Below are positions 1-64,000 of a stretch of DNA of 64,000 bases, piece by piece. A program made the translations under genes and the position numbers. Under the pieces are notes generated by a model. The model saw only the letters and a program-made list of their open reading frames with translations. It was not told where the DNA came from and made no database searches. Numbering within the stretch: position 1 is the first letter of the stretch; each line of letters opens with the position of its first letter. This DNA is from Sulfitobacter aestuariivivens (GTDB lineage: Bacteria > Pseudomonadota > Alphaproteobacteria > Rhodobacterales > Rhodobacteraceae), in NCBI RefSeq assembly GCF_014763045.1, contig NZ_JACTAG010000002.1:806001-870000 (forward strand). Direction: 5' to 3'.

Positions 1-214
1 GCTGATGAGTTAGAGTGTGCTTGGCCACCATTAAGTGGCAGCGGGCAATGGCAGGATGCGCCAGCCCAAGGTCTGTCACTGCACGGCTTTTGGAGGGCAC
101 AGCTTCAACGGCAACTTTGTCCCGCACACCCGCCACTCCCCCTTGCCCGAAAACCTAAACCTTGAGCCGCCTCGCCACCCCAGCTATTGGTCTCCTTCAA
201 CAGGAGCTTAGCCT
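1..214. other. Window edge and leader of aroC
   Basis: No gene is recognised here. One plus frame is open from the window edge to a stop near 163-165, so the tail of an upstream gene is possible, but the roughly 54 codons match nothing I know. The last bases hold an AGGAG Shine-Dalgarno sequence at 202-206, eight bases before the aroC ATG. Confidence 0.4.
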
Positions 215-1324
215 ATGTCCATCAACACCTTCGGCCATCTCTTCCGCGTGACCACCTGGGGCGAAAGCCACGGGCCCGCCCTTGGGGCCACCGTCGACGG
301 GTGCCCGCCCGGCGTGCCGATCACCGAAGACATGATCCAACACTGGATGGACAAGCGCAAACCGGGGCAGAACAAGTACACCACCCAGCGACGCGAGGCG
401 GACGCGGTCAAGATCCTGTCCGGCACCTTCGAAGGGGTGACCACCGGCACGCCCGTCCAGCTGATGATCGAAAACACCGATCAGCGGTCAAAGGACTACG
501 GTGACATCAAGGACAAGTTTCGCCCCGGCCACGCCGACATCACCTATTTCCAGAAATACGGCATCCGGGATTATCGCGGCGGCGGGCGATCCTCTGCGCG
601 TGAAACAGCTGCGCGGGTGGCGGCAGGCGGTCTGGCCCGCGAGGCGATCAAAGCCATCGCGCCTGACGTCCGGATCACCGGCTATATGGTTCAGATGGGC
701 CCGCACCGGATCGACCGGGATGCCTTTGACTGGGACCAGATCGAACAGAATCCTTTCTGGGTGCCGGATGCCAGGGCGGCAGACGACTGGGCCGGGTATC
801 TCGACGGGTTGCGCAAATCCGGTTCCTCCGTGGGGGCCATCATCGAGGTGACCGCGCGTGGTGTGCCTGCCGGGCTTGGCGCGCCGGTCTATGGGAAGCT
901 TGATACTGATCTGGCTGCCGCGATGATGTCGATCAACGCCGTCAAAGGTGTCGAGATCGGCGAAGGCATGTCTGTCGCCATGCTGACCGGAGAGCTCAAT
1001 GCGGACGAGATCTTTATGGGCAATGACGGCCAGCCCAAATTCTCGTCCAACCATGCGGGCGGCATTCTGGGCGGCATCAGCACCGGACAGGACATTGTCG
1101 TGCGCTTTGCTGTCAAACCAACCTCAAGCATCCTGACAACGCGCAAGACCATCACCAAATCTGGCGAAGAGACAGAAATCATCACCAAGGGCCGCCACGA
1201 CCCCTGCGTCGGTATCCGCGCCGTGCCCGTAGGCGAAGCGATGATGGCCTGTGTCATCCTCGACCACCTGCTGCTGCACCGCGGTCAGGTTGGTGAAAAT
1301 CAGGGCGTGATCGGCCGACCCTAA
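215..1324 (+). CDS. aroC: Chorismate synthase
   Basis: Last step of the shikimate pathway: converts 5-enolpyruvylshikimate 3-phosphate to chorismate with reduced FMN in the cytosol. The 369-residue length is normal for the family. Visible signatures are [10 protein letters not shown] near the N-terminus, the [18 protein letters not shown] block near residue 125 and [16 protein letters not shown] near residue 275. The start is supported by AGGAG eight bases upstream. Its TAA stop overlaps the TAG stop of the convergent dehydrogenase gene, leaving no room for a separate terminator between them. Identification is secure. Confidence 0.97.
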
Positions 1325-2355
1325 CGGTTGAAATCCGTGATGACCGCTGTGCCCGGAGGTGTCGGGCCATCCATCGCACGCAATTCTGCGCTGGCCCCTG
1401 ACAGGGAAACTGTGCGGGCGACCATGGGCGCGATGTCGACCTGCCCGCGCTCGATCATGTCCAGCAACGTGGGATATTTCCATGACGGCATCCCGCGCGT
1501 CCCGTAAAACGCCAGTTGCTTGGTATAAATCGCCCGCATGTTGACCTGCATCATCCCGTCGCCTGATGGCATCCCGACATGCACATGGCGTCCCAAAGTG
1601 GCCAGACACTCGACCGACGCATTCGTGGTCGCCGCAATGCCAAGTGCTTCGATCGACACCTGCGCGCCACCGCCGGTGATGTCGCGAATGGCCGCAGCGG
1701 CATCAACCTCGGCCGCGTTCACCACGGCATCCGCACCATGGGCGGTGGCGTGGGTCAGCTTTTCGGCCACGATGTCCACCACGACGACCCGCGCGCCCAG
1801 CATCTTGGCCAGCAAGAGAACTGCCAACCCGATGCCCCCCGTTCCATGCACCGCAACCCATTCACCCGCCTGCACCGCAGCCCTGTCTGTCAGCGCATGC
1901 CACGCAGTTGTTACCCGGCATCCCAGACCCGCTGCCAAGGCAGGTGCGATCCCATCCGGCAGGGCAACAAGATTGTGATCAAACGGCACGCCCACATATT
2001 GCGCATAGGCCCCCGGCCAACCGAACCCCGGGACGATCTGATCCGCACAGGTGTTGGATACGCCGGTTCGGCACGCCGGGCATGTCCCGCATCCCAGAAT
2101 GAACGGCGCGATCAGCCGGTCACCGACCTTGTGCGTGGCCTTCGGGCCCGCCTCCACCACTGTGCCACAATATTCATGCCCCAGGATCGAGCCGTTTTCG
2201 ATCTTGGGATGTTTGCCGGTCCAGCCGTGGTGATCTGAGCGGCAGATGCCGCAGGCAGCGACCTCCAATACCACGCCGGTGTCCGGGCACGCCGGATCCT
2301 CGACCGTTTCAATGGCAAGATCCGCGTTGAAGTCCCGGACGACGGCTGCGCGCAT
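1321..2355 (-). CDS. Zinc-dependent alcohol dehydrogenase family protein
   Basis: Medium-chain dehydrogenase/reductase of 344 residues. The N-terminal GroES-like half has the catalytic zinc ligands in [11 protein letters not shown] and GHEYCG, and the structural zinc site C-x2-C-x2-C-x7-C ([16 protein letters not shown]) near residue 95. The Rossmann half carries the NAD(P)-binding GTGGIG. I chose the MRAAVV start because family members begin like this; an upstream in-frame ATG would add 16 unrelated residues. The substrate is unknown; similar proteins oxidise primary or secondary alcohols. It shares overlapping stop codons with aroC. Confidence 0.88.
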
Positions 2356-2458
2356 TACTTTCTCCGATCTGGTGCACCGGATGGGCCCCTGCCCACCGAT
2401 CATTCCGATCTATCCCGGCATAGACGCACTCTGTTGTAAAGGCTTCACTCCAGCGCCA

Positions 2459-3043
2459 TCAGCGCGCGGCGCGGTCCAGAATATCGGCCACGCCCTCCAC
2501 GCTCTGCTCCAGGATACCCATCGGCAAACGCGACCGTGCGAGCATGCGAAGACCGATGTATTGCGTCAGCAACGTGTTGGCGAGCCTCAGGCGGTCACCG
2601 GGCGCGATGCCCTCGATATCGGCAATCGCCGCCTCAATGCCCTGTTGCAGCTTGGCCAGTCCACCGTGCACAGCACTGGCGATTTCGACGTCATCCGCGG
2701 CTGCACTGCTTGCCGCCGTACACAAAAGACAGCCTCGATGATCGCCCGCAGCAACCGCCGCGACCAATCCGCCAAAAAGCGCAAGGACACGTGTGCGACC
2801 ATCGCCATTCGCAGGATCTGTCAGCATCGCGACACCCGCATCGACCTGCGCGCTCTCGTAGCGGTCGAGCACCAACAAAAACAGCGACTTCTTGTCCTTG
2901 AACGCCTTATAGAGGCTGCCGCGCGTCAAACCCATACCATCCAGAAGATCAGGCAGCGATGCATCCTGATAGCCGTGCTGCCAGAACACCTGCATCGCGC
3001 GTTCAAGCGCTTCATCTGTATCAAACTCACGTGGGCGGGCCAT
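2459..3043 (-). CDS. TetR/AcrR family transcriptional regulator
   Basis: A 194-residue repressor-type protein. An N-terminal TetR helix-turn-helix (residues about 5-50, with the typical LTRGSLYKAFKDKKSLF recognition region) is followed by an all-helical ligand domain containing the CLLCTA segment common in this subfamily. The start at MARPREF is preferred over an upstream ATG because it fits family N-termini. The gene diverges from the DM13 protein gene. Its own promoter contains a palindromic half-site pair in the spacer, suggesting autoregulation. The ligand is unknown. Confidence 0.85.
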   Translation of the reverse strand: MARPREFDTDEALERAMQVFWQHGYQDASLPDLLDGMGLTRGSLYKAFKDKKSLFLLVLDRYESAQVDAGVAMLTDPANGDGRTRVLALFGGLVAAVAAGDHRGCLLCTAASSAAADDVEIASAVHGGLAKLQQGIEAAIADIEGIAPGDRLRLANTLLTQYIGLRMLARSRLPMGILEQSVEGVADILDRAAR

Positions 3044-3066
3044 GACGACTCCCTTACTGTGCTCTC

Positions 3067-3095
3067 TATATAGTTCGGAACCGATTGTTACACAA
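3067..3095 (-). promoter_or_regulatory. Probable TetR-gene promoter with embedded operator
   Basis: Read on the minus strand: TTGTGT (3090-3095), a 17-base spacer, then TATATA (3067-3072), a good sigma-70-like pair 24 bases before the regulator ATG. Inside the spacer lies TCGG-AA-CCGA (3075-3084), an inverted pair positioned where a repressor would block RNA polymerase. The promoter elements are seen directly; binding by the adjacent TetR protein is inference. Confidence 0.45.
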
Positions 3096-3182
3096 CTCAC
3101 GCAAGCGTGTTTTGCGCGGAGCGGATTTTTGGCCTAGCTTGATTGTAGACCAACAAGTTCCCAACCCAGCAAAGGCACCACC

Positions 3183-3563
3183 ATGAAACATCTCTTCGCA
3201 GTTCTCCTCGGCATCGCCCTCGTCTTCAGCGGCGTCTCCCGCGCGCTGGCTGATACATCCGGCACCTTTGTCGGCGCCTCAAACCACATCACCACCGGTG
3301 AGGTGACCGTGACCAAAAATGCCGACGGTACGCATACCGTCACACTGGCCAGCAACTTTTCTCTTGATGGCGCGCCAGACCCCTGGGTTGGCTTCGGCAA
3401 GGACGGCGCCTTCGCCCCCGACACCAATCTGGGCAAACTCCAGTCTAACACCGGTGCGCAAAGCTATACCGTCCCCGCCGGGATTGATCCGGCCAACTTC
3501 AACGAAATCTACATCTTCTGCGTGAAATTCAACGTCCCCCTGGGCGTCGCCCAGATCAACTGA
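3183..3563 (+). CDS. Secreted DM13-domain protein
   Basis: A 126-residue protein with a clear Sec signal peptide (KHLF then a hydrophobic stretch, cleavage expected after SRALA near residue 23), so probably periplasmic. The rest matches the DM13 fold: SGTFVGASNH at the start, a beta-rich centre with NFSLDGAPDPWVGFG, then GAQSYTVP and IYIFCVKFNVPLGVAQ, where the conserved cysteine of DM13 domains lies. DM13 domains are proposed to act in redox or electron-transfer roles; the function here is not known. It diverges from the TetR gene, which may control it. Confidence 0.75.
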   Translation: MKHLFAVLLGIALVFSGVSRALADTSGTFVGASNHITTGEVTVTKNADGTHTVTLASNFSLDGAPDPWVGFGKDGAFAPDTNLGKLQSNTGAQSYTVPAGIDPANFNEIYIFCVKFNVPLGVAQIN

Positions 3564-3607
3564 CACGGTCTCTTGCACTTTCGATCTGGCGGGCGCATCA
3601 CACCGTC

Positions 3608-4576
3608 ATGCCAGATCGGATGACACAACACCGTCCCGGCCGCGCCATCGCTCTCAAGCTTGGCGCGGTTTTCCTTTTCATGGTGATGGCAGCCCTGATC
3701 AAGGCCGCCTCGGACGAGGTGCCAGCCGGTCAGGCCGTATTCTTCCGATCACTCTTTGCGATACCAATCATCATGGGCTGGCTCTGGCGCACGGGGCATC
3801 TGCACGACGGGCTGATCCCCAACAACCTGGCTGGACATGTCTGGCGCGGGCTGTTCGGAACGACGGCCATGGCCCTGACATTTGCCGGGCTCGCCCTGCT
3901 ACCGCTGCCCGAGGTGACAGCCATCGGATATGCAACACCGATGTTTACCGTGATCCTGGCCGCGCTGCTGTTGGGTGAACGGGTTCGAATCTTTCGCCTG
4001 TCGGCGGTCGCGCTTGGCCTGATCGGGGTCATGATCGTGATCGCACCGCGCCTGTCCCCCGGGGCCGGGTATTCGGATGCCGCCACCATCGGCGCGCTGA
4101 TGATTCTTGTTGCCGCACTGCTGCGCGCGCTGGTCCAGATCCACGTCCGCCGACTGGTGCAGACAGAAACCACCTCGGCCATCGTCTTTTACTTTTCCAT
4201 GACGGCAACGGTCTTGTCGCTGATCACCCTGCCGCTGGGCCTGTTCATCCCGGTCCTTGCCTGGACCTATCCCGGCATGTCCGTGCTTTGGCTGGTGATC
4301 GCGGCGGGCCTGATCGGCGGCGTTGCGCAAATCATGGTCACCTCGTCCTACCGCTTCGGTTCTGCTTCCATGCTGGCGCCTTTTGATTATGCCTCAATGA
4401 TCTTTGCCGCCGCCATCGGCTGGTTTGTGTTCAGCGAAGCCCCCACCCTCAACATGCTGGCCGGTGCCGCGCTGGTCATTGCAGGCGGCATCCTGATCAT
4501 TTGGCGCGAGCGTCAATTGGGCTTGGATCGCAGCAAATCTAAAGGCAAAGTGCCCCCCGACGGCACCCCCGGCTAA
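3608..4576 (+). CDS. DMT superfamily (EamA-type) transporter
   Basis: A 322-residue inner-membrane protein with about ten hydrophobic segments arranged as two EamA repeats, the normal size for drug/metabolite exporters. The second repeat ends in GAALVIAGGILIIWRER, followed by a charged cytosolic tail. The gene starts 45 bases after the DM13 gene and ends 11 bases before cobO, so the three could be one transcript. The substrate cannot be read from sequence. Confidence 0.85.
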   Translation: MPDRMTQHRPGRAIALKLGAVFLFMVMAALIKAASDEVPAGQAVFFRSLFAIPIIMGWLWRTGHLHDGLIPNNLAGHVWRGLFGTTAMALTFAGLALLPLPEVTAIGYATPMFTVILAALLLGERVRIFRLSAVALGLIGVMIVIAPRLSPGAGYSDAATIGALMILVAALLRALVQIHVRRLVQTETTSAIVFYFSMTATVLSLITLPLGLFIPVLAWTYPGMSVLWLVIAAGLIGGVAQIMVTSSYRFGSASMLAPFDYASMIFAAAIGWFVFSEAPTLNMLAGAALVIAGGILIIWRERQLGLDRSKSKGKVPPDGTPG

Positions 4577-4587
4577 AGGAGCCCCCC

Positions 4588-5187
4588 ATGTCAGACGCAG
4601 CAGACCACAAACAAAAAATGCAGGAACGTCAGGCGAAACAGCGCGCGCGCGTGGCTGAATTGCAGGATCCTGAAAAAGGTCTGGTGCTGGTGCACACCGG
4701 CGCAGGCAAGGGCAAATCATCTTCCGCCTTTGGCGTGGTCGTGCGCGCGCTGGGATGGAAGCAAAAGGTCGGCGTTGTCCAGTTCATCAAGGGCAAATGG
4801 AAAACCGGTGAACGGCAGTTCTTTGACCGTCTGGGTGAGGTGACATGGCACACCATGGGCGAAGGCTTTACCTGGGATACACAAGACAAGGACCGCGATA
4901 TCGCAGCCGCACAGGCCGCTTTTGGCAAGGCCCGCGAGATGATGGAAAGCGGCGACTACGATCTGATCGTGCTGGACGAGATCAACATCGCGATGCGCTA
5001 TGAATACCTGTCAGTCGATGAGGTGATTACTGGTCTGGATGCCCGCGATTCCCGCACAGGCGTGATCCTGACCGGACGCGACGCCAAACCAGCCCTTTGC
5101 GAATACGCCGATCTGGTAACCGAAATGTCCGAGGTCAAGCACCCCTTCAAGGCCGGCATCAAAGCCCAGCGCGGCGTGGATTACTGA
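4588..5187 (+). CDS. cobO: Cob(I)yrinic acid a,c-diamide adenosyltransferase
   Basis: A 199-residue CobO/BtuR-type enzyme that adds the 5'-deoxyadenosyl group to reduced corrinoid with ATP. The P-loop is GAGKGKSSSA near residue 38; the conserved LDEINIAMRYEY and the C-terminal KHPFKAGIKAQRGVDY block are present. The protein ends at the usual position. It converges on the cyclase gene with three bases between stops. The window also encodes two cobalamin-domain regulators around ppsR, so adenosylcobalamin supply is relevant to the phototrophy genes, though physical linkage is loose. Confidence 0.95.
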   Translation: MSDAADHKQKMQERQAKQRARVAELQDPEKGLVLVHTGAGKGKSSSAFGVVVRALGWKQKVGVVQFIKGKWKTGERQFFDRLGEVTWHTMGEGFTWDTQDKDRDIAAAQAAFGKAREMMESGDYDLIVLDEINIAMRYEYLSVDEVITGLDARDSRTGVILTGRDAKPALCEYADLVTEMSEVKHPFKAGIKAQRGVDY

Positions 5188-5190
5188 CTT

Positions 5191-6747
5191 TCATTTTTGC
5201 GGCTGTGCTGCGGCCAGCGCGTCTCGGATCGCTTGCCTGACACGCGCGCGCGCAGCGGCATCTAGCCCGTCAAGGTTCAGGGTCAGCTTCTCGTTTTCTT
5301 CGGCCGCGATCACGGGGGATTCTTCGGACGCGGCATGGCTTGTCACGCTGTAGGGCACCACCTGACGCGCGATTCCCTTAAACCGGACCGGCTCCAGCGG
5401 CTCCGCTTCGACCATGTCGCGCACATGGGCATAGGTCTCGAAACTCAGTACGATACCGCCGGGTTCTGCGATGCTTTCCAATCGTGCGGCCAGGTTCGCC
5501 TCGGCGCCGATAATGGTGTAATCCATGCGCTCGTCCGACCCGAAGTTGCCGACGTTGCAGTACCCGGTGTTGATCCCCATGCGGGCCTGAAAGGGCCGCT
5601 CGATCCCGCGCTGTCGCCAGTGTTCTGCCAGATCACCAAGCCGTTTTTGCATGTCCAATGCCATAAGCACACAGGCGCGCGCGTCTTCGCGGGTGCCATT
5701 GGTGGTCGGATCACCGAAAAAAGCAACAATCGCATCGCCAATGAACTTGTCGATCGTCGCCCCATGGGTGGCCGCGATCCGCGCCATCTCTGTGAAGTAT
5801 TCGTTCAGAAGCTCCGTCAGCTCTTCTGGCTGCATCCGTTCTGTCGTATCGGTGAAATCCTTGATGTCGGAAAAAAACACCGTCAGCTTTTTGCGCTCGG
5901 TCGAGATTGACCCATCCCGCTCGCCCGAAAAAATTGATTTGTATATCTGCGGCGATAGATACTTTGAAATCTTCAACGAAATGTCGGCCAGAAAGGCGTT
6001 GTTGGCAGCCAGTTCGTCATTCATCCGGCTAAAGCTCCCCGCAAGCCGGTATTGAACGGCAGCAAAGACCAGACCAAACCCACCCGCAGCCGCGATGTAG
6101 ATCAACAGCCACTTGAACGACAGCAGGTTCAGCGTGACAGGTTGATGGACTTGCACAGCTTGAATGGCCCGTACATCACCGACCTTCCAATCCGTTCTGG
6201 CGCTTTTGGGGTGGCTGTTGTGGCAATCAACACATGTTCCTGACATGATAACCGGCGTCGCGAGGGTGATCTGGCGATCCCAGACACTGCCCTCCGACTG
6301 GATCAACTGCGTCGGGGCGCCTGGGCCGCTGCGGAAAATGCTTAACGCTTCGCTCTCGAAGGGGGTCATGTTGTGCGGCGGGCGATCCGTGAACGGATAA
6401 TCCGACACGAAACGGTACCGAATATCACCCTCGGCATTGCCAATCTCAGCGCCCAATTCAAGTGACAGCGTCGCCGGGATGGGAATTGCGCCCGGTACAT
6501 CCCGATAATTATGCAAGGCTTGAGTTTGCCCATTGGTGCTGATCACACGTCCGACGATATTGCTCGCGTAGTAAGACCGCACGTTGCTGATCACGCTGTT
6601 AAGGGTCGCGGCCTGCCGCCTCAGGTTTTCATCCGACAGATTCTTGAGATCGAACCATACGGCCGTCACCAATCCAACAATTGCCGCAAAAACTGCAATA
6701 ATCAGCCAATAGGGCCGCTTGAGAAAAAAGTGTCCCAAACGGGACAT
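5191..6747 (-). CDS. Membrane adenylate/guanylate cyclase with CxxCH heme-type sensor domain
   Basis: A 518-residue protein. A first membrane segment (about 13-31) leads to a periplasmic region resembling the DUF3365/Tll0287-like sensor, with the c-type heme motif CVDCH at 172-176. A second membrane segment (about 209-230) and short linker lead to a class III nucleotidyl cyclase domain (about 285-470) with the metal aspartate in FFSDIKDFTD and the second in GDAIVAFFGDP. Class III enzymes make cAMP or cGMP. I infer that a redox or gas signal at the heme controls cyclic nucleotide output. The start at MSRLGHF puts the membrane segment in the right place. Confidence 0.85.
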   Translation of the reverse strand: MSRLGHFFLKRPYWLIIAVFAAIVGLVTAVWFDLKNLSDENLRRQAATLNSVISNVRSYYASNIVGRVISTNGQTQALHNYRDVPGAIPIPATLSLELGAEIGNAEGDIRYRFVSDYPFTDRPPHNMTPFESEALSIFRSGPGAPTQLIQSEGSVWDRQITLATPVIMSGTCVDCHNSHPKSARTDWKVGDVRAIQAVQVHQPVTLNLLSFKWLLIYIAAAGGFGLVFAAVQYRLAGSFSRMNDELAANNAFLADISLKISKYLSPQIYKSIFSGERDGSISTERKKLTVFFSDIKDFTDTTERMQPEELTELLNEYFTEMARIAATHGATIDKFIGDAIVAFFGDPTTNGTREDARACVLMALDMQKRLGDLAEHWRQRGIERPFQARMGINTGYCNVGNFGSDERMDYTIIGAEANLAARLESIAEPGGIVLSFETYAHVRDMVEAEPLEPVRFKGIARQVVPYSVTSHAASEESPVIAAEENEKLTLNLDGLDAAARARVRQAIRDALAAAQPQK

Positions 6748-6902
6748 GAGCCATACTCCAAATATCGAACAGGGCGGCGCGCGCACCTGTCCCGGACCAC
6801 TCTAACCGCAAAAGCCCCTGCGACAATCCGCATTCTCGCGCTGGTGCTTGCGCGTTCTGTGTGTAGGCTGCCGAAGCAGAGGATCTGAGAGGTATTCCGG
6901 TC

Positions 6903-7661
6903 ATGACACAAAAAGTTGCCCTCGTTACAGGCGCCGCGCGGGGCATCGGATTGGCCACTGCAAAGCTCTTTATCGAACACGGTTGGCTGGTGGCCGCGCT
7001 GGACCGCGACACCGACGCGCTGAAAGATGCCCTCGCGACCCTTGGCCAAAGCGCCAGCGGCTTTGACTATGATGTCTCAAATCCCAACGACGTGGAGCGC
7101 GCCCTTCCGGACGTACTTGCCCGCTTTGGGCGTATCGACGCGCTGGTGAACAATGCAGGGGTCGCCGATTTCGGCCCCATCGAAGAAACCGATTTCGCCC
7201 GCTGGCGGCGCGTGATGGAGACAAATCTCGATGGCGTCTTCCTGATGTCACAGGCCGCAACCGCCGCGCTGAAGGACACCAAGGGGGCGATCGTGAACAT
7301 CGCCTCAATCTCTGGTCTGCGCGCCTCGACGCTGCGGGTGGCCTATGGCACCTCCAAGGCGGCTGTGATCCAGCTGACCAAACAACAGGCCGCCGAACTT
7401 GGCGAATTCCGCATCCGCGCCAACTGCGTCTGCCCCGGCCCCGTGCGCACCAAACTGGCAATGGCGGTGCACACCCAGGATATCATCGACGCCTACCATG
7501 ATGCGATTCCGTTGAACCGATATGGGTCGGAACAGGAAATTGCCGAGGTGATCGTGTTCCTGTGCTCTGAAAAGGCAAGCTATGTGACAGGGCAGGTGAT
7601 CGCCTCGGACGGTGGGTTTGAAAGTACGGGCGTCGGACTGCCGGCGTTGCGGCAGTCGTAA
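6903..7661 (+). CDS. SDR family NAD(P)-dependent oxidoreductase
   Basis: A 252-residue classical short-chain dehydrogenase. It shows the cofactor loop TGAARGIG near residue 9, NNAGVAD near residue 84, the catalytic serine in IASISG and the YGTSK (Y-x3-K) active site near residue 150. The PG motif and the C-terminal GQVIASDGG are typical. It diverges from the cyclase gene and ends two bases from the convergent gene. The substrate is unknown. Confidence 0.9.
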   Translation: MTQKVALVTGAARGIGLATAKLFIEHGWLVAALDRDTDALKDALATLGQSASGFDYDVSNPNDVERALPDVLARFGRIDALVNNAGVADFGPIEETDFARWRRVMETNLDGVFLMSQAATAALKDTKGAIVNIASISGLRASTLRVAYGTSKAAVIQLTKQQAAELGEFRIRANCVCPGPVRTKLAMAVHTQDIIDAYHDAIPLNRYGSEQEIAEVIVFLCSEKASYVTGQVIASDGGFESTGVGLPALRQS

Positions 7662-7663
7662 GA

Positions 7664-8113
7664 TCAGTCGGCAGCCGATTTCCAATCGCCCTCGCGGTTC
7701 CACCAGCGGTGCGGGTTCTGACTGTCGTCCAGCCCCTTGCCAGCACTGCGCAGCACCTCCTGTACGGTTATCACGGGCTCGTAATATGCGTGTACCTCGT
7801 AGATCGCCTCTATCACTGCTGTCAAAAGCTGTGGATCACGCGGCAGAAAGAACCGCATCTCATCCACACCGGGCCGCTTTCGAACGCCTTCCTCTGCCCC
7901 GGTGGGCGTCCCCTCGCGCGGACGATAATATTCATGGCCCGAAGGCGCACGGTATCCGTTCTGGTCGGTTTTTCCGTGCTGCAGCGGGTCAAGCACGCGC
8001 ACGGCATCGAATATCCTGTCGATGTCTTCGGCGGGGGCTTGAAAACTGACAAGCCAATGCGGCTCCATCACAATGGGCAGCGTGTCGAAAACGGTCTGGG
8101 TGATGTGGTTCAT
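7664..8113 (-). CDS. NIF3/YqfO-type PII-like domain protein
   Basis: A 149-residue cytosolic protein without membrane segments. The second half resembles the PII/CutA-like insert of NIF3/YqfO proteins: a run ending in VDEMRFFLP, then a helix, and HAYYEPVI in the place of the usual HPYEEP. Free-standing versions are usually annotated as hypothetical; a metal- or nucleotide-sensing role is possible but unproven. It lies downstream of ilvE on the same strand, separated by a strong inverted repeat, and converges on the SDR gene. Confidence 0.5.
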   Translation of the reverse strand: MNHITQTVFDTLPIVMEPHWLVSFQAPAEDIDRIFDAVRVLDPLQHGKTDQNGYRAPSGHEYYRPREGTPTGAEEGVRKRPGVDEMRFFLPRDPQLLTAVIEAIYEVHAYYEPVITVQEVLRSAGKGLDDSQNPHRWWNREGDWKSAAD

Positions 8114-8150
8114 GGGGCGTCCTCTGATGTGTATAGGACGCCAGTATCAG

Positions 8151-8182
8151 ATCTCTCCTGACACATGTGTGTCAGGAGAGAT
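8151..8182. repeat. Perfect 14-bp inverted repeat with 4-base loop
   Basis: ATCTCTCCTGACAC at 8151-8164 pairs perfectly with GTGTCAGGAGAGAT at 8169-8182 around an ATGT loop. It lies between ilvE and the next minus-strand gene. A T-rich run (TGTATTTTCTT) follows on the plus side only, so as an intrinsic terminator it faces plus-strand transcripts. For ilvE it may instead be a 3'-end-protecting hairpin. Confidence 0.7.
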
Positions 8183-8199
8183 TGTATTTTCTTGGAATG

Positions 8200-9069
8200 T
8201 TAAGCCCGCACCAGCTTCTCATAGCTGTCAGAGATATCCCGCGTCAGCGCACCGACTTCAAAGTTAAAGTCCCCGATCTGGCCTACCGGTGTGACCTCAG
8301 CCGCCGTCCCGGTCAGCCAGCACTGCTCAAACCCCTCAAGCTCTTCTGGCATGATATGACGCTCGTGCACCTTGATCTGCTTTTCTTTGAGCATCCCGAC
8401 AACGGTTTGCCGGGTGATGCCATTGAGAAAGCAATCAGGGTCGGGCGTATGCACTTCGCCGTCCTTGACGAAAAAAATGTTGGCACCTGTGGCCTCGGCC
8501 ACATAGCCGCGATAATCGAACATCATGGCGTCTGAGCAACCTTTGGCCTCCGCCGCGTGCTTGGACATGGTGCAGATCATGTAAAGGCCCGCCGCCTTGG
8601 CATGACTTGGAATGGTCTCGGGGCTGGGGCGCTTCCACTTTGAGATATCCAGCTTGGCGCCTTTCATCTTGGCATCCCCGTAATAGGCGCCCCATTCCCA
8701 GGCGGCGATGGCCAGTCGCACCGGGTTCTTGGCAGACGCCACGCCCATGTCCTCACCCGCACCACGCCAGGCAATGGCACGCACATAGGCGTCCTGCAGA
8801 CCAGAGGCTTGCAGCACCTCGATTTTTGCCGCCTCGATTTCATCCACGGTGTAGGGAATCGTAAAATCAATCATCTCGGCAGAGCGCTTGAGCCGCTCGG
8901 AATGTTCGCGGCTCTTGAAGATCTTGCCGTTGTACGCGCGCTCGCCTTCGAACACAGAGGACGCGTAATGCATCGCATGGGTCAGAATATGCACATTGGC
9001 GTCGCGCCAATCGATCATCTTGCCATCCATCCAGATGTGCCCGTCCCGGTCGCTGTATGATCCCGCCAT
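8200..9069 (-). CDS. ilvE: Branched-chain amino acid aminotransferase
   Basis: A 289-residue fold-type IV PLP aminotransferase interconverting branched-chain amino acids and 2-oxoacids. The Schiff-base lysine is K158 in SHAKAAGLYM; the conserved EATGANIFFV and the GITRQTVV segment follow, and the N-terminal HYASSVFEGERAY substrate region is intact. Length and start are typical. It diverges from petP, and the 150-base gap must hold both promoters. Confidence 0.95.
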   Translation of the reverse strand: MAGSYSDRDGHIWMDGKMIDWRDANVHILTHAMHYASSVFEGERAYNGKIFKSREHSERLKRSAEMIDFTIPYTVDEIEAAKIEVLQASGLQDAYVRAIAWRGAGEDMGVASAKNPVRLAIAAWEWGAYYGDAKMKGAKLDISKWKRPSPETIPSHAKAAGLYMICTMSKHAAEAKGCSDAMMFDYRGYVAEATGANIFFVKDGEVHTPDPDCFLNGITRQTVVGMLKEKQIKVHERHIMPEELEGFEQCWLTGTAAEVTPVGQIGDFNFEVGALTRDISDSYEKLVRA

Positions 9070-9109
9070 GGTGTCTCTCCGCCATATTACCGAATGTTGC
9101 GCGTATTGG

Positions 9110-9122
9110 GTCCGATACGGAC
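9110..9122. promoter_or_regulatory. Candidate operator between ilvE and petP
   Basis: GTCCG-ATA-CGGAC is a perfect 5-bp inverted pair in the divergent ilvE/petP promoter region, with a TTGCGCAA palindrome just after it at 9129-9136. MarR proteins such as PetP often bind such sites near their own promoter. That this is the PetP operator is a guess from position. Confidence 0.25.
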
Positions 9123-9218
9123 ATATAGTTGCGCAAAGCTGGCGTTTCGCTATCCTTTCACTCTTGGAATGTCAACAACACTGACATACCTTCAATCCAA
9201 CTAGGCATGAGGTACTCC

Positions 9219-9731
9219 ATGGCAGACGGGCGCAGCCCCACACACGGCAGCGGCGAAAGCCTGCTTTTCCTGACGGATGAACAATTGCGGCAGGGAATCG
9301 AGGCGATGTTCTTTGCCTATCGTGGCTTCACGGCTGATCCGGACCGCATTCTGGCGGATATGGCCTATGGCCGTGCGCACCACCGCGCGATCCATTTCAT
9401 CAACCGCGCCCCCGGCACGACGGTGAATAATCTGCTCAACATCCTGGGGGTCACAAAGCAATCGCTGAACCGTGTCTTGCGCACATTGATTTCCGATGGT
9501 CTTGTTCAAAGTCGGGTAGGACACAACGACAAACGCGAACGGCATCTGTTTCTGACCGACGCCGGGCGCGCGCTGGAAACGCAACTGTCCGACGCCCAGC
9601 GGGCGCGCATGCGCGCCGCCTACCGCGCGGCAGGACCAGACGCGGTGGCGGGGTTCCGCAGAGTTTTGGAGGCGATGATGGACCCGGAAATGCAAGCCAG
9701 TTACACCCGCCTCAAGGAGAGTGCTACATGA
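9219..9731 (+). CDS. petP: MarR family transcriptional regulator, PetP-like
   Basis: A 170-residue winged helix-turn-helix regulator. The recognition region is LLNILGVTKQSLNRVLRTLI (about 75-95), followed by the wing VGHNDKRERHLFLTDAGR. GAGG six bases before ATG 9219 supports this start over the one 12 bases upstream. It overlaps petR by ATGA. The pair matches the petP-petR genes known upstream of the cytochrome bc1 operon in Rhodobacter capsulatus, but petABC is absent here. The name rests on this gene pairing and the family match. Confidence 0.75.
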   Translation: MADGRSPTHGSGESLLFLTDEQLRQGIEAMFFAYRGFTADPDRILADMAYGRAHHRAIHFINRAPGTTVNNLLNILGVTKQSLNRVLRTLISDGLVQSRVGHNDKRERHLFLTDAGRALETQLSDAQRARMRAAYRAAGPDAVAGFRRVLEAMMDPEMQASYTRLKESAT

Positions 9732-10429
9732 GCGAAATGGATGCCCATCTGCTGATCGTCGATGACGACGAACGCATCCGCACGCTTTTGCAGAAATTCC
9801 TGATGCGCAACGGGTTTCTGGTGACCGCTGCCCGCGACGCCGCCCACGCGCGGCGCATCCTGTCGGGTCTCGATTTCGATCTGATCGTGCTGGATGTGAT
9901 GATGCCGGGGGAAGACGGGCTATCGCTGACAAGATCCCTGCGTGAAACAATGCAGACCCCGATCCTGCTGCTGACTGCCAAGGGCGAAACGTCGAACCGT
10001 ATCGAAGGGCTTGAGGCGGGTGCGGATGACTATCTGCCCAAACCGTTTGAGCCCAAGGAATTGCTGCTGCGGATCAATGCGATCCTGCGGCGGGTGCCGG
10101 ATACGTCGGCAGAAGATGCCGCGCCCAAGGTGTTGTCGCTGGGCCCCATCCGCTATGACATGGAGCGTGGCGAGATGTGGCAGGGGGATGCACTGGTTCG
10201 GCTAACCGCCACCGAAATCCAGTTGATGAAGATCTTCTCTGCCTGCCCGGGTGAGCCGTTGAGCCGCGCAAAGCTGGTTGAGGAATTGGGTCGGGACCGG
10301 GGGCAGGCGCAGGAACGCGCGGTTGATGTCCAGATCACCCGCCTGCGGCGCAAGATCGAGGATAATCCGAAACAGCCGCGCTATCTGCAAACGGTGCGCG
10401 GTGCGGGCTACATGCTGGCACCTGATTGA
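9728..10429 (+). CDS. petR: OmpR-type response regulator, PetR
   Basis: A 233-residue protein. The receiver domain (1-120) has the acidic pair in VDDDERI, the phosphorylatable aspartate in IVLDVMMPGEDG and the conserved lysine in PKPFEPKELL. The C-terminal winged helix (about 138-230) ends in YLQTVRGAGYML. No histidine kinase is adjacent. In R. capsulatus PetR is needed for cytochrome bc1 expression, so a link to respiratory and photosynthetic electron transport is likely. Translationally coupled to petP by ATGA. Confidence 0.85.
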   Translation: MSEMDAHLLIVDDDERIRTLLQKFLMRNGFLVTAARDAAHARRILSGLDFDLIVLDVMMPGEDGLSLTRSLRETMQTPILLLTAKGETSNRIEGLEAGADDYLPKPFEPKELLLRINAILRRVPDTSAEDAAPKVLSLGPIRYDMERGEMWQGDALVRLTATEIQLMKIFSACPGEPLSRAKLVEELGRDRGQAQERAVDVQITRLRRKIEDNPKQPRYLQTVRGAGYMLAPD

Positions 10430-10439
10430 GCTGTTGATT

Positions 10440-10485
10440 GGGGGCCAGCCCCATAAACCCCCGGGATACTTTGGGCCAGAAGATT
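10440..10485 (+). repeat. Palindromic repeat family, copy 1 (petR-xseB gap)
   Basis: GGGGGCCAGCCCC, a short variable spacer, CCCCCGGGATACTTT, then GCCAGAAGAT. The same modules occur at 41610-41657 and, in part, 45371-45409. The element lies in the 128-base gap between petR and xseB, reading in the direction of transcription. The GGGG/CCCC arms can fold. Confidence 0.75.
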
Positions 10486-10557
10486 GGCAAGCCAGCGTCT
10501 GGCGGGTCTCTTTGTTCCCCGCTATTGTCCCGGAGAACGCGTTTGGAAAGTGCAAAT

Positions 10558-10800
10558 ATGACCGATACCCCCGTGAATGAGATGAGTTTCGAAGTAGCCA
10601 TGGCCGAGCTTGAGCAGGTGTTGGGTCAATTGGAGCGGGGAGATGTGGCGCTGGACGAGAGCATCGCGCTTTATGAACGGGGTGCGGCGCTGAAGGCGCG
10701 GTGCGAGGCCAAGCTGAAAGAGGCCGAGGAAAAGGTTGCCGCCATCACTCTGGATGCTGACGGCAACCCGGTGGGGACAAAGCCTGTCGACGGGGTCTGA
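10558..10800 (+). CDS. xseB: Exodeoxyribonuclease VII small subunit
   Basis: An 80-residue helical protein forming, with XseA, the ExoVII single-strand DNA exonuclease. The family core is clear: SFEVAMAELEQVLGQLERGD, then LDESIALYERGAALKARCEAKLKEAEEKV. I chose MTDTPVNEM because it gives the normal length; upstream in-frame codons run back through the repeat element. It stands directly before ispA and dxs, the standard alphaproteobacterial order. Confidence 0.93.
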   Translation: MTDTPVNEMSFEVAMAELEQVLGQLERGDVALDESIALYERGAALKARCEAKLKEAEEKVAAITLDADGNPVGTKPVDGV

Positions 10801-10808
10801 GCATCAAG

Positions 10809-11675
10809 ATGTTCGACACGCAACTGGCGGCAGCCCAGCGCGATATCGCGGCGCATTTTGAAAAAGTCTTGTCCGGGCTGGATGATGTGCCCGTCACCCG
10901 CGCAATGGCACATGCCACAGATGGCGGCAAACGGTTGCGTGGGTTTCTGGTGCTGGAAAGCGCGCGGTTGCACGGGATCGGCAGCGCGCAGGCGATCTGG
11001 CCCGCCACGGCCATCGAAGCCCTGCACGCCTACAGCCTTGTGCACGATGATCTGCCCTGCATGGATGATGACGATCTGCGACGCGGCGCGCCCACGGTAC
11101 ACGTGAAGTGGGACGAGGCGACCGCCGTGCTGGCAGGCGATGCCCTGCAGTCGCTCGCGTTTGAATTGGCCGCTGACCCCCGCATTGGCGGTGCCGACGT
11201 GCGGGCAACGCTGGTAACGACACTGGCACAGGCCGCAGGGGCGCAGGGCATGGTCCTTGGTCAGGCTTTGGACATCGCGGCGGAGACAGCCGACGCCCCG
11301 CTTACCCTTGAGGAAATCACGACCCTGCAACAAGGCAAGACCGGCGCGCTGATTGCCTGGTCCGCGATGGCAGGGGCCCGCATGGCAGGGGCCGACGTGG
11401 CCCCTCTTGCGGCCTATGCCACTGCCATTGGCCTTGCCTTTCAAATCGCGGATGACATTCTGGATGTCGAGGGCGATGCCGCCACGGTGGGCAAAGCCAC
11501 AGGCAAGGACATTGCAGCAGGCAAGGCCACCTTTGTTTCTATTCTGGGCCTTGATGGGGCCAAAAGTCGCGCCAAGGCGCTGGTGGAATCAGCCTGCGAC
11601 GCCCTATCTATATATCAGGGCAAGGCGGATACCTTGCGAGAGACAGCCCGCTTCGTTATTGCCCGCAAGACCTGA
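10809..11675 (+). CDS. ispA: Polyprenyl (geranyl/farnesyl) diphosphate synthase
   Basis: A 288-residue trans-prenyltransferase condensing isopentenyl and allylic diphosphates. The first aspartate-rich motif is in HDDLPCMDDDDLRRG near residue 80 and the second in QIADDILDVEGD near residue 215. The large-subunit FPP-synthase type is indicated by the two residues inserted in the first motif. It lies eight bases after xseB and 21 before dxs, in one operon. Its product feeds quinone tails and, via GGPP, carotenoid and bacteriochlorophyll side chains. Confidence 0.93.
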   Translation: MFDTQLAAAQRDIAAHFEKVLSGLDDVPVTRAMAHATDGGKRLRGFLVLESARLHGIGSAQAIWPATAIEALHAYSLVHDDLPCMDDDDLRRGAPTVHVKWDEATAVLAGDALQSLAFELAADPRIGGADVRATLVTTLAQAAGAQGMVLGQALDIAAETADAPLTLEEITTLQQGKTGALIAWSAMAGARMAGADVAPLAAYATAIGLAFQIADDILDVEGDAATVGKATGKDIAAGKATFVSILGLDGAKSRAKALVESACDALSIYQGKADTLRETARFVIARKT

Positions 11676-11696
11676 AACTGCCGCCAGGAGGCAGAA

Positions 11697-13625
11697 ATGA
11701 CCCAAACGCCACCGACCCCCCTGCTGGATCAGGTAGACCGGCCCGCCGATCTGAAGCGTTTTACGGACGCACAATTGTCCGAGATCGCGCGCGAAGTCCG
11801 GGCCGAGACAATCTCGGCGGTCTCTGTCACCGGCGGCCATCTGGGCGCGGGTCTGGGTGTTGTTGAACTGACTGTCGCGTTGCATGCCGTTTTCGACACC
11901 CCGCGCGACAAGCTGATCTGGGATGTGGGCCATCAGTGCTACCCGCACAAGATCCTGACCGAACGCCGTGACCGCATTCGCACCTTGCGGATGAAAGACG
12001 GGTTGAGCGGGTTCACCAAGCGCAGCGAAAGCGCCTATGACCCCTTCGGGGCTGCGCATTCCTCTACCTCGATTTCGGCCGCTCTTGGCTTTGCCGTGGC
12101 GCGCGACCTTGGTGGCAACACGCCCGAGGGGCTGGGTGACGCCATCGCGGTGATTGGCGACGGATCAATGTCGGCCGGCATGGCGTATGAGGCGATGAAC
12201 AACGCCGGTCACCTTGGCAAGCGCCTGATCGTGATCCTGAATGACAATGAAATGAGCATCGCGCCCCCGGTCGGCGCGATGTCTTCCTACCTCAGCCGCC
12301 TTTACGCCGAAGAGCCGTTCCAGGACCTCAAAGCCGCTGCCAAGGGTGCTGTCAGCCTGCTGCCTGAACCTTTCCGCGAAGGCGCCAAGCGTGCCAAGGA
12401 CATGCTGAAAGGCATGGCCGTCGGTGGGACGCTTTTTGAACAGCTTGGCTTTTCCTACCTCGGCCCCATTGATGGCCATGACATGAACCAACTGCTGCCG
12501 GTCCTGCGCACCGTCAAGCAACGCGCAACTGGCCCGATCCTGATTCACGTGCTGACAAAAAAGGGCAAGGGGTACGGACCTGCAGAGAATGCCCGCGACA
12601 AGGGGCACGGGGTGTCCAAGTTCGACGTCGTGACGGGCGAGCAGAAAAAGACACCCTCGAACGCGCCCAGCTACACCAAAGTATTTGCTGAAAGCCTGCT
12701 GCAGGAAGCTGCACAAGACGACAAGATCTGCGCCGTCACCGCCGCGATGCCCGATGGCACCGGTCTGAACCTTTTTGCCGAACGCTATCCGTCGCGGTGT
12801 TTTGATGTTGGCATTGCCGAGCAACACGGCGTGACCTTCTCTGCGGCCCTGGCCGCGGGTGGTATGAGGCCGTTCTGCGCGATTTATTCGACCTTCCTGC
12901 AGCGCGGCTATGACCAAGTGGTGCATGATGTGGCCCTGCAACGGCTGCCTGTGCGCTTTGCCATCGACCGCGCCGGTCTGGTGGGTGCAGATGGCGCGAC
13001 ACACGCAGGTGCCTTCGATGTCGGATATCTTGCCAACCTGCCGGGATTTGTCGTGATGGCCGCCGCCGATGAGGCAGAGTTGCGGCACATGGTGGCGACC
13101 GCCGCGGCCCATGATGACGGGCCCATCGCATTCCGCTTTCCACGCGGCGAAGGCACTGGCGTAGACATGCCTGAACGGGGCGAACCCATTGAGATCGGCA
13201 AGGGTCGGATCATCCGCAAGGGTGCACGGGTTGCCCTGCTTTCTTTTGGCACGCGCCTGTCAGAAGTGGAAAAAGCCGCCGAGGCGCTTGCCGCAAAAGG
13301 GATCACGCCGACGATAGCCGATGCCCGCTTTGCCAAGCCGCTTGACCGGGACATGATCCTGTCATTGGCCGCTGATCACGAAGCACTGATCACCATTGAA
13401 GAAGGCGCTGTGGGCGGCTTTGGCTCGCATGTCGCACAATTGCTGGCCGATGAAGGCGTCTTTGACGACGGGCTCAAATTCCGCTCCATGGTCCTGCCAG
13501 ACACCTTCATTGATCAGGCCAGCCCAGCAGACATGTACGCGGTGGCAGGCATGAACGCCGAGCATATCGAGGCCAAGGTCCTGGACGTTCTCGGCGTGGC
13601 AAGCATCGGCGCACAACGGGCGTAG
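11697..13625 (+). CDS. dxs: 1-Deoxy-D-xylulose-5-phosphate synthase, copy 1
   Basis: A 642-residue thiamine-diphosphate enzyme joining pyruvate and glyceraldehyde 3-phosphate in the first step of the MEP pathway. Visible are [19 protein letters not shown] near residue 43, the ThDP site [18 protein letters not shown] near residue 151, and the transketolase-like middle domain with [15 protein letters not shown]. This is the housekeeping copy in the xseB-ispA-dxs operon; a second full copy lies at 56000-57928. Confidence 0.96.
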
Positions 13626-13648
13626 GGTGGGCAACCTGCCCGCCTGAC

Positions 13649-14431
13649 TTACCTCTTCTGCGCCGCCAAAAGTTTCTCCAACTGCTTTTCAATCACTGCC
13701 AATCGGTCTTTTACATCATCCCGGTACGCCCCCGTTTCGGCATCCGCCTCTTCGTGATGCGCGTCTTGCATTGAGTTCACGATCAGACCGACAAGCAGGT
13801 TCACCACCGCAAAGGTCGTGACCATGATAAAGGGCACAAAGAACATCCACGCCAGCGGATACACTTCCATCACGGGCCGCACGATCCCCATCGACCAGCT
13901 TTCCAGCGTCATGATCTGAAAAAGCGAGTAGGCACTCAGCGGAAGAGATCCGAACCAGTCGGGAAAATCAGCTCCAAACAGTTTGGTCGCAATCACCGCC
14001 CCGATGTAGAAAATCAACGACATCAGCAGAAACACCGATCCCATACCGGGCAAAGCGGTGATCAGACCCTCGACCACCCGGCGCAGACTGGGGGCACCGC
14101 TGATCAAACGCAGTACGCGCAAGACACGCAACGCCCGCAGGGCGCTGAACCCTTCGGCAGCTGGTGCCAGCGAGATGGCCACGATGACAAAATCGAAGAT
14201 ATTCCAGCCGTTTCGAAAAAACCGAAACCGGTAGGCGATTAACTTGGCCACCAGCTCAACAACAAAAATAGCCAGACATACCGTATCCAGAAACAGGATC
14301 AGGTCGCCGGCACGCGCCATGATTGGCTGGGACGTTTCCATGCCCAACAAAATGGCATTGAAAATAATGACCCCCATGATGGCGCGGGTCACATTCGGGT
14401 TTTCAAGAAACGCCTGAAGTCGTTGTTGCAC
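13649..14431 (-). CDS. Bacterial voltage-gated sodium channel (NaChBac/NavAb type)
   Basis: A 260-residue six-helix channel subunit expected to assemble as a tetramer in the inner membrane. Four arginines spaced by three (R99, R102, R105, R108) form the S4 voltage sensor. The pore signature TLESWSM at 175-181 matches the sodium-selective NavAb filter. The C-terminus after S6 (about 235-258) is an amphipathic helix typical of the tetramerising coiled coil. In marine bacteria such channels are linked to sodium-based motility or pH homeostasis. It converges on dxs. Confidence 0.88.
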   Translation of the reverse strand: MQQRLQAFLENPNVTRAIMGVIIFNAILLGMETSQPIMARAGDLILFLDTVCLAIFVVELVAKLIAYRFRFFRNGWNIFDFVIVAISLAPAAEGFSALRALRVLRVLRLISGAPSLRRVVEGLITALPGMGSVFLLMSLIFYIGAVIATKLFGADFPDWFGSLPLSAYSLFQIMTLESWSMGIVRPVMEVYPLAWMFFVPFIMVTTFAVVNLLVGLIVNSMQDAHHEEADAETGAYRDDVKDRLAVIEKQLEKLLAAQKR

Positions 14432-14496
14432 GTTGCGGCCCTTTGCAGCTGAAGTTGCGCCTTATATGGCGGGGCGCCTGTCGGCCCACAAGATCC

Positions 14497-15084
14497 CTAT
14501 CCCCAAACGGATGCGCCGATCAGGATCAGGAAACAAATCATCATATAGCCGACCAGCACATAAAGGCCGTCTCGGGTAAAAAGCCCGAATGCGAATAGTC
14601 CGACAATCGACGCGCCAAATGTAGTTACCAATGGCACCAATTCCAGCAGAGGCCAGCCCAATGGAATAAGCGCGCACATCAAAAGCGTGAGATATCGTCC
14701 CGGCCCCTTTACCAAGATCTGGAGCCGTTTGTGAGCGTGCCGGTCAAAAAACGTGGACGGGCGGCGCAGCCAGGAAACCGCCCACCGCAATCGACGTGCC
14801 GACATAGACCGTTGCAGCAGAACTTGCGGCAACCAAACCCGCCGACGCCCCAATAGCGCCTGCGCGCTTAGCAAGACGATGATCGCCGCCGAAATGGTGG
14901 GCATGCCGGGAATGCCGGAAAGCGGTGTGATCATCAGCACCGACACCAGCAGGATGAATGGCGTGATCGACCTGTCGCCAAATTCTTCAACCACATCCTC
15001 AACCGAGACAACATCGCCGTCGGCAGCTGCGTCCATCCCGTCAAGCAGATGGTTCAGCGTTTGCGCACTGTTATCCTGCGGCAT
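14497..15084 (-). CDS. exoD: ExoD family exopolysaccharide synthesis protein
   Basis: A 195-residue integral membrane protein of the ExoD family. The N-terminal half has EEFGDRSITPFILLVSVLMITPLSGIPG (split by hydrophobic runs) and the SAAIIVLLSAQ segment; several further hydrophobic helices fill the C-terminal half. Its role in exopolysaccharide output is known genetically in rhizobia, but the biochemistry is unclear. It follows the epimerase-like gene by nine bases. Confidence 0.82.
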   Translation of the reverse strand: MPQDNSAQTLNHLLDGMDAAADGDVVSVEDVVEEFGDRSITPFILLVSVLMITPLSGIPGMPTISAAIIVLLSAQALLGRRRVWLPQVLLQRSMSARRLRWAVSWLRRPSTFFDRHAHKRLQILVKGPGRYLTLLMCALIPLGWPLLELVPLVTTFGASIVGLFAFGLFTRDGLYVLVGYMMICFLILIGASVWG

Positions 15085-15093
15085 CGGTCGTGT

Positions 15094-15951
15094 TCACGCT
15101 TCTTCAAGGGCCAGCAAAGCCGCCAAGCCGCTGCGATAATCCGGATAGGCCGGTCGCCACCCCAGTGCCTCCTTGGCATGCGCGTTGCTGACCTTCTTGC
15201 TTTCGGCATAAAAACTCCGCGCCATCGGTGACATGTCTGCGTCCTCAAAGGCAATCGCGGGCGGCAGTGGCAATCCAAGCAGCTCCGCTGCATGTCCGAT
15301 AACGTCTTGCGGGGGCGCAGGGTCATCGTCACATAGATTATAGACCGCACCGGGATCAGGCTGATCTAAAGACAGGACCAGAGCCTGAGCAATATCCTCT
15401 ACGTGGATGCGACTGAACACCTGCCCTTCTTTGATAATGCGGCGTGCCGTACCTTTGCGGACCTTCGCAAACGGCCCCCGGCCCGGGCCGTATATCCCGG
15501 CGAGCCGAAAGATATGCAAAGGCAGATCAGGGATCGCTTGCCATCCCGCTTCGGCCTTCACACGCGCCTGGCCACGCTTTGTGGCCGGTGTCAGCGCGGT
15601 CCGCTCATCCACCCATTCCCCGGCATGATCGCCGTAAACGCCTGTGGTTGAAAGATATCCGACCCATCGCATCCCTGCGGCGGCCGCTGCAAAATCGTCG
15701 CGCAATGCTGCAAGAACCGGATCACCCTCGGGCCCCGGGCCCGCCGAAATCAGGATATTTGAAAACTTGGGTAAAAGCGCAGAAACGTCCGAACCCGGCC
15801 AGATCAGCGGCTCAACGCCTGTGCGGGCAATGGCCTCTGCCTTGTCAGGACTGCGCGTGGTGCCGACGATCCGCCATCCTTGGGGGATCAGGACCTTGGC
15901 CAGCGCCTGCGCGCTAAAACCATGGCCGAAGGATAGCAGTGTCTTTTCCAT
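15094..15951 (-). CDS. NAD(P)-binding epimerase-like protein (SDR)
   Basis: A 285-residue extended or atypical SDR similar to the YeeZ group. The N-terminus LLSFGHGFSAQALAKVL holds a glycine-rich cofactor loop with GHGFSA in place of GxxGxxG. The active-site region reads STTGVYGDH, but the usual YxxxK is not obvious, so catalysis may differ. GIYGPGRGPF and the substrate-side C-terminus are typical. It probably shares a transcript with exoD. The substrate is unknown. Confidence 0.75.
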   Translation of the reverse strand: MEKTLLSFGHGFSAQALAKVLIPQGWRIVGTTRSPDKAEAIARTGVEPLIWPGSDVSALLPKFSNILISAGPGPEGDPVLAALRDDFAAAAAGMRWVGYLSTTGVYGDHAGEWVDERTALTPATKRGQARVKAEAGWQAIPDLPLHIFRLAGIYGPGRGPFAKVRKGTARRIIKEGQVFSRIHVEDIAQALVLSLDQPDPGAVYNLCDDDPAPPQDVIGHAAELLGLPLPPAIAFEDADMSPMARSFYAESKKVSNAHAKEALGWRPAYPDYRSGLAALLALEEA

Positions 15952-16017
15952 GGCCCTGATCTATGCCGCAAATCCGGCGAAGCAATGCATATCGGGAAAC
16001 CACCGCACAAAAAGAAA

Positions 16018-16042
16018 CGGGCCACCCCTATAGGGTGGCCCG
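16018..16042 (-). terminator. Rho-independent terminator of the small exported-protein gene
   Basis: CGGGCCACCC (16018-16027) pairs with GGGTGGCCCG (16033-16042) around CTATA. On the minus strand a U-rich run (UUUCUUUUUG) follows immediately. It lies 30 bases past the stop of the 76-residue gene, marking the end of the yjb-type transcript. Confidence 0.85.
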
Positions 16043-16071
16043 CTTGTCACGCCAAAAGGCAGTGACGAAAT

Positions 16072-16302
16072 TTAGTCTTCTTCACCAGTTGTGGTGACAA
16101 CATCGTCGTCATCGTCGTTCGCGATCAGCGCGAGGCCAACAACGGCTGCACCGATTGCCAGCGGAACGCCCAGACCAGCGGAGGAAGGTGCAACGGGCAG
16201 GATTTCGATTGTGTCGTCCGCAGGGGGAGGAACAGGTGTGCCAGCGATAGAAGCTGTTGCCATGCCTGCAACCAGAGCTGCGATGGAGATGATCTTTGTC
16301 AT
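16072..16302 (-). CDS. Small exported protein with acidic tail, YjbE/GfcA-like position
   Basis: A 76-residue protein. A signal peptide (KIISIAALVAGMATASIAG) is followed by a proline-rich spacer, a hydrophobic segment LGVPLAIGAAVVGLALIA, and a very acidic tail (five aspartates, ending TTTGEED). It lies downstream of yjbF and yjbH homologues; E. coli yjbEFGH and gfcABCD operons also carry a small exported protein. I infer a role in the same surface-polysaccharide process, not homology. A strong terminator follows. Confidence 0.65.
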   Translation of the reverse strand: MTKIISIAALVAGMATASIAGTPVPPPADDTIEILPVAPSSAGLGVPLAIGAAVVGLALIANDDDDDVVTTTGEED

Positions 16303-16457
16303 AGTAGTCGTCCTTTAGATTGAAGGCTGCGCATTAGCCGAATGTCTTCCCGTTCTTAATATGCGCTGTCGATTGTAATATCAACTCGAGTTTTTAAGGA
16401 AAGTTTCGTCCCAGCGCCAATCCGCCCGCAAAAGTGGCATAATTGTCGATATGGAAA

Positions 16458-17168
16458 CTAGTTCTTGAGCAAAATTAGCTCAAAGTGTCCTGAGAACGGT
16501 CCCGCCCACTGTTTTGATCGCCGCACAAGGCCGCTACCGGGCTGCACCCAGTACTCGTTGGTGATTCGAACTTTGTCCCCCGCACCCCCGATGCAGGATT
16601 CACGCAGGTACGTGGTGTTAAACGACAAATTTGCGATCTGCGTGTCTTGACGGCCCATATTTTCGACGTTGCACCGCAGAACAAGCTCGGTCTGTTCATA
16701 GGTACCGGGGCTCAGGAAATAGCGCCGCTCGCCACCACCGGCGCGCGCGCCGCTAACAGCCAATACTGTTGGCGTTGCATCGGACGAAACAATATCGCCA
16801 CCAATACCGCGCGTGCCAACCAGCACGCCATTGCGCAAAAAGACCTGCGCCTTGTCAGAGGCCAGCCAAACAACGACCTCACCAGGCGTATTGTCATTAC
16901 GCACAGCCCGGCGTCTCAGGAAATCAGTGCCGCCGCGCTCCAACAGGTTTACCTGCATGACGGGAATGTTGGTCTTGGCAAGCTGCGCAGGTGTAACGGT
17001 GATGAACTCTGGTTGCCCGCCGCTGGCCCGCCGCGCCTTGATCGTAGTCAAAAGCTGCGATGTGGCAGCGCCAAGAATGTTGCCACCTTCGGGCATATTC
17101 CCGCTGCAACCGCTCAGAGCCACCACTACCCCCAGGGCCAGCGCCGCCAACTTCGTCTTGATGATCAT
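16458..17168 (-). CDS. yjbF: YjbF/GfcB family lipoprotein
   Basis: A 236-residue lipoprotein. The signal peptide ends in a lipobox with the acylated cysteine in VALSGCSG (near residue 21). The body is beta-rich and contains YFLSPGTYEQTELVLRCNVE and the C-terminal NEYWVQPGSGLVRRSKQW typical of the YjbF family, which acts in group 4 capsule-type polysaccharide secretion. It overlaps yjbH by ATGA, so the two are translationally coupled. Confidence 0.85.
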   Translation of the reverse strand: MIIKTKLAALALGVVVALSGCSGNMPEGGNILGAATSQLLTTIKARRASGGQPEFITVTPAQLAKTNIPVMQVNLLERGGTDFLRRRAVRNDNTPGEVVVWLASDKAQVFLRNGVLVGTRGIGGDIVSSDATPTVLAVSGARAGGGERRYFLSPGTYEQTELVLRCNVENMGRQDTQIANLSFNTTYLRESCIGGAGDKVRITNEYWVQPGSGLVRRSKQWAGPFSGHFELILLKN

Positions 17169-19363
17169 TGCCAGACCCCCGACCAGTTGTCCTCAAGCGC
17201 ATTCAGATGACCACCGCGCACTTGCTCATACAGCCGCCCCGGCACGCTTAGTCGTGCACCACCATCCCGCTGGATCGGGCGAATGGTTGTCGACACGCTG
17301 CGCTTGCTGGGCGTACCCAGGAACCAGCTGACCGGGATGGTCACGTTGATCCCCTTGTCAAAGGAACCTTCACCAAATTCCTCGGCGGACACATCCGTCA
17401 GGGTAAAGAACCCGCCGACCTTCCAGCCATTTGCGAATTCACGGCTTAACGTCAGCGTGGCACCAACATCGCCTGCCAAATAGCGGCCTACATCCAGCTG
17501 ACCATGATAGCCGTTGCCGAATTCATAATAGGCGGAGGCATGGCCCGTCGCGATGCTGTAGTCCTGAAAACCAAGGCCCGAGAAATCGCGCTGCTTGACG
17601 TAGTTCGCCTCGACACCCAGTGCCAGGCGGCTGGCGACCGGCTTCCAAAGCACTTCGCCGGAAACCCCGCCAAACATGCGCTCAAGATAGCCCGCCGTGA
17701 CACGGGCATAAACGTCATTGCCCGGCTTCCACTGCTTCGCGACGTAAAGATTGGCCAGCACCGTATCGCTGCCACGCGAATACAGAACCGAATCCGTCCT
17801 AACCCGAGGCAGAACAGAATTGCTCAACCGGTCAGAGTCGCTGATGTTACCGAAAAGCCGGTGCCGGACTGTGCCGCCGATTTCCCAACCGGGGCCGGGC
17901 TTGAATGTCGCGGTCGCCTTGACGCCCGCGTCAACGCGTAATGGCTCGTCAGGGTCAAAATAGCTTTGGCTGACGTAGGGGCCGATGGACCAGGCAAAAT
18001 CAGGATAGAGATCGTCGTTGCGCACCGCACCCGGCAAATCGGGTGATGCCGCGGTGATCCCGCTGACTGCCAGCAGGGCGTCGGACGCCTGTGGATCAAA
18101 CTCAAGCGCTTCCAGATCGGACCGCCGCATGGTCACTGTCGATTGTGGCAGGTTGTTTTCCACAATAACGATCCGGAACGTTTCAACCGATGCCGGCAGC
18201 GACCGCGCCATTACGCGCGCCGCGCGACCAATGGCAAGCGTCGTTGTTGCGTATCGGTGATTGCGCAAGCGCAACTCGGCGCGGGCCGCTGTGACCTGCA
18301 GCGCCTCAAGCTCAAGCCCCTCGGCCTCAAGACGCGGCTTCATCGCCTCCGCCAGACCCGCAGGCGCGCCGGGTTCCGTTATCCAGTCCGTCCCCCAGGC
18401 TGCAGGGTTTGACGCACGACTGGGCCGCAACTGGAGCGGCCGCGCAGGTGTGGCCCGAACCGGGGTCGGAGGACGGATCGGGCTGGCCTGGAATTGGAAG
18501 TTTACCCCGAATTCCGACCCATACATGTAATAGGCACCGATCCGGATACGGTCGGTATATTGATACTCTGCCCCGAAGTTAAACCGAGACTTGCGGGTAA
18601 AGACGTTGCCGATCTGGGTTTCCTGCTCGTAGGCATCGGAACTGTACTCGGCCTTCACGCCCCATTTTTCGTTGATCTGCCACTCGATCCCGGCAAAGGG
18701 CGCTGCAGGGCCGCGGAACCACTGGTCCACCGACGGCTCGCCGCCTGTGCTGCCTTCCTCAAACGGGGGTCGCGGGCCGCCAAACGGGGAACCGATCGCG
18801 CCGGAGCTTCCCAGCCGTCCCCAACCCAGACCACCGGTGACCTTGATCTTGCCGGGCAGACGGCCGCCAGAAAAGTTCTTGGTCGCGACGATGTATTCGC
18901 CGGAATAGATGCCTGTTCCCGCGAAATCCTGCAAACCCACGCTGACCGCAGGCCAGATCCGGCTTTCCTTGTTGATCAGATACCGCAGATCAAAGCTGCG
19001 GTCGCGAAAATCCTCGAACCCGCGCAGGTTCAAATCCTTGATGGTCGTATATCGAAAACTGGCTGAAAGGCGCGGCGTGGCCTGAAACGACAGGGTGGTA
19101 CGTGTGTTGCCGCCAAAGCTCGAGACACCAATGGCGATCTGACCATCCGGCATCACCTCTGCCGACGGCATGTCCATCAGCCCGGGCGTGCCATAAAAGT
19201 TCAGTGAAGGCCGATCAGGAACGTTAAAGACGTCCTCGATGCTGGCAGGGGTCGCACGGGTGACGCCAGCGGCGGTGACAAGGCCCGCTATCGCGAGGAT
19301 CACAAAACGGTTTTTTCTCGTTGGGTGTGTCTGCTGCACGATACTGCCCTTCGCATGCGACAT
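17165..19363 (-). CDS. yjbH: YjbH/GfcD family outer-membrane polysaccharide protein
   Basis: A 732-residue exported protein. A signal peptide near residues 15-40 (RFVILAIAGLVTAAG) is followed by PSLNFYGTPGLMDMPSAEV, the conserved YjbH opening, then long beta-strand-rich sequence with alternating aromatic residues as in outer-membrane barrels. The start at MSHAKG is preferred; an upstream ATG adds 17 residues. E. coli YjbH/GfcD belong to exopolysaccharide operons. It lies between a CapD-type gene and yjbF. Confidence 0.85.
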   Translation of the reverse strand: MSHAKGSIVQQTHPTRKNRFVILAIAGLVTAAGVTRATPASIEDVFNVPDRPSLNFYGTPGLMDMPSAEVMPDGQIAIGVSSFGGNTRTTLSFQATPRLSASFRYTTIKDLNLRGFEDFRDRSFDLRYLINKESRIWPAVSVGLQDFAGTGIYSGEYIVATKNFSGGRLPGKIKVTGGLGWGRLGSSGAIGSPFGGPRPPFEEGSTGGEPSVDQWFRGPAAPFAGIEWQINEKWGVKAEYSSDAYEQETQIGNVFTRKSRFNFGAEYQYTDRIRIGAYYMYGSEFGVNFQFQASPIRPPTPVRATPARPLQLRPSRASNPAAWGTDWITEPGAPAGLAEAMKPRLEAEGLELEALQVTAARAELRLRNHRYATTTLAIGRAARVMARSLPASVETFRIVIVENNLPQSTVTMRRSDLEALEFDPQASDALLAVSGITAASPDLPGAVRNDDLYPDFAWSIGPYVSQSYFDPDEPLRVDAGVKATATFKPGPGWEIGGTVRHRLFGNISDSDRLSNSVLPRVRTDSVLYSRGSDTVLANLYVAKQWKPGNDVYARVTAGYLERMFGGVSGEVLWKPVASRLALGVEANYVKQRDFSGLGFQDYSIATGHASAYYEFGNGYHGQLDVGRYLAGDVGATLTLSREFANGWKVGGFFTLTDVSAEEFGEGSFDKGINVTIPVSWFLGTPSKRSVSTTIRPIQRDGGARLSVPGRLYEQVRGGHLNALEDNWSGVWQ

Positions 19364-19481
19364 CTTTGATACGCTTCTGCACGTGCAGGCCTGACAAATC
19401 AACTCTCGCGGCACGCGAACCGCCGCAAAAGAGCTGCGATAGCGGCAATAGTGCGACAGAAAGCGTTGTAATGAAGCTTAT

Positions 19482-21371
19482 TTAGGAGGTTTTCCGCGCA
19501 GTGTCGCTGGATTTCTCAAAGCCCTCGACCCAGTTTTCCACCACGTCGCGCGCCATCTCTTCATTGCTTGCGACAAAGGCTTCACGCAGACGCCGCAACG
19601 CCGATGCGATCTCGATCTCCGAAAGACCGTCCTCTCTGGTCGAGAAAATCTTGGAATGTTTCGTGACCAAAAGCTCTCCTGACAGTGTCAGTTCTTCGGT
19701 CATCTTTTCACCCGGACGCAATCCGGTGATTGCGATCTCAATGTCACCTTCGGGGTTCTCTTCATCGCGCACGGTGTACCCCGCACTCTCGATAACCTGT
19801 CGCGCCAATTGCATGATTGGCACGGGCTTGCCCATATCGAGGACAAATACCTCGCCCCCATGCGCCATGGCGCCCGCCTGCAAGACCAGCTTGACCGCTT
19901 CTTGTACGGTCATGAAATAGCGCGCCACACCTCGGTCCGTTACCGTCAATGGGCCGCCCCGGCTCAGCTGATCCTGAAACAGCGGGACAACAGAGCCCGA
20001 CGACCCCAGCACGTTGCCAAAGCGCACCATCGAAAAGATCGTGCCCTCATTGCCTGCCTTGCGCGCCATGTCCTGAACGACCAATTCCGCCAACCGCTTG
20101 GACGCCCCCATGATGTTTGCCGGGCGCACCGCCTTGTCGGATGAGATCAGCATGAACCGCTCAACATTGGCCTTTGCCGCCTGTTCGGCCAGCGCTTGGG
20201 TCCCAAAGACGTTATTCACCAACCCCGCAAGCGGGTTCGCCTCGACCAGCGGCACGTGCTTGTAGGCGGCAGCGTGCAGGATGATTTGCACCTGATGCTC
20301 ATCAAGCACCTTGCGCACCTGGCGCGTGTCCGTGATGGACCCCAGGATTGGCACGATACGAATGGCGGTGCCTTCGACCAGCTGTCGCAATTCCATATCC
20401 GCGTTGTAAAGCGCCAGTTCGCTCAGCTCGTACAGGACGATCTTGGTGGGCCGGCATTCCAGCACCTGACGGCACAATTCAGACCCGATCGAACCGCCCG
20501 CACCGGAAACCATCACCACCTTGTCAGCATAACATTCTGCGGCATCGCTAAAGGGCTGGCTGACCTCATCGCGGTTCAAAAAGCCATTGGCCGATATGGG
20601 CTTAAGCTTGTCGACCAGCGCTTCTTCTCCGATCAGCTGGGCAAACGACGGCAGGGTCTGAACCTCAAGTCCCATCCGCTCAAGCCGACGGGCGATCTGG
20701 GCCTGTTTTGGTGGCGACAAAGACGGCACCGCCAGCAAAACCCGATTGATGTTCAGCTCACGGGCAACATCCGAGATGTGCAGCGGCGTATAGACCGGCA
20801 AGTGCGCCACGGTGAGGCCCTGAATAGCGGTGTTATCGTCAACGAAGGCAACCGGCTCAATGCTCTCATGGCTGCGCAACGCAGACACCAGCTGTGATCC
20901 GGTCGTACCGGCCCCATAGATCAGCACCCGGCACTGCGGCTCTGCCCGGCGATAAAGCGCAAGCACAAGCTGCAGCAACACCGCGCGACTGATCACCACA
21001 AGTGAAAAGAATGCAGCCCCAAAAACAATATGCATGCCCAAGGGCAGACCCAGGCCCGCCACGTTGGAACCGATCACCGACAAGCACACCAGAAACAGCG
21101 CGAATATGGCCGTCACGCCAATTGCCGCTGTCTCATAAGCCTTCAGTCTGATTGAACAGACCCCCAGCCACATCGACAATCCGATGCCAGCCAGCAGCAT
21201 ATAGGGCAGCACGGGCAAATAGTTCCAAACACTTTGATAAAAGTCGCCAGAGATGTTTTGCGCAGACGCTGACAGGGCGAAAAGCACCGCGACCAGAAGC
21301 AGTATCGAATCCAGGGCGATCATGGTCCATCGTTTCTGACGATTGGTCAGGGACTTGATGATGTTCAGCAC
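19482..21371 (-). CDS. CapD/FlaA1-type nucleotide-sugar dehydratase
   Basis: A 629-residue membrane protein. Four N-terminal transmembrane helices and a first Rossmann domain (YGAGTTGSQLV) precede the SDR catalytic domain with VSGAGGSIGSELCRQ near residue 290. The active-site lysine is in NIMGASKRLAE, with methionine in place of the usual tyrosine, as in the long WbpM/CapD group of UDP-GlcNAc 4,6-dehydratases. The start codon is GTG; the N-terminus matches relatives. It supplies a deoxyamino sugar for the polysaccharide made by the neighbouring genes. Confidence 0.88.
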   Translation of the reverse strand: MLNIIKSLTNRQKRWTMIALDSILLLVAVLFALSASAQNISGDFYQSVWNYLPVLPYMLLAGIGLSMWLGVCSIRLKAYETAAIGVTAIFALFLVCLSVIGSNVAGLGLPLGMHIVFGAAFFSLVVISRAVLLQLVLALYRRAEPQCRVLIYGAGTTGSQLVSALRSHESIEPVAFVDDNTAIQGLTVAHLPVYTPLHISDVARELNINRVLLAVPSLSPPKQAQIARRLERMGLEVQTLPSFAQLIGEEALVDKLKPISANGFLNRDEVSQPFSDAAECYADKVVMVSGAGGSIGSELCRQVLECRPTKIVLYELSELALYNADMELRQLVEGTAIRIVPILGSITDTRQVRKVLDEHQVQIILHAAAYKHVPLVEANPLAGLVNNVFGTQALAEQAAKANVERFMLISSDKAVRPANIMGASKRLAELVVQDMARKAGNEGTIFSMVRFGNVLGSSGSVVPLFQDQLSRGGPLTVTDRGVARYFMTVQEAVKLVLQAGAMAHGGEVFVLDMGKPVPIMQLARQVIESAGYTVRDEENPEGDIEIAITGLRPGEKMTEELTLSGELLVTKHSKIFSTREDGLSEIEIASALRRLREAFVASNEEMARDVVENWVEGFEKSSDTARKTS

Positions 21372-21430
21372 GTCAGAAGTGTTCCTTGGTAACCAGCGCC
21401 ATTAAACGTCACATTTCTATCGAATTGCAA

Positions 21431-21468
21431 TTGAGATCCCAAAACGCAGCGTTTCTCATTGGTCTCAA
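21431..21468. repeat. Nested inverted repeat upstream of the CapD-type gene
   Basis: An inner perfect pair AAACGC-A-GCGTTT (21442-21454) sits inside an imperfect outer pair TTGAGATCC / GGTCTCAA. It lies 60-140 bases upstream of the minus-strand capD-type start. It could be an operator for the polysaccharide genes or an mRNA structure; nothing decides between them. Confidence 0.35.
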
Positions 21469-21575
21469 TCCACTGACACAGACTTTCCGGGTTTTACAGC
21501 CAAGCGCAAAGGGCTTGCGGGAAATTCCGCACGCAGTGTGCTCAAAAGACACTCATTCGGGGCCGTTTTCCTAAT

Positions 21576-22205
21576 TTATGAGCGATTTCCCGCCTTCGAG
21601 CGGCGGAACAGGTTCCCGATGGTCTGAAACACAAGCTCGAAATCATAGCAGGTGCTTTGATGACGCTGGTAAATCAAATCCAGTCGCGCCTTGCGCGGTA
21701 CGCAGATACGACAATAGATGTCATCTGTTTCTTCCGGGGTTTCGCACCTAGACAGCAAGCGATCTTCGTGTTTGTGAAACCGAATGGTGGCAAGGCCAGT
21801 GACCCCGGGGCGAGATTCGAGCACTTTGGCGTACAGATCAGGAAACCGCTCGACGTATTCGCGCAACGGCGGGCGGGGACCGACAAAGCTCAGGTCGCCC
21901 TTCAGGATATTCCAAAGCTGCGGAAATTCGTCCAGCCGCTTGCGACGCAGCCATGCACCCGTTTCGGTCACACGGCTGGCCTTATGCGCGCCGCTGACAC
22001 CTGAATCTTCATCCACCACCGTCATGGTGCGCAGCTTCCACAGGTTAAAGGGCGTCTTGGGGCCCTTCATGCGCTCGGCCACATAAAACAGTGGCCGCCC
22101 TTCTTTGATCAGCAGATAACAAATCAGCCAGATCAGGATGGGCCCAAGGATAATGACCAGCAAACTGGCAAAGAAGAGGTCGAAAATGCGTTTGCGCCAG
22201 GTCAT
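21576..22205 (-). CDS. Bacterial sugar transferase (initiating phosphoglycosyl transferase)
   Basis: A 209-residue monotopic phosphoglycosyltransferase that moves a sugar-1-phosphate onto undecaprenyl phosphate. The N-terminal hairpin WRKRIFDLFFASLLVIILGP is followed by LWKLRTM, the SFVGPRPPLREYV motif and SRPGVTGLATI. The start at MTWRKR one base after the upstream gene's stop matches the family. It is probably the initiating enzyme of the polysaccharide assembled by this block. Confidence 0.88.
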   Translation of the reverse strand: MTWRKRIFDLFFASLLVIILGPILIWLICYLLIKEGRPLFYVAERMKGPKTPFNLWKLRTMTVVDEDSGVSGAHKASRVTETGAWLRRKRLDEFPQLWNILKGDLSFVGPRPPLREYVERFPDLYAKVLESRPGVTGLATIRFHKHEDRLLSRCETPEETDDIYCRICVPRKARLDLIYQRHQSTCYDFELVFQTIGNLFRRSKAGNRS

Positions 22206-22206
22206 G

Positions 22207-23085
22207 TCAGGGCCTCTGCAACAGCGCCTGATAGGCGCGCCAGTCCGCCACCATCCCGGCAGGCGTGCTGTCTTCTGGCGCAAAAGCCGCATGGCGTTCA
22301 AGTCGCTTTGTGCAAAGAGCAACTTCTTCGATCACCCCAGGCCCCGGCGTTCGGTGCGCCCAGGGCAGATCGGCAGCGTCCAGCAGTGCCCCCATTTCCA
22401 CCACGCCCGGTGCGGCGATGTTCAGGATCTCAGGCAAAGCTGTCTTCTGCGTCAGGGTGTGAATCGTTCGGGCAAGCGTGCAGGGTCCGATATAGCTCCG
22501 CCGGGGTGTGCGGCCGTCAGCAAGGACGTCAAGCGCCATCTGATCATGCCATCCGCCAAGGACCGCATCCGCGCCCGCGACATTTCCGATCCGCAGCGCC
22601 GTGACTTGCTGGCCCAGGGCGCGGGCCTCCGCCAGCCCGGCCTCCTCCATGTTCAGCTTGGCACGACCATAGTCAGAAACCGGGGTGCAAGGGCTCTCTT
22701 CGTCCTGAATATCTGCCCCCCGGCCATAAACGGCGGCGCTTGAGGCCAGAAAAACCCGTTCCACACTGGCGGCATGCGCGGCCCGGATCGCTGCAAGCGC
22801 AAGATCGGTGTTGCGCGAATACACGTTTTCGGTACGGTCCGCCGTCGCGCCCGTCACCCCAGACAGGCATATCACAGCCCGTGCATGCCGCATGGCCGCG
22901 ACGGACTTTTCAGGCTCAAGTATCAGATCAAAAGAGACAAATCCCGTTTGCGGCCGCCTGCTGTGCGCCTGCAATGTGCTTTGGTCGGGCCAGCAAAGCC
23001 GCAGCATTTGTCCCAGCCGCCCCGAGGCTCCAAGCACAAGGATTGGCCTATTTTGCGTATCACTGTCTGAAATCGTTGACGCCAT
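22207..23085 (-). CDS. NAD-dependent epimerase/dehydratase family protein
   Basis: A 292-residue extended SDR. The glycine-rich loop GASGRLGQ is near residue 18, the active-site serines are in SSAAVYGRG and the Y-x3-K pair is in SDYGRAK. The start at MASTISD fits; a longer version would add 24 residues. It lies one base upstream of the sugar transferase and probably modifies a nucleotide sugar for it. The exact substrate is unknown. Confidence 0.82.
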   Translation of the reverse strand: MASTISDSDTQNRPILVLGASGRLGQMLRLCWPDQSTLQAHSRRPQTGFVSFDLILEPEKSVAAMRHARAVICLSGVTGATADRTENVYSRNTDLALAAIRAAHAASVERVFLASSAAVYGRGADIQDEESPCTPVSDYGRAKLNMEEAGLAEARALGQQVTALRIGNVAGADAVLGGWHDQMALDVLADGRTPRRSYIGPCTLARTIHTLTQKTALPEILNIAAPGVVEMGALLDAADLPWAHRTPGPGVIEEVALCTKRLERHAAFAPEDSTPAGMVADWRAYQALLQRP

Positions 23086-23227
23086 GCCCCCAGCAAGTAT
23101 CTTGCACGGCAACAAATTCCAACGGGGGTCTGGAATTGTCGCTACCTGATTTTTCAATCATGGTCGTGCCAGGGCCACACGCACACCTCGAATGGAAACA
23201 GAGCAGCACAAGATCGGTCAGGCACCT

Positions 23228-24346
23228 ATGGGCATGAAAATGAAACGCGTTTTATGGGTCTTTCTGGCGCTATCGCTGGCAGCCTGTTCCAATCTTCCGC
23301 GCGGCGCAGCAGTCGAAAAAGAGATCATAGAAAGCGCCGATGCACCGGTCCCCGAAATTGCGGTCTACCCGGTCACGCGTGCCTTTCTGCCCAGCATTAA
23401 GGAATGGCCGCACACAGGCGAACGCCGCTTTAGCTGGATCGGCCACAGCCACGGCACCACCGCCCAGATCATTCGCGGCGGGGACATGCTCAAGCTGGTT
23501 GTCTGGGACAGCGGCGAAAACTCGCTTCTGACCGGCACCGAACAGCGGGTCGCTGACCTGCCCGCCATGCGCGTGTCAGAAGCCGGCACCATCTTTGTGC
23601 CCTACGTCGGAAAGGTCCGCGTTGCAGGTCGCACGCCGGACGGTGCCCGCCAGATTATCCAGCGCCAGCTTGAGGCGATTGTGCCCTCTGCACAGCTGCA
23701 ACTTGCCATGGCCGAAGGGCGCCAGAATTCCATCGATCTGGTCGGCGGGGTGAATGCACCGGGAAATATCCTGATGCCCGACAACAACTTCTCGGTCTTG
23801 GCGGCGATCTCTGCCGGGGGCGGCGTCGCAGCGACGCTGGAAAACCCGCAGGTCAAACTTGTCCGCGGCCACAAGATCTATGCCACCTCAATCGACCGGC
23901 TTTATGAAAATCCAACGCTGGATACGCGGCTGCTGGGCGGTGACAAAGTCATCGTTGAAGAAGACAGGCGCTATTTCCTGTCGCTTGGCGCGGCAGGCCG
24001 CGAGGCGCAACATGCCTTCAACCGCGATGACGTGTCGGCCCTGGATGCGCTGGCGATCATCGGCGGTGTGCAGGAATCGCGCGGTAATCCGCAAGGCATT
24101 CTGATCCTGCGCGAATACCCGCCCGGTGCGGTCAGCTCCGGTACGCGCGGCCCGCGCAACACCCGCGTGGTGTTCACCTTGGATCTGACCACCTCTGACG
24201 GTCTGTTCTCAGCGCGCAACTTCCATATTCATTCTGGTGATCTGGTGCTTGCCACTGAAAGCCCCCTTACCAATACCCGTACCATTCTTGGTCTTGTCGG
24301 ATCTGTCTTTGGTCTGGTGAGTGCGGCAAACAACGTCTCCAACTGA
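23228..24346 (+). CDS. Polysaccharide export lipoprotein (Wza/BexD family)
   Basis: A 372-residue outer-membrane export protein. The lipoprotein signal ends with LALSLAAC, followed by a polysaccharide-export domain with LKLVVWDSGENSLL and FVPYVGKVRVAGRTPDGARQ split over strands, then two SLBB-type repeats (VNAPGNILMPDNNFSVLAAISAGGG and AFNRDDVSALDALAIIGGV regions). ATG 23234 and 23240 are alternative starts. Wza-like proteins form the outer-membrane channel for capsule. No Wzc-type kinase is seen nearby. Confidence 0.88.
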   Translation: MGMKMKRVLWVFLALSLAACSNLPRGAAVEKEIIESADAPVPEIAVYPVTRAFLPSIKEWPHTGERRFSWIGHSHGTTAQIIRGGDMLKLVVWDSGENSLLTGTEQRVADLPAMRVSEAGTIFVPYVGKVRVAGRTPDGARQIIQRQLEAIVPSAQLQLAMAEGRQNSIDLVGGVNAPGNILMPDNNFSVLAAISAGGGVAATLENPQVKLVRGHKIYATSIDRLYENPTLDTRLLGGDKVIVEEDRRYFLSLGAAGREAQHAFNRDDVSALDALAIIGGVQESRGNPQGILILREYPPGAVSSGTRGPRNTRVVFTLDLTTSDGLFSARNFHIHSGDLVLATESPLTNTRTILGLVGSVFGLVSAANNVSN

Positions 24347-24364
24347 TCCCGGTCAACCCGGGAT
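24346..24364. terminator. Hairpin across convergent stop codons
   Basis: ATCCCGG (24346-24352) pairs with CCGGGAT (24358-24364) around TCAAC. The arms touch the stop of the export gene and cover the stop of the opposite glycosyltransferase gene. No clear U-run follows either way, so it may act as a weak bidirectional terminator or 3'-end protector. Confidence 0.4.
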
Positions 24365-25606
24365 GTCGATGTGTTTATCTGCGGGCAGCAGCGCGTTGAT
24401 CTGACGCAGGTGTTCCGGCAGGCATTTGGTCAGAAAGTCATAGGTTTCAATCACATGCGCCCGGGCCGCTGTACCCAGATGCCCGTATGCATCGGGCCTG
24501 GCCAGCACGTCGATCACCTGTGAGGCCAGCGCGTCAGGATCAAAGAAGTCGACCAGCAGCCCGGTTTCCCCATGGGTGATCGCCTCGCGCACCGGGGCCA
24601 CATCGGATGCCACTACTGTGGCCCCCATCGACATCGATTCCAGCAAGGACCACGAAAGGACAAACGGCATTGTCAGATAGATGTGACACCGGCTGACCTG
24701 AACCAGTTTCTGGTACTCAGAATAAGGCACCTGCCCCAGAAAATGCACCCGGTCCCAATCGACCTTGTCGTGCACCTCGGCCTCCATCTCGGCGCGCAGA
24801 CCGCCGGGCGTCGCACTTTTGCCGCCGTAAGACACGTCCATCCCACCAACGATCAACACGCGCGCCTTGGGGCGTTCCTTCAGGATCCGCGGCAATGCGC
24901 GCATCAGAATATGAAACCCGCGCGTGCGCTCAAGATTGCGCGCCAGATAGGTGAACACTTCGTCATCACGCGTCACCGGACGGCCCAACCGCCCAAGACC
25001 CAGCGACACCTTCGGGTTGGGCTTCAGCTTATCGGTGCGAATGCCGTCATGACAGACATACACACGTTCATGAAAACTCTTAGGAAAACGATCGCGCTGC
25101 CAGTAGGTCGGGCAATGGCCCTGATCGACGGTTTCAATATTCGCCAGGGGCACCGCATTGCGCGATTGCATCAGGTAGGGCGCGTGCTCTGATATCGGTT
25201 CTTCGGGGTCAAAACCGACAGAGCCGCCTGTAATGTTGTAGTAGTATTCAAAGAACCCGATGATCGGCACATCGGCCCAAAGCTGCTTGAAAAACGTCAG
25301 CTCGCCCCAACCCACATGCCCCACGATGATATCAGGTTTGAAACCTTCCTTTTCCTCGATCTCACGCGCGGCCATCACGGCACCAAACCCTGCGCCGGTT
25401 GCTTCTTCCCAAACCTTGGAAAGCCCGTAACTGCGCTTCGTTGCAACACGGTGCGGCTGATATTTGCGCGTTTGGATCCCGGGAAGGTCTGGTGCGTTCT
25501 TGCGCTGGGTCAGAAAATAGATCGTATGACCGCCCTGTGCGGCCAACCATTGAACCAATTCGCGATACTGCCCGGGCATGTTCTGATGCACGAAGAGGAT
25601 ATTCAT
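24353..25606 (-). CDS. Glycosyltransferase (GT4-like)
   Basis: A 417-residue GT-B fold enzyme. The N-terminus MNILFVHQNMPGQYRELVQW is typical of acceptor-side Rossmann domains. The C-terminal half contains RARVLIVGGMDVSYG and the donor-binding EAITHGETGLLVDFFDPDAL. A longer start would add 27 residues of low quality. It is convergent with the export gene and lies just before the PGC; it probably extends the same polysaccharide. Donor and acceptor are unknown. Confidence 0.82.
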   Translation of the reverse strand: MNILFVHQNMPGQYRELVQWLAAQGGHTIYFLTQRKNAPDLPGIQTRKYQPHRVATKRSYGLSKVWEEATGAGFGAVMAAREIEEKEGFKPDIIVGHVGWGELTFFKQLWADVPIIGFFEYYYNITGGSVGFDPEEPISEHAPYLMQSRNAVPLANIETVDQGHCPTYWQRDRFPKSFHERVYVCHDGIRTDKLKPNPKVSLGLGRLGRPVTRDDEVFTYLARNLERTRGFHILMRALPRILKERPKARVLIVGGMDVSYGGKSATPGGLRAEMEAEVHDKVDWDRVHFLGQVPYSEYQKLVQVSRCHIYLTMPFVLSWSLLESMSMGATVVASDVAPVREAITHGETGLLVDFFDPDALASQVIDVLARPDAYGHLGTAARAHVIETYDFLTKCLPEHLRQINALLPADKHIDIPG

Positions 25607-25757
25607 TTGCCTGTTTTCCCGGTCATTGCCCGTTTTCGTCACCATATGGCCGGGCCTGAGATCTGCAAACCCTTTTGGGGTCACCAACGTTAAGCACGGT
25701 GCAGTGTTCTGGCGTCGGGATTGAGTTTATTGGAAAGATGAAGGGAGGCTGGCGCGC

Positions 25758-26231
25758 TTAGGCCTCGTTGATCTTGAGCGGTTCGACGTGCGGGTTAAGC
25801 CGCCACATCTGAAAGTTCAGAGCAGCCGCAACACTGACCCAGATCAGATAGGGCACAAAGGCCAGCCCCGCCCAGAAATCCAGCTGCAAATGGGTCCAGG
25901 TGGCCCCGAGAACTGCAAGCCACAAAAAGGCGATCACGGCCAGCGCGGCCTTGAAGCGGCGCAGACCAAAAAACACCGGCGTCCACAGGGTGGAAAACGC
26001 CGCCTGCATCGCCCAGAATGCCATGGCGTAGCCGCTGCCTTGCAGGCCCGCCACGCGGGCGCCTGCGAATGAGATCAACAGGTAGATGCTGGTCCAGGCC
26101 ACCGGAAACACCCAGTCGGGTGGGGTCCAGTCGGGCTTGTCCAATGTCTTGTACCAAGGCCCCGGCGGAAAGGCCGCACCGGTGGCACCGGCGGCGGCAC
26201 AGGTGGCGAGAAAAATCAAAAACAGGGTCAT
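25758..26231 (-). CDS. tspO: TspO/MBR tryptophan-rich sensory protein
   Basis: A 157-residue, five-helix membrane protein. The conserved PPGPWYKTLDKPDWTPPDWVF loop is split around residue 25, and the protein is rich in tryptophan. TspO binds porphyrins; in Rhodobacter sphaeroides it sits in the outer membrane and dampens expression of carotenoid and bacteriochlorophyll genes under oxygen. It follows crtB by nine bases and forms the left edge of the PGC. Confidence 0.93.
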   Translation of the reverse strand: MTLFLIFLATCAAAGATGAAFPPGPWYKTLDKPDWTPPDWVFPVAWTSIYLLISFAGARVAGLQGSGYAMAFWAMQAAFSTLWTPVFFGLRRFKAALAVIAFLWLAVLGATWTHLQLDFWAGLAFVPYLIWVSVAAALNFQMWRLNPHVEPLKINEA

Positions 26232-26240
26232 AAGCGGCTC

Positions 26241-27269
26241 CTACTCAGCAGCAATGCCACGCTTAGCCGCGGACTCGCGCGCCTTCAACTCTGCCAGAAC
26301 GTCGAACAGCGCATCCATCCGGCGCGGTGCGTCTGTGTCGGGACGATGCGCCGCCGCATCGACAAGGAACGCCACTTCATTGAGCGGCGCGGCAAAAAGT
26401 ACCGGCGACTGTGGCAGCACGATGGTCCCTGCCGCGCGAACACCTGCCTTGCCAATCAACGCGATTTTCTGCGCCTTGGTGGTGCGGGCGCGCCGCGTGA
26501 TGCTGTCGTGCTGGTGGCGGCGCACGGACTTCCCGATCGCGGCATAGATATAACGCGCGGCAAAGATCCCGGCGCGCGCCTGCACCGGCAGTTTGCCGAT
26601 CCCGGCCTCAGACCGGATGTAGAGCCGATGTGCCTCAGCCAGCAGCCGTGCCACCATGCGGCGCACCTGTGGGGTCGCCTGCGGGTCATTCAGAAAGTCC
26701 GCGGGCGTCAGCTCCGCACCACGCAACCAGTCCAGGGGCAGATAGATACGTCCGGCGCGGGCGTCTTCGCCCACGTCACGCGCGATATTCGTCAGTTGCA
26801 TCGCGACACCCAGATCACAGGCCCGCGCCAGCGCATCTGCATCCCGCACACGCATCAGGACGCACATCATCGCCCCCACGGCAGAGGCCACGCGGGCCGA
26901 ATAGGCGCGCACGTCGGACAGGCTATCATAGCGCCGCTCAACCGCATCCCACGCCAAACCTTCAAGCAAGGCCTCAGGCAAGGCGCGCGGCATATCAAAT
27001 GCATCGACGATTGCCGCAAACGCGCGGTCCTCCGGTGCGTTCCGAGGGCGGCCCGCATAGGCCAGATCAAGCCTTTCCTGCAGTTGCAGGACCGCCTGAC
27101 CCTTTGCGATGCCTTCATCGACCTCGTCATCTGCCAGTCGGCAAAAGGCGTAAAGCGCAAGCGCCGGGTCGCGCACCTGTGAGGGCAGCAATTTGGATGC
27201 GGCGTGAAAGGAAAGGGACCCGGTGCGGATCACTCCACGGCAGTATTCCAAGTCTGCTGGTGCAATCAT
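26241..27269 (-). CDS. crtB: 15-cis-phytoene synthase
   Basis: A 342-residue prenyl-prenyl synthase condensing two GGPP to phytoene. The first aspartate-rich site is CRLADDEVDEG near residue 45, and the second is LTNIARDVGEDARAGRIYLP near residue 175. The alphaproteobacterial C-terminal extension is present. It overlaps crtI by ATGA, giving a coupled crtI-crtB-tspO transcript driven from the PpsR-boxed crtI promoter. Confidence 0.95.
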   Translation of the reverse strand: MIAPADLEYCRGVIRTGSLSFHAASKLLPSQVRDPALALYAFCRLADDEVDEGIAKGQAVLQLQERLDLAYAGRPRNAPEDRAFAAIVDAFDMPRALPEALLEGLAWDAVERRYDSLSDVRAYSARVASAVGAMMCVLMRVRDADALARACDLGVAMQLTNIARDVGEDARAGRIYLPLDWLRGAELTPADFLNDPQATPQVRRMVARLLAEAHRLYIRSEAGIGKLPVQARAGIFAARYIYAAIGKSVRRHQHDSITRRARTTKAQKIALIGKAGVRAAGTIVLPQSPVLFAAPLNEVAFLVDAAAHRPDTDAPRRMDALFDVLAELKARESAAKRGIAAE

Positions 27270-28807
27270 TCCGCCGCCATCCCCATTTCACGCTCAGCCA
27301 ACGGCATGTCCGGCACCAGCTTTGCCAACACCTCGGCGCTGGAAACCACACCGGGCAACCCTGCGCCCGGATGCGTGCCTGCGCCAACCAGATAGAGCCC
27401 ACTGGCCTCTTCGCTGACATTGTGCGGCCGAAACCAGGCGCTTTGCAAAATCCGCGGCTCCAGCGAGAAACCCGCGCCATGCGGGCTGAGATACCGATCC
27501 CGGAAGGTTTCTGGTGTAAAGGTCAGCTCAGTCGAGATGTGAGACTGAAACCCCGGAATCACCCCTTCCAGAACCTTTGCGACTTTCTTGCGATAGCGCG
27601 ACTCTTCGACTTTCCAATCCACCGGATCGTCCCAGCCCAGATGCGGCACAGGCGACAGAACATAAAAGGTATCATCGCCCTTTGGCGCGACACCGTCATC
27701 CGTCAAAGACGGGCGATGGATATAAAGGCTCATGTCGTCGGCAAGTTTGCCGCGCAGAAAAATGTCATCCAGCAGCCCTTTGAAGCGCGGGCCATTAACG
27801 ATGGTGTGGTGCCCCACATCGGCCCATTTGCCACGCGTGCCCCGGGTGCCGAAATACCAGACATAAAGTCCCATCGACCACCGCTTGCGCCTGAGCTTGG
27901 GTGCCGTCCACCGTCGCCGAGGATGATTGCGCATCAGATGGGAATAGGTGTGTCCGGCATCGGCGTTGCTGACAACCAACGGTGCCTGAAGCTCTTCGCC
28001 CGATGTCAGCCGGACGCCAGAGGCCGCGCGATCCCGCAACAGGATCTCGTCGACTTGCGTATCGTGACGGATCAAGCCCCCCTGATCGAGAACGACCCGC
28101 GCCATGGCATCGGCAATCGCCTGCACGCCACCAATCGCATAGTGAACGCCAAATTCCTTTTCCAGATGCGCCACCAGCGCATACATCGATGTCACGCGCA
28201 TGGGGTCACCGCCGATGAAAAGCGGATGGAACGACAGCGCCATGCGCAGCCGTTCATCTTTGACCCGCGCGGCGGCATGTCCATAAATCGACCTGTCCGC
28301 CCGCAACCGCGCAAACGTGGGCAAGACCTTGATGGTCTCCCACAGCCGATGCATCGGTTTTGCAACCATGCCTTCGAACCCGACAACATAGCGCTTTTGA
28401 CTGTCACGCAGAAACCGCTTGTACCCCTTCAGATCGCGCGGGTTCAGCCGCGACACCTCGGCAAACATCGCTGCATCGTCGGAACTGGCTTTGAAGTTGG
28501 ATCCGTCAGGCCAGCGAATTTCATAGAACGGGTCGAGGGGCCGCAAATCGACGTCTGTGCGAAAGTCGCGGCCACAATCCGACCAGAGCGTCTCAAATAC
28601 TTGCGGCACAGTAACAATTGTGGGGCCCAGATCGAACCGATGCCCATCCTGCGAAATCGATGATCCACGTCCACCAGCACGATCCAGTCGATCCAGCACT
28701 GTGACAGCATAGCCTTTCGCGCCCAACCGCATGGCGGCGGCCAATCCACCAAGGCCTGCACCAATTACAATCGCCCGATTGTCTGGCATATGAGAGGAAT
28801 CTGTCAT
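27266..28807 (-). CDS. crtI: Phytoene desaturase (CrtI)
   Basis: A 513-residue FAD-dependent desaturase converting phytoene to neurosporene or lycopene. The N-terminal dinucleotide fold is VIGAGLGGLAAAMRLG, followed by VLDRLDRAGGR. The C-terminal GLYLVGAGTHPGAGLPGV is the classical CrtI signature. A PpsR-type box ends 20 bases upstream of its ATG. Given crtA next door, the product probably enters the spheroidene pathway. Confidence 0.96.
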   Translation of the reverse strand: MTDSSHMPDNRAIVIGAGLGGLAAAMRLGAKGYAVTVLDRLDRAGGRGSSISQDGHRFDLGPTIVTVPQVFETLWSDCGRDFRTDVDLRPLDPFYEIRWPDGSNFKASSDDAAMFAEVSRLNPRDLKGYKRFLRDSQKRYVVGFEGMVAKPMHRLWETIKVLPTFARLRADRSIYGHAAARVKDERLRMALSFHPLFIGGDPMRVTSMYALVAHLEKEFGVHYAIGGVQAIADAMARVVLDQGGLIRHDTQVDEILLRDRAASGVRLTSGEELQAPLVVSNADAGHTYSHLMRNHPRRRWTAPKLRRKRWSMGLYVWYFGTRGTRGKWADVGHHTIVNGPRFKGLLDDIFLRGKLADDMSLYIHRPSLTDDGVAPKGDDTFYVLSPVPHLGWDDPVDWKVEESRYRKKVAKVLEGVIPGFQSHISTELTFTPETFRDRYLSPHGAGFSLEPRILQSAWFRPHNVSEEASGLYLVGAGTHPGAGLPGVVSSAEVLAKLVPDMPLAEREMGMAAE

Positions 28808-28826
28808 GTTATCCTCAGGGTATATC

Positions 28827-28844
28827 TGTCTAGTTTGATTTACA
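28827..28844. promoter_or_regulatory. PpsR/CrtJ box, crtI side
   Basis: TGTCTAGTTTGATTTACA fits the TGT-N12-ACA palindrome bound by PpsR/CrtJ. It lies 20 bases upstream of the crtI ATG and pairs with a second box 54 bases away, the two-site arrangement used for cooperative repression under oxygen. Confidence 0.85.
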
Positions 28845-28880
28845 ATCTATCCGTGGCACCTTTCCAACTTTCCCATCTTG

Positions 28881-28898
28881 TGTAAACTTGTCCTGACA
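28881..28898. promoter_or_regulatory. PpsR/CrtJ box, crtA side
   Basis: TGTAAACTTGTCCTGACA is a second TGT-N12-ACA palindrome, ending 18 bases before the crtA ATG, where it would block transcription of the crtA-bchIDO operon. A bound pair could control both divergent operons. Confidence 0.85.
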
Positions 28899-28916
28899 GT
28901 ATCGGGATTCTCGTTC

Positions 28917-29621
28917 ATGCCTCAGGTCGTCAGCCTCAGCTTCTTTCGCTTTGACACACCTGCCGCTCGCCTATGGGCGTTTGCGATGATGGGTTTGGCG
29001 CGGCGCGGCATGTCCCGTGTCCCGGGCATTGGCTTTTGGAAGCTGTGCGGGTCAGGCACGGGCGAAGGGTTCACGCCCAAGCCCAACCTAAGTGTCTACG
29101 CCATTCTGGCCACATGGCCCGATCTGGAAACAGCAAAATCCACGATCGCAGAAGCGACCGTTTTCGAAAAATATCGCCGCAGGTCGGGCGAAAACTGGAC
29201 TATCTACATGAACACCGCATCCGTGCGGGGCGCATGGTCCGGTCAGGCCCCATTTGAGGTCGGGACGACCCGGAAAGAAGGCCCCGTCGCTGCCCTGACC
29301 CGTGCCACAATCCGTCCCGGCATTCTTGGGCGGTTCTGGGGCCGCGTGCCTGACATATCGGCCATGATCGGCAAGGACCCCAATGTCATCTTCAAGGCGG
29401 GCATCGGCGAAGTCCCCTGGCTGCATCAGGTTACCTTTTCGATCTGGCCGGATACTCAGACAATGAACGGGTTTGCCCGTACAGGCCCGCATGCCGAAGC
29501 GATCAGCGCTGTCCGCAGCGAAGGTTGGTTTCGCGAAGAACTCTATGCCCGCTTTTCGCTGTTGTCTGAAGAAGGCAGCTGGGGCGGCACCTCACCTCTT
29601 GCCCGACTGGACGCGTCATGA
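28917..29621 (+). CDS. crtA: Spheroidene monooxygenase
   Basis: A 234-residue heme-dependent oxygenase converting spheroidene to spheroidenone. The family pattern is clear: LSFFRFD at the start, PGIGFWKLCGSGTGEGFTP near residue 40 and RRSGENWTIYMN near residue 85. The start at MPQVVS matches relatives. Spheroidenone gives red pigmentation and photoprotection in air. It overlaps bchI by ATGA. Confidence 0.93.
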   Translation: MPQVVSLSFFRFDTPAARLWAFAMMGLARRGMSRVPGIGFWKLCGSGTGEGFTPKPNLSVYAILATWPDLETAKSTIAEATVFEKYRRRSGENWTIYMNTASVRGAWSGQAPFEVGTTRKEGPVAALTRATIRPGILGRFWGRVPDISAMIGKDPNVIFKAGIGEVPWLHQVTFSIWPDTQTMNGFARTGPHAEAISAVRSEGWFREELYARFSLLSEEGSWGGTSPLARLDAS

Positions 29622-30625
29622 AACAGCCCTTTCCCTTCTCCGCCATCGTCGGCCAGACCGACATGAAACGCGCGATGATCCTGACGGCCATTGATCCCTC
29701 CATCGGCGGCGTTCTGGTCTTTGGCGACCGTGGCACGGGCAAATCTACTGCGGTGCGCGCTCTTGCGTCCCTGTTGCCCCCAATCAAGGCCGTCAAAGGC
29801 TGCCCGGTGAACAGCGCCAAACCCGCAGATTGCCCGGATTGGGCCGGCGTGAAAGCGCGCCGGACACATGAAATCCCCACGCCGGTCGTCGACCTGCCGC
29901 TTGGTGTTTCCGAGGATCGCGTCACAGGCGCACTGGACATTGAAAAGGCTCTGACAAAGGGCGAAAAGGCGTTTCAGCCCGGATTACTTGCACGCGCGAA
30001 CCGCGGATACCTCTATATTGATGAGGTCAATCTGCTGGAAGATCACATCGTTGATCTTTTGCTGGACGTAGCACAGTCAGGCGAAAACGTGGTGGAACGC
30101 GAGGGCCTTTCCATTCGTCATGCCGCGCGCTTTGTGCTGGTGGGCTCCGGCAACCCAGAAGAGGGCGAGTTGCGCCCGCAACTGCTGGACCGGTTTGGCC
30201 TGTCGGTCGATGTGGCCTCGCCCACAGACATTGACGAACGCATCGAGGTGATCAAGCGCCGCGATGCCTATGACAATGATCACGCGGCCTTCATGCTGCG
30301 CTGGCAGGCAGAAGATGCGGCGCTGCGGGATCGGATCACGTCTGCCCGAAAGGCGCTTACCAAGCTGAAAACCCCTGACCAGACCCTGCGCGACGTTGCA
30401 ACCTTGTGTGTCGAATTGGGCGCAGATGGCTTGCGTGGGGAGCTGACGCTGCTCAAGGCCGCCCGGGCTTATGCCGCCTACCGCGATGACACGGCCCTGA
30501 CACGCGGCCACGTGCGGGATGTGGCAGCCCTTGCCCTGCGCCACCGTCTGCGCCGTGACCCGCTGGATGACGCCGGTTCAGGGACGCGCGTCACACGGAT
30601 CTTGCAGGAAGTGCTGGGCGCATGA
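29618..30625 (+). CDS. bchI: Magnesium chelatase ATPase subunit I
   Basis: A 335-residue AAA+ subunit that, with BchD and BchH, inserts magnesium into protoporphyrin IX. Walker A is GDRGTGKST (36-44), Walker B is LYIDEVNLLEDH near residue 130, and the sensor and arginine-finger region includes LLDRFGLSVDV. It is coupled to crtA and bchD by ATGA overlaps on both sides. Confidence 0.97.
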   Translation: MKQPFPFSAIVGQTDMKRAMILTAIDPSIGGVLVFGDRGTGKSTAVRALASLLPPIKAVKGCPVNSAKPADCPDWAGVKARRTHEIPTPVVDLPLGVSEDRVTGALDIEKALTKGEKAFQPGLLARANRGYLYIDEVNLLEDHIVDLLLDVAQSGENVVEREGLSIRHAARFVLVGSGNPEEGELRPQLLDRFGLSVDVASPTDIDERIEVIKRRDAYDNDHAAFMLRWQAEDAALRDRITSARKALTKLKTPDQTLRDVATLCVELGADGLRGELTLLKAARAYAAYRDDTALTRGHVRDVAALALRHRLRRDPLDDAGSGTRVTRILQEVLGA

Positions 30626-32265
30626 CCGACGCCTGGGATCGGGCGATGACGGCGCTGGCGCTGCTGGCGATTGACCCGATGCTGGGCGGCATCCACCTGC
30701 GCGCGCGGGCCGGTCCGGCACGGCAAGCCTTTGTCGACGCCGCAGCGTCCCTTCCGCACCCTGCGCTGCGCCTGCACCCCGCGATGAGCCCCGAACAGAT
30801 CGATGGCGGGGTTGATCTGACGGCAACCCTTCAACATGGCGCGCTGACCCAAACACGCGGTTTGCTTGATCGCGCGCCAAGTATTCTGACGCTCGCAATG
30901 GCCGAACGCGTGGAGCCTTACCTTGCAGCGCGCCTTGGTGCGTCACTGGACGCACAAGACGGGCACATTCTGATCGCGATGGATGAAGGGCTGGAGGATG
31001 AAACGGTACCCGAAAGTCTGTCAGACCGGCTGGCATTCCAGTTGCATTTGGACGGGCTGGCGATGGGCGACATCGGGAAGATCCTTCTTGCACCGAAACA
31101 GTCTCTGACAAAGAGGATATCTGCTCCTGACGACAGCATCGAACTCTTGGTTGATGTCGCGGTAAGGCTCGGTATTCGTAGCTTGCGTGCCGTTGGATTT
31201 GCCCTGCGCGCCGCCAAAGCGCACGCCGCATTGAATGATCGCAACGCGGTGACCGAAGAGGACATTCATACAGCGATTGCCCTTGTCCTTGCCCCCCGCG
31301 CCACACAGTTGCCGACAGAGGACACACAAGACACGCCGCCGCCAGATATCCCGGAGGACCAAGCGTCCCAAACCCCGGAATCCTTGCCGGATATGCCCGA
31401 CGAGATGCTGCTGGACGCCGTCCAGGCCGTCTTGCCGACAGACATGTTGGACAAGCTGCAGACAGGGCAAAATATTCGCACAGGATCGGGCGCTGGTGCT
31501 GGTGCACGCAAGATCGGCAACCGACGTGGCAGGCCCCTGCCCGCGCGCAACACCCGGACAACGCGGTCAGACGCGCGGGTCGATCTGATGGCCACACTGC
31601 GTGCAGCTCTGCCCTGGCAGACCATCCGCAAGCAGGCTCGCCCTGACCACAAGGGCGCGCATATCCGGCCCTCTGATCTGCGCCATAAGCGGTATCAGAA
31701 CCTTTCGGATCGGCTGTTGATTTTCACGGTCGACGCGTCCGGCTCTGCCGCCATCGCGCGATTGGGTGAGGCAAAGGGCGCTGTTGAACTGCTATTGGGG
31801 CAGGCCTATGCCCGCCGTGATCATGTGGCGCTGGTGGCGTTCAGAGGCACCGAGGCAGAGCTTTTGCTCCCGCCGACCCGCTCGCTGGTGCAGACAAAGC
31901 GGCGTCTGGCCTCGCTGCCCGGCGGTGGGGCGACCCCCCTGGCCGCCGGTCTTGAAGCCGCACAGGAACTGGCGGATGTCTGCGCGCGCAAGGGCCTGAC
32001 GCCAGTGGTCGTTTTGCTGACAGATGGCCGCGCGAATATTGCGCGCGACGGGACAGCAGACCGCGCGCAGGCTGCGTCAGATGCGCAAGCCGTGGCGCGC
32101 GCGCTGCGGGGTAGTGGCACGCAATCCATCGTGATCGACACCGGCAACAGACCAACCTCAGGCCTGCGGGATCTGGCGGATGCGCTGGGCGGCAGCTATC
32201 TGGCTCTGCCCCGCGCGGACGCACAGCAACTCAGCCGTGCGGTTGATGCACAGCTGGCCAGCTGA
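30622..32265 (+). CDS. bchD: Magnesium chelatase subunit D
   Basis: A 547-residue subunit. The N-terminal AAA+-like domain lacks an intact Walker A motif, as usual for BchD. A proline- and acid-rich linker (about 230-270) leads to a C-terminal von Willebrand A domain with the metal-site DASGS at 371-375 and a second loop GGGATPLAAGL. It forms a two-tiered ring with BchI. Coupled to bchI by ATGA, with bchO two bases after. Confidence 0.96.
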   Translation: MTDAWDRAMTALALLAIDPMLGGIHLRARAGPARQAFVDAAASLPHPALRLHPAMSPEQIDGGVDLTATLQHGALTQTRGLLDRAPSILTLAMAERVEPYLAARLGASLDAQDGHILIAMDEGLEDETVPESLSDRLAFQLHLDGLAMGDIGKILLAPKQSLTKRISAPDDSIELLVDVAVRLGIRSLRAVGFALRAAKAHAALNDRNAVTEEDIHTAIALVLAPRATQLPTEDTQDTPPPDIPEDQASQTPESLPDMPDEMLLDAVQAVLPTDMLDKLQTGQNIRTGSGAGAGARKIGNRRGRPLPARNTRTTRSDARVDLMATLRAALPWQTIRKQARPDHKGAHIRPSDLRHKRYQNLSDRLLIFTVDASGSAAIARLGEAKGAVELLLGQAYARRDHVALVAFRGTEAELLLPPTRSLVQTKRRLASLPGGGATPLAAGLEAAQELADVCARKGLTPVVVLLTDGRANIARDGTADRAQAASDAQAVARALRGSGTQSIVIDTGNRPTSGLRDLADALGGSYLALPRADAQQLSRAVDAQLAS

Positions 32266-32267
32266 CG

Positions 32268-33125
32268 ATGGACTGGAAGCGCCATGCGGACACATGGCCC
32301 ATGGCCGACCTCTCCCGCTTTGTGCTGTGCAAACCCCACCGTTGGCATGTGCAAGAGGCAGGCAAGGGCAAAACCCTGATCCTGCTGCATGGGGCGGGGG
32401 GCGCCACCCAAAGCTGGCGGCATTTGTTTCCGCTGCTGTCCAAATCCTTTCACGTGGTCGCCATCGACCTTCCCGGCCAAGGGTTTACCCAGCTTGGGGC
32501 CCGGCAACGGTGCGGGCTGGAGGCGATGGCGGAAGACATCGCAAAACTCGTCACCGCCGAAGGGTGGCGACCCAAGGCGCTGGTTGGCCACTCTGCAGGG
32601 GCTGCAATTGCCCTGCGGATGGCAGAGCAAATGAAACCCGCACCCGTGGTCATTGGTATCAACGCCGCCCTCGCCCCGTTTGAAGGGGTATCCGGCGTGC
32701 TTTTTCCGATTCTAGCCAAGGCACTTTCCGTGATGCCGATGGTGGCCGATCTTTTTGCCGCGACAAACGCCAATCCCAATGCGGTAAAACGTTTGATCGA
32801 CAGCACCGGCTCCCGATTGCCGCGGGAAGAACTGGTCTTCTATCAGGCGCTGGTCAGTGACAGGACACACGTGGATGCAACGCTCCAGATGATGGCGCAA
32901 TGGGATCTTGATCCGCTGTTGGAACGCCTGCCCCAACACCCCTCCGATTGCCTGCTGATTGCGGGCGAAAATGACAAGACGGTGCGCCCGGCGACAAGTC
33001 AGCGCGCAGCGTCGCAGATGCCCCATGCGCGGGTGATAAACCTGCCCGACCTTGGCCATTTGGCACATGAAGAAAATGCCCCGCTTGTGGCAGGGCATAT
33101 CAAGGCATTTCTAGACCCTAACTAG
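32268..33125 (+). CDS. bchO: BchO, alpha/beta hydrolase of magnesium chelatase operon
   Basis: A 285-residue alpha/beta-hydrolase-fold protein with LLHGAGGATQSW as oxyanion loop and the nucleophile elbow GHSAGAA (serine near residue 107); the histidine is in DLGHLAHEE. BchO is always found with bchID but its role in bacteriochlorophyll synthesis is undefined. It ends five bases from the convergent hemA stop. Confidence 0.93.
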   Translation: MDWKRHADTWPMADLSRFVLCKPHRWHVQEAGKGKTLILLHGAGGATQSWRHLFPLLSKSFHVVAIDLPGQGFTQLGARQRCGLEAMAEDIAKLVTAEGWRPKALVGHSAGAAIALRMAEQMKPAPVVIGINAALAPFEGVSGVLFPILAKALSVMPMVADLFAATNANPNAVKRLIDSTGSRLPREELVFYQALVSDRTHVDATLQMMAQWDLDPLLERLPQHPSDCLLIAGENDKTVRPATSQRAASQMPHARVINLPDLGHLAHEENAPLVAGHIKAFLDPN

Positions 33126-33130
33126 CGAAA

Positions 33131-34345
33131 TCAGGCCACCGCATGGCTGACCGCGCACTGCTTCCACAGGTGCGTCAGCGCGTTCAGAAGATGTGCGATA
33201 TCTTCATCACTGTGCAGCGGCGACGGGGTAAAGCGCAGGCGCTCTGTTCCCTTTGGGACGGTGGGATAGTTGATGGGTTGCACGTAGATGCCCCATTCGT
33301 CCATCAGATAATCCGCCAGCATCCGTGTCTTGACCGGGTCCTTGATCATCACCGGCACGATATGACTTTCGTTCATCATGTGCGGAATGCCTGCCCGGTC
33401 CAATCCATCGCGCAACTTCTTGACCTGCGCGCGTTGGCGAATTCGCTCGTCCCGGCTGGTCTTGAGATGCATGATCGACGCCCGCGCAGCAGCAGCAACT
33501 GCAGGCGGCAGGGCCGTAGTGAAGATGAAGCCGGAGGCGAAACTGCGGATAAAATCGCACAGTGCCGCAGACCCCGTGATATATCCCCCCACCACACCGT
33601 ATGCCTTGCCCAGCGTGCCCTCGATCAGGGTGATCCGATCTGCAAGGCCCTCGCGTTCGCTCACACCTCCGCCACGCGGGCCGTAAAGGCCAACGGCGTG
33701 AACCTCGTCAAGATAGGTCATGGCGCCATACTTTTCGGCCACCTCGACAATCTCGCGCATGGGGCAGATGTCGCCATCCATGGAATAGACACTTTCAAAT
33801 GCGACGATCTTGGGCACGTTGGCAGGCAGCGCCTGCAGCTTGGCCTCCAGATCAGCCACGTCGTTGTGCTTCCAGATCACCTTTTTAGCCTTGGAATGCC
33901 GGATGCCCTCAATCATCGACGCATGGTTGCCTGCGTCGCTCAGGATCACGCAGTTTTCCAGCCGGCTGCCCAGACAGGATAGAGCGGCCCAGTTGGACAC
34001 GTAACCAGAGGTGAACAAAAGCGCCGCTTCCTTACCATGCAGATCGGCCAATTCTGCCTCCAGCAATAGATGGTCATGGTTGGTGCCGGAAATGTTGCGC
34101 GTGCCGCCCGCGCCCGTGCCAGTGCGTTGAACCGCTTCGCACATCGCCGCGATGGTCAGCGGGTTCTGCCCCATGCCCAGGTAATCGTTGGAACACCACA
34201 CAGTTACATCCCGCTTTTCGCCATCGACGTGATTGGCAGCCTTGGGAAACTTCCCGCATTTGCGCTCAAGTTCGGCAAAATAGCGGTAGTTGCCTTCCTC
34301 TTTCAGCGCATCGATTTGGGTTTGGAATAATGCGTCAAAGTTCAT
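33131..34345 (-). CDS. hemA: 5-Aminolevulinate synthase
   Basis: A 404-residue PLP enzyme making 5-aminolevulinate from glycine and succinyl-CoA, the first committed tetrapyrrole step. The PLP lysine is K247 in [12 protein letters not shown]. The glycine-rich [11 protein letters not shown] and [13 protein letters not shown] are present. It is the last gene of the bchF-to-hemA superoperon, and its start overlaps the end of puhE by 11 bases, tying precursor supply to photosystem assembly. Confidence 0.96.
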
Positions 34346-35141
34346 CGGGAATATCCTGTCTTGTCGTGGGCGGGCTGGGCAGCATCCAGCGCCAGAGTTT
34401 TGCATCAGGCAGGGGCACTACCATCAGCCAATGCTCAATAGCCGCGAGCGTGGCCATTGCTGTGAGGAGGGCGAAACCGGCTGTCGCCGCCGGATCGGTT
34501 GCTGAAATCCACCGCTCTGCAAAGCAGACGGCAGTGATGCTCAGAAACGTCACGCCGATAGGAAAGGCCGCTGTGATCGGCCCTTGCCGGAAATAGGATT
34601 TGAGGTGCTGCAAAGGCTGCGGCACGAATTCGGTATTGATGCGCGGCACACCGAAAAAGAGGTTCAGCTTTGCCGAAATGCGCGCCACGAAAAGGATGAC
34701 GTAGGTCCAGAACCCAATGGTATTCTCTGCCCCTGCCGTTGCCAGCGTGATCAACGCCAGGGCGGCCAGCAGCAAAAGCTCGTGATGCGATATCGTGCGC
34801 CATGCGCGCTCAAACCGCGCGGCACCGGTCAGCCCGTCAGGGCAGGCGCGACGCTCTGACCCGGTGATGACACCGCTGAGGAAGGCCAGTTCAATCCAGC
34901 CCCAGATCAGCAAGACACTGAAGAACGCGACATAGGCGTTGGTCACGGTCAACGCACTTGCTGACACCACAACGCCTGCCGCCCCCAGCGCCAGCAAAGG
35001 CACGCTTAGAAAAACATTGCGTCCATGCGCCACCGCATCGCCCCCATCCGCGCGCCGCACCACCAAAAGGATCGCCCCGGTGAAGAACCACCAGGCGAAA
35101 ACGGCAATGCCAGCTGCGATGAAGGGCGAAGCGAAGGTCAT
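34335..35141 (-). CDS. puhE: PuhE, photosynthetic complex assembly membrane protein
   Basis: A 268-residue integral membrane protein with about seven hydrophobic helices. It begins with [20 protein letters not shown] and contains [22 protein letters not shown], the recognisable PuhE block. Position between acsF and hemA is the normal one in Rhodobacterales. PuhE affects reaction-centre levels and pigment output; its mechanism is unknown. Confidence 0.88.
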
Positions 35142-35145
35142 CGGG

Positions 35146-36279
35146 TCAATACGCCGGTTGCAGGCGCGGGTTTTCGGGCACCGCGTTGTGAATGGCAGGG
35201 ATGGTCAGAACCGAAACGAACGCCGTCGCCGCCTTGGCCATGCCAACGACACGGCTGATCATGCCGCCCACGCCACCGCGTTTCTTGGCCGCCGCGATCT
35301 GGCGGCTGGCGGCTTCCATCCGGTCCAGGTTCTTGCGCCAGCGCCGATGCTCAATGTCCAGGGTGAAGGGAAAGACCTGCTTGGAGATCTCCGACGTCTT
35401 GCGGAATACCTCCTGTCCATACCAGGTCACGTCGACCCCAAGCGCCTCGTGAAACAATGGCCGCTGATGATCGCGGACCCACATGGTGGAATACACCGCC
35501 GTCAGGAAAAACTTGATCCACAGCTTGTTGGTAAAGCTTTCCGTCAGTTTAGGGTCTGTTTTCATCAGCAGGGCAAACGCCTCGCCGTGGGAAAACTCAT
35601 CATTGCACCACTCGCGGAACCATTTGAATATCGGGTGGAACCGATGTTCCGGATGGGCCTCCAGATGGCGGAAGATGGTGATGTAACGGGCATACCCGAT
35701 CTTCTCGGACAGATAGGTCGCATAGTAGATGAACTTGGGGCGGAAGTAGGTGTACTTCTTTTGCTGGGTGAGAAACCCGAGGTTCACGCGAATACCAGCC
35801 TCGCGCAGGGCATCGTTGATGAACCCCGCATGGCGGGCCTCGTCGCGGGCCATCAGCTGAAACAGCGTTGTGATATCCGCGTTCGACCCGCGTCGCTTCA
35901 TTTCCTTGTAAAGCACACAGCCAGAGAATTCTGCCGTGCAGGATGAGATCAGGAAGTCGATGAACTCTGCCTTAAGCGCAGGCTCCATCCCATCCCAGTC
36001 AACGGTATCCCAGTCCTCGTTTTTCTTGAAATGGCCTTTATTAGGGTCTGATTTCATCTGATTGATCAGCTTGTCCCAGTCCGCGCGTACGGGCGAGACA
36101 TCAATCGCGTCCATTTCGTCAAAATCCGTTGTGTAGAATCGTGGCGTCAGCAGCGTGTTCTGCATCGCCACTTCGGTTGCCTTCTCGGATGTCATCGGCG
36201 TATCGAGCGCGTCTTGCGCCGCGATGGCCTCTTCTGCGGTGGCCGCGTCTGCCGAATGCAAGGGTGACTGCGCGTTCAT
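35146..36279 (-). CDS. acsF: Aerobic Mg-protoporphyrin IX monomethyl ester cyclase
   Basis: A 377-residue diiron oxygenase that closes ring E using O2. Iron ligands are expected in the ExxH motifs such as ARDEARHAGF (near residue 155) and in CNDEFSHGEAFA (near residue 225). The start at MNAQSPL overlaps the stop of the upstream small gene by ATGA. No anaerobic bchE is present in this window, in line with aerobic pigment synthesis. Confidence 0.96.
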   Translation of the reverse strand: MNAQSPLHSADAATAEEAIAAQDALDTPMTSEKATEVAMQNTLLTPRFYTTDFDEMDAIDVSPVRADWDKLINQMKSDPNKGHFKKNEDWDTVDWDGMEPALKAEFIDFLISSCTAEFSGCVLYKEMKRRGSNADITTLFQLMARDEARHAGFINDALREAGIRVNLGFLTQQKKYTYFRPKFIYYATYLSEKIGYARYITIFRHLEAHPEHRFHPIFKWFREWCNDEFSHGEAFALLMKTDPKLTESFTNKLWIKFFLTAVYSTMWVRDHQRPLFHEALGVDVTWYGQEVFRKTSEISKQVFPFTLDIEHRRWRKNLDRMEAASRQIAAAKKRGGVGGMISRVVGMAKAATAFVSVLTIPAIHNAVPENPRLQPAY

Positions 36280-36572
36280 GACAGTACCTCCTCTGAAAAG
36301 GAGAACTCGCAAAGCTCCATGAACTCAAAGTCACCGGTCGCGCGGGTCCAGAGCTGTTCGAGCTTGGACGCACGAGTGATGGTGGCAGTGCGATCTTCCT
36401 CGACCACTTCGCCATAGGGGGCCATGATCTCAGCGCCGTGCACCAGCACCGAATCGCCCGGGTTCACGACGGCCCCGTTGTTGAATTTCACGTGTGCCGA
36501 CAGTTCCTCGAAACGATGGCTGATCGTCACAGTGCACGGCGCGGTTTCCTTACTTCGTGTCAAAAATCCCAT
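36276..36572 (-). CDS. Conserved small PGC protein between puhC and acsF
   Basis: A 98-residue soluble protein without signal peptide or membrane segment. A beta-rich centre with VKFNNGAVVNPGDSVLVHG, then VVEEDRTATITRASKLEQLW and an acidic C-terminus (FEFMELCEFSFSEEVL). The PGDxVxVHG pattern recalls small beta-barrel domains. The start of acsF is inside its stop (ATGA), so the two products are likely made together. I recall similar small genes here in other Rhodobacterales PGCs, without a known function. A helper of the AcsF cyclase is a reasonable guess. Confidence 0.8.
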   Translation of the reverse strand: MGFLTRSKETAPCTVTISHRFEELSAHVKFNNGAVVNPGDSVLVHGAEIMAPYGEVVEEDRTATITRASKLEQLWTRATGDFEFMELCEFSFSEEVLS

Positions 36573-36594
36573 GTTTAGTCCCTTTCAGTTTGGT

Positions 36595-37062
36595 TCAGTC
36601 GATCAGCCTGGCGAAAGCTGCGACATTGTCCTGGCCGTATCCGATCAGTTCGATGGACCAGTTGGTGGTATCGTCAATAATGGCGGTATGCCCGTTGGCG
36701 CGGCGCACCAGCCGCACGGGCGCATCCAGCGGTGCGCCCTGTATTTTGCGTTCTCGCATCACACCGACCCAGATCACGTCAATGAACCCGGCCTTGTCGG
36801 CGGTGGAATGCGCAATTTGCGTGCCCGCCGCGTTCAGAACGGCCACGCCGTCGCTGCGCGTGCCAGCCAGCGTGATGCTGCGCTCTGCCACGATGTCACT
36901 GTGCACGGGGACCCCGCGTTGGGGCTGATCCGTCAGTTGCGCATAGGCAACCAGCGCCAGCGAGGCGATCATCAGACCGAACATGGCCTGCACCAGAAAG
37001 CGCGGCACCATCTCGCGGTCGCGGTGCTTCATCTGGTTGGCAAGAGAAGATGTCTGGGCCAT
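36595..37062 (-). CDS. puhC: PuhC, photosynthetic complex assembly protein
   Basis: A 155-residue protein with one N-terminal membrane helix (FLVQAMFGLMIASLALVAYA, about 23-42) and a periplasmic domain with SDIVAERSITLAG and RRANGHTAIIDDTTNWS. PuhC helps organise the reaction centre-LH1 complex in R. capsulatus. The start at MAQTSS lies four bases after the puhB stop. Confidence 0.9.
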   Translation of the reverse strand: MAQTSSLANQMKHRDREMVPRFLVQAMFGLMIASLALVAYAQLTDQPQRGVPVHSDIVAERSITLAGTRSDGVAVLNAAGTQIAHSTADKAGFIDVIWVGVMRERKIQGAPLDAPVRLVRRANGHTAIIDDTTNWSIELIGYGQDNVAAFARLID

Positions 37063-37066
37063 GATC

Positions 37067-37711
37067 CTACTCCGCCGCGATGGCGCCATGGGCGCCTTGT
37101 TCTGCATCAAGCCGGGTCACTTTCGGCTCTGACAAACGGGTTTCGGCCGCTTCGGCAAAGAGCGCGGCCACCCGCGCTGCATCCGGTATTGACCGGAACG
37201 CAGGTTGCGTGCGGGCCATGTACCACGGGCGCACATGCGGCCATGTCATCAAATAGCTTAACCGCGTGTCGCCAATCAGCTCAAACGCGATGATACCCGA
37301 CCCGTTGCGCCGTGCGCCCACCTGCGCGGTGCCGATGCACACATAGGGCAGATTCAGCGTCATGGTCAGTGCCGCACCAATGCGCATGCAGGCGCGCTTG
37401 TTGGTCAGCGTGTAAACCGTGGACCGCGCCTGCACATAGGACATCCCGATCAACAACAATGCGGCAACCAGACCGCCAAGCAACAGCGGCACCCCGTGGC
37501 CCATGGCTTCTGTCAGGGGAACGGTGGTCGAGGACACCCCGACGCGCCAGACCGCCAACAACACAAAGTACCCGATCACCCAATTGAGCGCCCAGGCATC
37601 CTTGGCCAGCTGTAACGGGCGCGGCGCGCCCTGCCAGATGATGTGTTCATCTGCCGGCAAGGCCTCTGGCAGGCCGCGAACCGGTTCGAATTTGAAATCG
37701 TCGTGATGCAT
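37067..37711 (-). CDS. puhB: PuhB, photosynthetic complex assembly protein
   Basis: A 214-residue membrane protein. LPADEHIIWQGAP near residue 20 opens a bacterial PH-like domain, with about three hydrophobic segments and the TNKRACMRIG strand after them. It binds and helps assemble reaction centres. Starting at MHHDDFKF gives the normal length; the longer frame runs into puhA. A 65-base gap separates it from puhA. Confidence 0.92.
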   Translation of the reverse strand: MHHDDFKFEPVRGLPEALPADEHIIWQGAPRPLQLAKDAWALNWVIGYFVLLAVWRVGVSSTTVPLTEAMGHGVPLLLGGLVAALLLIGMSYVQARSTVYTLTNKRACMRIGAALTMTLNLPYVCIGTAQVGARRNGSGIIAFELIGDTRLSYLMTWPHVRPWYMARTQPAFRSIPDAARVAALFAEAAETRLSEPKVTRLDAEQGAHGAIAAE

Positions 37712-37776
37712 CTTTTGTCCCTCGTGGCAGCGCGGTTGTGTCGGGCAGGTGGCTGGCCTGCCCGGCTTTCGTGGTT

Positions 37777-38550
37777 TTAGATACAAGGCTCTGATCGGGC
37801 AGGATCGGCATAAAGCGTGCCGCCACCGTAGTAGGCCATGATCTTTTCTTCTTCGAGCAGCGTGACCTCATCGGTCCCCTTGATGGTGGGGATCCCCTCG
37901 GCCTGTTCGGCATAGATCGACCGCACGGTCACCCGGTCACTTTGCACGCGGGCAAAGTTGATAGGGATGAGGCGCGTCTTGCCAGAGCCTTCGGGGTTCA
38001 GGTCCATGGTAAGGAACCGCACCAGCTGCTCTGGCACATCCACCCACATATCGGTCACACGGCCGATCACCTCGCCGTCACCTGTCACCACCACCTTGCC
38101 GCGCGGGTCACGCCCGGCGGAAACTGCAAAGTCAGGCAGGGATGACATCGGCTTGATCTTGGCATGCCCATGCGCATCCAGTTCCGGCACATCCCGCCGG
38201 GGTGCCCATGCGGCAGGGCCGATACCGTCGACCATCGGATCACCAGTTGGCACAAAGGGCGATCCTGCCGCTTTCGACGTCTGCTCCATCGCCAGATCGC
38301 TGCGATCGCCGCGCTGGCCCGATGGCACTGTCAGCTCCCCCCGGTCATGCGGCAGGATAAACGTCTTGTCCTTGGGCACAGGGAACGGGCCCTGGTTCGG
38401 GGCGGTTTGCCCATCGTCTGTCTCAAGCGGATAACCCTCGCGCATGTTCTCTGTCTGCAGGTAGAAAATCAGCAGCGCGAAAAAGATCCAGAACAGCCAG
38501 ATCGCGGCGCTTGCCAGATCGAAGTTTCCGAAAAATTCAGTGCCAACCAT
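37777..38550 (-). CDS. puhA: Photosynthetic reaction centre H subunit
   Basis: A 257-residue subunit with one N-terminal membrane helix (FDLASAAIWLFWIFFALLIFY is its core, about 11-31) and a large cytoplasmic beta-barrel domain that caps the quinone side of L and M. The helix-to-domain junction LQTENMREGYPLE and the acidic YAEQAEGIPTIKGTDEVTLLEEEKI region are characteristic. It lies 30 bases after lhaA. Confidence 0.96.
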   Translation of the reverse strand: MVGTEFFGNFDLASAAIWLFWIFFALLIFYLQTENMREGYPLETDDGQTAPNQGPFPVPKDKTFILPHDRGELTVPSGQRGDRSDLAMEQTSKAAGSPFVPTGDPMVDGIGPAAWAPRRDVPELDAHGHAKIKPMSSLPDFAVSAGRDPRGKVVVTGDGEVIGRVTDMWVDVPEQLVRFLTMDLNPEGSGKTRLIPINFARVQSDRVTVRSIYAEQAEGIPTIKGTDEVTLLEEEKIMAYYGGGTLYADPARSEPCI

Positions 38551-38580
38551 GTTGGTGTCCTCCGTTCGGTGTCATCTTGG

Positions 38581-40008
38581 TCATGTTGGGAAATCCGCCA
38601 GCGCCATCGGGCGCGTCGATGCGGTGCCCATCGCGCGGGCCTTGACCAAAGGCCCCAGTGCAACAAGCGTGATGAAAAGAAGCGCGATCTCGATGTGGTA
38701 AACCACCGAGTATCCCGTGGCATTGGACTGCAGCGCATCGCCAAGCGACCCGTTGGTCGCCGCCATGTTAATGACATCGCGCAGCGCGCCGCCCATGAAA
38801 ATCGACACACCCGCCGCTGTGGCCTGGGCCGCCCCCCAGGCACCCAGCGCCAGGCCCTTGCCCGCAACGCCCGTGGTGTCCAGCGTCATCGCCGCCGTTA
38901 GCGTCGCGACAGCAAAAAGCCCGCCACCAAGGCCGATACCAAAGGCACCCGCAAAGAACAGTGCGCCGCTGACCATGGGGGCGGCAAAGATCACCGCACA
39001 GAAACCGACCAGCCCGACCAAAATGCCCCGCGCCGCCATACGGTAGGGAATGATCCCTTTCTTGAGCCACCGCGCCGCAAACCCAAAGCCCAGCAAAGCG
39101 CCCGCAGCCCACATCGCGGTCAGCAGCGTGGTCGCCGAAACCGACAGCCCCAGTACTTCGCCGCCATAAGGCTCAAGCAGCACGTCCTGCATGTTGAAGG
39201 CAAGCGTGCCAATGAACACCACAACCAGCAGTCGGGCCGCACTGCTATCGCGTGTCAGATCCGCCCAGGCATCCCGGAACTGAGGCCGGGGCGCTGCACG
39301 CTCAGCCTTGGTCATCGGGTTGACCCGCTCCTGCTTCCACAGCGCGATGACATTCAGCGCGATGGTCACCACCGCCGCCCCCTGCACCACCTGCACCAGC
39401 CGTAGCGCACTGAAGTCGCGTAACAACGTCCCGATCAGCACCGCAGATACCCCCACGCCAATCAGGAACATCACATACAGCAGTGCGACAACCCGTGGCC
39501 TCGTTTCCTCGGTCGCCCGGTCGGCAGCCAGCGCCAGACCAGCGGTCTGGGTCATGTGCATGCCAAGGCCCGTCAACAGAAACGCCAGTGCCGCACCCAC
39601 TTCACCGGCCCATTCAGGGCCCGCAACCTGATCGCCCGACAACACCAAGAGCCCCATCGGCATGATCGCAAGACCACCAAACTGCCAAAGGGAGCCGAAC
39701 CACAGATACGGGATACGCTTCCATCCAATCGCGGAGCGGTAGGTGTCAGACCGGAATCCCAGCAGCGCCCGGAAAGGGGCCACCAGCACCGGGATCGCAA
39801 TCATGATCGCCACGATCCAGGCCATCACGCTTAGCTCTACAATCATCACCCGGTTGAGCGTGCCGAGCAGCAGCACCGACGCCATCCCGACACTGATCTG
39901 GAACAATGACAAGCGCAGCAACTGCCCAACCGGCAACTCCCCGCTCGCCGCATCCGCAAACGGCAGCATCCTGAGCGTCATGCCCTTGATGACCTTGCGC
40001 CCGATCAT
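38581..40008 (-). CDS. lhaA: LhaA, PucC-family LH1 assembly protein
   Basis: A 475-residue polytopic protein of the PucC branch of the major facilitator superfamily, with about twelve membrane helices. Conserved pieces are RLSLFQISVGMASVLLLGTLNRVMIVEL at the start of the fold (split by helices) and GFRSDTYRS. It assists insertion of LH1 antenna. It overlaps bchM by ATGA. A second PucC-family gene, orf428, lies at 52964-54250. Confidence 0.92.
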   Translation of the reverse strand: MIGRKVIKGMTLRMLPFADAASGELPVGQLLRLSLFQISVGMASVLLLGTLNRVMIVELSVMAWIVAIMIAIPVLVAPFRALLGFRSDTYRSAIGWKRIPYLWFGSLWQFGGLAIMPMGLLVLSGDQVAGPEWAGEVGAALAFLLTGLGMHMTQTAGLALAADRATEETRPRVVALLYVMFLIGVGVSAVLIGTLLRDFSALRLVQVVQGAAVVTIALNVIALWKQERVNPMTKAERAAPRPQFRDAWADLTRDSSAARLLVVVFIGTLAFNMQDVLLEPYGGEVLGLSVSATTLLTAMWAAGALLGFGFAARWLKKGIIPYRMAARGILVGLVGFCAVIFAAPMVSGALFFAGAFGIGLGGGLFAVATLTAAMTLDTTGVAGKGLALGAWGAAQATAAGVSIFMGGALRDVINMAATNGSLGDALQSNATGYSVVYHIEIALLFITLVALGPLVKARAMGTASTRPMALADFPT

Positions 40009-40672
40009 GGGCGATACTCCAGCGCGTTGGAAATGTAGAAGCCCGACGTCACGCGATCAATGTCGCGCAACCGCCCCCGGCCCAGCGCCGCGGCCAGCCG
40101 CATCGGCGAGTGCGGCACCATGGTTGGCGAGCGGTCAGATTTCGGAAACAGCTTGCCCAGTCGCCACATCGCCATCAGCAAGCGCGTGCGCGGCGCCACG
40201 GTAAACACCATCTGTCCGCGCAATCGCGGCGCGATCCCCTCAAGGATCGCAGCGATGTCTTGTTCGCTATAATAGATGAGACTGTCCATGGCGACGACAT
40301 GGTCAAACGCACCGTGCCGCTTATCCAGCATGTCACCCGCCTGAAACGTCAGCGATCCGCGCACTCGATCCGGCGTGCGCCGCTTGGCGATGTCGATCAG
40401 CTGGGGTGAGATATCAACCCCTACGACATCCGCACCGCGCGCCGCCAGCTCAAACGCCAGCGCACCCGTACCACAGCCCGCGTCCAGCACCCGCACCCCG
40501 CGCAGATCAGCGGGCAGCTGATCAAGGATCAAGGCCCGCATCTGGTCCCGCCCCGCCCGCACGGTCGCGCGAATGCCCGATACGGGTGCATCCGACGTCA
40601 GACGCTCCCAAGTCCGGGTCGCGGTGCGGTCGAAATAGGTCTCGACCCGCTGGCGTGTGGCCTCATAGGTCA

Positions 40673-40673
<1 letters not shown>
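40005..40673 (-). CDS. bchM: Mg-protoporphyrin IX methyltransferase
   Basis: A 222-residue SAM-dependent methyltransferase that esterifies the ring C propionate before cyclisation by AcsF. Motif I is VLDAGCGTGALAFELA near residue 65, followed by GADVVGVDIS. Its ATG shares a base with the bchL stop (TGATG), and its stop overlaps lhaA, so three genes are chained. Confidence 0.95.
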
Positions 40674-41587
<914 letters not shown>

Positions 41588-41589
41588 CT

Positions 41590-41606
41590 ATCGCGTCTCG
41601 CGATAA
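41590..41606. repeat. Hairpin before bchL
   Basis: TATCGCG-TCT-CGCGATA is a perfect 7-bp stem with a 3-base loop, 17 bases upstream of the bchL start. It sits next to the palindromic repeat at 41610-41657. In the superoperon mRNA it could affect stability or separate bchL translation from bchH. Confidence 0.65.
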
Positions 41607-41609
41607 TCA

Positions 41610-41657
41610 TCTTCTGGCTAAAATTATCCCGGGGAGCCCGAGGGGCTGGCCCCTCGG
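41610..41657 (-). repeat. Palindromic repeat family, copy 2 (bchH-bchL gap)
   Basis: On the minus strand: AGGGGCCAGCCCCT, spacer, CTCCCCGGGATAATTTTA, then GCCAGAAGAT. It shares the order and sequence of modules with copy 1 at 10440-10485 and is oriented along the bchH-bchL transcript. Confidence 0.75.
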
Positions 41658-41687
41658 TCTTACAGCAGCAAACTGAACACGTTCCCC

Positions 41688-44600
41688 TCATTCTGCCGCA
41701 ATCCCTTCAAGTCTGTCTTCAATGGCATCCGCCGCATTCTGCAGGGCAGCCAGCGTATCATCATCCGGCGTCCAGTACTGACGATCCGAAGCTTCAAGCA
41801 GCCGGTTGGCCATGCGCATGGATGCCTGCGGATTGAGATCCGAAAGCCGCTTGCGCATCGCATCATCCAGCACAAATGTTTCCGACAGGCGCTGGTAGAC
41901 CCAAGCGTCCACCTTGCCCGTCGTGGCAGACCAGCCAACCGTGTTGGTGATATGCGCCTCGATCATGCGCACACCTTCATGACCATGCTGCAACAAAGGC
42001 TCAAAGAACTTCGGGTTCAGGCTGCGGCTGCGTGTCTCCAGCGCCACCTGATCGGTCAGCGTCCGCACCCGGGTCCCGCCACGGGTCTGATCCCCGATGT
42101 AGATCGGCGTATCCGCACCGCCCTTGGCCCGCTTCACCGCCGACGCGATACCGCCAAGCGTGTCGAAATAGTGATCGACGGTCGTGACGCCCAGCTCAAT
42201 CGATTCAAGGTTCTGATAAGCCAGATCGACCTCACGCAGGGTCGCCTCCAAAAGTCCGGTCTGCTGCCTTGCCTCACCATCCAGCCCATATGCGAAACTC
42301 TTGCGGGCCTGATATGCATCCGCCAGATCGTTCTCATCCTCAAATGCAGAACTGTCGACCAGCTGATTGACATTCGACCCATAGGCCCCTTCCGCGTTGG
42401 AAAAGACCCGCAAGGCAGCGGTCTCGATATCCACGCCTTCCGCCTCCATGAAAGCCAGCGCATGGGCGCGAATGGGGTTGAGCGCCGCCGGTTCCTCAGC
42501 CATCGCGCATTGCAGGGCCGCATCCGCCAGCAGCTTCATCTGCAAAGGCAGCAGGTCACGGAAAATGCCCGAAAGGGTCATCACAACATCGACCCGCGCG
42601 CGCCCCAGCACATCCAGCGGGACCAGATCCGCCCCGCAAAGGCGGCCATGGTTGTCAAAGCGGGGCGTCGCCCCCATCAGTGACAACGCCTGCGCAATCG
42701 GCCCGCCATTGGATTTAATGTTGTCGGACCCCCAAAGCACCAAAGCCACAGTGCGCGGCACGGCGGCATGGGTCCGCAACAATTCCTCGGCCTGCCGTGC
42801 ACCTGACAGCATGGCTTCTGCCGTGGGCATGCGGAACGGATCAAAGGCATGAATATTGCGACCCGTGGGCAGGATTTCCGGCGCACGGATCACATCGCCA
42901 CCGGGAACCGGTGCAATGTATTGACCGTTCATCGCCCGCATCAGGGCCGGCAATTCACTGTCCGTGCTGAGATGCGCACGTGCCTTTGCGCGATCCTCAT
43001 CCGTCTCCAACGCCATTTGGTCCAGCAACGTATCCAGCTTGTCCCCACAACTGGGTTTGCCCACGATGTGCAGCCCATCGGGGATCAGGGCATTTTCGGT
43101 CTCCAAAAGCTTCAGCCAAAGGGTTTCGGGGTCCCGACCATCCAGATCAACCGCATCGGCCTGTGCTGCAATCAACTCTGCCAGGCCCGTCTGGTCATCA
43201 TCCGCGTCAAGACTGCGCCACCGGGTCAGGCTTTCCTTCAGGTCCGCCAGCCCGCGATAAAGCCCCGCATTCTGCAAAGGCGGTGTCAGATGCGTGACCG
43301 TCACGGCATTGGCACGGCGCTTGGCCAGCGTCGCCTCGGACGGGTTGTTGGCCGCATAAAGATAGACGTTGGGCATATTGCCCATCAGCCGGTCAGGCCA
43401 ATCCGCGCCCCCCAATCCGTTCTGCTTGCCCGGCATGAATTCCAGCGCGCCATGCATGCCGAAATGCAGCACCACATCGGCCCGCAAATCGTGCTTGAGG
43501 TATTGATAAAACGCGCTGAAGGCATGCGTCGGGGCAAATCCACGCTCAAAGAGCAGACGCATCGGGTCGCCCTCATAGCCGAAGGTGGGCTGTACACCGA
43601 CAAACACATTGCCGAACTGCGCGCCCAGAACGAAAACCTCACGCCCGTTGGATTGCACCTTGCCCGGCGCAGGGCCCCATGTGGCTTCGATCTCATCCAG
43701 CCAGGGGGTACTGGCGACGATCTGGTCCGCACTCACGCGCGCGGCGACATTGGCATCCTGACCGTAGTTTTGCGCGTTGCCGCCCAGCACCGCTTCGCGC
43801 AGTGCCTCAACCGATGCGGGCGGGCACAGGTCGTACCCCTCTCCCGCCATCTGGTGCAACGTGTTGAACAGACTTTCAAAGACCGACAGATACGCCGCAG
43901 TCCCTACCGCCCCGGCATTGGGCGGAAACCCAAAGAGCACGATTGCAGCCGTTTTTTTTGCGTTATCCAAGCGCCGCAGCCGGGCCAGCCGTGCGGTCTT
44001 GTCCACCAGCGCATCGATGCGCTCGCAGCACGGCGCCATGGCGCGGATGTCGTTGGTGGACTGCGGATCGTGGCGCCCCGCAAAAACCGTCGGGTTGGTC
44101 GCCCCGTCAAGTTCGGGCAGGGCGATCAGCATCGTGGTTTCAATCGGGCTCAGCCCCTGATGCCCGGCATCCCACTGCTCGATAGTCTGAAATTCCAGCG
44201 GCTGTGCCGAGATATAGGGCACATCCAGCCCCTGCAGCATATCAATCGCCGCTTCGTTGTCATTATACGCAGGGCCTCCGACAAGGCTGAACCCTGTCAA
44301 AGAAACCAGCGCATCGATCTGGCCCGCGTGATAGGCCTCAACCGCAGGCCGCGCGTCCAGACCGCCTGCAAAGGCTGGAATAACACGCATGCCCCTGGCC
44401 TCGAACGTGCGAATTACATGGTCGTAATGTGCGGTGTCAGACGCAAGAATATAGCTGCGCAGCATCAACAGGCCGATCACCGGACCATCGCCTTTTACAG
44501 GCAATTCAGCCGGATCAGTTGTGATCCTGTGGCCAGGCAAATCGGGATGATACAGACCACAATCGGGGTACTCGACCGGCAATGCGGCGTCACTTCCCTG

Positions 44601-45185
44601 CCACATCGGATTGCGGGCATAGCGGGAGATCAAAAACCGGATCAGGTTCTCAATATTGTCGTCCGATCCGCCCAACCAATATTGCATGGTCAAGAACCAG
44701 GCGCGCAGATCCTGCGCCTTGCCGGGGATCAACCCCAGGATCTTGGGCAGGCGACGCAGCATCTTCATCTGCCCCGCACCAGAAGTACCGCCCTTCTTTG
44801 CCGGTTTCAGTTTCTTGAGCAGCGCCATCACACCGGTTGCGGGCTTTGCCATGTCCAGATCGCCCATGCGGGTGAGCCGGACAATCGCCTCATCGGCAAT
44901 GATGCCAACCATCGCGTCGCATCCATCCCGGCGCGCTTCAAGATCAGGCAGGATGGCCTTGATGTGGTCCTCCAGAAAAATGACCGAACTCACGACGATG
45001 TCCGCCGTGGCAATATCCGCCTTGGCCGCGGCAAGCGCGTCCGCATCTTTGCCCCACTCTGCAGCGGCATGAATTTTCAACGCCAGACCCGGATACGCGA
45101 GCGCCAGCTTTGGACCCACGCGCGCAGCAGGCCCCGCCGCATGGCGATCCAACGTCACAAGAACGACGTTGTAGGGGGTATGCAT
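41688..45185 (-). CDS. bchH: Magnesium chelatase subunit H
   Basis: A 1165-residue CobN/BchH-type subunit that binds protoporphyrin IX and receives magnesium from the BchID motor. Landmarks include HFGMHGALEFMPGKQNGL near residue 580, VALVLWGSDNIKSNGG near residue 815 and GVTTVDHYFDTLGGI near residue 1005. The start at MHTPYNVV lies four bases after the bchB stop. Length is typical. Confidence 0.96.
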   Translation of the reverse strand: MHTPYNVVLVTLDRHAAGPAARVGPKLALAYPGLALKIHAAAEWGKDADALAAAKADIATADIVVSSVIFLEDHIKAILPDLEARRDGCDAMVGIIADEAIVRLTRMGDLDMAKPATGVMALLKKLKPAKKGGTSGAGQMKMLRRLPKILGLIPGKAQDLRAWFLTMQYWLGGSDDNIENLIRFLISRYARNPMWQGSDAALPVEYPDCGLYHPDLPGHRITTDPAELPVKGDGPVIGLLMLRSYILASDTAHYDHVIRTFEARGMRVIPAFAGGLDARPAVEAYHAGQIDALVSLTGFSLVGGPAYNDNEAAIDMLQGLDVPYISAQPLEFQTIEQWDAGHQGLSPIETTMLIALPELDGATNPTVFAGRHDPQSTNDIRAMAPCCERIDALVDKTARLARLRRLDNAKKTAAIVLFGFPPNAGAVGTAAYLSVFESLFNTLHQMAGEGYDLCPPASVEALREAVLGGNAQNYGQDANVAARVSADQIVASTPWLDEIEATWGPAPGKVQSNGREVFVLGAQFGNVFVGVQPTFGYEGDPMRLLFERGFAPTHAFSAFYQYLKHDLRADVVLHFGMHGALEFMPGKQNGLGGADWPDRLMGNMPNVYLYAANNPSEATLAKRRANAVTVTHLTPPLQNAGLYRGLADLKESLTRWRSLDADDDQTGLAELIAAQADAVDLDGRDPETLWLKLLETENALIPDGLHIVGKPSCGDKLDTLLDQMALETDEDRAKARAHLSTDSELPALMRAMNGQYIAPVPGGDVIRAPEILPTGRNIHAFDPFRMPTAEAMLSGARQAEELLRTHAAVPRTVALVLWGSDNIKSNGGPIAQALSLMGATPRFDNHGRLCGADLVPLDVLGRARVDVVMTLSGIFRDLLPLQMKLLADAALQCAMAEEPAALNPIRAHALAFMEAEGVDIETAALRVFSNAEGAYGSNVNQLVDSSAFEDENDLADAYQARKSFAYGLDGEARQQTGLLEATLREVDLAYQNLESIELGVTTVDHYFDTLGGIASAVKRAKGGADTPIYIGDQTRGGTRVRTLTDQVALETRSRSLNPKFFEPLLQHGHEGVRMIEAHITNTVGWSATTGKVDAWVYQRLSETFVLDDAMRKRLSDLNPQASMRMANRLLEASDRQYWTPDDDTLAALQNAADAIEDRLEGIAAE

Positions 45186-45189
45186 CACT

Positions 45190-46737
45190 TCATCGCGCAA
45201 AATGGGCCTTCGCTTCGTAAAGTGTGTCGAGGCTGATCTCGTTCAGCCCCCTTTCTGCGGCAAAACTCTCGGTATTCCGCCGCGCCTTGCCGCGCACAAA
45301 AAACGGGATCTTCTTCAACTCACGCTCAGCGGTATCAAGCCAGATAACCTCGCCCGGATTCTTTTGCAGGCCGGAAATATCCCGGGGGGTCTGGGGGGCT
45401 GGCCCCCCATCCACGCTCGCCGCAGGCGCATGACCGCCATGATGGCTTGGCCCGGCGGCATCGTTGAATTCGAAATCCTCGCGGAACATGTGCAACAGAT
45501 GCTCTTCCAGCCCCATAACCAGCGGATGCACCCAGGTATCGAAAAGCACATTGGCCCCTTCGAACCCCATCTGCGGGGAATAGCGCGCGGGGAAATCCTG
45601 CACATGCACAGGCGCAGAAATCACCGCGCAGGGGATGCCCAGACGCTTGCCGATATGACGCTCCATCTGGGTGCCCAAAATCATTTCGGGCTGAAGCGCC
45701 TCAATGACCTTCTCGACTTCAAGGTAATCATCCGTGATCAAAGCCTCGACGCCAAATTCTTTGGCCAGCGCGCGGACAGGTCGGGCAAATTCACGGTTGT
45801 AGCAGCCGATGCCCGCAACCTCGAAACCCATCTCATCGCGTGCCACGCGCGCAGCCGCCTGCACGTGCGTACCGTCCCCGAAGATAAAGACGCGCTTACC
45901 CGTCAGGTAGGTGCTGTCAACAGACGCCGCCCACCAGCGCTGACGCGCACGGGTATCGTCCAGCGGCGCATCCGACCCGGAAAGCGCGCGCACTTCCGCG
46001 ATAAAGTCCTTTGTCGCGCCAGACCCGATGGGGATGGTTTTCGTATAGGGCTGATCGAACGTGCGTTCGCAATAGCGCGCGGCCTGTTCGCCGGTTTCGG
46101 GATAAAGCAGCACGTTGAAATGGGCCTGCGCCATGCGGCCAATGTCAGATGGGGTGGCACCCATGGGGGCGACCACGTTCACCTCGATGCCCAGCTCGAA
46201 CAACAGGTTGGTGATCTCTGCCACGTCGTCGCGGTGGCGAAAGCCCAGCGCGGTCGGGCCGATGATGTTGCACGACACGCGCGCGGTCTTTGCCATGGGC
46301 GCGGCCAGATGCCGGACGATCTGGAAAAACGTCTCGTCAGCGCCAAAGTTTTCCTTGCGCTGGTAGCTGGGCAATTCCAGCGGAATAACGGGAACGGGCA
46401 GGCCCATCGTTTCGGCCAGCCCGCCGGGATCATCCTGGATAAGCTCGGCCGTGCAGGACGCGCCAACGATGATGGCCTCCGGCTTGAACCGGTCATAGGC
46501 ATCCTGACAGGCCTGCTTGAAAAGCCCTGCCGTGTCGCTGCCCAGGTCGCGTGCCTGAAATGTGGTGTACGTCACAGGCGGGCGGTGATCGCGCCGTTCG
46601 ATCATGGTGAACAGCAGGTCGGCATAGGTGTCGCCCTGAGGCGCGTGCAGGACGTAATGCAGGCCCTTCATGCCCGTGGCCACGCGCATGGCGCCAACAT
46701 GTGGGGGGCCTTCGTATGTCCAGACCGTCAGCTTCAT
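45190..46737 (-). CDS. bchB: Dark-operative protochlorophyllide reductase, B subunit
   Basis: A 515-residue subunit forming with BchN the catalytic heterotetramer. Ligand D36 (in APQGDTYAD) and C95 (in GASCTAEL) occupy the positions known in R. capsulatus, where an aspartate unusually ligates the 4Fe-4S cluster. The start at [10 protein letters not shown] is the family start; the frame is open further upstream without meaning. Near residues 443-459, in the flexible linker before the C-terminal [15 protein letters not shown] domain, the coding sequence is a copy of the dispersed repeat, translated as [15 protein letters not shown]. Confidence 0.97.
45371..45409 (-). repeat. Palindromic repeat family, copy 3, inside bchB
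   Basis: On the minus strand: TGGGGGGCCAGCCCCCC, AGACCCCCCGGGATATTT, then CCGGCCTGCAAAAG. The first two modules match copies 1 and 2 closely; the third is diverged. The element is in frame and codes for a proline/glycine linker of BchB. Confidence 0.75.
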
Positions 46738-46780
46738 GAAGCCACCGTCGGGATTTGCATATTTTTGGAACATTGAAGGG

Positions 46781-48611
<1,831 letters not shown>

Positions 48612-48691
48612 CATGAATTCGCCACAGAGATGCAAAGAAATCTCGCGTTATCCATTGTGATTAAACAATCTTCTGGCGAGAAACATCAATA

Positions 48692-48709
48692 TGTCAGCGT
48701 GAATTGACA
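48692..48709. promoter_or_regulatory. PpsR/CrtJ box, aerR side
   Basis: TGTCAGCGTGAATTGACA is a second TGT-N12-ACA palindrome, 98 bases from the first. Its right end TTGACA would be the -35 of a plus-strand promoter for aerR-ppsR, so PpsR may repress its own operon as well as bchF. Confidence 0.8.
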
Positions 48710-48798
48710 ATATATCGCTGAAAGTGGACGATGTTCGGGGGAATTGCTTAAATCGAACCCGACAACCGACGGACCAGCACGACGACTGGGAGCAATGA

Positions 48799-49566
48799 AT
48801 GCAGCGAAACGCGGAGAAGACCGCCACTTTGCCTGCGCGAGGCGTTGATCGTTTTGCGCTCAAAGCATTGTCGATGGTCAGCGGCGGGGGTCGTGTCACG
48901 ACCCGGCCAGCGGCCAATACGCCGCGCCCATTGTTTGCTGAACAATTATGCCGCTCCGTAACCAGCGCTGACCCTGCGGATGTGGACGAAGTTCTTGCGG
49001 TCATGCGCAAGGCCGGGGTCAGGGATACTGAAATATCCGACCATTACATTCCTGCCGTCGCGCGCCAGCTTGGCGCCGACTGGTGCGACGACATTCTGGA
49101 CTTCACCCGCGTGTCCATTGGATCCGCGCGACTGCAGGGTTTGCTGCGGCGGCTCGATCCCATGTGGTGCACCCCGCATGAAACCGTCCCGACATTGGGT
49201 ACCGCGCTGGTTGTCGTGCCGCACGGTGCGCAGCACATGCTTGGTGCGACGATCTTTGCCGGCCAACTGCGCCGGGGTGGCGCGAACACTGTGCTCGAAC
49301 TCGATACTACCGCTTCCCAACTCGCGGCTTGCCTGGAAAAACTGCGGCCCGACGCACTGATGATTTCAGCTTCGCCAAGCGAAAGCCTTGAAACCCTCCA
49401 AGAACTGGTCCAAGTCGCACGGGAGACCACAGCTGAGATGCCGATCGCGCTCGGAGGCAGTGTTCTGGACCATCAAGAGGACATATGTGAGATGATTGGC
49501 GCAGACCACGCGATGCGCGACTGGACACAGGCGCTGACGCTTTGTCGACCGCGGGCTGCGCAATGA
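48799..49566 (+). CDS. aerR: AerR/PpaA cobalamin-binding antirepressor
   Basis: A 255-residue regulator. A helical domain with LGADWCDDILDFTRVSIGS (91-109) precedes a Rossmann-like B12-binding domain with H146 in PHGAQHMLGA, matching the cobalamin histidine region of AerR, and ALGGSV near the end. AerR counteracts PpsR/CrtJ repression in a light- and cobalamin-dependent way. An internal ATG at residue 26 could give a short form, as reported for R. capsulatus AerR. It overlaps ppsR by ATGA. Confidence 0.88.
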   Translation: MQRNAEKTATLPARGVDRFALKALSMVSGGGRVTTRPAANTPRPLFAEQLCRSVTSADPADVDEVLAVMRKAGVRDTEISDHYIPAVARQLGADWCDDILDFTRVSIGSARLQGLLRRLDPMWCTPHETVPTLGTALVVVPHGAQHMLGATIFAGQLRRGGANTVLELDTTASQLAACLEKLRPDALMISASPSESLETLQELVQVARETTAEMPIALGGSVLDHQEDICEMIGADHAMRDWTQALTLCRPRAAQ

Positions 49567-50993
49567 GGCTTGAGACGGAAAGCGCCTGGGTCAGCGGACT
49601 TGTTCCAAAGATCGCGCCTGACACGGTCACCGACATTATCGCACGCGTTTCTGACATGGCCCTGATCCTGTCCCGAACCGGGCAGATCGTTGGCATCATG
49701 GCCAGCCCCGGATTTCGCCCCAAGTCCAAGCTCAAGCAGTTCGAGGGCGCGCAAATCCGCGACACACTGACGGTTGAAAGTATCCCGAAGTTCGATCAGC
49801 GGCTCGAGCAGCATTTGCAGGATCCTTCCTCGGCACTCACGGTCGAGCTGAACCATTCCGCAACCGCAGCCCACCCCGAATTCCCGGTGCGCTACAGCAT
49901 CCATGATCTCGGGCACGATGGCTCCATTCTGCTTCTTGGCCGGGATCTGCGACCCATTGCAGAAATGCAGCAGCAACTGGTGGCCGCCCAGATCACGCTG
50001 GAAAAAGACTATGAGACCCAGCGCGATCACGACACGCGGTTCCGCGCGCTCATGTCCTCCATCGAAGAGGCGATCGTTTTTGTGTCGCAGACCGATGGCA
50101 CGATCCACGAATATAATGCCGCGGCAAAGTCCCTGCTGGACAAGGCCGGCCCCGATCTTTCAGGCACCACGCTTGAACGCCACTTTCGCACCCACCACAC
50201 CGGGGAGCTGCTGGAGAGGCTGGCAGAGGCGGCGGGCGACAAGGCCGATCCGACCGTCGAGGCGCAAAGCAAGACCGGCGGGCGCGCCTATCTGATCCGA
50301 CCTTTCGTATTCCGCTCTGGCGGAGAGCAGGTGATGATGTGCCGGATCCTGCCCGCGACCGGAAGCGAAGCGCAGGCTGAAACGCTCGGCGGTCATCTGG
50401 CCAGCCTTTATGATCACGGGCTGGACGGCATTGTCTTTGTCCGCAGCGATGGGCGCATCCTAAGCGCCAATGACGCCTTTCAGAATATGACCGATGTCAG
50501 CGATCGCAGCAGCCTGCAAGGCCGGTCTCTTTCGGAATTCTTCAGCCGCGGGAGCGTTGATCTGAATGTCATTCTGGAAAACGCAGCCCGCGCCGGCGCG
50601 ATGCGCATCTATGCCACCCGTATCAGCACAGAATTCGGCGCAGAACGCCCGGTCGAAGTGTCGACCTGTCGGGTGCGCGCGGGCAAAGACGCCGTCTTTG
50701 CATTGGTCATCCGGGATGTCAGCCGTACCGAAACCGTGCGCGCCACTGCGCAGGGTGGCGACGATGTGAACAACCAGTCTGTCATCGATCTGATCGGCAG
50801 TCAGTCATTGCGCGAAATCGTGGCCCAGACGACGGATGTGGTTGAAAAGCTTTGCATCGAAACGGCGGTCGAGCTGACGTCCAACAACCGGGTCGCTGCT
50901 TCTGAAATGCTCGGCCTGTCGCGGCAGTCACTCTACGTAAAGTTGCGCAAGTATGACCTGCTTAAATCTGGCGGTACTGACACCACAGACTAG
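49563..50993 (+). CDS. ppsR: PpsR/CrtJ, oxygen-responsive repressor of photosynthesis genes
   Basis: A 476-residue repressor. An N-terminal PAS-like region and two PAS domains (about 150-370) are followed by a Fis-type helix-turn-helix in NNRVAASEMLGLSRQSLYVK. Cysteines C260 and C431 match the two redox-active cysteines of PpsR/CrtJ, the second just before the DNA-binding helices. The start at MRLETES is fixed by the ATGA overlap with aerR. Its presumed boxes are the six TGT-N12-ACA sites in this window. Confidence 0.95.
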   Translation: MRLETESAWVSGLVPKIAPDTVTDIIARVSDMALILSRTGQIVGIMASPGFRPKSKLKQFEGAQIRDTLTVESIPKFDQRLEQHLQDPSSALTVELNHSATAAHPEFPVRYSIHDLGHDGSILLLGRDLRPIAEMQQQLVAAQITLEKDYETQRDHDTRFRALMSSIEEAIVFVSQTDGTIHEYNAAAKSLLDKAGPDLSGTTLERHFRTHHTGELLERLAEAAGDKADPTVEAQSKTGGRAYLIRPFVFRSGGEQVMMCRILPATGSEAQAETLGGHLASLYDHGLDGIVFVRSDGRILSANDAFQNMTDVSDRSSLQGRSLSEFFSRGSVDLNVILENAARAGAMRIYATRISTEFGAERPVEVSTCRVRAGKDAVFALVIRDVSRTETVRATAQGGDDVNNQSVIDLIGSQSLREIVAQTTDVVEKLCIETAVELTSNNRVAASEMLGLSRQSLYVKLRKYDLLKSGGTDTTD

Positions 50994-51163
50994 CCGATCG
51001 CCAAAGCGCCTATTTGTCTGCCGTTTCGCGGACACACCATCTAAGCGCCCGCAGAAAATAGGCAGTATACTGCAACTCTGCCGTGAACCTGTTGCGCGAA
51101 TCGTCTGCTCAGGTATTCTTGACCCTGACGGGCAGCCCTAGCCAAGCTGCGCTAGGGGGACAC

Positions 51164-52003
51164 ATGACAGACTCAAGCGACGACTCATTGTCGTTCAGTG
51201 ACGACGTCTACAACCAGACGTTTGCCAAGGTCACATCTCTGCGCAACATCCTGCCGAAAAATTCGGTTGAAATGCTGGCGCGCGAGGTGATCCTGCGCCT
51301 GCAAAAACAATCATTGGCCCGGCAGCACGACCTTGAATCCCCCTCTCCGGAAAAGATTGCCCTGCTCAGCCGTGCCCTGATGTCGCGCGACGCACAGGCC
51401 GGTATTGATTTCGTGCATCAGATCCGGGCCGATGGGGCAACAGCCGAAACCGTTTACCTTGTCTATCTTCAGTCTGCCGCACTGCAACTGGGTACATGGT
51501 GGGAACAAGACCGCATATCCTTTGTCGATGTCACCATCGGCACCGGGCACATTTACGCCATCATGCGGGGGCTGCGTCCCCTGTTTGTCAGTCGTGATGC
51601 GCCGTCCGCCCGCAAGACGGCCCTATTTGCCTGCGTCCCGGGTGAGGATCATCATCTCGGGATCAGCATGGCGGCTGATCTTTTCCGAAATTCAGGGTGG
51701 GACATCGACCTGAAGACGGATTTGGATCATGACGCCCTTGTGGATCACGCGCACCAGACCCGCGCCGCGGTCGTCGGGGTGTCTGCGGCGAGCGATCGTG
51801 CGCTGCCTCATCTCGCAAAGCTGGTCGTGGCCCTGAATATAAACCAGCCGGAATCAGCGATTGTGGTCAGCGGCAACATCTGCGCGGTCGCTGGGAAAGC
51901 CATTGATCTGATGGATGTCGATGGTCAGGCACATGACTTCAGGTCGGCACAGGAGATCATCGAATCCCTTTGGCAAAACCGCCAGATTTCGACCCTCCGC
52001 TAA
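51164..52003 (+). CDS. Second cobalamin-binding-domain regulator, AerR-related
   Basis: A 279-residue cytosolic protein. Helical N-terminus, then LGTWWEQDRISFVDVTIGT (109-127), which shares the pattern L-G-x2-W-x2-D-x3-F-x2-V-[ST]-I-G with AerR, then a B12-binding Rossmann domain with GEDHHLG (160-166), close to the canonical D-x-H-x2-G with E in place of D. It lies between ppsR and the PpsR-boxed bchG promoter. It has no recognisable DNA-binding or output domain. I infer a second B12 or light input to the PpsR circuit; a start 27 codons upstream is less likely. Confidence 0.8.
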   Translation: MTDSSDDSLSFSDDVYNQTFAKVTSLRNILPKNSVEMLAREVILRLQKQSLARQHDLESPSPEKIALLSRALMSRDAQAGIDFVHQIRADGATAETVYLVYLQSAALQLGTWWEQDRISFVDVTIGTGHIYAIMRGLRPLFVSRDAPSARKTALFACVPGEDHHLGISMAADLFRNSGWDIDLKTDLDHDALVDHAHQTRAAVVGVSAASDRALPHLAKLVVALNINQPESAIVVSGNICAVAGKAIDLMDVDGQAHDFRSAQEIIESLWQNRQISTLR

Positions 52004-52009
52004 GGCGAC

Positions 52010-52027
52010 TGTCAATATAACATTACA
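52010..52027. promoter_or_regulatory. PpsR/CrtJ box 1 of bchG
   Basis: TGTCAATATAACATTACA, a TGT-N12-ACA palindrome seven bases after the stop of the second cobalamin-domain gene. Its right end ATTACA is spaced 17 bases from TGTAAG, a possible promoter pair for bchG. Confidence 0.85.
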
Positions 52028-52044
52028 CTTGATGAATGGCTAAC

Positions 52045-52062
52045 TGTAAGGCTAGACTTACA
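52045..52062. promoter_or_regulatory. PpsR/CrtJ box 2 of bchG, touching the start codon
   Basis: TGTAAGGCTAGACTTACA, with perfect flanking symmetry (ACTGTAAG...CTTACAGT). It ends two bases before the bchG ATG. No good Shine-Dalgarno sequence fits between them, so the box overlaps the translation start region. Confidence 0.88.
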
Positions 52063-52064
52063 GT

Positions 52065-52967
52065 ATGTCTGCAACCGCCACCCTGCCCGTCCGCCGATTG
52101 CCGGAGCCCGCTGCCATGCTGCGGCTGATCAAGCCGATCACATGGTTTCCACCGATGTGGGCTTACCTGTGCGGCGTGGTCTCTTCGGGGGTTTCGCCCT
52201 CCGGGCAATGGCTCATGGTCGTGCTGGGTCTGTTGCTCGCAGGTCCCATCGTCTGCGGCATGAGCCAGGCCGCCAATGACTGGTGCGACCGCCACGTGGA
52301 TGCAATCAATGAACCCGACCGCCCGATCCCGTCCGGGCGCATTCCGGGCCGCTGGGGCCTGTGGATAGCGCTGGCGATGTCGGTGCTGTCAGTGCTCGTC
52401 GGCTATCAACTTGGTCCATGGGGCTTTGGCGCGACCATCCTTGGTGTCGCGGCAGCCTGGGCCTATTCGGCAGAACCCGTTCGGCTCAAACGATCCGGCT
52501 GGTGGGGCCCGGGCCTTGTGGGTCTGTGCTACGAAGGGTTGCCGTGGTTCACAGGTGCCGCCGTTCTTGCTGCGGGATCGCCTGCGTGGCCTGTGGTGCT
52601 GATCGCCGCGCTCTATGCCATCGGCGCACATGGCATCATGACGCTGAATGATTTCAAGGCGCTTGAAGGTGACCGCGCAACAGGCGTGAACTCCCTTCCC
52701 GTGACTTTGGGGCCAGATCGCGCCGCACGTGTCGCTTGCGCCATCATGACCGCACCGCAGATGATTGTCATTGCCCTGCTCTTCAGCTGGGGCAAGCCAC
52801 TGCACGGTGCGGCCATTGCCGCATTGTTGCTAGCGCAGTTCGCCGCGATGCGCGTTCTGCTGCGCGACCCCAAAGGCCGCGCACCCTGGTACAACGGCAC
52901 GGGTGTCACGCTTTATGTCGCGGGCATGATGATCGCCGCCTTCGCGTTGCGGGGGTTGGGCACGTGA
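52065..52967 (+). CDS. bchG: Bacteriochlorophyll a synthase (esterifying prenyltransferase)
   Basis: A 300-residue UbiA-family membrane enzyme attaching geranylgeranyl or phytyl diphosphate to bacteriochlorophyllide a. It has PITWFPPMWAYLCG near the N-terminus, the first aspartate motif in ANDWCDRHVDAINEPDRPIPSG (near residue 72, split by variable residues) and the second in LNDFKALEGDRATG. The N-terminus matches other BchG proteins, so the start next to the PpsR box is credible. Overlaps orf428 by GTGA. Confidence 0.96.
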   Translation: MSATATLPVRRLPEPAAMLRLIKPITWFPPMWAYLCGVVSSGVSPSGQWLMVVLGLLLAGPIVCGMSQAANDWCDRHVDAINEPDRPIPSGRIPGRWGLWIALAMSVLSVLVGYQLGPWGFGATILGVAAAWAYSAEPVRLKRSGWWGPGLVGLCYEGLPWFTGAAVLAAGSPAWPVVLIAALYAIGAHGIMTLNDFKALEGDRATGVNSLPVTLGPDRAARVACAIMTAPQMIVIALLFSWGKPLHGAAIAALLLAQFAAMRVLLRDPKGRAPWYNGTGVTLYVAGMMIAAFALRGLGT

Positions 52968-54250
52968 CCCTCAGCTGGACACAGATCGCCCGGCTTGGAC
53001 TGGTGCAGATGGCCTTGGGGGCCATTGTAGTGCTGACCACCTCGACCCTGAACCGCCTGATGGTGGTGGAATTTGCTCTCCCCGCGATCCTGCCCGGCGC
53101 ACTGGTGGGTTTGCACTATGGTATTCAGCTGTCCCGCCCCCGCTGGGGCTTTACGTCCGACACGGGCGGTAACCGTACCCGGTGGATCATCGGCGGGATG
53201 ATGATCCTGGCCGTTGGCGGCTTTGGCGCTGCGCTGGGTGTGACACTTTTTGCGCAAAGCTATGTTCTGGCCCTGTCCCTCTCGGTTTTGGCCTATGCCC
53301 TTATCGGTATCGGTGTTGGCGCATCCGGCACGTCCCTCCTGGCCCTGCTGGCCACGGCCACCGCACCGGAACGTCGCGCGGCGGCGGCCACCATCACCTG
53401 GCTGATGATGATCTTTGGCATCGCGATGACCGCCGGGCTTGCAGGCAGCTTTCTTGACCCCTATTCACCCGCGCGCCTGCTCAGTGTCGTTGCTGTTGTC
53501 GTCACACTTGCCACCATGATGACCGTGCTCGCCGTTGGCCGAATTGAACGCCGCGTGACCGCTGCCCGCCCCGAGACACCGACACCCTTCCTTGAGGGAC
53601 TGCGCGAGATCTGGGCCGAACCCAAGGCCCGCAACTTTACCCTCTTCGTGTTTCTGTCGATGAACGCGTACTTCATGCAGGAACTGATACTTGAGCCCTA
53701 CGCGGGTCTGGTCTTTGCCTTTACGCCCGGCCAGTCCACATCGCTGAGCGGTGCGCAAAATGGTGGCGTCTTTCTGGGCATGCTGACGGTCGGCATCGCC
53801 GCAACCGGGTTCAAATGGGGGGCGCTACGCAGCTGGGTCATCGCGGGATGTCTTGGTTCGGCCGGCGGGCTCGCGTTGATCGCCTGGGCCGGAATTGCGG
53901 CAACGCCTCTGCCGCTGACACCGCTCGTCGTGGTCCTCGGATTTTTCAACGGCATGTTTGCTGTCGCCGCCATCGGATCAATGATGGCGCTTGCCAGCCA
54001 GGGGCGCGGCCAACGTGAAGGCACGCGCATGGGCCTTTGGGGTGCGGCACAAGCCATCGCCGCAGGCTTTGGCGGGCTCATGGGTGCCGCCGCCGTGGAT
54101 ATCATGCGCAGCCAGATGGCGGACGGCGCGGCCTTTGCCACCGTCTTTACCGCCGAAGCCCTCATTTTTGTCGCCGCCGCCGTGATGGCCGCACGGATCA
54201 TAGAAGACACAAGAGCGCCCAATATGGGTGCCCTGGTACCGGGAGAATGA
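52964..54250 (+). CDS. PucC-family MFS protein (ORF428)
   Basis: A 428-residue twelve-helix membrane protein starting at GTG inside the bchG stop. It has TSTLNRLMVVEFALPAILPGALVGLHYG (split by helices), RPRWGFTSDTGGNRTRW and the C-terminal GLWGAAQAIAAGFGG typical of the PucC/LhaA family. R. capsulatus has a gene of the same length, orf428, between bchG and bchP. A role in pigment or antenna-protein delivery is likely. Confidence 0.9.
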   Translation: MTLSWTQIARLGLVQMALGAIVVLTTSTLNRLMVVEFALPAILPGALVGLHYGIQLSRPRWGFTSDTGGNRTRWIIGGMMILAVGGFGAALGVTLFAQSYVLALSLSVLAYALIGIGVGASGTSLLALLATATAPERRAAAATITWLMMIFGIAMTAGLAGSFLDPYSPARLLSVVAVVVTLATMMTVLAVGRIERRVTAARPETPTPFLEGLREIWAEPKARNFTLFVFLSMNAYFMQELILEPYAGLVFAFTPGQSTSLSGAQNGGVFLGMLTVGIAATGFKWGALRSWVIAGCLGSAGGLALIAWAGIAATPLPLTPLVVVLGFFNGMFAVAAIGSMMALASQGRGQREGTRMGLWGAAQAIAAGFGGLMGAAAVDIMRSQMADGAAFATVFTAEALIFVAAAVMAARIIEDTRAPNMGALVPGE

Positions 54251-55431
54251 CCATGTTCGATGTTGTCGTGATTGGCGGTGGGCCATCTGGTGCCACTGCT
54301 GCCGAAGATCTGGCCCGTTCTGGTCAAAAGGTTGCGCTGCTGGACCGCGAGGGCAGGATCAAACCCTGCGGCGGGGCGGTCCCGCCTCGCCTGATACAGG
54401 ATTTTGCCATTCCCGACAGCCAGATTGTCGCGCGCATCAATACCGCGCGCATGATTTCCCCTACCCAGCGGCAAGTCGATATCCCGATCGAGAACGGCTA
54501 TGTCGGCATGGTGGACCGCGAACACTTTGACGCCTTTCTGCGTGACCGCGCAGAGGCCGCCGGGGCCACCAGGTACACGGGCACCTTCCTGCGGATCGAG
54601 CGGGATGAGGAATGCACGCGCGTTCTTTACCGCGAAAAGGCCACGGGCGAGACACAGATCCTGCAAACGCGGCTGATCATCGGCGCAGACGGCGCGCGGT
54701 CCTCTGTTGCAAAGGCCGAAGTACCGGGGGGTGACAAGATCCCCTATGTGATCGCCTACCACGAAATCATCGAAGCGCCCGAAGCGACAGCGCAATACGA
54801 CCCTCTGCGCTGCGACGTCATCTATGACGGCAAGATCTCACCCGACTTTTATGGCTGGGTCTTTCCCCATGGCAAATCCGCCAGTGTTGGGATGGGCACC
54901 GGGATCGACGGCGTGGACCTTAAGAAGGCCACCGCAGAGCTGCGCGTCGCCTCTGGTCTTGAGCATTGCCGCACCATCCGCCGCGAGGGGGCGCCCATTC
55001 CGCTCAGACCAATGGACCGGTGGGACAATGGCCGCGACGTGGTGTTAGCGGGCGATGCTGCCGGCGTTGTGGCACCATCGTCGGGCGAAGGGATTTACTA
55101 TGCGGTGGTCGGTGGCCGTGTCGCGGCGACTGCTGCTGCTGCCTGTCTGGCGACCGGGCGGGTGCGCGATTTGGGTCTGGCCCGCAAGCTTTTCATGCGC
55201 GAACACAAGCAGGTCTTCCGCGTGCTGGGGGCGATGCAAAACGCCTACTATCGCAGCGACGAAAGACGCGAACGCTTTGTCTCGCTGTGCCATGACATCG
55301 ACGTCCAGCGACTGACCTTCGAGGCCTATATGAACAAGAGACTCGTCAAGGCCCGCCCGCTGGCGCACCTCAAGATCGGGATCAAGAACTTGGCTCACCT
55401 GACGCGACTGGTGTCCGAGACGCGGGTATGA
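54247..55431 (+). CDS. bchP: Geranylgeranyl-bacteriochlorophyll reductase
   Basis: A 394-residue flavoprotein reducing the geranylgeranyl tail to phytyl. The FAD loop is VVIGGGPSGATAAEDLA at the start, and DREGRIKPCGGAVPP and GADGARSSVAKAE follow; the second FAD site is LAGDAAGVVAPSSGEGI near residue 278. Starts at 54247 (ATGA overlap with orf428) or 54253 are both possible; the overlap fits the pattern of the operon. Confidence 0.95.
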   Translation: MTMFDVVVIGGGPSGATAAEDLARSGQKVALLDREGRIKPCGGAVPPRLIQDFAIPDSQIVARINTARMISPTQRQVDIPIENGYVGMVDREHFDAFLRDRAEAAGATRYTGTFLRIERDEECTRVLYREKATGETQILQTRLIIGADGARSSVAKAEVPGGDKIPYVIAYHEIIEAPEATAQYDPLRCDVIYDGKISPDFYGWVFPHGKSASVGMGTGIDGVDLKKATAELRVASGLEHCRTIRREGAPIPLRPMDRWDNGRDVVLAGDAAGVVAPSSGEGIYYAVVGGRVAATAAAACLATGRVRDLGLARKLFMREHKQVFRVLGAMQNAYYRSDERRERFVSLCHDIDVQRLTFEAYMNKRLVKARPLAHLKIGIKNLAHLTRLVSETRV

Positions 55432-55997
55432 ACGAACACGTACGCCACGACCTTGTCGATGCAGATGTGGCCGGGATCATGATCCCGACATGGATCGACG
55501 GCGCGCTACAGCCCTATGACAAGCTCAGCGCCCACCGCGAAGGATTGCGGCACAAGGCGGTGTCGGTCTTTGTCGTGGCAGGCGACGCGGTGCTGCTGCA
55601 ACAGCGCGCTGCGCATAAATATCATACGCCCGGCCTTTGGGCGAATGCCTGCTGCACCCATCCTGAATGGGCCGAAGACTCCGAAACCTGCGCCGTGCGC
55701 CGCTTGCAGCAGGAACTGGGGATCACCGGCCTTGCCCCGCAGCATCGCGGCCAGGTCGAATACCGCGCCGATGTCGGCGGCGGGCTGATCGAACATGAAG
55801 TGGTCGAAGTCTTCGTTGCCGATGCACCTGCAACCCTGTCGGTCACGCCGAACCCGGACGAGGCGATGGCGATCCGCTGGCTGCAGGCCGACCAGCTCGA
55901 GCATGAAATCGCGCAACACCCCGACCGTTTCACGCCCTGGCTGCGTATCTATCTGGCCGAACACCACGCCATGATCTTTGGGGATAAGGTCGCCTAG
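55428..55997 (+). CDS. idi: Isopentenyl-diphosphate delta-isomerase, type 1
   Basis: A 189-residue Nudix-fold isomerase balancing IPP and DMAPP. The catalytic cysteine lies in ANACCTHPEW near residue 70, and the Nudix-like ETCAVRRLQQELGI follows; the glutamate region is GLIEHEVVEVF. It overlaps bchP by ATGA and ends two bases from the convergent dxs copy, giving the PGC its own isoprenoid supply. Confidence 0.95.
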   Translation: MNEHVRHDLVDADVAGIMIPTWIDGALQPYDKLSAHREGLRHKAVSVFVVAGDAVLLQQRAAHKYHTPGLWANACCTHPEWAEDSETCAVRRLQQELGITGLAPQHRGQVEYRADVGGGLIEHEVVEVFVADAPATLSVTPNPDEAMAIRWLQADQLEHEIAQHPDRFTPWLRIYLAEHHAMIFGDKVA

Positions 55998-55999
55998 GG

Positions 56000-57928
56000 T
56001 CAGGCCCCGAGGGCACCAAGCACCATTTCCGCATCAGCGCCCGCCGCCTGCAACGCCGTCGCCGCGATATCCGTCGCCGTCAGCCCCGCATCTGCATACA
56101 TCGCATCCGGTGCGGCCTGATCAATGAACCGGTCCGGCAGCGTCATCGTGCGGATCGCGAGCTTGCCATCCAGCAAGCCATCCTGCGCCAGCGTGTGCAA
56201 GACCATCGCGCCAAATCCACCGCGCGCGCCCTGCTCGACCGTGATCAGCGCCCGGTGGTTCCGGGCCAGTCTGGTCAGAAGAGCGTGGTCCAGAGGCTTG
56301 GCAAAGCGCGCATCGGCCAGGGTGACGGACAATCCCGCTGCCTCGATCTTCGCGGCCGCTTTCCTGCATTCACCCAGATGCGCACCAAACGACAGCAGCG
56401 CCACATCCGATCCTTCGGACAGAACCCGGCCCTTGCCGATCTCCAAAACCTCGCCCGTTTCAGGCATCGGCACGCCTTCGCCCTCGCCGCGGGGATAACG
56501 GAATGCGATCGGCCCAAGGTCATGCGCCGCAGCAGTTGCCACCATATGCACCAGTTCTGCCTCGTCGCCCGCAGCCATCACGGTCATGTTCGGCAAGGCC
56601 GACAGATAGCCCACATCAAAAGCACCCGCATGGGTCGCACCATCGGCACCGACCAAGCCGGCCCGGTCAATCGCAAAGCGCACCGGCAGGTTCTGCAAGG
56701 CCACGTCATGCACGATCTGGTCATAGCCCCGTTGCAGAAAGGTCGAATAGATCGCGCAGAACGGTTTGAGGCCGGATGCCGCCATCCCGGCCGCAAACGT
56801 CACCCCGTGCTGTTCGGCAATTCCCACATCGAACATGCGCGCCGGGTGCGCCCGGGCAAAAATATCCATCCCGGTGCCCGACGGCATCGCTGCGGTGACG
56901 CCCACGATACGCGGGTCATTCGCTGCCAGATCGCTTAACGCCTGACCAAAGACTTTGGTGTAAGATGGCGCATTCGGTCGCTTCTTGGCCTGGGCACCAC
57001 TGGCGGGATCAAACTTGCCAACGCCATGATACTTGTCTGCGGATTGCTCAGCCGGGGCATAGCCTTTGCCCTTCACGGTGCAGCAGTGGATCAAAACCGG
57101 CCCGGTCGCGCGGGCCCTCGCCGCACGCAGAACGCCCAGCAGCTGATCCATGTCGTGACCGTTGATCGGCCCGATATACTGAAACCCCAGTTCCTCAAAC
57201 AACGTACCCTTTGCGCCCACAGCCCCGGTCACCATTTGTCGCGCGCGGCGCGCATGGTCGCGCAGCGGGCCGGGCAACGCGGCCTCAAACCCCTCGGCGG
57301 CCTGCTGCAGGTTCCCCAGCGGTGAGGCATAGAGCCCCGATAGGTATTTCGACATCGCACCCACCGGCGGGGCGATGCTCATCTCGTTATCGTTAAGGAT
57401 GACAAACATCCGCCGCCCTTCGGCGCCGGCATTGTTCAGTGCTTCGTAGGCCATCCCGGCACTGATTGATCCATCCCCGATCACGGCAATGGCGTCACCT
57501 GTGGGTTGGCCCATGTCCCGGCCTATAGTGAACCCCAGCGCGGCAGAAATGGACGTCGAACTATGCGCCGCACCAAACGGGTCGTATTGGCTTTCGCTGC
57601 GCTTGGTAAAACCAGAAAGCCCGCCTTCCTGCCGTAGCGTCGCCATGCGGTCGCGGCGCCCCGTCAGAACCTTGTGCGGATAGCACTGATGTCCCACATC
57701 CCAGATCAGCTTGTCGCGCGGCGTGTCGAATACCGCATGCAGCGCCACGGTCAGCTCGACCACACCCAGCGATGATCCCAGGTGCCCACCTGTGGTTGCA
57801 ACGCTTTCGATGACCTCGTTGCGCAACTCAGCCGCGACATCGCCAAGCGCGCTGTCAGACAGACCGCGCAGATCAGCGGGCGAAGCGATCCGATCCAGAT
57901 GAGGCGTCAGTTTCGCGGCACGGTCCAT
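56000..57928 (-). CDS. dxs: 1-Deoxy-D-xylulose-5-phosphate synthase, copy 2 (PGC)
   Basis: A 642-residue full-length enzyme. All motifs are intact: [20 protein letters not shown], the ThDP site [18 protein letters not shown] and [15 protein letters not shown]. Long stretches equal copy 1 at 11697-13625, yet the N-termini and linkers differ, so this is an old duplication. Located downstream of pufX on the same strand, as orf641 of R. capsulatus. It probably raises isoprenoid flow during pigment synthesis. Confidence 0.96.
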
Positions 57929-57974
57929 GGCAATGATCCTTTCGGCTTGCCTTCAGATTGCGCTGAAAGCGTGG

Positions 57975-58042
57975 CCTGTTGGCCCGGGATAGGGGACGGA
58001 GAGCTGATGATCTCCGTCCCCGTGTCTCCCGTAGCCAACAGG
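57975..58042 (-). terminator. Composite 68-nt hairpin downstream of pufX
   Basis: Three stacked helices: outer CCTGTTGGC/GCCAACAGG (57975-57983 with 58034-58042), middle CGGGA/TCCCG, inner GGGGACGGAGA/TCTCCGTCCCC (57992-58002 with 58011-58021), loop 8 bases; 25 pairs in all. No U-run follows, so it may stop 3' decay or polymerase at the end of puf, or attenuate read-through into dxs. Confidence 0.75.
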
Positions 58043-58112
58043 AGGTGCCAGAGGCGGTGTGACCCCGGGCGCATCCGACACCCCCAAGGGACAGGGAGGG
58101 CCGGATCAGGTG

Positions 58113-58141
58113 GGCAGACCCGCCGCGCGGACGGATCTGCC
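58113..58141 (-). terminator. Hairpin just after pufX
   Basis: GGCAGACCCG (58113-58122) faces CGGATCTGCC (58132-58141). As minus-strand RNA this is a 10-bp stem with one G-U pair and a 9-base loop, starting six bases after the pufX stop codon. It probably defines or protects the puf mRNA 3' end together with the larger hairpin beyond. Confidence 0.55.
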
Positions 58142-58147
58142 GGTGTC

Positions 58148-58387
58148 TCAGAGTAGTTGCGTGCCTGTCTCGGCAGGGATCACATACGAGAACGGCGTGG
58201 GGTCTTCAGTGTCCCGCGATTCCTCTGGCAACAGCAGTCCGATGGCATAGAGCGCCCAGATGCAGAACCAGAGGGCCAGACAAAAGACCGCAGCATAGGC
58301 CGCCCCTTTCAGCATCAGCATTGTAATATCCGCCGACAGCCGGAACTTGGGGTCGCCTGTGCGCAGATAGTCGTTGTTGTCAGTCAT
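58148..58387 (-). CDS. pufX: PufX, reaction centre-LH1 accessory polypeptide
   Basis: A 79-residue single-span protein. A polar N-terminus leads to the membrane helix (about 24-53) with MLKGAAYAAVF, where glycine/alanine small residues are typical of PufX; the C-terminus ends in AETGTQLL, comparable to ALETGIELI of Rhodobacter PufX. Position directly after pufM is right. PufX opens the LH1 ring for quinone exchange. Sequence similarity is low outside these spots, as always for PufX. Confidence 0.82.
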   Translation of the reverse strand: MTDNNDYLRTGDPKFRLSADITMLMLKGAAYAAVFCLALWFCIWALYAIGLLLPEESRDTEDPTPFSYVIPAETGTQLL

Positions 58388-58398
58388 CTTTCATCCCC

Positions 58399-59328
58399 TC
58401 AATCAAGCGGCGCATAGCCGTGTTCCTGTGCCCAGACGAACCAGTTATCCACGACCGTGCCGGTCAGCAGGATACCGATGCCGCCGGTCAGCGTGGTCAG
58501 CACCGCAAACCACCAGGCCCAGCGGTGAATGCCTTCCATCGTGGCGTTGAACCCCATGGTCCAGCGCCAGAACAGGGCCGCACGTTCAGACGCGGTACCC
58601 CGGTCAACGATCTGTTCAATCTCACGCTCGCCGCCATAGCGGCTGACCGCCAGAATGGTCGCGCCATGCATCGCAAAAAGCAGGGCAGAGCCATAAAGAA
58701 ACGCAATCGAAAGGGCGTGGAACGGATTGTAGAACAGATTGCCATAGGTCAGCGAAAAGAGGTTCGTCCAATCCAGATGCGGGAAGATCCCGTATGGCAC
58801 CGCCTCTGCCCAAGACCCCATCAGGATCGGGCGGAACAGCCCCAGTACCAGAAACAGCCAGATCGCAGAGGCAAAAGCCCAGCTCACGTGTTTACCCATG
58901 CCCAGTTCTTCGGCCCGCAGGTAGGTACGGATCCACCAGCTGATGACACTGACCAACAAGAAGAAACTGGCGATGATCCACCATCCTCCCTCGTTGAGCG
59001 GCGCAAAGCCGAGGCCGTATTCCTCGCTCGGCGGCTCTAGCGCCAGCCAGAAAAGATCGCGCATGAACAGGGCCGGGGAATAATCCACCTGCGCCCAAAA
59101 GCTCATGCCGACAATAAAGAACCAGATGAACCCGGTCGCCAGCGACACGACACCAAAGGTGCCCAGGTAAATCGGCCCCAGCTGCGCGTTGCCGAATATG
59201 CCCGCAAGGCTGCTGAACCCGGCTTTCTTTGTGCGTTCGCGATCCAGAGTACCGGTCGGATCCATACCCATCTCGGGCGGACCCTGCACCTGAACCTGTG
59301 TGAAGATATTCTGATATTCAACCATCAT
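58399..59328 (-). CDS. pufM: Photosynthetic reaction centre M subunit
   Basis: A 309-residue five-helix subunit binding the accessory pigments, QA and half of the special pair. [26 protein letters not shown] carries pigment- and iron-ligand histidines (split by helix), and [10 protein letters not shown] the last iron histidine. The N-terminal [13 protein letters not shown] is typical. pufX follows 11 bases on, with no tetraheme pufC gene. Confidence 0.97.
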
Positions 59329-59341
59329 TGCTCATCCCCTC

Positions 59342-60172
59342 CTACAGGTCCGCCCACCAGGGCAATTCAAGCCACCAATCCCACCATGCAGACCAGGCAT
59401 CGAACCAGATCGTACCGGAAATGATGATGCAAACCGCACTCCAGAATACGGCGTTCAGTGCAAGCAGCAGACCAAGGCGGTGAATGCCCAATGGCCCAAT
59501 CGAATAGCCGATCAGATCACGGAAATAGGTGTCTTCGTGATCCGGCGTGGCAATCGTCTTGCCCTTGCCGGGGTTGACCGCCGACAGCACCAGTGACCCG
59601 TGCAGCGCAAGCGCCAGACAGGTGGTGAAAAAGAAGGTGATCGCCACCATATGCGCCGGGTTGTAATGGAAGTTGCCGTAGGCGTATCCCACGTTGTTCA
59701 CCCAATCGAGGTGGCTGAATATGCCATACGGGAACCCATGGCCCCAGGCACCCAGCAGAACAGGGCGAATAATCACCAGCGTGACATAGGCCAGAATGGC
59801 AAAACCAAAGGCGAAGGGCACATGATACCCGATGCCAAGTTTTCGACAAATCTCGACCTCGCGCATCATCCAGCTGACAAAGGCCAGCGTGGCGCAAAAC
59901 GTAATGATCTGCCAAAGGCCACCTTCGGCCAGCGGCGCGATCCCAAGGCCCACTTCAAGCGACGGTGGATCGATGGAAATCAGCCAGGGGTTCCAGGTGT
60001 CCCCCAGGGCTGCGCCATAAAAAATAAGTATCGTGCCGAGGGCGGCAAAGAAGAATGTCGTGACCCCGAAGAAGCCGACATAGAAAGGCCCCACCCAAAA
60101 GTCGAACAGATCACCGCCAACCAACGTCCCGCCACGAACCCGGTACTTTCTTTCGAAGCTGAGCATCGCCAT
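59342..60172 (-). CDS. pufL: Photosynthetic reaction centre L subunit
   Basis: A 276-residue five-helix subunit. [20 protein letters not shown] and [16 protein letters not shown] open it; [13 protein letters not shown] carries the special-pair histidine, [12 protein letters not shown] an iron ligand, and [10 protein letters not shown] the last iron histidine. The start at MAMLSFERK agrees with other PufL. The C-terminus stops at PWWADL, slightly shorter than in Rhodobacter. pufM starts 13 bases after its stop. Confidence 0.97.
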
Positions 60173-60241
60173 CTTCTGTCTCCTCTCGCGCGCGGGTGCT
60201 GTCACCCCGACGCGTTCATGCGTGTCTTGTCTTTGTTTGCC

Positions 60242-60269
60242 GCGGGCGGCAGAGCACTCCCCCGCCCGC
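60242..60269 (-). promoter_or_regulatory. Intercistronic hairpin between pufA and pufL
   Basis: GCGGGCGG (60242-60249) pairs with CCGCCCGC (60262-60269) around a 12-base loop in the 126-base pufA-pufL spacer. In R. capsulatus a hairpin at this place protects the pufBA mRNA segment and raises antenna over reaction-centre output; the same is likely here. Confidence 0.75.
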
Positions 60270-60298
60270 AGCTGTGTTTGCGTTAGCTAGCCGAGCAA

Positions 60299-60466
60299 CT
60301 AGTCCGCCGCAGCTTCGGTGCCGAAGGCGCGGTTGAACCAGTTGGTTTCCGGATTGCTCAGCAGGACGAGGTGAATCATCGCAGCCAGCAAAAAGAGGAA
60401 AACACCCTGCGCCACGAATACGCGGCGGGGGTCAAAGACCAGCCAGATCTTGTAGAACTGTGCCAT
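60299..60466 (-). CDS. pufA: Light-harvesting LH1 alpha polypeptide
   Basis: A 55-residue antenna peptide read from the DNA: N-terminus [18 protein letters not shown], a single membrane helix containing the bacteriochlorophyll-ligand histidine in [10 protein letters not shown] (H32), and the C-terminus ending [12 protein letters not shown]. Pairs with the pufB product to form the ring around the reaction centre. It starts 14 bases after the pufB stop. Confidence 0.95.
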
Positions 60467-60480
60467 CTAAGTCTCCTCTC

Positions 60481-60639
60481 CTAACCCCAGGCGAACCAGG
60501 GCAGCTTGAAATACGTCAGAATATGCGCAACGACCGCCACGATCGTGAAGATCGTGAAGCCGCTCATATAGACCGAGTGCAATTCCTGCGCCTGCTCGTC
60601 TGTCAGACCTGTGAAAGACAGGTCGTCTTTGTCAGCCAT
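60481..60639 (-). CDS. pufB: Light-harvesting LH1 beta polypeptide
   Basis: A 52-residue antenna peptide. The polar N-terminus [20 protein letters not shown] is followed by HSVYMSGF (H21) and one membrane helix with the ligand histidine in [10 protein letters not shown] (H39), ending KLPWFAWG. An AGGAG-like AGAAAAAC sequence lies upstream (GGAGAAAAACC on the minus strand). First antenna gene of the puf transcript. Confidence 0.95.
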
Positions 60640-60676
60640 GGTTTTTCTCCTGAAAAACATCTGATACGCCGCGCCT

Positions 60677-60713
60677 ACCCGGCGGCCGGGTTACGACAGG
60701 GGCTCATCCCCTG
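60677..60713 (-). promoter_or_regulatory. Tandem hairpins between pufQ and pufB
   Basis: ACCCGG/CCGGGT (60677-60682 with 60686-60691) and CAGGGG/CCCCTG (60697-60702 with 60708-60713, loop CTCAT) lie in the 147-base gap. Such structures at this place in Rhodobacter guide mRNA processing that separates short-lived pufQ from stable pufBA. No gene is seen in the gap. Confidence 0.55.
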
Positions 60714-60786
60714 CCCTAATCCACCATTCCGGGGGAACGGCGAACCTCGTGACCGACCCTGATGTGCAGGGCCGGAAATCCTTGCG

Positions 60787-61029
60787 TCAGGCAGTAAAGA
60801 TCATCGGTGTGATGATCCCGGCCTGGCTCCATGCCGATTTGATCGGGCCCTTCTTGGGCAGACGCATCTGGCGCGCGGCCTTCAGGCCCCATGTCAGAAA
60901 CGCCATCGGCAGGGTCGCGATAAAGATCACGGCGAAATAGACGATGTATTCGCGGCGATGGGCATCCTGCCGACGCCTGGCGCGCGGCGTGTCCATCTCC
61001 ATGTCGATCTGATGACTGATATCTGTCAT
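60787..61029 (-). CDS. pufQ: PufQ, regulator of bacteriochlorophyll flux
   Basis: An 80-residue protein with one membrane helix ([20 protein letters not shown], about 26-45) and the conserved C-terminal block [14 protein letters not shown] then ITPMIFTA. PufQ is required for full bacteriochlorophyll synthesis in R. capsulatus; its mechanism is unknown. It overlaps bchZ by ATGA, so the puf operon is continuous with bchXYZ transcription, as in Rhodobacter. Confidence 0.9.
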
Positions 61030-62489
61030 TGGCTTCCTCCCGAAGCTGATTGAAGAGCATTCACCGTTTCCAGCACGACCCGCTCGGCCCCTTGATCAAG
61101 CGCGCGCTTTTCAGCGGCATCTCGCAGGGTCTTGGCGGCGGAAATACGGGTAAGAATGGGGTGCGTCGCGACGATTTCATCGAGACGCTTTTGCGCATCC
61201 GCGTCCCATGGGAAATCCCTGCGCAGCGGTGTCGGCGTCGCGGGCGTGGCGTCCATTTCAGATCCAAGGGGCAGAATGTGAAAGAGCGCATCAAAAAGAG
61301 CATTGCACACTTCCTGCACCAGATAGGTGGCACCGGCGTACCCCATGAAGGGCGTGCCCGTGGCGCGCCGGATGGCGGCACCTGGGAAACTTGCGGGGAT
61401 AAAGGCCGGCGCCGGGCCAAAGCCCGCCTTCATCTCGGCCAAATACATCTTTTCGTTGATCGACCCCATGACGATCAGGGGGCGCTTTTCATGCAACATC
61501 GCGCGCACCGCATCATTGTCAGTCTTCTTGCCTGCGGTTCGCGCCACGGCAAAGGCGCACGGCAGCCCCAGATCATTCTCAAGGAAATTCCGCACGCCCC
61601 GCGCGTAGGTCTCATTGGCCACAATCGCAAAGCTGGCGGTGGCAAAGAAATCCTGCGTCACGGACCGCCAAAGATCCCAGACAGGTTTGATGGTCGAATG
61701 TTTCTCACGCTCGATGAACGGTTCTGGATCCAGCTCCAGCATCTCCCCCAGCATCCGCAGGAACTTGGTCGTACTTTCGATCCCCACAGGCGCCTGTAGA
61801 TAGGGCTTGCCCAAAACTTCACAAAGTCCGCGACCAAACTCGCGATACATGCAGACATTCACATCCGCATTCACCAGCCCGCGCATCTCGGCCACATGCG
61901 CACCCAGCGGCATCACCATGTTGACCTCGGCCCCGATCCCCTCGACCAGCCTGCGTATCTCAGCCAGATCCGATGGCATGTTGAACGTGCCATACATCGG
62001 CCCAAGGATATTGACCCGCGGCCGGGCCCCCTCCTCGCGCTTGGCTTCCTTGGGCATCCGCCCCTTGGTCATGCCAAATTCGGTGAACAGCCACGTCATC
62101 GCGCGGTCGGCCGCTTCCCACTGATCCTCATCAATCGTGCGCGGCAGAAACCGCTGAATATTGGTGCCCATGGGCGTGACGCCGCCACCGATCATCTCCG
62201 CGATCGACCCGGTGACAACCACGGCAGGGAGGGCCGGATCAAGCGTGCCCCAAGCGCGTTTCATCGCGCCCTCGGTGCCATCGCGCCCCAGTTCTTCCTC
62301 GCCCAATCCGGTTACCACAATCGGCAACTCATGCGGTGGCAGGGCGTCGGTATAGTGCAGAACAGAGGTCACCGGCAGGTTCTCGCACCCCACCGGCCCG
62401 TCAATCACACACTGCAATCCCTTGATGGCACAAAAGGCATAAACAGCCCCCCAGTACCCACCGGCGCGGTCATGGTCCTGGATCAACAT
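61026..62489 (-). CDS. bchZ: Chlorophyllide a reductase subunit Z
   Basis: A 487-residue NifK-like subunit of the enzyme reducing ring B of chlorophyllide a. The N-terminus has [18 protein letters not shown] and [11 protein letters not shown], holding the cluster cysteines. The conserved [18 protein letters not shown] and [19 protein letters not shown] follow. Length and start are typical. bchY lies 100 bases upstream, and the gap shows no regulatory box. Confidence 0.96.
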
Positions 62490-62589
62490 CCCGGTCCTCC
62501 CCGCACTTTCAATGTTCCAAAAATATGCACGTGCACCGCCTGCATAAAAACGCAGCCTCGGGACGAAGCGATATGGAATACCGAACCGA

Positions 62590-64000
62590 TCATATCATCT
62601 CAGCCGCTTTGGCGGCCTTGGCGGCGCGCTCCAGCTTCTTCTGGTTCAACGCGCGAAACTGCGGTTGCAGGTTCGGCTCGCCTTCCCAAACCCCGGCGGT
62701 ATCGGCATGCCCCACCCCTTCAAAGAAGGTGCGCATGTGATCCATCCGGTCCTTGTTGCCCATCGCGGCGTTCACCACCTGCGCCAGAGAACCGGCCCCA
62801 GCCACACCCATCAGCGGGCGCGCAGAAATAAGGTTGGTAAAATAAAGCGACGGAATGCCCAGTTCCTTGCCCTTTTGCACTACAGGTGTGGTGCCAATGG
62901 CCAAATCAGGTTTGATCGCCTCCATCGCCGCCAGATCATCCTCCAGCGACGCCCGGTACTTGACCGTCACACCCTTGTCGGCCAGCCATGCCGCATCCGC
63001 TGCAGACCACGGTGTCTTGGGACAGGCGGTGCCGACATAGGGCACATCCGCGCCGCTTTCGATCAGCAACCGCGCAACCAGCAACTCGCTGCCTTCATAG
63101 CCCGACAGCGTGATCGTGCCGTTGATCGGTGCCGCCCCCAGCGCCCCCTTGATGGCAGGCAGAAACGCGTTTTGCGCCTCCGCAATCTTCTCTGGCGCGA
63201 TATTGAACACATCGCCAATTCCGGCCAGCCATGCAGCCGTTCCATCATGCCCAACAGGCGCAGAGCCGACAACTGGCCGTCCCGCAGTCTCGAACTCGCG
63301 GACTGATGCGGTGTAAAACGGATGGATCGCCGCCACTGCCCCACAATCCAACGCGGCATAAAGCTCCCGCCATTCGCGACACGGCACCACAGGGCCCGCG
63401 GCCAGTCCCAGCGGCGCCAGCATCTGACCAATCATCATCGGATCCGCCGGAAACATCTCGCCCAACATGCTTACCGTCGGGCGATCCGACGTACCGCTCG
63501 CGGGCATGGCCACTGGCCCCGCCTCGATCTCTTCGCGCGCGTATTTCAGCATCGCACCCGCCAGAACATCCTTGGCCTCGGCATGGGTCGGGATCCCAAA
63601 GCCGGGCACATCAATGCCCACAATCCGCACGCCGTTGATCTCATCCGGCAGCAGCCGCAGCGGCACGCCGGATGCCGTGGGCACACACAGATTGGTCACG
63701 ACAACGGCGTCATAGCGCTCTGGATCCGCCAGATCATGCACCGCCTCGCGGATGTCTTCGAACAGCTTTCCCGTTACCAATGACTCAGAGTTAAACGGCA
63801 CATAGCCGACCGACCGACGCGCGCCGTAGAAATGCGACACAAACGTCAGCCCATATACACAACAGGCCGAACCCGACAGCACCGTCGCCGTCCGCTTCAT
63901 CCGCAACCCGACGCGCAAAGACCCGAACGCAGGGCACATCGACTGCGGCTTGTCATGCGGCCCCTGCGGATAATCCTTGGCGTACTGATCCAGAATGTCC
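62590..64000 (-). CDS. bchY: Chlorophyllide a reductase subunit Y (5' end outside window)
   Basis: Partial NifD-like subunit. The reading frame is open to the window edge: upstream of [14 protein letters not shown] the frame reads on as [20 protein letters not shown], which belongs to BchY, so the N-terminus lies beyond 64000. Visible parts include [25 protein letters not shown] (split) with cluster cysteines, [12 protein letters not shown] and [14 protein letters not shown]. The C-terminus ends with an alanine/lysine-rich helix. bchX and bchC are expected next, outside. Confidence 0.95.

Follow-up and report, generated by a model that had tools for sequence, protein, structure and literature searches.

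A dispersed repeat of Rhodobacteraceae with a covarying third arm, a candidate intrastrand-triplex element, and its translated copy in bchB

REP and BIME elements are short hairpin repeats that lie between genes in many copies, and the DNA uptake sequence dialects of Neisseriaceae and Pasteurellaceae are species-specific, often placed at gene ends and sometimes within genes, and present in thousands of copies. The closest known counterparts of the element described here, going by the main text of PMC4666352, are the intrastrand-triplex repeats BoxC/PIT/TM_ECO. The BoxC/TM_ECO pattern, CCCTCNCCC N3-6 GGGNGAGGG N3 GGGNGAGGG, is of class II and has 9-nt arms; in the account of that text, the E. 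coli motif forms a stable triplex in vitro, in vivo footprinting gave no support for a stable triplex, and the authors, seeing no sign of a general role in regulation, suggested a link to genome instability (PMC4666352).

Here we describe a repeat of Sulfitobacter aestuariivivens and its bacterial family for which the reading we prefer, with a probability of roughly 0.55, is a family-wide dispersed intrastrand-triplex DNA element that would serve as a DNA-level site, read by a putative co-evolving factor, with the copy in bchB being tolerated. Comparison of sequences shows three-way covariation, a strand-neutral location at the 3' ends of genes, positions shared in conserved orientation, and tails bound to the genome.

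The element family and its copies in the window

A sequence-only reading of the window (the whole stretch of 64,000 nt of the S. aestuariivivens genome that was analysed) had proposed three copies of a palindromic repeat, two of them intergenic and the third in frame in bchB, the gene for subunit B of the dark (ATP-dependent) protochlorophyllide reductase. All three are present, with model extents slightly longer than proposed, and gene context and translation bear out their placement. The features are as follows.

10435..10486, + strand: element copy 1, intergenic, 5 nt past the + strand gene at 9728-10429 and ahead of the + strand gene at 10558-10800; ranked 4th of 49 by the covariance model
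41607..41659, - strand: element copy 2, intergenic, 28 nt downstream of bchH; ranked 10th of 49
45360..45412, - strand: element copy 3, in frame and translated in bchB, about residues 442-459; ranked 5th of 49
45403..45408, - strand: purine stem arm R of copy 3, GGGGGG (from sequence; role from covariation)
45399..45402, - strand: hairpin loop of copy 3, CCAG (from sequence)
45393..45398, - strand: stem arm Y1 of copy 3, CCCCCC (from sequence and covariation)
45384..45389, - strand: third arm Y2 of copy 3, CCCCCC, the mirror of Y1 and same-direction complement of R (from sequence and covariation)
45360..45383, - strand: GGGATATTT block and tail of copy 3, GCCTGCAAAAGA variant (from sequence and tail comparison)
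45190..46734, - strand: bchB, 514 aa from the start used, with the gene caller's start at 46773 (NCBIfam TIGR01278 and Pfam)

The bchB copy, first thought to lack the third sequence block, is a complete element whose GCCTGCAAAAGA tail variant also occurs at two further loci of the same genome (L110 and L118). Copy 1 has an ortholog in the congener G021 (L161), and copy 2 has orthologs in two other genera (L374 of G188 and L358 of G128).

In alignments the element is about 50 bp long, and the unit runs from an R-loop-Y1 hairpin through a few bases to Y2, GGG(A)TATTT, two to three free bases, and a purine-rich tail. Covariance models made from 15 and 18 own-genome copies found at least 49 matches in the S. 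aestuariivivens genome (E 0.01), with additional family matches beyond the 49 in a search with model R2, and matches in 108 of 149 genomes of a family sample (107 of 148 genera, own included; E 0.001), so that the repeat is far from confined to the copies first noticed. Within the genus, 21 of 25 genomes matched, with 0 to at least 45 matches each; these per-genome counts are lower bounds, being based on the best candidates scored, and the E-values are rough. Among 142 genomes sampled across the class, three besides the own genome matched, all weakly (26.6 to 30.7 bits; E 0.0001), and 118 were without a match. Most copies from other genomes were drawn from the best-scoring matches. A strict pattern scan across genomes returned two records only (Roseovarius aestuarii and Salibaculum halophilum), the pattern having been too strict.

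Simple patterns gave a similar picture within the genome: GGGGCCAGCCCC occurred 14 times against once for a reversed control pattern, and CCCCGGGATA 19 times against nine, with 15 of the 19 judged by reading to lie within an element. The 12-mer alone, with up to two mismatches, was not over-represented in the window (20 against a mean of 16.4), and the case for the element therefore rests on the whole unit. Searches of openly licensed PMC papers turned up no report of the element; single copies may be listed in the ITxF database or in the supplements of PMC4666352, which lie outside that scope, and the main text of PMC4666352 makes no mention of Rhodobacter, Roseobacter, Alphaproteobacteria, Paracoccus, or Ruegeria.

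Two variations in build were seen. At some loci (L119, L224, L228, L260, L279, L288, L317, and L371-L375) a small second hairpin takes the place of the connector between Y1 and Y2, and the length of Y2 is then about that of the stem. At others (L070, L091, L160, L163, L353, and L410) extra hairpins of the same kind, lacking a tail, adjoin full copies, as if half elements had been gained or lost.

A third arm that covaries with the stem

The palindrome of the sequence-only reading is real as a hairpin, but the description overlooked a third arm that covaries with it. Where a stem is mixed, Y2 mirrors Y1 and is hence complementary to R in the same reading direction, as in L126 (CTGAAGGGG-CCAG-CCCCTTCAG-ACTTCCCC-GGGATA) and L141 (TGGGAGA-CGCTG-TCTCCCA-AACCCTCT-GGGAATA). 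In alignment A4, hairpin pairing of R with Y1 showed 13 two-sided changes and parallel pairing of R with Y2 showed 11, each against a shuffle mean of 4.6 and reached in 0 of 500 shuffles. Antiparallel pairing of R with Y2 in the same columns gave two such changes against 2.0; slid by one column it gave nine, because the column pair 7-29 is then common to it and the parallel set.

For a larger comparison, arms were parsed from the model matches themselves, which replaced parsing by regular expression: 293 aligned matches (114, 95, and 84) were reduced to 267 by removing duplicates and those under 44 nt, and 265 copies from 62 genomes were parsed. Y2 matched at 88 of 129 non-G stem positions in this set (shuffle mean 12.8, maximum 23) and at 58 of 88 in the 223 copies outside the own genome (mean 8.3, maximum 16). 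In the larger set the antiparallel score, at 28 of 129, likewise exceeded its shuffles (mean 6.0, maximum 14), yet was far below the parallel one, and an RNA switch with two antiparallel partners was set aside on this low score. A protein-binding palindrome was likewise set aside, since it would not yield mirror arms. Y2 had T at 29 of the 38 inner A-T pairs of the stem and at 7 of the 1006 inner G-C pairs (Fisher p about 5e-42, a value that ignores relatedness). Of the 186 copies whose runs could be scored, 171 had runs of equal length in R and Y2.

Sites shared between genomes provided a further comparison. Where orthologous copies differed by A/G in R, Y1 showed the matching change in all 28 pair-by-position comparisons and Y2 did so in 18, the latter being three-way compensated changes spread over 11 of 34 groups of orthologs, within which the pairs are not independent. 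Counting against a triplex reading, Y2 had not followed the change in R in the other 10 of these 28 comparisons, and no clear rule governs Y2 at the 10 inner positions at which R has a pyrimidine.

Slippage in runs of G and C might in principle generate both the mirror arms and their matching lengths with no selection for a triplex. Most stems are pure G/C, in which mirror and direct repeats are indistinguishable, and among the 33 asymmetric 4-nt arms four were direct repeats, beside 22 mirrors and seven that were neither. Slippage and template switching, however, produce direct or inverted repeats rather than mirror repeats, and among the 74 asymmetric 5-nt arms with a perfect stem 50 were exact mirrors, none were direct repeats, and 24 were neither (41 of the 50 mirrors belong to two arm types, present in 13 and 11 genomes). 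With the three-way compensated changes also standing against it, we regard slippage as extremely unlikely. Since known copying errors give direct or inverted but not mirror repeats, the arms are most naturally read as the product of selection on the three-arm form.

The triplets expected from such a form are canonical, namely C.G-C and T.A-T in the pyrimidine motif, or G.G-C and A.A-T in the purine motif on the opposite strand. One strand would form a hairpin, with Y2 placed in the major groove next to R; alternatively, a purine-motif triplex may form on the opposite strand. In either arrangement the triplex would presumably form in the cell upon strand separation. As in repeats of the PIT kind, R, a complementary Y, and a mirror third arm are found on one strand and give canonical triplets.

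Placement, shared sites, and genome-specific tails

Copies lie mostly at the 3' ends of genes, are rare in promoter gaps, and show no strand preference. The 49 own-genome copies comprise 17 on the same strand and 14 on the opposite strand in co-directional gaps, 13 in convergent gaps, two in divergent gaps, and three in genes (two clear and one, L137, doubtful). The corresponding figures for 89 copies from other genera were 25, 30, 24, two, and one, with seven undecided, and 40 copies from two congeners (G021 and G019) included none in genes, 16 in convergent gaps, and four in divergent gaps; in G021, 3 of 20 copies lie in divergent gaps, against the 3'-end rule. Convergent and divergent gaps stood at 13 to 2 at own-genome copies against 4 to 16 elsewhere (p=1e-4), and at 24 to 2 against 3 to 15 in the other genera (p=4e-7); the other gaps in these loci and in the window are mainly co-directional or divergent. 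Gene calls came from a home-made caller whose codon model was trained outwards from the window, and the in-gene counts depend on it: a first calling that put 19 of the 89 copies from other genera in genes was rejected, as the open reading frames resembled antisense shadows, and the retrained codon model left one. The claim that copies run along the transcribed strand thus holds for the three in the window but not for the family. This combination of many dispersed, mostly intergenic copies without strand bias is again that of PIT-kind repeats.

Placement at 3' ends without a preferred strand favours a role at the DNA level. The same placement would also suit an RNA element of 3' untranslated regions, whether a terminator, a processing site, or an RNA triplex guarding the end of the mRNA, and pyrimidine-type triplexes can form in RNA, as the main text of PMC4666352 states. 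Against an RNA element, however, stands the lack of strand bias relative to the neighbouring genes. By eye, moreover, the hairpins of the three window copies are not immediately followed by a T run of the sort found in intrinsic terminators; single-strand folding of these copies was no better than that of shuffled sequences (z 0.87, -0.82, and 0.10), by a tool that cannot score triplexes, and the 64-kb window held no match to Rfam 15 at the gathering score. We therefore consider this explanation distinctly improbable.

At least 103 of the 265 parsed copies, in 34 groups, occupy positions common to another genome, with both flanks homologous; this number is a lower bound, as the comparison was made among retrieved copies. 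Pairs at shared positions had the same orientation in 156 cases and were inverted in three. The tails at these positions behaved otherwise than the sites: in the 98 of the 156 pairs that could be tested, tail identity was 0.60 between orthologs, 0.58 between non-orthologous copies of the same genome pairs, and 0.77 between a copy and the others in its genome, the tail being closer to its own genome than to its ortholog in 83 pairs. Among the 26 genomes listed with the most copies, agreement with the genome's own tail consensus was 0.83-1.00 in 23 (2 to 13 copies per genome, counting the copy compared), and it was 0.67-0.73 in the S. aestuariivivens genome, G021, and G019, which hold several tail types. 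Overall, tail identity was 0.66 within and 0.56 between genomes (label-shuffle maximum 0.619), a contrast weakened by the genomes with several tails. By these comparisons the positions are old and the tails change in concert.

Minor tail types occur in the S. aestuariivivens genome beside the main ones, at L130, L133, L135, and L136; some are AAAAGGGTGAA-like, and another, GGAAAGATGAAGG, is also found in genera G122 and G200. Such minor types have perhaps arrived by transfer between species.

Shared positions with genome-specific tails would also be produced by a selfish, REP-like element that spreads and re-homogenises by copying itself onto sites already occupied, since replacement of the whole element yields both. 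Stem changes would then be swaps between stem classes and not compensated mutations. Several features fit such copying: one and the same stem class may turn up in several genera joined to different tails, stems are no more alike within genomes (identity 0.768) than between them (0.815), and the tail-less extra hairpins lie beside full copies at some loci. Weighing against it, the Y1 transposase PF01797, of the kind that moves REP elements, was absent from the own genome (E 0.001), with the control detected in 5 of 14 genomes; orientation is conserved to the extent given above; and we know of no mechanism for such exact replacement of a whole element. REP-like copying is in our estimate unlikely, albeit a serious contender.

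On the preferred reading, of a DNA-level site, the triplex and tail together would form a site at the ends of transcription units, and a putative trans-acting factor would recognise it, its preference drifting between genera and the sites following. In a stronger form, the family would keep tens of sites under selection for an intrastrand triplex in the cell, with a putative co-evolving reader and genome dialects that extend to the copy in BchB; we hold this version tentatively, at rather less than even odds.

The linker copy in BchB and comparison with known systems

The bchB copy encodes, in frame, a hydrophilic peptide rich in Gly and Pro between the Pfam domains Oxidored_nitro (11-405) and PCP_red (465-509), with residues counted from 46734; frame and domains agree with the proposal of a Pro/Gly linker ahead of the C-terminal domain. 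A copy translated in the linker of an enzyme, as part of a genome-wide family, is a supported claim, and other in-frame cases exist: in the own genome, L134 lies antisense in an XdhA-like protein between Fer2_2 and FAD_binding_5, and in another genus (G121), L266 lies in an ABC-F-like protein before ABC_tran_CTD, both proteins being named from their Pfam domains.

BchB was detected in 18 of 58 genomes of the genus and 82 of 198 of the family. We compared 87 loci (18 from congeners and 69 others, with 12 further family matches left out) and read 82 linkers, five remaining unparsed. A linker element was supported by the model in 15 of the 82: five of the 18 congeners (E below 1e-4) and 10 others, eight of these with E below 0.01 and two weak (L324, 0.011; L288, 0.26). 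Three more (L307, L339, and L344) were recognised by eye, with no model match at the linker, and their tails are not best matched by their own genome. Linkers without the element look unrelated by eye, and the same segment conserved without the repeat was not seen.

Two side observations concern this locus. A second recurrent site for the element is found immediately upstream of bchB, where the preceding gene adjoins, on the strand opposite bchB (L042, L043, L048, L051, L054, L294, L295, L301, L307, L309, L333, L337, and L339). In addition, the linkers of congeners L046, L048, L049, and L051 (with L043 and L054 diverged) carry another stretch resembling a repeat, in most cases a hairpin of the GGCGCAAGCGCC type with GAGTTTAGAAAGCAAGATGAA after it; its pattern matched only the first four of these bchB loci among the 420 sequences searched.

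When bchB tails were scored against 62 genomes, no genome was better than the own in 13 of the 14 comparable supported copies, with one tie (G236, which has a supported linker, had no copy for tail comparison). Including the copies seen by eye, the own genome was unbeaten by best copy in 14 of 17, or in 13 of 17 when distinct tails were counted once, and came first by mean score in 11 of 17; for the S. aestuariivivens tail it ranked only 15th-16th by mean score. Counting distinct tails once moves G200 from first to third by best copy, although it is still first by mean, and leaves G049 tied with one genome; for G128, G140, G200, and G201 the comparison rests on a single intergenic copy each.

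These linkers could represent many separate insertions by a locally active subfamily, in the manner of Rickettsia palindromic elements. On the BchB tree the 18 labelled rows, which include the three copies seen by eye, are scattered, requiring 18 changes, at least six of them forced by starred branches, against 16.4 in shuffles, which implies many gains and losses; and the bchB tail mostly matches its own genome. The tail argument is weakened, however, by the intergenic copies at orthologous sites, which likewise match their own genome. Furthermore, all 18 labelled copies were found by reading to lie on the same coding strand and in one frame, with GGPAP..PRDISGQK-like peptides, even though several frames are open, and the element is rare in other genes. 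Separate insertion therefore seems to us rather unlikely. The single frame and strand, together with the pattern of shared sites with drifting tails, lead us to favour, from these sequence comparisons, an old linker copy that has often been lost. Under the DNA-level reading the bchB copy would be a tolerated site in a flexible linker, tolerated because one frame gives a hydrophilic Gly/Pro-rich peptide; and since the copy has the tail of its own genome, the protein linker would follow the DNA family.

If the stronger form of this reading is correct, the compensated three-way changes at orthologous sites would constitute evolutionary evidence that natural intrastrand triplexes form and matter in vivo. 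Work on the E. coli motif, according to the main text of PMC4666352, left open whether such triplexes form or have a role in the cell. In the present family the arms vary, and selection on the third strand can thus be read from covariation, with orthologous sites as ready test pairs. The tail dialects raise the question of what makes tens of fixed sites change together, and the bchB linker offers a protein sequence that can be observed following a DNA repeat. The bacterial family that carries the element includes laboratory-tractable marine species.

In its variants common to the copies of one genome, its placement at gene ends, and its occasional presence in genes, the element resembles DNA uptake sequences; it differs in being a structured 50-bp unit with tens rather than thousands of copies. 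An uptake signal was set aside on this low copy number, and we know of no link between the family and DNA uptake. With REP and BIME elements it shares short intergenic hairpins in many copies, and it is distinguished from them by the covarying third arm and by positions common across genera.

The sequence-only reading had likened the repeat to Rickettsia palindromic elements, which, in the passages of PMC10969869 that describe them, are also palindromic repeats translatable in frame inside housekeeping genes. That likeness fails on length and on frequency in genes, and position speaks against it: those elements measure about 150 bp and lie in frame in genes in nearly half of cases (PMC10969869), whereas the present unit is about 50 bp, is in genes in few of the copies counted above (the two clear and one doubtful of 49, 1 of 89, and 0 of 40), and combines a three-arm design with many shared positions of conserved orientation.

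The likeness to BoxC/PIT/TM_ECO, as these are described in the main text of PMC4666352, is closer: both are dispersed and intergenic with unbiased strands, occur in tens of copies, and combine an R-Y hairpin with a mirror arm and canonical triplets. The element is not BoxC/TM_ECO proper, since alignments A2, A4, and A5 show the order R-Y-Y and another sequence. TM_ECO is described there as class II, built of Y, R, and a reverse-Hoogsteen R; its arms are 9 nt long, its consensus is highly conserved, and it was commoner upstream than downstream of open reading frames (PMC4666352). The present element is, by comparison, R-Y-Y (class III, or class I on the complement) and biased toward 3' ends. 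Its core arms measure 4-6 nt and show both variation and covariation, it carries a block of GGGATATTT plus tail, the tails are not the same from genome to genome, and in genes a few of its copies are translated.
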